Assembly: GCA_022562855.1 (NCBI GenBank)
Contig: JADFON010000041.1
Coordinates: forward strand, 1-10,235
Direction of reading: 5' to 3'
DNA: 10,235 bases
Source of the DNA: Candidatus Zhuqueibacterota bacterium
GTDB taxonomy: Bacteria > SM23-31
The stretch's first letter is position 1. Each line of letters starts with the position of its first letter. Below the pieces are notes generated by a model. That model was not told the origin of the DNA and made no database searches. It saw nothing but the letters and a program-made list of their open reading frames with translations. Both the position numbers and the translations under genes were made by a program. Positions 1-10,235 of this stretch are shown one piece after another.

Positions 1-139
1 CCACGTGAATGGGTGGGTGGTGGCCCCTATGTGATCTCAGCGGGACGTGAGTAGACATCCCATAAAAACTACTTGAAGACGACATTTACCTCTTACATAA
101 TCACGGGATATTCCCTACCCGAAATTCGCCAGTTCGATC
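1..139. other. Unassigned window edge downstream of rplI
   Basis: No recognisable gene. On the plus strand, frame 1 is open from the edge to a TAG at 52-54 and could be the last 17 residues of a convergent gene (contains GGGPYVISAG). On the minus strand an ATG at 82-84 opens a frame that runs off the edge, starting MSSSSSFYGM, with AAGAGG only about 4 bases before it. Neither resembles a family I know, and in particular the minus frame does not look like DnaB, which follows rplI in many genomes. A short imperfect inverted repeat (GGGATATTCCC, 104-114) has no T-run beside it, so I do not call a terminator. Confidence 0.2.
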
Positions 140-583
140 TTATCCTTTTACCACCCATAACTTGATCTTTGTTTCCACATTTTGGTGCAGTTTTATCGTT
201 ACGGGGTAAATTCCGAGAGCCTTGACCGGTTCATCAAGCGATATGACTTTTTTATCGATTTCAAAACCTTTCTCCCGCAAAAGATCGGAGATATTCTGGT
301 TGGTTACCGTTCCAAAAATCCGGTCATCCTCCCCGACGGTAACAGTGGCAGTCACGGAAACTTTCTCAAGTTTCTTTGCCAATTCCTCCGAATCCAGCTG
401 CACACGTTTACCTTGCATAAGCGTCTGTATTTGTTCTTCTTCGAGGATTTTTTTGTTTCCTTTGGTAAGAGGAAGAACAATCTGCTGAGGGATCAAAAAA
501 TTCCGGGCAAATCCCGGCTTTACATCAACCACATCACCGGATTGACCCAGTGATTCATAGTCTTTTCGTAAAAGTACTTTCAT
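140..583 (-). CDS. rplI: 50S ribosomal protein L9 (bL9)
   Basis: Large-subunit ribosomal protein that binds 23S rRNA near the L1 stalk and helps maintain reading frame. The 147 residues match the usual bL9 length. The N-terminal globular domain (about 1-50) carries the family signature: MKVLLRKDYESLGQSGDVV followed by VKPGFARNFLIP. A long connecting helix (about 42-75, rich in K, E and Q) leads to the C-terminal domain (about 80-147), which contains FGTVTNQNIS and GIYPVTIKLH. The ATG start is preceded by only a weak purine stretch (GAGA). It is the last gene of the rpsF-ssb-rpsR-rplI block, 63 bases after rpsR. I see no terminator after it. Identification is secure. Confidence 0.97.
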   Translation of the reverse strand: MKVLLRKDYESLGQSGDVVDVKPGFARNFLIPQQIVLPLTKGNKKILEEEQIQTLMQGKRVQLDSEELAKKLEKVSVTATVTVGEDDRIFGTVTNQNISDLLREKGFEIDKKVISLDEPVKALGIYPVTIKLHQNVETKIKLWVVKG

Positions 584-602
584 TTTGTCTCACACTTTTG
601 GA

Positions 603-617
603 AATCTTAATAAGATT
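603..617. repeat. Perfect 7-bp palindrome between rpsR and rplI
   Basis: AATCTTA, one central A, then TAAGATT. It lies in the 63-base rpsR-rplI gap, about 20 bases upstream of the rplI start. It is AT-rich, so a weak RNA hairpin, or possibly a protein-binding dyad. It may be chance in AT-rich DNA. Confidence 0.25.
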
Positions 618-646
618 GTATTAGATTTATTAACGTATTACTTTTC

Positions 647-877
647 TCAGCGGGCAATATCTGAAACATAGGGTATTATTGCCATTTGACGGGCACGTTT
701 TATAGCTCTTACCAGCATACGCTGATGCTTGGCACAGGTGCCGGATATTCTTTTCGGGATTATTTTTCCCTGCTCGGATGTAAATCGTGAAAGTTTTTTT
801 TCATCTTTGTAATCTATGAAAAATTCCTTGTTCTCACAGAATCTACATATCCGTTTAATCGGTTTTAGTTTTAACAC
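647..877 (-). CDS. rpsR: 30S ribosomal protein S18 (bS18), zinc-binding form
   Basis: Small-subunit protein that forms a heterodimer with bS6 on the 16S rRNA platform. At 76 residues it is normal length. Family signatures are visible: [11 protein letters not shown] (19-29), [11 protein letters not shown] (37-47) and the basic [14 protein letters not shown] (58-71). It carries Cys11, Cys14, Cys48 and His51 (CRFC and CAKH), the CxxC/CxxH set of the zinc-ribbon (C+) class of S18, so I infer that it binds zinc. The start is GTG, supported by an AGAGAGGA ribosome binding site 7 bases upstream. It follows ssb after 40 bases and precedes rplI. Confidence 0.97.
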
Positions 878-883
878 GTAGTA

Positions 884-891
884 TCCTCTCT
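884..891 (-). promoter_or_regulatory. Ribosome binding site fixing the GTG start of rpsR
   Basis: AGAGAGGA on the minus strand, with its AGAGG core about 7 bases before the GTG at 877-875. No in-frame ATG is better placed, and the S18 alignment needs residues from this start. Confidence 0.6.
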
Positions 892-917
892 AATAGTTAA
901 TCGTTTCATCAATTTAA

Positions 918-1484
918 CTATAAATTAAGATCCCGCATTCCGGGATAATCTTTGTTAATCTCGTCAGGTTTATCAGGGCTATCGGGTTGGTCGAACCCCT
1001 TTTCGTCATCCGGATTCAATTCCGAAGGACCTGCCGCAAGTGGTGTGGAGCCGGAATAGGGATCGGTAAAAGAAGCGTCTTCTTCCATAATGTGCTCTGA
1101 ATCCGTTTGATCCTTTTCCACGATAATTTCGGTATTTGACTTTTTGTTCAAAAACTGAATCCTTTTTGCCTTGATTTCAACTATGTTGCGGTAAAATCCG
1201 TTCTCGAGTTTCCAACTTTTACTTTGCAATTCGCCTTCAACCATAATCGCACAACCCTTTGTCAGGTTTTCGTAACAACTCTCGGCGAGTTTGTACCAGG
1301 CTACTATTCCTACATAACAGACATCCTCGCGCCAATTGCCGGAATTATCTTTAAAATTTCGGCTGTAGGCGATTGGGAAGTTAGCCACAGGCGTACCGTT
1401 TGTTGTGGTTCGAAGCGTTGGGTCTTTGGTAAGATTTCCTGCAATTGTGATTGAGTTAATATCCGGCATTTTTAAGTCAGCCAT
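918..1484 (-). CDS. ssb: Single-stranded DNA-binding protein with non-canonical C-terminal tip
   Basis: Binds and protects single-stranded DNA during replication, repair and recombination; usually a homotetramer. The OB-fold spans about residues 8-113: INSITIAGNLTKDPTLR at the front, then NFPIAYSRNFKD, VAWYKLAESCYENLTKG and MVEGELQSKSWK. A 75-residue acidic, proline-rich linker follows. Most bacterial SSBs end in a DDDIPF-like tip that recruits partner proteins. This one ends YPGMRDLNL, and no nearby frame restores the canonical tip. The ATG at 1484 has AGAGGA 7 bases upstream; the next Met (residue 6) has no such site. It sits between rpsF (196 bases away) and rpsR (40 bases), its common position in bacteria. 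Acidic linkers are common; the tip is the oddity. Confidence 0.95.
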   Translation of the reverse strand: MADLKMPDINSITIAGNLTKDPTLRTTTNGTPVANFPIAYSRNFKDNSGNWREDVCYVGIVAWYKLAESCYENLTKGCAIMVEGELQSKSWKLENGFYRNIVEIKAKRIQFLNKKSNTEIIVEKDQTDSEHIMEEDASFTDPYSGSTPLAAGPSELNPDDEKGFDQPDSPDKPDEINKDYPGMRDLNL

Positions 1485-1514
1485 GATAATATCCTCTTTT
1501 GTGCATGGAATTCA

Positions 1515-1534
1515 TCACATCGTTTTCGATGCAA
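1515..1534 (-). promoter_or_regulatory. Stem-loop upstream of ssb
   Basis: On the minus strand TTGCATCG, an AAAA loop, then CGATGTGA forms an 8-pair stem with two G-U wobbles. It lies about 20 bases upstream of the ssb ribosome binding site, in the 196-base rpsF-ssb gap. It could be an RNA-stability or processing site that separates ssb expression from rpsF. It is not a terminator, since no T-run follows. The rest of this gap shows no clear promoter, only a weak GCCC/GGGC hairpin at 1657-1674 after rpsF. Confidence 0.3.
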
Positions 1535-1680
1535 CTATATTTACATTAATATCCATACTCCGATACAAATATGACCCGGTTTTATTCAACAAATGGCGCC
1601 AACTGGACACATAATTTAATTAAAGCTTTCCCTGTTTGTTTTAATAACGCATTTTAGCCCGTCAGGAATAGGGCAAATAA

Positions 1681-2604
1681 TTATTCTTTTTCCTTGTTAT
1701 CCGGGCTGTCATCCTCCGGCTTTTCTTTGCTTTCGTCTTCTTTTTCATCAGATTCGGCAATGCTGTCAGTATTCTCTTCGCCGGAACTATCCACTTCAGG
1801 CTCCGGTTCAGAATCATTGTCCGCTTTCTCCGGTTCCGGAACATCCCCATCAACCGCTTCTTCCTGCCCGGTTTGTTCTTCCTTTTGCGGAACGGTCTCA
1901 TCACTCTCAGTCTCTGAAACTGATTCAGAATCTTCACTATCATCTGATTCCGCTTGCTTAACCGGTGCAGGTTCATCATCCTGATCATCGTCGGAAGCCA
2001 CACTTTCTGACGGCGAATCATCCTTGTCATCAGTGGATTCCTCAACCGGATCTGATTCTTCCTTCGTCGGTTCCTCTGTTGTAGGTTCTTCAGCAGGAGT
2101 TTCTTCTTTTGAATCGGATGTGGCGGAATCGTCTGCCGTTGTTTTCTCCGGCTCGGGTTCAGATGTAGATTTATCCCCGGCAGGAGTCGCCGAATCAGTT
2201 TGCCCGGCTTTTACATCGTCCGAAGATTCGTCTTCTGATTTTTGCGCTTCTTCTTCCTGCTCCGCGATTTTGAGCTTAGCTTCTTCTTCTTTTCGCATTT
2301 GCTCTGCTAAAATGGCTTTCTTGTCCTTATAAATCGTCATAAACCGGAGAATATGTTCATTAAGACGGTATTCTCTTTCGAGCTCCACAATAGTTTCAGG
2401 AGGAGCCTCAAAATTAAAAATAATGTAAAAACCGTATTGGAATTTCTTGATAGGATAGGCAAGTCTTCTCTTGCCCCAATGTACCGTTTCTCCGAGTTTC
2501 CCTTTTTGCTTTTTGATTATGTCTTCACTGCGAGAAACAATACGGTTAACGGTCTCTTCGTTCAGTGATGAGTTAACTATTATAATGGATTCGTAAACTT
2601 TCAT
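1681..2604 (-). CDS. rpsF: 30S ribosomal protein S6 (bS6) with ~190-residue acidic extension
   Basis: Small-subunit protein that pairs with bS18 on the platform. Residues 1 to about 100 are an ordinary bS6 domain: MKVYESIIIV, ETVHWGKRRLAYPIKKFQYG, FNFEAPPETIVELEREYRLN, ILRFMTIYKDKK. A charged helix (about 101-122) leads to a disordered tail to residue 307. From 121 on I count 75 Asp/Glu in 187 residues, 15 Lys, and no Arg, His, Cys or aromatic residue; the rest is mainly Ser, Thr, Pro, Ala. Typical bS6 is 95-140 residues. In E. coli, RimK adds glutamates to the S6 C-terminus; here acidity is encoded in the gene. The ATG has GGAG 5 bases upstream. The frame is continuous from domain to tail, and the opposite-strand ORFs are Ser-rich shadows of the tail. 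Confidence 0.95.
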   Translation of the reverse strand: MKVYESIIIVNSSLNEETVNRIVSRSEDIIKKQKGKLGETVHWGKRRLAYPIKKFQYGFYIIFNFEAPPETIVELEREYRLNEHILRFMTIYKDKKAILAEQMRKEEEAKLKIAEQEEEAQKSEDESSDDVKAGQTDSATPAGDKSTSEPEPEKTTADDSATSDSKEETPAEEPTTEEPTKEESDPVEESTDDKDDSPSESVASDDDQDDEPAPVKQAESDDSEDSESVSETESDETVPQKEEQTGQEEAVDGDVPEPEKADNDSEPEPEVDSSGEENTDSIAESDEKEDESKEKPEDDSPDNKEKE

Positions 2605-2645
2605 ATAATCTCCAGACTTGTTCGCCGGAGGCGTTTTCCCGAACA
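2605..2645 (-). promoter_or_regulatory. Candidate rpsF leader switch (possible S6:S18 autoregulatory site)
   Basis: Two competing hairpins are visible in the minus-strand leader. Hairpin A pairs TGTTCG (2624-2619) ... CGAACA, meaning plus positions 2640-2645 with 2619-2624, around a 15-base loop that contains CTCCGG. Hairpin B pairs that CTCCGG (2630-2625) with CTGGAG (2615-2610) across 9 bases, with one G-U; it occludes the GGAG ribosome binding site. B uses the 3' arm of A as its loop, so the two are likely mutually exclusive. rpsF leaders in many bacteria bind the S6:S18 complex through a structured element with a CCG trinucleotide. The CCG here sits in the right kind of place, but I cannot fold or align it to confirm. 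Confidence 0.35.
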
Positions 2646-2681
2646 GCCGGGACAGACAGCCTCAGGCGGATGCGTACCTTT

Positions 2682-4670
2682 TTAATTGCTTATTTCATTT
2701 AATATAGGAGCTATAACGAGTGAAACGACAGCTGTCAATTTGATGAGGATGTTCATCGATGGACCTGAGGTATCTTTGAACGGGTCACCGACAGTATCCC
2801 CGGTAACAGCAGCTTTATGCGCATCGCTTCCCTTCCCTCCAAGGTTGCCTTCCTCAATGTATTTCTTGGCATTATCCCATGCCCCGCCGCCGTTAGCCAT
2901 AAACAATGCAAGAAGAACCCCGCTCAGCGTAGCGCCTGCCAGCATACCCCCAAGCGATTCTTTCCCCATCAGGAATCCAACCAATATAGGCACAATAAAT
3001 GCCGTCATTCCAGGAAGAATCATTTCTCTGAGCGCCGCTTTTGTGCTGATATCAACGCATCTTGCCGAATCTGGTTTTGTGGTTCCTTCCATAATTCCCG
3101 GGATTTCTCTGAACTGACGCCTAACTTCTTCCACCATTTTCTGTGCAGCCCTGCCGACAGCCGACATTGTAGTCGAGGCTATAAAGAACGGGAGAATTCC
3201 ACCTATAAACAACCCTATGACAACCATATGATCGGTAAGGTTTATAACCGTTACACCTGCCGCTACCGTGTAAGCAGAAAAAAGAGCAAGGGCTGTAAGG
3301 GCAGCCGAACCGATCGCAAATCCTTTCCCCATTGCCGCGGTTGTATTCCCAAGCGAGTCGAGACTGTCTGTAATTTTCCGGACTCTCTCTCCCAGTCCAG
3401 CCATTTCGGTGATGCCGCCTGCGTTATCTGCAATAGGACCATAAGCGTCGACCGACATTGTGATACCAACGGTGGCAAGCATGCCTACTGCGGCGATTCC
3501 TATACCGTAAAGACCGGCAAACATGTGTCCAAAGTAGATCGCACCACATATACAAAGAACTGAGAGCACAACGCTTTCCATACCAACAGCCAGCCCGGCA
3601 ATGATATTTGTCGCAGGTCCGGTCAAACTTGCTTCTGCAATTTTCCTTATAGGTTTACCGGAAGTATAATATTCTGTAAATAATCCAATGAGAATACCCG
3701 CTAACGATCCAGAAACAATAGCCCAGATCGTCCTGCCGGGAAGCCCCAGGAAGGTTATTGCCCAATAGGATAGTACCATCATAAGTATCGCAGAAAATAT
3801 TGTGGAATACCGTAAGATAGCCGCCGGATCGAGATTTCTAAGGAATCGCACCGAAAAAATACCCAATAGGGAAGTACCCAAACCAATAATCGTGACGAGT
3901 ATCGGTAGAAACATCCAGTTTAACGAATTCTCCGATATGGCATATCCAAGCGCAATTGTCGCGATAACGGATCCGACATAAGATTCGAAAATATCTGCAC
4001 CCATTCCCGCAACATCCCCGACATTATCCCCGACATTATCGGCAATGGTAGCCGGGTTACGCGGATCGTCTTCGGGTATTCCCGCTTCGAGTTTTCCGAC
4101 AAGATCAGCCCCTACATCGGCAGCCTTAGTAAATATGCCCCCTCCAACACGGGCAAACAGCGCTATTGAGCTTGCACCCATTGCAAAACCATTAATGGAT
4201 TGAATATCGATATACCCGTATTTATAAATTAAAAACATACTCCCGAATCCGATCAAACCGAGACTTGCCACCGAAAGTCCCATTACCGCGCCACCGCTAA
4301 ACGCAGCCTGCAGCGCCATTCCCTGTCCATGCTTGTTAGCAGCCTCGGATGTTCTCACGTTCGCAAGTGTCGCCGCCTGCATTCCGAAGATACCGCAAAG
4401 CATAGAACACAGGGTGCCGGATAAGAACGCGAAACTTGTCGCTTTAAACGGCATAAAAGCAAAAAGCAAAACAAAAACCACTACTATAAAAATGGACAAA
4501 ATGGTATACTCGCGTTTGAGAAAAACCATTGCTCCTTCATGTATTCTGTCAGACAGTTCCTGCATCAAATCCGAACCCGCAGGTAGTTTTTTAACAGAAA
4601 CGTAAATAATAACCGCTACCAGCAATCCAAAGATACCTGCTACAGGAGCAAATATCATAACATTATCCAT
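2682..4670 (-). CDS. hppA: Membrane-bound ion-translocating pyrophosphatase, K+-dependent type, probably Na+-pumping
   Basis: Integral membrane enzyme that couples hydrolysis of pyrophosphate to ion export. The 662 residues form many hydrophobic segments (about 16 expected in the family). Active-site motifs are intact: [11 protein letters not shown] (185-195), [19 protein letters not shown] (201-219), [12 protein letters not shown] (408-419) and [10 protein letters not shown] (624-633). [10 protein letters not shown] (441-450) has Ala and Gly at the two positions that mark K+-dependent enzymes (Lys and Thr in K+-independent ones). [13 protein letters not shown] places Glu229 three residues after Asp226, as in Na+-pumping family members; plant-type proton pumps have it about a turn later. 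Na+ as coupling ion is therefore an inference. The ATG has GGAGG 4 bases upstream. The 141-base gap to pth shows no clear promoter. It lies between pth and rpsF. Confidence 0.95.
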
Positions 4671-4811
4671 GCTGCCTCCGTAAACTGAAATTTCGCTGTG
4701 TGAACATTTCCGCTCCCGCTAATCCTTCCGCATAGTGGTCATTGCGTGATATAAGACAGGCGGGATTGTACATCCTCGGCTTAAATATTTGTTTTGTTAG
4801 ATCAATTAATG

Positions 4812-5387
4812 TCAAATTTTAAGATGATTGCCGTTATAATCATTCATTGCCCTGTCAATTCCGTCCACAAGCCAGGCAGTAACGGCTTTTTCGGCGGTCG
4901 AAACTAAATCAGGTAAGTTTAATCTTTCTCTCTTATTAAAAGGCGACAACACGTATGAACTCGGATTAGCAATAGTATCTCGATTACGGATTCCGATTCG
5001 GAGACGCGGTATATTTTCACTGCCGGTTTCATGTATTATTGACCGTAAACCTCTATTCCCGGCATCACCGCCCTGTGGTTTTAATCTAAAAGTTCCAAAA
5101 GGTAAATCCAAATCGTCCAGAACGATCAGCAGTTTATCGCCGTGAATTTTAAAGTATTTCAAAACCTGTTGAACGGCAATTCCACTTTTGTTCATATAGG
5201 TCACCGGTTTTACAATCAACACATTGCTGCCATGAACATAGCAATTCGCGGCTGCATATTCGCCTTTGCCCTTTCGAAAAGCGCAATTATGCGACTCCGC
5301 AAATTTTTCAGCGATCTGAAAACCGATATTATGCCGGGTAAGGGAGTAACGCGGTTCAGGGTTCCCTAATCCAACGATACAATACAT
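4812..5387 (-). CDS. pth: Peptidyl-tRNA hydrolase
   Basis: Cytosolic enzyme that cleaves the ester between peptide and tRNA in prematurely released peptidyl-tRNAs, recycling tRNA. At 191 residues it is normal length. Conserved features: VGLGNP (5-10, with Asn9), TRHNIGF with catalytic His19, PVTYMNKSG with Asn66, and VLDDLDLPFGTFRLK (89-103) with the catalytic Asp91. The usual GHNGL loop reads GNRGL (110-114), so the positions equivalent to E. coli His113 and Asn114 are Asn and Arg. Such variation occurs in the family, so I do not infer loss of activity. The gene starts 17 bases after rplY, a common pairing, without a well-spaced ribosome binding site, which suggests translational coupling. 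Confidence 0.96.
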   Translation of the reverse strand: MYCIVGLGNPEPRYSLTRHNIGFQIAEKFAESHNCAFRKGKGEYAAANCYVHGSNVLIVKPVTYMNKSGIAVQQVLKYFKIHGDKLLIVLDDLDLPFGTFRLKPQGGDAGNRGLRSIIHETGSENIPRLRIGIRNRDTIANPSSYVLSPFNKRERLNLPDLVSTAEKAVTAWLVDGIDRAMNDYNGNHLKI

Positions 5388-5404
5388 GTTATTTGCTTGT
5401 CCCG

Positions 5405-6085
5405 TCAGGGATGGCTTTCGCCACCGGGGGTTTCCTTGTCCGTTTCTTGCTGTCCTTCAGCCTTTGCCTCAGGAGAATCTCCTTCGGCAGCTTCAGCAGC
5501 CTCTTCCAGTTCTTCCTCTTCTTCGACTTCTTCGACATGAATTTTCGGAAGACTTACACTGGCAATCGAAACTTCATCCGGTGTCAAAATATTGATGTTG
5601 TCGAATGAAAGATCCTTGATATGAATGGAATCACCAAGATCTAATTCGGATACATCAACTTCCAATTTGTCCGGCAGATTTTTTGGGAGACATTCTATTT
5701 CGATTTCTCTGGTCAAATGTTCAAGAATGCCGCCTATTTTTGTGCCAACCGGTACACCGGATAGAAGCATGGGAACGAAAACTGTAATCTTAACCCCGCG
5801 GGTTATCCCCATAAAGTCAACATGTGTAATCGTTGTTGTTACGGGATCCCTTTGAACCTGCCGGATGACAGCTTCCTTTTTTGAACCGTCATCCAATTCG
5901 AGGGATATCAAGGCAGGTTTCGAGGCAATAGTAATGCTTACCTGTTTTGCCTCAAGAGTGAGGGGTACAGATTCTTCTCCGTGAATATAAAATATTCCCG
6001 GAATTTTACCTTCCCGCCGGAGTACTTTCGAATACTCTTTACCGGTCATCTTCCGTATCTTTGCAACTATTGTGTTTTCCGACAT
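5405..6085 (-). CDS. rplY: 50S ribosomal protein L25, general stress (CTC/TL5) type
   Basis: Binds 5S rRNA in the large subunit. At 226 residues it is the long two-domain CTC/TL5 form, not the short E. coli L25. The N-terminal 5S-binding domain (about 1-92) has RKMTGKEYSKVLRREGKIPG, then AVIRQVQRDPVTTTITHVDF. The C-terminal beta-rich domain (about 93-183) has VPVGTKIGGILEHLTREIEI and LPDKLEVDVSELDLGDSIHI. Residues 184-226 are an acidic tail (VEEVEEEEELEEAAEAAEG onward) ending GGESHP; acidic tails of this kind are common in CTC proteins. The ATG has an AGGTGA site about 5 bases upstream. It follows prs after 220 bases and precedes pth by 17, the widespread prs-rplY-pth order. Confidence 0.96.
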   Translation of the reverse strand: MSENTIVAKIRKMTGKEYSKVLRREGKIPGIFYIHGEESVPLTLEAKQVSITIASKPALISLELDDGSKKEAVIRQVQRDPVTTTITHVDFMGITRGVKITVFVPMLLSGVPVGTKIGGILEHLTREIEIECLPKNLPDKLEVDVSELDLGDSIHIKDLSFDNINILTPDEVSIASVSLPKIHVEEVEEEEELEEAAEAAEGDSPEAKAEGQQETDKETPGGESHP

Positions 6086-6191
6086 GGTCTCACCTTATAA
6101 TATTTCAATATTTATAATGTTAATATAGTAATAATTTGGAATTTATAAAAACCTTTAATTCAATTACTGAACTTTAGTATTAATTGTAATA

Positions 6192-6293
6192 ATGGTAAAT
6201 CCATGCATTTTTTTAGATATTAAGCGGGAGATTGCACTTCTTATTTGGGGTTTGGGCGGGGTGATAAGCCCCTTGTATCCTAAAATTTACCAT
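6192..6293 (-). repeat. Inverted-repeat element between prs and rplY
   Basis: The 9-base arms ATGGTAAAT (6192-6200) and ATTTACCAT (6285-6293) are exact reverse complements enclosing 84 bases. Inside is a GC-rich block that can form GGGG ... CCCC (6258-6272) or GGGC ... GCCC (6254-6271). The surrounding gap (6086-6305) is otherwise AT-rich. Read on the minus strand, the outer arm also opens a 26-codon frame (ATG at 6293, stop TAA) that has no ribosome binding site. I see no T-run for a terminator and no target-site duplication for a mobile element. It could be a structured leader of rplY, a small repeat-family member, or chance. Confidence 0.35.
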
Positions 6294-6305
6294 GGTTTCA
6301 GTCAA

Positions 6306-7250
6306 TTAAACAAAAATATTAAATAATGAGCTTATGGATTTTTCTTCATGAAGCCGTAATATCGCTTTTCCAAAAACTTTGTCAACAGAAACTACCGTTA
6401 ACTTATCCATCAATTTTTCATCGGGCAATGGGATCGTATCTGTTACTGTGATTTGGGAAAGACCGGAATTTTTAATACGATTTACTGCATCGCCCGACAA
6501 CACCGGGTGAGCACAACCTGCTTCTACACTGTTCACGCCTGCATTAATAAGAGCTTCAGTGGCGGCGATCAGTGTGCCTGCCGTATCGACCATATCGTCA
6601 AGAATCAGGATATTCTTTCCTTTAACCTCGCCGATGATATGGATTATTTCCGATTTGTTTGGTTCCGGTCTTCTTTTATCGAGGATAGCTATAGGGCAAT
6701 GAAGCCGCTTTGCATATGCCCGGGCAAGCCTCACCGCACCAATATCGGGACCGACGATTACCAGGTTGTCTATCTTTTTAGAGCGGTAGTGCTCAAACAA
6801 TACCATCGAAGAGTAAAGATGGTCGACAGGAATATCAAAGAACGCCTGGATTTGAGGCGAATGCAGATCCATTGTTAATACTCTGTTAGCCCCTGCTATT
6901 TCGAGTAAATCGGCGCAGAGTTTTGCTGTTATGGGAACACGGGGCTGCTCTTTCCTGTCCTGACGCGCGTAACCGAAATAGGGAATAACCGCCGTGATTC
7001 TGCTTGCCGATGCACGCTTTAACGCATCGAGCATTATCAGCAATTCCATCCAGTTATCGCCTGGAGGCTGGGTGGGCTGGATGACAAAAACATCTGCCCC
7101 CCTGATATTTTCCTCGATCTTAACCTTGATTTCACCGTCGGAAAACTTTGATACGTTCGCATTCCCTAACGGTACGTTGATAGAATCCGCAATGTTTTGC
7201 GCCAGCTTTTTGTGCGAATTACCGGAAAAAATTTTTAGATCGTATGGCAT
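6306..7250 (-). CDS. prs: Ribose-phosphate pyrophosphokinase (PRPP synthetase, class I)
   Basis: Makes phosphoribosyl pyrophosphate from ribose 5-phosphate and ATP, the precursor for purines, pyrimidines, NAD, histidine and tryptophan. At 314 residues it is normal length. Visible motifs: SKFSDGEIKVKIEENIRG (34-51), IPYFGYARQDRK (89-100, ATP contacts), DLHSPQIQAFFDIP (128-141, metal and subunit contacts), DKRRPEPN (191-198, flexible catalytic loop with Lys192 and Arg194) and ILDDMVDTAGT (216-226, the PRPP-binding loop). The GPDIGAVRLAR stretch varies slightly from the usual PDxGG. The ATG is clear from the alignment, but the nearest GGAG lies 13 bases upstream, so the ribosome binding site is weak. 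It lies 53 bases after tRNA-Gln on the same strand. Confidence 0.97.
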   Translation of the reverse strand: MPYDLKIFSGNSHKKLAQNIADSINVPLGNANVSKFSDGEIKVKIEENIRGADVFVIQPTQPPGDNWMELLIMLDALKRASASRITAVIPYFGYARQDRKEQPRVPITAKLCADLLEIAGANRVLTMDLHSPQIQAFFDIPVDHLYSSMVLFEHYRSKKIDNLVIVGPDIGAVRLARAYAKRLHCPIAILDKRRPEPNKSEIIHIIGEVKGKNILILDDMVDTAGTLIAATEALINAGVNSVEAGCAHPVLSGDAVNRIKNSGLSQITVTDTIPLPDEKLMDKLTVVSVDKVFGKAILRLHEEKSISSLFNIFV

Positions 7251-7303
7251 AGTGCCGAATTTGCTCCATTAAAACTAATCAAATATCAATAATTATATTT
7301 CTG

Positions 7304-7375
7304 CTGGGGCGGGAGGATTCGAACCTCCGTATGCAGGGTCCAAAACCCTGTGTCTTACCACTTGACGACGCCCCA
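7304..7375 (-). tRNA. tRNA-Gln (anticodon TTG)
   Basis: A 72-base cloverleaf on the minus strand. The acceptor stem is TGGGGCG with CGCCCCA. The anticodon arm is CAGGG, loop TTTTGGA, CCCTG, giving anticodon TTG (plus positions 7341-7343). The T arm is GGAGG, loop TTCGAAT, CCTCC. The discriminator base is G, as expected for tRNA-Gln. The bases after it read CAG, so the 3' CCA is not encoded and must be added by CCA-adding enzyme. It lies just upstream of prs on the same strand and may share its transcript. Confidence 0.95.
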
Positions 7376-7409
7376 ATTAAAAAAATATTTCATTAAAGAG
7401 AACCTTAAA

Positions 7410-7436
7410 AGTATATAAAATCTACTTAAAAATCAA
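7410..7436 (-). promoter_or_regulatory. Possible promoter for tRNA-Gln and the prs operon
   Basis: On the minus strand TATACT (7415-7410) resembles a -10 element, and TTGATT (7436-7431) a -35 element, but the 15-base spacer is short. A start near 7403 would give a leader of about 28 bases before the tRNA. It does not fit the Bacteroidetes-type consensus. The call rests on position and the -10 match. Confidence 0.3.
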
Positions 7437-7444
7437 TGATTTTT

Positions 7445-8110
7445 TCACTTTTGGTTTCTTCTTTTTGTCTCATTGCGGATTGCTTCTAAACTAACACGAA
7501 ATTGTTTTTTCAACACCTTTTTCATGATGAATTTCGGTGAAAAAAAATCCGGTTTGATTATTGCCTGGTAAGTTAGATGGGTTTCACCAGGATTTAACTC
7601 TGTCAATGACCAATTACCACGGTAAATATGAAAAGGTCCCGTTTTTATTTGAAACTGTATATAATCCGGTTTTTGTTCCTCAATATCAAGAGTTATCTCT
7701 ACGGTTTTACTAAAAAACAAGAATTTTGATTTTCCTTTTTGCAGGATAGTCTTGTGCTGCCCGTTGTTTACGAGAATAGCCGATTCCATCATATTAGGAA
7801 TAAAATTCTTTAAATTGTCATAATCTGTGAGGATTTTCCAGATGTTCTCTTTCGATGCGGGAATGACAACCACTCCACTGATGTATACAGCGCCGTCAAG
7901 CGTATCACGGCTAAACGTTTCTACAGTCGAGTCCCAATTCTGAATAGCGCCGGCTTTTTCTTCTGCATCCTGACCATTGACTATAGCCGGAATCAAAAAC
8001 GGCAATAACAACATATAAAGTAAATTACAAAATTTTGCTATCGCTCTATGCAGTAACGAAATCTGAAGAACACCGCAAATTCCGAACAATACTATAAAAA
8101 TCGGAAACAT
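7445..8110 (-). CDS. Membrane-anchored or exported SRPBCC (polyketide cyclase/START-like) protein
   Basis: Protein of 221 residues. About 75-215 look like the SRPBCC helix-grip fold, which encloses a hydrophobic ligand pocket: GAVYISGVVVIPASKENIWK (a strand, then a helix) followed by LTDYDNLKNFIPNM, the hallmark of cyclase/dehydrase-type members. Later come antiparallel strands (VEITLDIEE, YIQFQIKTG, THLTYQAIIKP) and a C-terminal basic helix (196-221). The N-terminus has two hydrophobic segments (2-20 and 29-44), with HRAIAK before the second. Either this is two membrane passes, or the second is a signal peptide cut near VNG/QDAEE. I chose the ATG at 8110 because GGAG lies 9 bases upstream; the frame could extend to a TTG at 8158, or start at Met33 (8014). 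Ligand and role unknown. It lies upstream of tRNA-Gln and diverges from the 8379 gene. Confidence 0.75.
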   Translation of the reverse strand: MFPIFIVLFGICGVLQISLLHRAIAKFCNLLYMLLLPFLIPAIVNGQDAEEKAGAIQNWDSTVETFSRDTLDGAVYISGVVVIPASKENIWKILTDYDNLKNFIPNMMESAILVNNGQHKTILQKGKSKFLFFSKTVEITLDIEEQKPDYIQFQIKTGPFHIYRGNWSLTELNPGETHLTYQAIIKPDFFSPKFIMKKVLKKQFRVSLEAIRNETKRRNQK

Positions 8111-8119
8111 TGAAATAAT

Positions 8120-8123
8120 CTCC
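8120..8123 (-). promoter_or_regulatory. Ribosome binding site selecting the ATG at 8110
   Basis: GGAG on the minus strand, 9 bases before the ATG at 8110. It favours this start over the in-frame TTG at 8158, which would add 16 residues. Confidence 0.45.
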
Positions 8124-8318
8124 GTACAGAAGTTATTGCCCGCAAAAAAATTTATCAACCGGTTTTATAAACAACAAACAGCGGAATCTTATTCCCTGAA
8201 ATAAGGTATAAGAGACTTGCAACTTAATAGTAGACAAAATAACAGAACAATTTATTCTTGTCCGGATTTTTTACGACAGAAAATTGTACATTATTTTTTA
8301 GAATTTTGAATTAATACG

Positions 8319-8349
8319 TTTGAGAAAAAGCTAAAAATATTTATATTTG
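8319..8349 (+). promoter_or_regulatory. Bacteroidetes-type promoter
   Basis: TTTG at 8319-8322, exactly 19 bases, then TATATTTG at 8342-8349: a full match to the Bacteroidetes primary-sigma consensus (TTTG, 19-21 bases, TAnnTTTG). Transcription would start near 8356, giving a leader of about 23 bases to the ATG at 8379. It sits in the 268-base gap (8111-8378) between the divergent genes. I found no equally good match for the minus-strand gene in that gap. Confidence 0.65.
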
Positions 8350-8378
8350 TTAAAAACATTTAAAAACCCTCTTTCTAT

Positions 8379-8873
8379 ATGACAAACATGTTATCAAAAC
8401 TACTATTAAAAGGGATATTGGTTTCAGTAGTTTCAATTTGTGCAATGTTTTCATTTTTTGCAAGCGCAAATTCACAGCAGAGCATCACTATTGAAACTCC
8501 AAGGGGAATAATTTTTGGAAACGGGTGGAATCATGAAACACGCGAACTCAATATTGTATTTGAGGACCAAAGCACACTCGATTTAGGAGTGGAGGGAGTA
8601 AGGGATGTACAGTTTTGGGTGGAAATAAGAAATAATGAAGGAAACAACATTACTTGGGTGATTGAATACGCAAGCGGACTGCGGCAGGAAATTTGGACTC
8701 AGCAAATTCGATATGACCGCTTCAGAACATACATGAGTAAAACTTTTCGGCGAAATATCTGGGACGCTGCATCCAAACAAAACATGGATGTTTCTGGTCC
8801 CTGTAAAGTTATTTTAATGGATATGGATCGGAACAACAGGGTTATCGCAGAAAAAAACTTTATACTTAAATAA
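8379..8873 (+). CDS. Secreted protein of unknown family
   Basis: Protein of 164 residues that I do not recognise. The N-terminus is a classic Sec signal peptide: Lys7 and Lys11, a hydrophobic core (about 12-27) and an AxA site (Ala28-Ser-Ala30) before NSQQS, so the mature part is about 134 residues in the periplasm or outside. There is no lipobox Cys at the cut site. The mature part alternates short hydrophobic and polar runs (SITIETPRGIIFGNG, LNIVFEDQSTLDLG, VQFWVEIRN, ITWVIEYASG), suggesting beta strands. Then comes a basic helical stretch (QQIRYDRFRTYMSKTFRR) and a final strand pair around Cys142. No Shine-Dalgarno site precedes either Met1 or Met4, as often in Bacteroidetes. A 7-pair AT-rich hairpin (8880-8900) follows the stop but lacks a T-run. 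It diverges from the SRPBCC gene. Confidence 0.75.
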   Translation: MTNMLSKLLLKGILVSVVSICAMFSFFASANSQQSITIETPRGIIFGNGWNHETRELNIVFEDQSTLDLGVEGVRDVQFWVEIRNNEGNNITWVIEYASGLRQEIWTQQIRYDRFRTYMSKTFRRNIWDAASKQNMDVSGPCKVILMDMDRNNRVIAEKNFILK

Positions 8874-8962
8874 ATCACATTTTTAGCAATATCCTAAAAA
8901 ATATCTTGCTCTTAAATTCATATTTTATTATCTTATTGAGCTAATTTAAATTGTGAAGAGTT

Positions 8963-9061
8963 ATGTATTTTTTAGCGTTTACCGGAAATAATATTGTGCT
9001 ATCACACATTTTTAAAAAATGTTTTATAATGCTCTTATGCTTTGCGGCGATAACTGGTTGA
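8963..9061 (+). CDS. Possible small hydrophobic peptide (32 aa)
   Basis: ATG frame ending at TGA, reading MYFLAFTGNN and ending in IMLLCFAAITG: a Lys-Lys pair then a hydrophobic run, like a signal peptide or small membrane peptide. GAAGAG precedes the ATG but with only 2 bases between. A weak promoter-like pair (TTGCTC, 17 bases, TATCTT) lies upstream at about 8907-8935. It could equally be the remnant of a decayed gene or chance. It lies in the 339-base gap 8874-9212, which has no other coding signal: only an AT palindrome (9006-9022) and the strong hairpin at 9130-9166. Confidence 0.2.
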   Translation: MYFLAFTGNNIVLSHIFKKCFIMLLCFAAITG

Positions 9062-9129
9062 TTTGATTGAACAAATGTTTGAGTTGAGAAAAAAACAAAA
9101 ATATTCAGAAAGCAAAAAGTCGAAATTTC

Positions 9130-9171
9130 AAAGAGAGTGTACTGGAAAGCCCGGTACACTCTCTTTATTTT
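9130..9171 (+). terminator. Strong hairpin with short T-tract, probable Rho-independent terminator
   Basis: AAAGAGAGTGTAC (9130-9142) and GTACACTCTCTTT (9154-9166) are a perfect 13-pair stem. It extends three more pairs inward (one T-G, two G-C) to a 5-base loop. ATTTT follows on the plus strand, giving TTTATTTT after the GC-containing stem. It most likely ends a plus-strand transcript arriving from 8379 or from an unrecognised RNA in 8900-9130. It stands only 42 bases before the next gene, which must then have its own promoter. Confidence 0.65.
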
Positions 9172-9212
9172 AACCTGTCTCTAATCTTAACTATTAACCA
9201 ATACGGATTCAA

Positions 9213-9947
9213 ATGTCAGACATAAAGGAAACTTTGCAATATATGACGTTACTTCAGGAAGTAGACAAAAAGCTGTTTTATCTTGAGTTTTCGAAAGGTG
9301 ATCTCCCCAAAACAGTAGCTAAGCTTAAAGGGGCGCTGGAGAAATTTAAAAAACAGATCAAAGAATCAAAGAGCGAAACGAAAAACAATGATAAAAAGCA
9401 GCAAAATATAGAAAATCTCGTCGAATTGGCTGCCGAAAAATTGAAAAAATATCAAAATCAACTTTACGATGTTACAAGTAATAAAGAATATGACGCAATA
9501 ACCCAGGAAATCGAGCTGAAGAAAAAAGACATAGAAGAGGGGGAAACAAATATATTGGAATTGATCGAAATGAATGAAAACAACCAAAGCATGCTCGAAG
9601 AATATGAAGAAGAATGCCTTCGGACTAAAAAGGAATTGGGGGGGAAAGAAAGAGAATTGAACGCTCTGCTTAAAGCCACGGAAAAGCAGGAATTGGAATT
9701 AATTCACCGGCGTGAGAAAATCTCTGTACGGCTAAAAGAGCCAATGCTCAAAAGGTATGAACGTATTCGAAAGGCGAAAAGTAATTTAGCGGTGGTTCCG
9801 ATAACAAGAGAAGCATGCGGAGGCTGTTTTACAACGATTCCTCCTCAAAAAATAGTAGAAGTGGAAAAATTATTAATCCTTATACAGTGCGAGGTATGCG
9901 GGAGATTTTTGATTCCGGAAAATAAGCTGGACAAAGTATCTCTGTAA
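9213..9947 (+). CDS. Coiled-coil C4 zinc-ribbon protein (COG1579 family)
   Basis: Cytosolic protein of 244 residues with the two-part COG1579 layout. Residues about 5-185 are a long charged helical coiled coil (hairpin) containing the family hallmark VTSNKEYDAITQEIELKKK (87-105). The C-terminus (about 195-235) is a zinc ribbon with Cys202, Cys205, Cys226 and Cys229 (CGGC and CEVC). Relatives include HP0958/FlgZ of Helicobacter, which binds sigma-54 and flagellin mRNA, and Chlamydia CdsZ. Most members are described only as putative nucleic-acid binders, so I do not assign a role; no flagellar or secretion gene is visible here. The ATG has no strong ribosome binding site. The gene begins 42 bases after the terminator hairpin and converges on the histidine kinase gene. 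The 109-base gap 9948-10056 shows no terminator. Confidence 0.9.
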   Translation: MSDIKETLQYMTLLQEVDKKLFYLEFSKGDLPKTVAKLKGALEKFKKQIKESKSETKNNDKKQQNIENLVELAAEKLKKYQNQLYDVTSNKEYDAITQEIELKKKDIEEGETNILELIEMNENNQSMLEEYEEECLRTKKELGGKERELNALLKATEKQELELIHRREKISVRLKEPMLKRYERIRKAKSNLAVVPITREACGGCFTTIPPQKIVEVEKLLILIQCEVCGRFLIPENKLDKVSL

Positions 9948-10056
9948 CAAACCTTCCAATGAAAAATTAGAAACTATAAAACCGAATATCCCTTATTCAA
10001 AATTACCTTAGTTACTTTCGTGCACGTTCCTGAATGTTTAAAAGGTTGCCCGTCAA

Positions 10057-10235
10057 TCACATTTTCGCTTTTATTCTTGTCAGATATTTAATTTTTCCGG
10101 TTTGCTTCTGTTCAATTATGTTGCACTTATCAGTGATTGGCAGTCGGACTCTTACTTCAGTTCCAATCTCAACTTTACTCGAAATTTCAATCTCACCGCC
10201 ATGATTTTTTATTATTCCGTATGCGACCGAAAGTC
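10057..10235 (-). CDS. Sensor histidine kinase, C-terminal end (partial)
   Basis: The gene runs off the right edge, so only its last 58 residues are present, ending at TGA (10059-10057). LSVAYGIIKNHGGEIEISSK followed by VEIGTEVRVRLPI is the end of a HATPase_c domain: the G2-box side (LS...YGIIKNHGG) and the GT...LP final strand of two-component sensor kinases. About 25 basic, Lys-rich residues follow the domain, a short non-conserved tail. The start, sensor domain and partner regulator lie outside the window, so the signal cannot be named. Confidence 0.85.
   Translation of the reverse strand, partial: LSVAYGIIKNHGGEIEISSKVEIGTEVRVRLPITDKCNIIEQKQTGKIKYLTRIKAKM

Follow-up and report, generated by a model that had tools for sequence, protein, structure and literature searches.

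The rpsF gene in the stretch of DNA analysed here (the window, 10,235 bases) encodes a ribosomal protein bS6 of 307 amino acids that ends in a long acidic tail, and this tail is real and gene-encoded, as the initial annotation had observed. We tentatively prefer to see in it the expanded C-terminus of a true bS6, a disordered polyanion of about 180-190 residues, which may tune RNA binding by the S6:S18 pair and the surface charge of the ribosome.

Genomic context of rpsF

The window is a complete contig of a metagenome-assembled genome of 2.5 Mb (80% complete, 491 contigs), and the phylum was sampled with six species genomes, this one among them. The genes prs, rplY, pth, hppA, rpsF, ssb, rpsR, and rplI follow each other on the minus strand in an operon-like order; prs and pth are presumed names, given by reading the sequence with no profile match behind them. 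The order rpsF-ssb-rpsR-rplI is also that of the relatives' locus L006 and, up to the end of its contig, of L005. The features relevant here are the following:

1681..2604, minus strand: rpsF, bS6 of 307 amino acids, a single open frame including the tail (open reading frame list, Pfam, TIGR00166)
2332..2595, minus strand: Ribosomal_S6 domain, residues 4-91 (Pfam, E 1.5e-28; pLDDT 95-98)
2245..2328, minus strand: mixed-charge Lys/Glu linker, residues 93-120 (alignment to relatives; structure model)
1684..2244, minus strand: acidic, aromatic-free, low-complexity tail, residues 121-307, net charge -60 (composition; predicted disorder from about residue 131)
918..1484, minus strand: ssb, the gene after rpsF in the operon (Pfam, gap comparison)
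647..877, minus strand: rpsR, bS18, basic (net +13), assembly partner of bS6 (Pfam Ribosomal_S18; charge)
140..583, minus strand: rplI, bL9 (Pfam)

Several further observations were made on this locus. The gene hppA (2682-4670), encoding a membrane H+ pyrophosphatase, separates pth from rpsF, whereas in class relatives pth lies directly before rpsF, and a tRNA-Gln (ttg) is located at 7303-7375 on the minus strand upstream of prs. The usual SSB tip is DDxPF; the operon SSB ends with YPGMRDLNL (918-984), and the SSB proteins of relatives end with GYEDLKL, GYDDLKL, and GYDDLKI. Genome G001 encodes one SSB with a DDLPF end (L069) and G005 a second SSB (L070), which was only partly read; a second SSB was searched for in the genome of the window and not found. 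Protein bL25 (5405-6085) ends in a short acidic tail (EEVEEEEELEEAAEAAEGD...), as it does in class relatives; acidic C-terminal tails on L25 are common.

Identity of bS6 and composition of its tail

The N-terminal part of the protein is clearly an S6 domain, with 99.2 bits to PF01250 Ribosomal_S6 (Pfam cut-off 27; residues 4-91) and 87.4 bits to the S6 equivalog TIGR00166 (cut-off 42.9; residues 1-94). It shows 35-36% identity to the class relatives L005 and L006. This rpsF is the only bS6 gene in the window and the only S6 found in its genome; a contig scan for S6 returned only a single distant S6. By alignment, residues 93-120 correspond to the short tails of the class relatives, and the tail under study begins at residue 121.

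Residues 121-307 (187 amino acids) contain 42 Glu, 33 Asp, 28 Ser, 17 Pro, 15 Thr, and 15 Lys. The initial annotation had counted 75 Asp/Glu against 15 Lys and had noted the lack of Arg, His, Cys, Phe, Tyr, and Trp; our recount agrees and adds Leu and Met to the missing types, which makes eight. Its tail coordinates, 1681-2244, take in the stop codon. Acidic runs do not exceed three residues and Glu runs two. Other proteins of the window contain 11.4% Asp/Glu, at which rate at least 75 of 187 residues would be acidic with a probability of ~1e-23. When the bases of the tail were shuffled, none of 5000 sequences stayed open, and Asp/Glu reached at most 18% as compared to 40% observed. The full-length protein has a mass of 34.5 kDa and residues 1-120 of 14.3 kDa; the tail thus enlarges the protein about 2.4-fold by mass, less than the threefold increase first proposed, and has more residues than the rest of the protein.

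An acidic proteome, as found in a salt-in halophile, could produce such a composition, and the SSB linker and the L25 tail of the same window are indeed acidic. However, the neighbouring proteins are not: isoelectric points are 7.1 for Prs, 9.4 for Pth, 8.7 for bL9, and 7.9 for the S6 domain, which is near neutral. Furthermore, electronegative clusters are reported to be underrepresented in halophiles (PMC8348266). An acidic proteome was therefore rejected on account of the neighbours, and salt adaptation of the tail is very improbable.

The tail is genuine coding sequence

The S6 proteins of relatives in the same class stop at 132-136 amino acids and the source is a draft assembly of many contigs; hence, the loss of a stop codon, a frameshift, or an assembly error might have joined S6 to non-coding or foreign sequence. 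Codon usage argues against this. The synonymous codon score of the tail is +0.047 per codon, within the range of the real neighbours (0.002 to 0.066), whereas 2000 random synonymous versions of the tail scored -0.077 +/- 0.029 and 0.027 at most; the codon choice of the tail is more than 4 standard deviations closer to the neighbours than these. Ratios of GAA/GAG (0.74/0.26 in the tail, 0.75/0.25 in the neighbours) and GAT/GAC (0.73/0.27 and 0.70/0.30) are similar, and codon usage and GC content by codon position agree with the coding sequence of the genome. Antisense and shifted open frames appear to be shadow frames produced by GAN and TCN codons.

Gene order and spacing lead to the same result. 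The order rplY-pth-...-rpsF-ssb-rpsR is shared with relatives, and the gap between rpsF and ssb comprises 196 bases in the window as compared to 82 and 84 in G005 and G004. Because this gap is longer here than in the relatives, the tail is added sequence and not a used-up spacer. Read-through and frameshift were thus ruled out by codon usage, synteny, and the longer downstream gap. The frameshift or assembly error at the junction, which the initial annotation had named as grounds for refuting the tail, was not found, and the frame is continuous with the S6 domain, as it had claimed. An artefact is hardly credible as the origin of the tail.

The tail is predicted to be disordered

In a charge-hydropathy analysis, the S6 domain plots as folded and residues 121-307 lie far inside the disordered zone (H 0.29, boundary 0.53). 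AlphaFold2 was run with an alignment of 41 bS6 proteins from the window and other loci, in which no homologue spans the tail. The model has the order of the S6 fold with a pLDDT of 95-98 for residues 1-120, one long helix at residues 95-130 in the linker region, and coil with a pLDDT of 44-59 for residues 131-307. The tail is almost certainly disordered from about residue 131, judging by predictions in which low pLDDT is consistent with disorder and short of proof. By two predictors, the window bS6 carries an acidic disordered segment beside an RNA-binding domain, a feature of RNA-binding proteins with an electronegative cluster.

Class relatives lack the tail

In two genomes of the same class, G005 and G004, rpsF is flanked by the same genes except hppA and encodes S6 proteins of 132 and 136 amino acids with a mixed Lys/Glu end. 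In a third, G003, the contig starts a short way before ssb; the C-terminal fragment at this edge is rich in Lys, ends with KSKEKE, and is by its position the end of S6. The window S6 ends with NKEKE. Since the S6 ends of these three class relatives (that of G003 as a fragment) are short and Lys-rich or of mixed charge, the tail is a lineage-specific expansion, young at class level. No S6 was seen in the incomplete assemblies of the same family, G001 (76% complete) and G002 (63%), and no close relative carrying the tail was found among the genomes surveyed.

Two possible sources of the additional sequence were rejected. The window tail contains no tandem repeats, which rules out a recent tandem expansion. 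A tail borrowed from another protein found no match at E 10 in the six genomes of the phylum, nor in the PDB, both searches being weakened by low complexity.

Acidic bS6 tails recur across bacteria

The initial annotation had suggested a comparison of C-terminal length and Asp/Glu content among bS6 homologues; carried out across the bacterial domain (386 genomes, S6 found in 375), it identified the window bS6 as the extreme of a series with recurring milder cases. The window bS6 is the longest of the 375; four frames could hold 307 residues, and only that of the window does. The typical range of 95-140 residues assumed at the outset proved too narrow, many surveyed bS6 proteins having 150-250 amino acids; PDB chains of E. 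coli-type S6 entries have up to 135. The window bS6 also reaches more than 20 amino acids beyond the E. coli end, by which terminal extensions were defined (PMC9534751). The next longest proteins, of 285 amino acids, are from the sister species G247 and G374, and their neutral C-terminus is conserved between both. This segment (DGSHNIDEERYELQKYSNKLRSVAIEKNLPKKLQEVNLRDLTKKELIEYMRKVRAALAK; L078, L079), found in small genomes, is possibly folded.

Of the 90 S6 tails that were read completely, that of the window is the longest (214 amino acids past the domain) and the most negative (-63). Other acidic, aromatic-poor tails are those of G319 (167 amino acids, net -60), G298 (129, -46), G011 (127, -44), G149 (93, -39), and G185 (-32); they belong to different families, apart from G298 and G011, which share one. 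Tails of G319, G040, and G037 are built of repeats. Acidic S6 ends have arisen repeatedly, since acidic tails occur in different families and several consist of obvious repeats. Extensions of S6 and other ribosomal proteins are widespread in bacteria and scattered without being clade-specific, and their disruption alters fitness in Mycoplasma pneumoniae (PMC9534751). With acidic tails found again and again in unrelated families, and with extensions of S6 already reported to be common, the window tail is an extreme case of a known, recurrent kind and no new system.

These data bear on near-neutral drift, which is the main rival to a shielding function: the exposed C-terminus of S6 would tolerate low-complexity growth, and acidic tails would be kept since basic or hydrophobic ones are harmful on the ribosome, with no specific job for the tail. 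Sharp shifts of tail length and charge among related lineages (short and Lys-rich in G003-G005), visibly repeat-built tails elsewhere, and the scattered distribution of extensions are as expected from drift. However, the lack of tandem repeats does not fit a fresh slippage product, the strict absence of eight residue types from all 187 positions points to a maintained composition, and a highly expressed polyanion of 20 kDa would presumably be costly. Drift is possible, if rather unlikely.

The survey also revealed three natural fusions of bS6 and bS18 in three different families, at L023:1309-2070 (G194), L050:399-959 (G245), and L102:297-938 (G038). Each is one open frame matching both Ribosomal_S6 and Ribosomal_S18 (Pfam); in L023, rplI follows directly. 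A narrow literature search found no mention of such fusions.

Relation of the tail to RimK

Of the two clear RimK-family members in the genome of the window, the first is LysX (331 bits, cut-off 275.6). The second is a RimK-like ligase (L064:1450-2358), a gene for which the initial annotation had proposed to check; it scores 237 for the family (cut-off 143.4) and 278.8 bits for the S6-ligase equivalog, below the cut-off of 331, and its best PDB match is S6--L-glutamate ligase (4e-73). It adjoins genes which by reading we take to be succinylglutamate desuccinylase/aspartoacylase-like. Within the phylum, an S6-ligase-like gene was found only in the family of the window.

Presence of RimK was compared in 68 genomes whose bS6 tail had been read, of which 33 had an acidic tail (net charge of -13 or lower) and 35 another (-3 or higher); one weak match with two stops was left out. 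RimK was present in 4 of the 33 and in 3 of the 35 (Fisher p 0.7). Because of this similar frequency, the encoded tail seems neither to replace RimK nor to depend on it, and a role as RimK substitute was rejected.

The tail might still be an encoded counterpart of RimK modification that permanently provides the same negative charge and alters translation of certain mRNAs. Protein, end, and charge are all the same, glutamylation of S6 by RimK shifts the proteome of Pseudomonas (PMC4741518), and the C-terminal residue of the tail is Glu, possible for a RimK substrate. Against this stand the RimK-like gene in the same genome, the missing link between acidic tails and RimK absence in the 68 genomes, and Glu runs of at most two, unlike the contiguous poly-Glu recognised by RimB (PMC11957791). 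Hence, of the suggestion that the polyanion acts like RimK-added glutamates, the encoded polyanion is genuine and the replacement of RimK is not borne out; we consider a RimK counterpart quite unlikely.

Possible function of the tail

Returning to a polyanion that tunes RNA binding by S6:S18 and ribosome surface charge, two stages can be envisaged. S6 and S18 pair as a heterodimer before binding rRNA (PMC4647458). At this stage the tail would cover basic surfaces of S6 and of its strongly basic partner S18 (net +13) in competition with non-cognate RNA, and it may sharpen RNA binding and keep the heterodimer soluble, as acidic tails of Hfq and Nop15 do. The electronegative cluster of Nop15 lowers nonspecific RNA binding and spares specific binding (PMC8348266), and the acidic Hfq tail acts likewise, competing with RNA that binds loosely and sparing the specific target (PMC5606850); we propose, by analogy, a shielding of S6:S18 before assembly. 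Tailed S6 is probably incorporated into the ribosome. On the 30S platform the tail would, as its position and charge suggest, stay mobile and add a negatively charged cloud, comparable to the poly-Glu attached to S6 by RimK but encoded and larger. It might also recruit or repel partners, as the initial annotation had suggested.

Against shielding, class relatives manage without the tail, with an S6 end of opposite or mixed charge, and doubling of the Nop15 cluster led to an about tenfold loss of affinity (PMC8348266); so long a tail could by analogy weaken specific binding too. An autoregulatory rpsF_leader RNA was rejected as a specific ligand: no Rfam match was obtained upstream of rpsF at E 5, and the upstream fold is not unusual.

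A wider idea is that several lineages have independently hard-wired a polyanion on the 30S platform via bS6, an encoded RimK counterpart controlling the electrostatics of the ribosome, the choice of mRNA, or the assembly of S6:S18, with the window bS6 as the largest case seen, beside a RimK-like enzyme that could extend the tail. This we regard as unlikely, if conceivable.

Comparison with known systems

Protein bS6 is among the few ribosomal proteins with a C-terminus regulated by added negative charge. Proteins that encode this charge themselves, from mild to extreme, form a natural series for testing charge on the platform, and they show that ribosome surfaces vary more among bacteria than one would expect from model species.

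The bS6 proteins of E. coli and Pseudomonas, polyglutamylated by RimK, share with the window bS6 a negative C-terminal tail; theirs is post-translational and pure Glu, whereas that of the window is encoded, mixed (Asp, Glu, Ser, Pro, Thr, and Lys), and 187 residues long. The bS6 of M. pneumoniae (215 amino acids, PDB 7ooc; PMC9534751) likewise extends C-terminally from a normal S6 domain, and residues 1-167, with part of the extension, were built in density; in comparison, the window tail has more residues, is much more acidic, and is free of aromatic residues. The C-terminal domain of Hfq and the Nop15 cluster (PMC5606850, PMC8348266) share the acidic disordered segment next to a compact RNA-binding domain, but the window tail is much longer and belongs to a structural ribosomal protein, and its shielding function is a proposal. 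The acidic bS6 tails of the survey (G319, G298, G011, G149, and G185) are also gene-encoded, acidic, and aromatic-poor; they are shorter, several are repeat-built, and they occur in other families.
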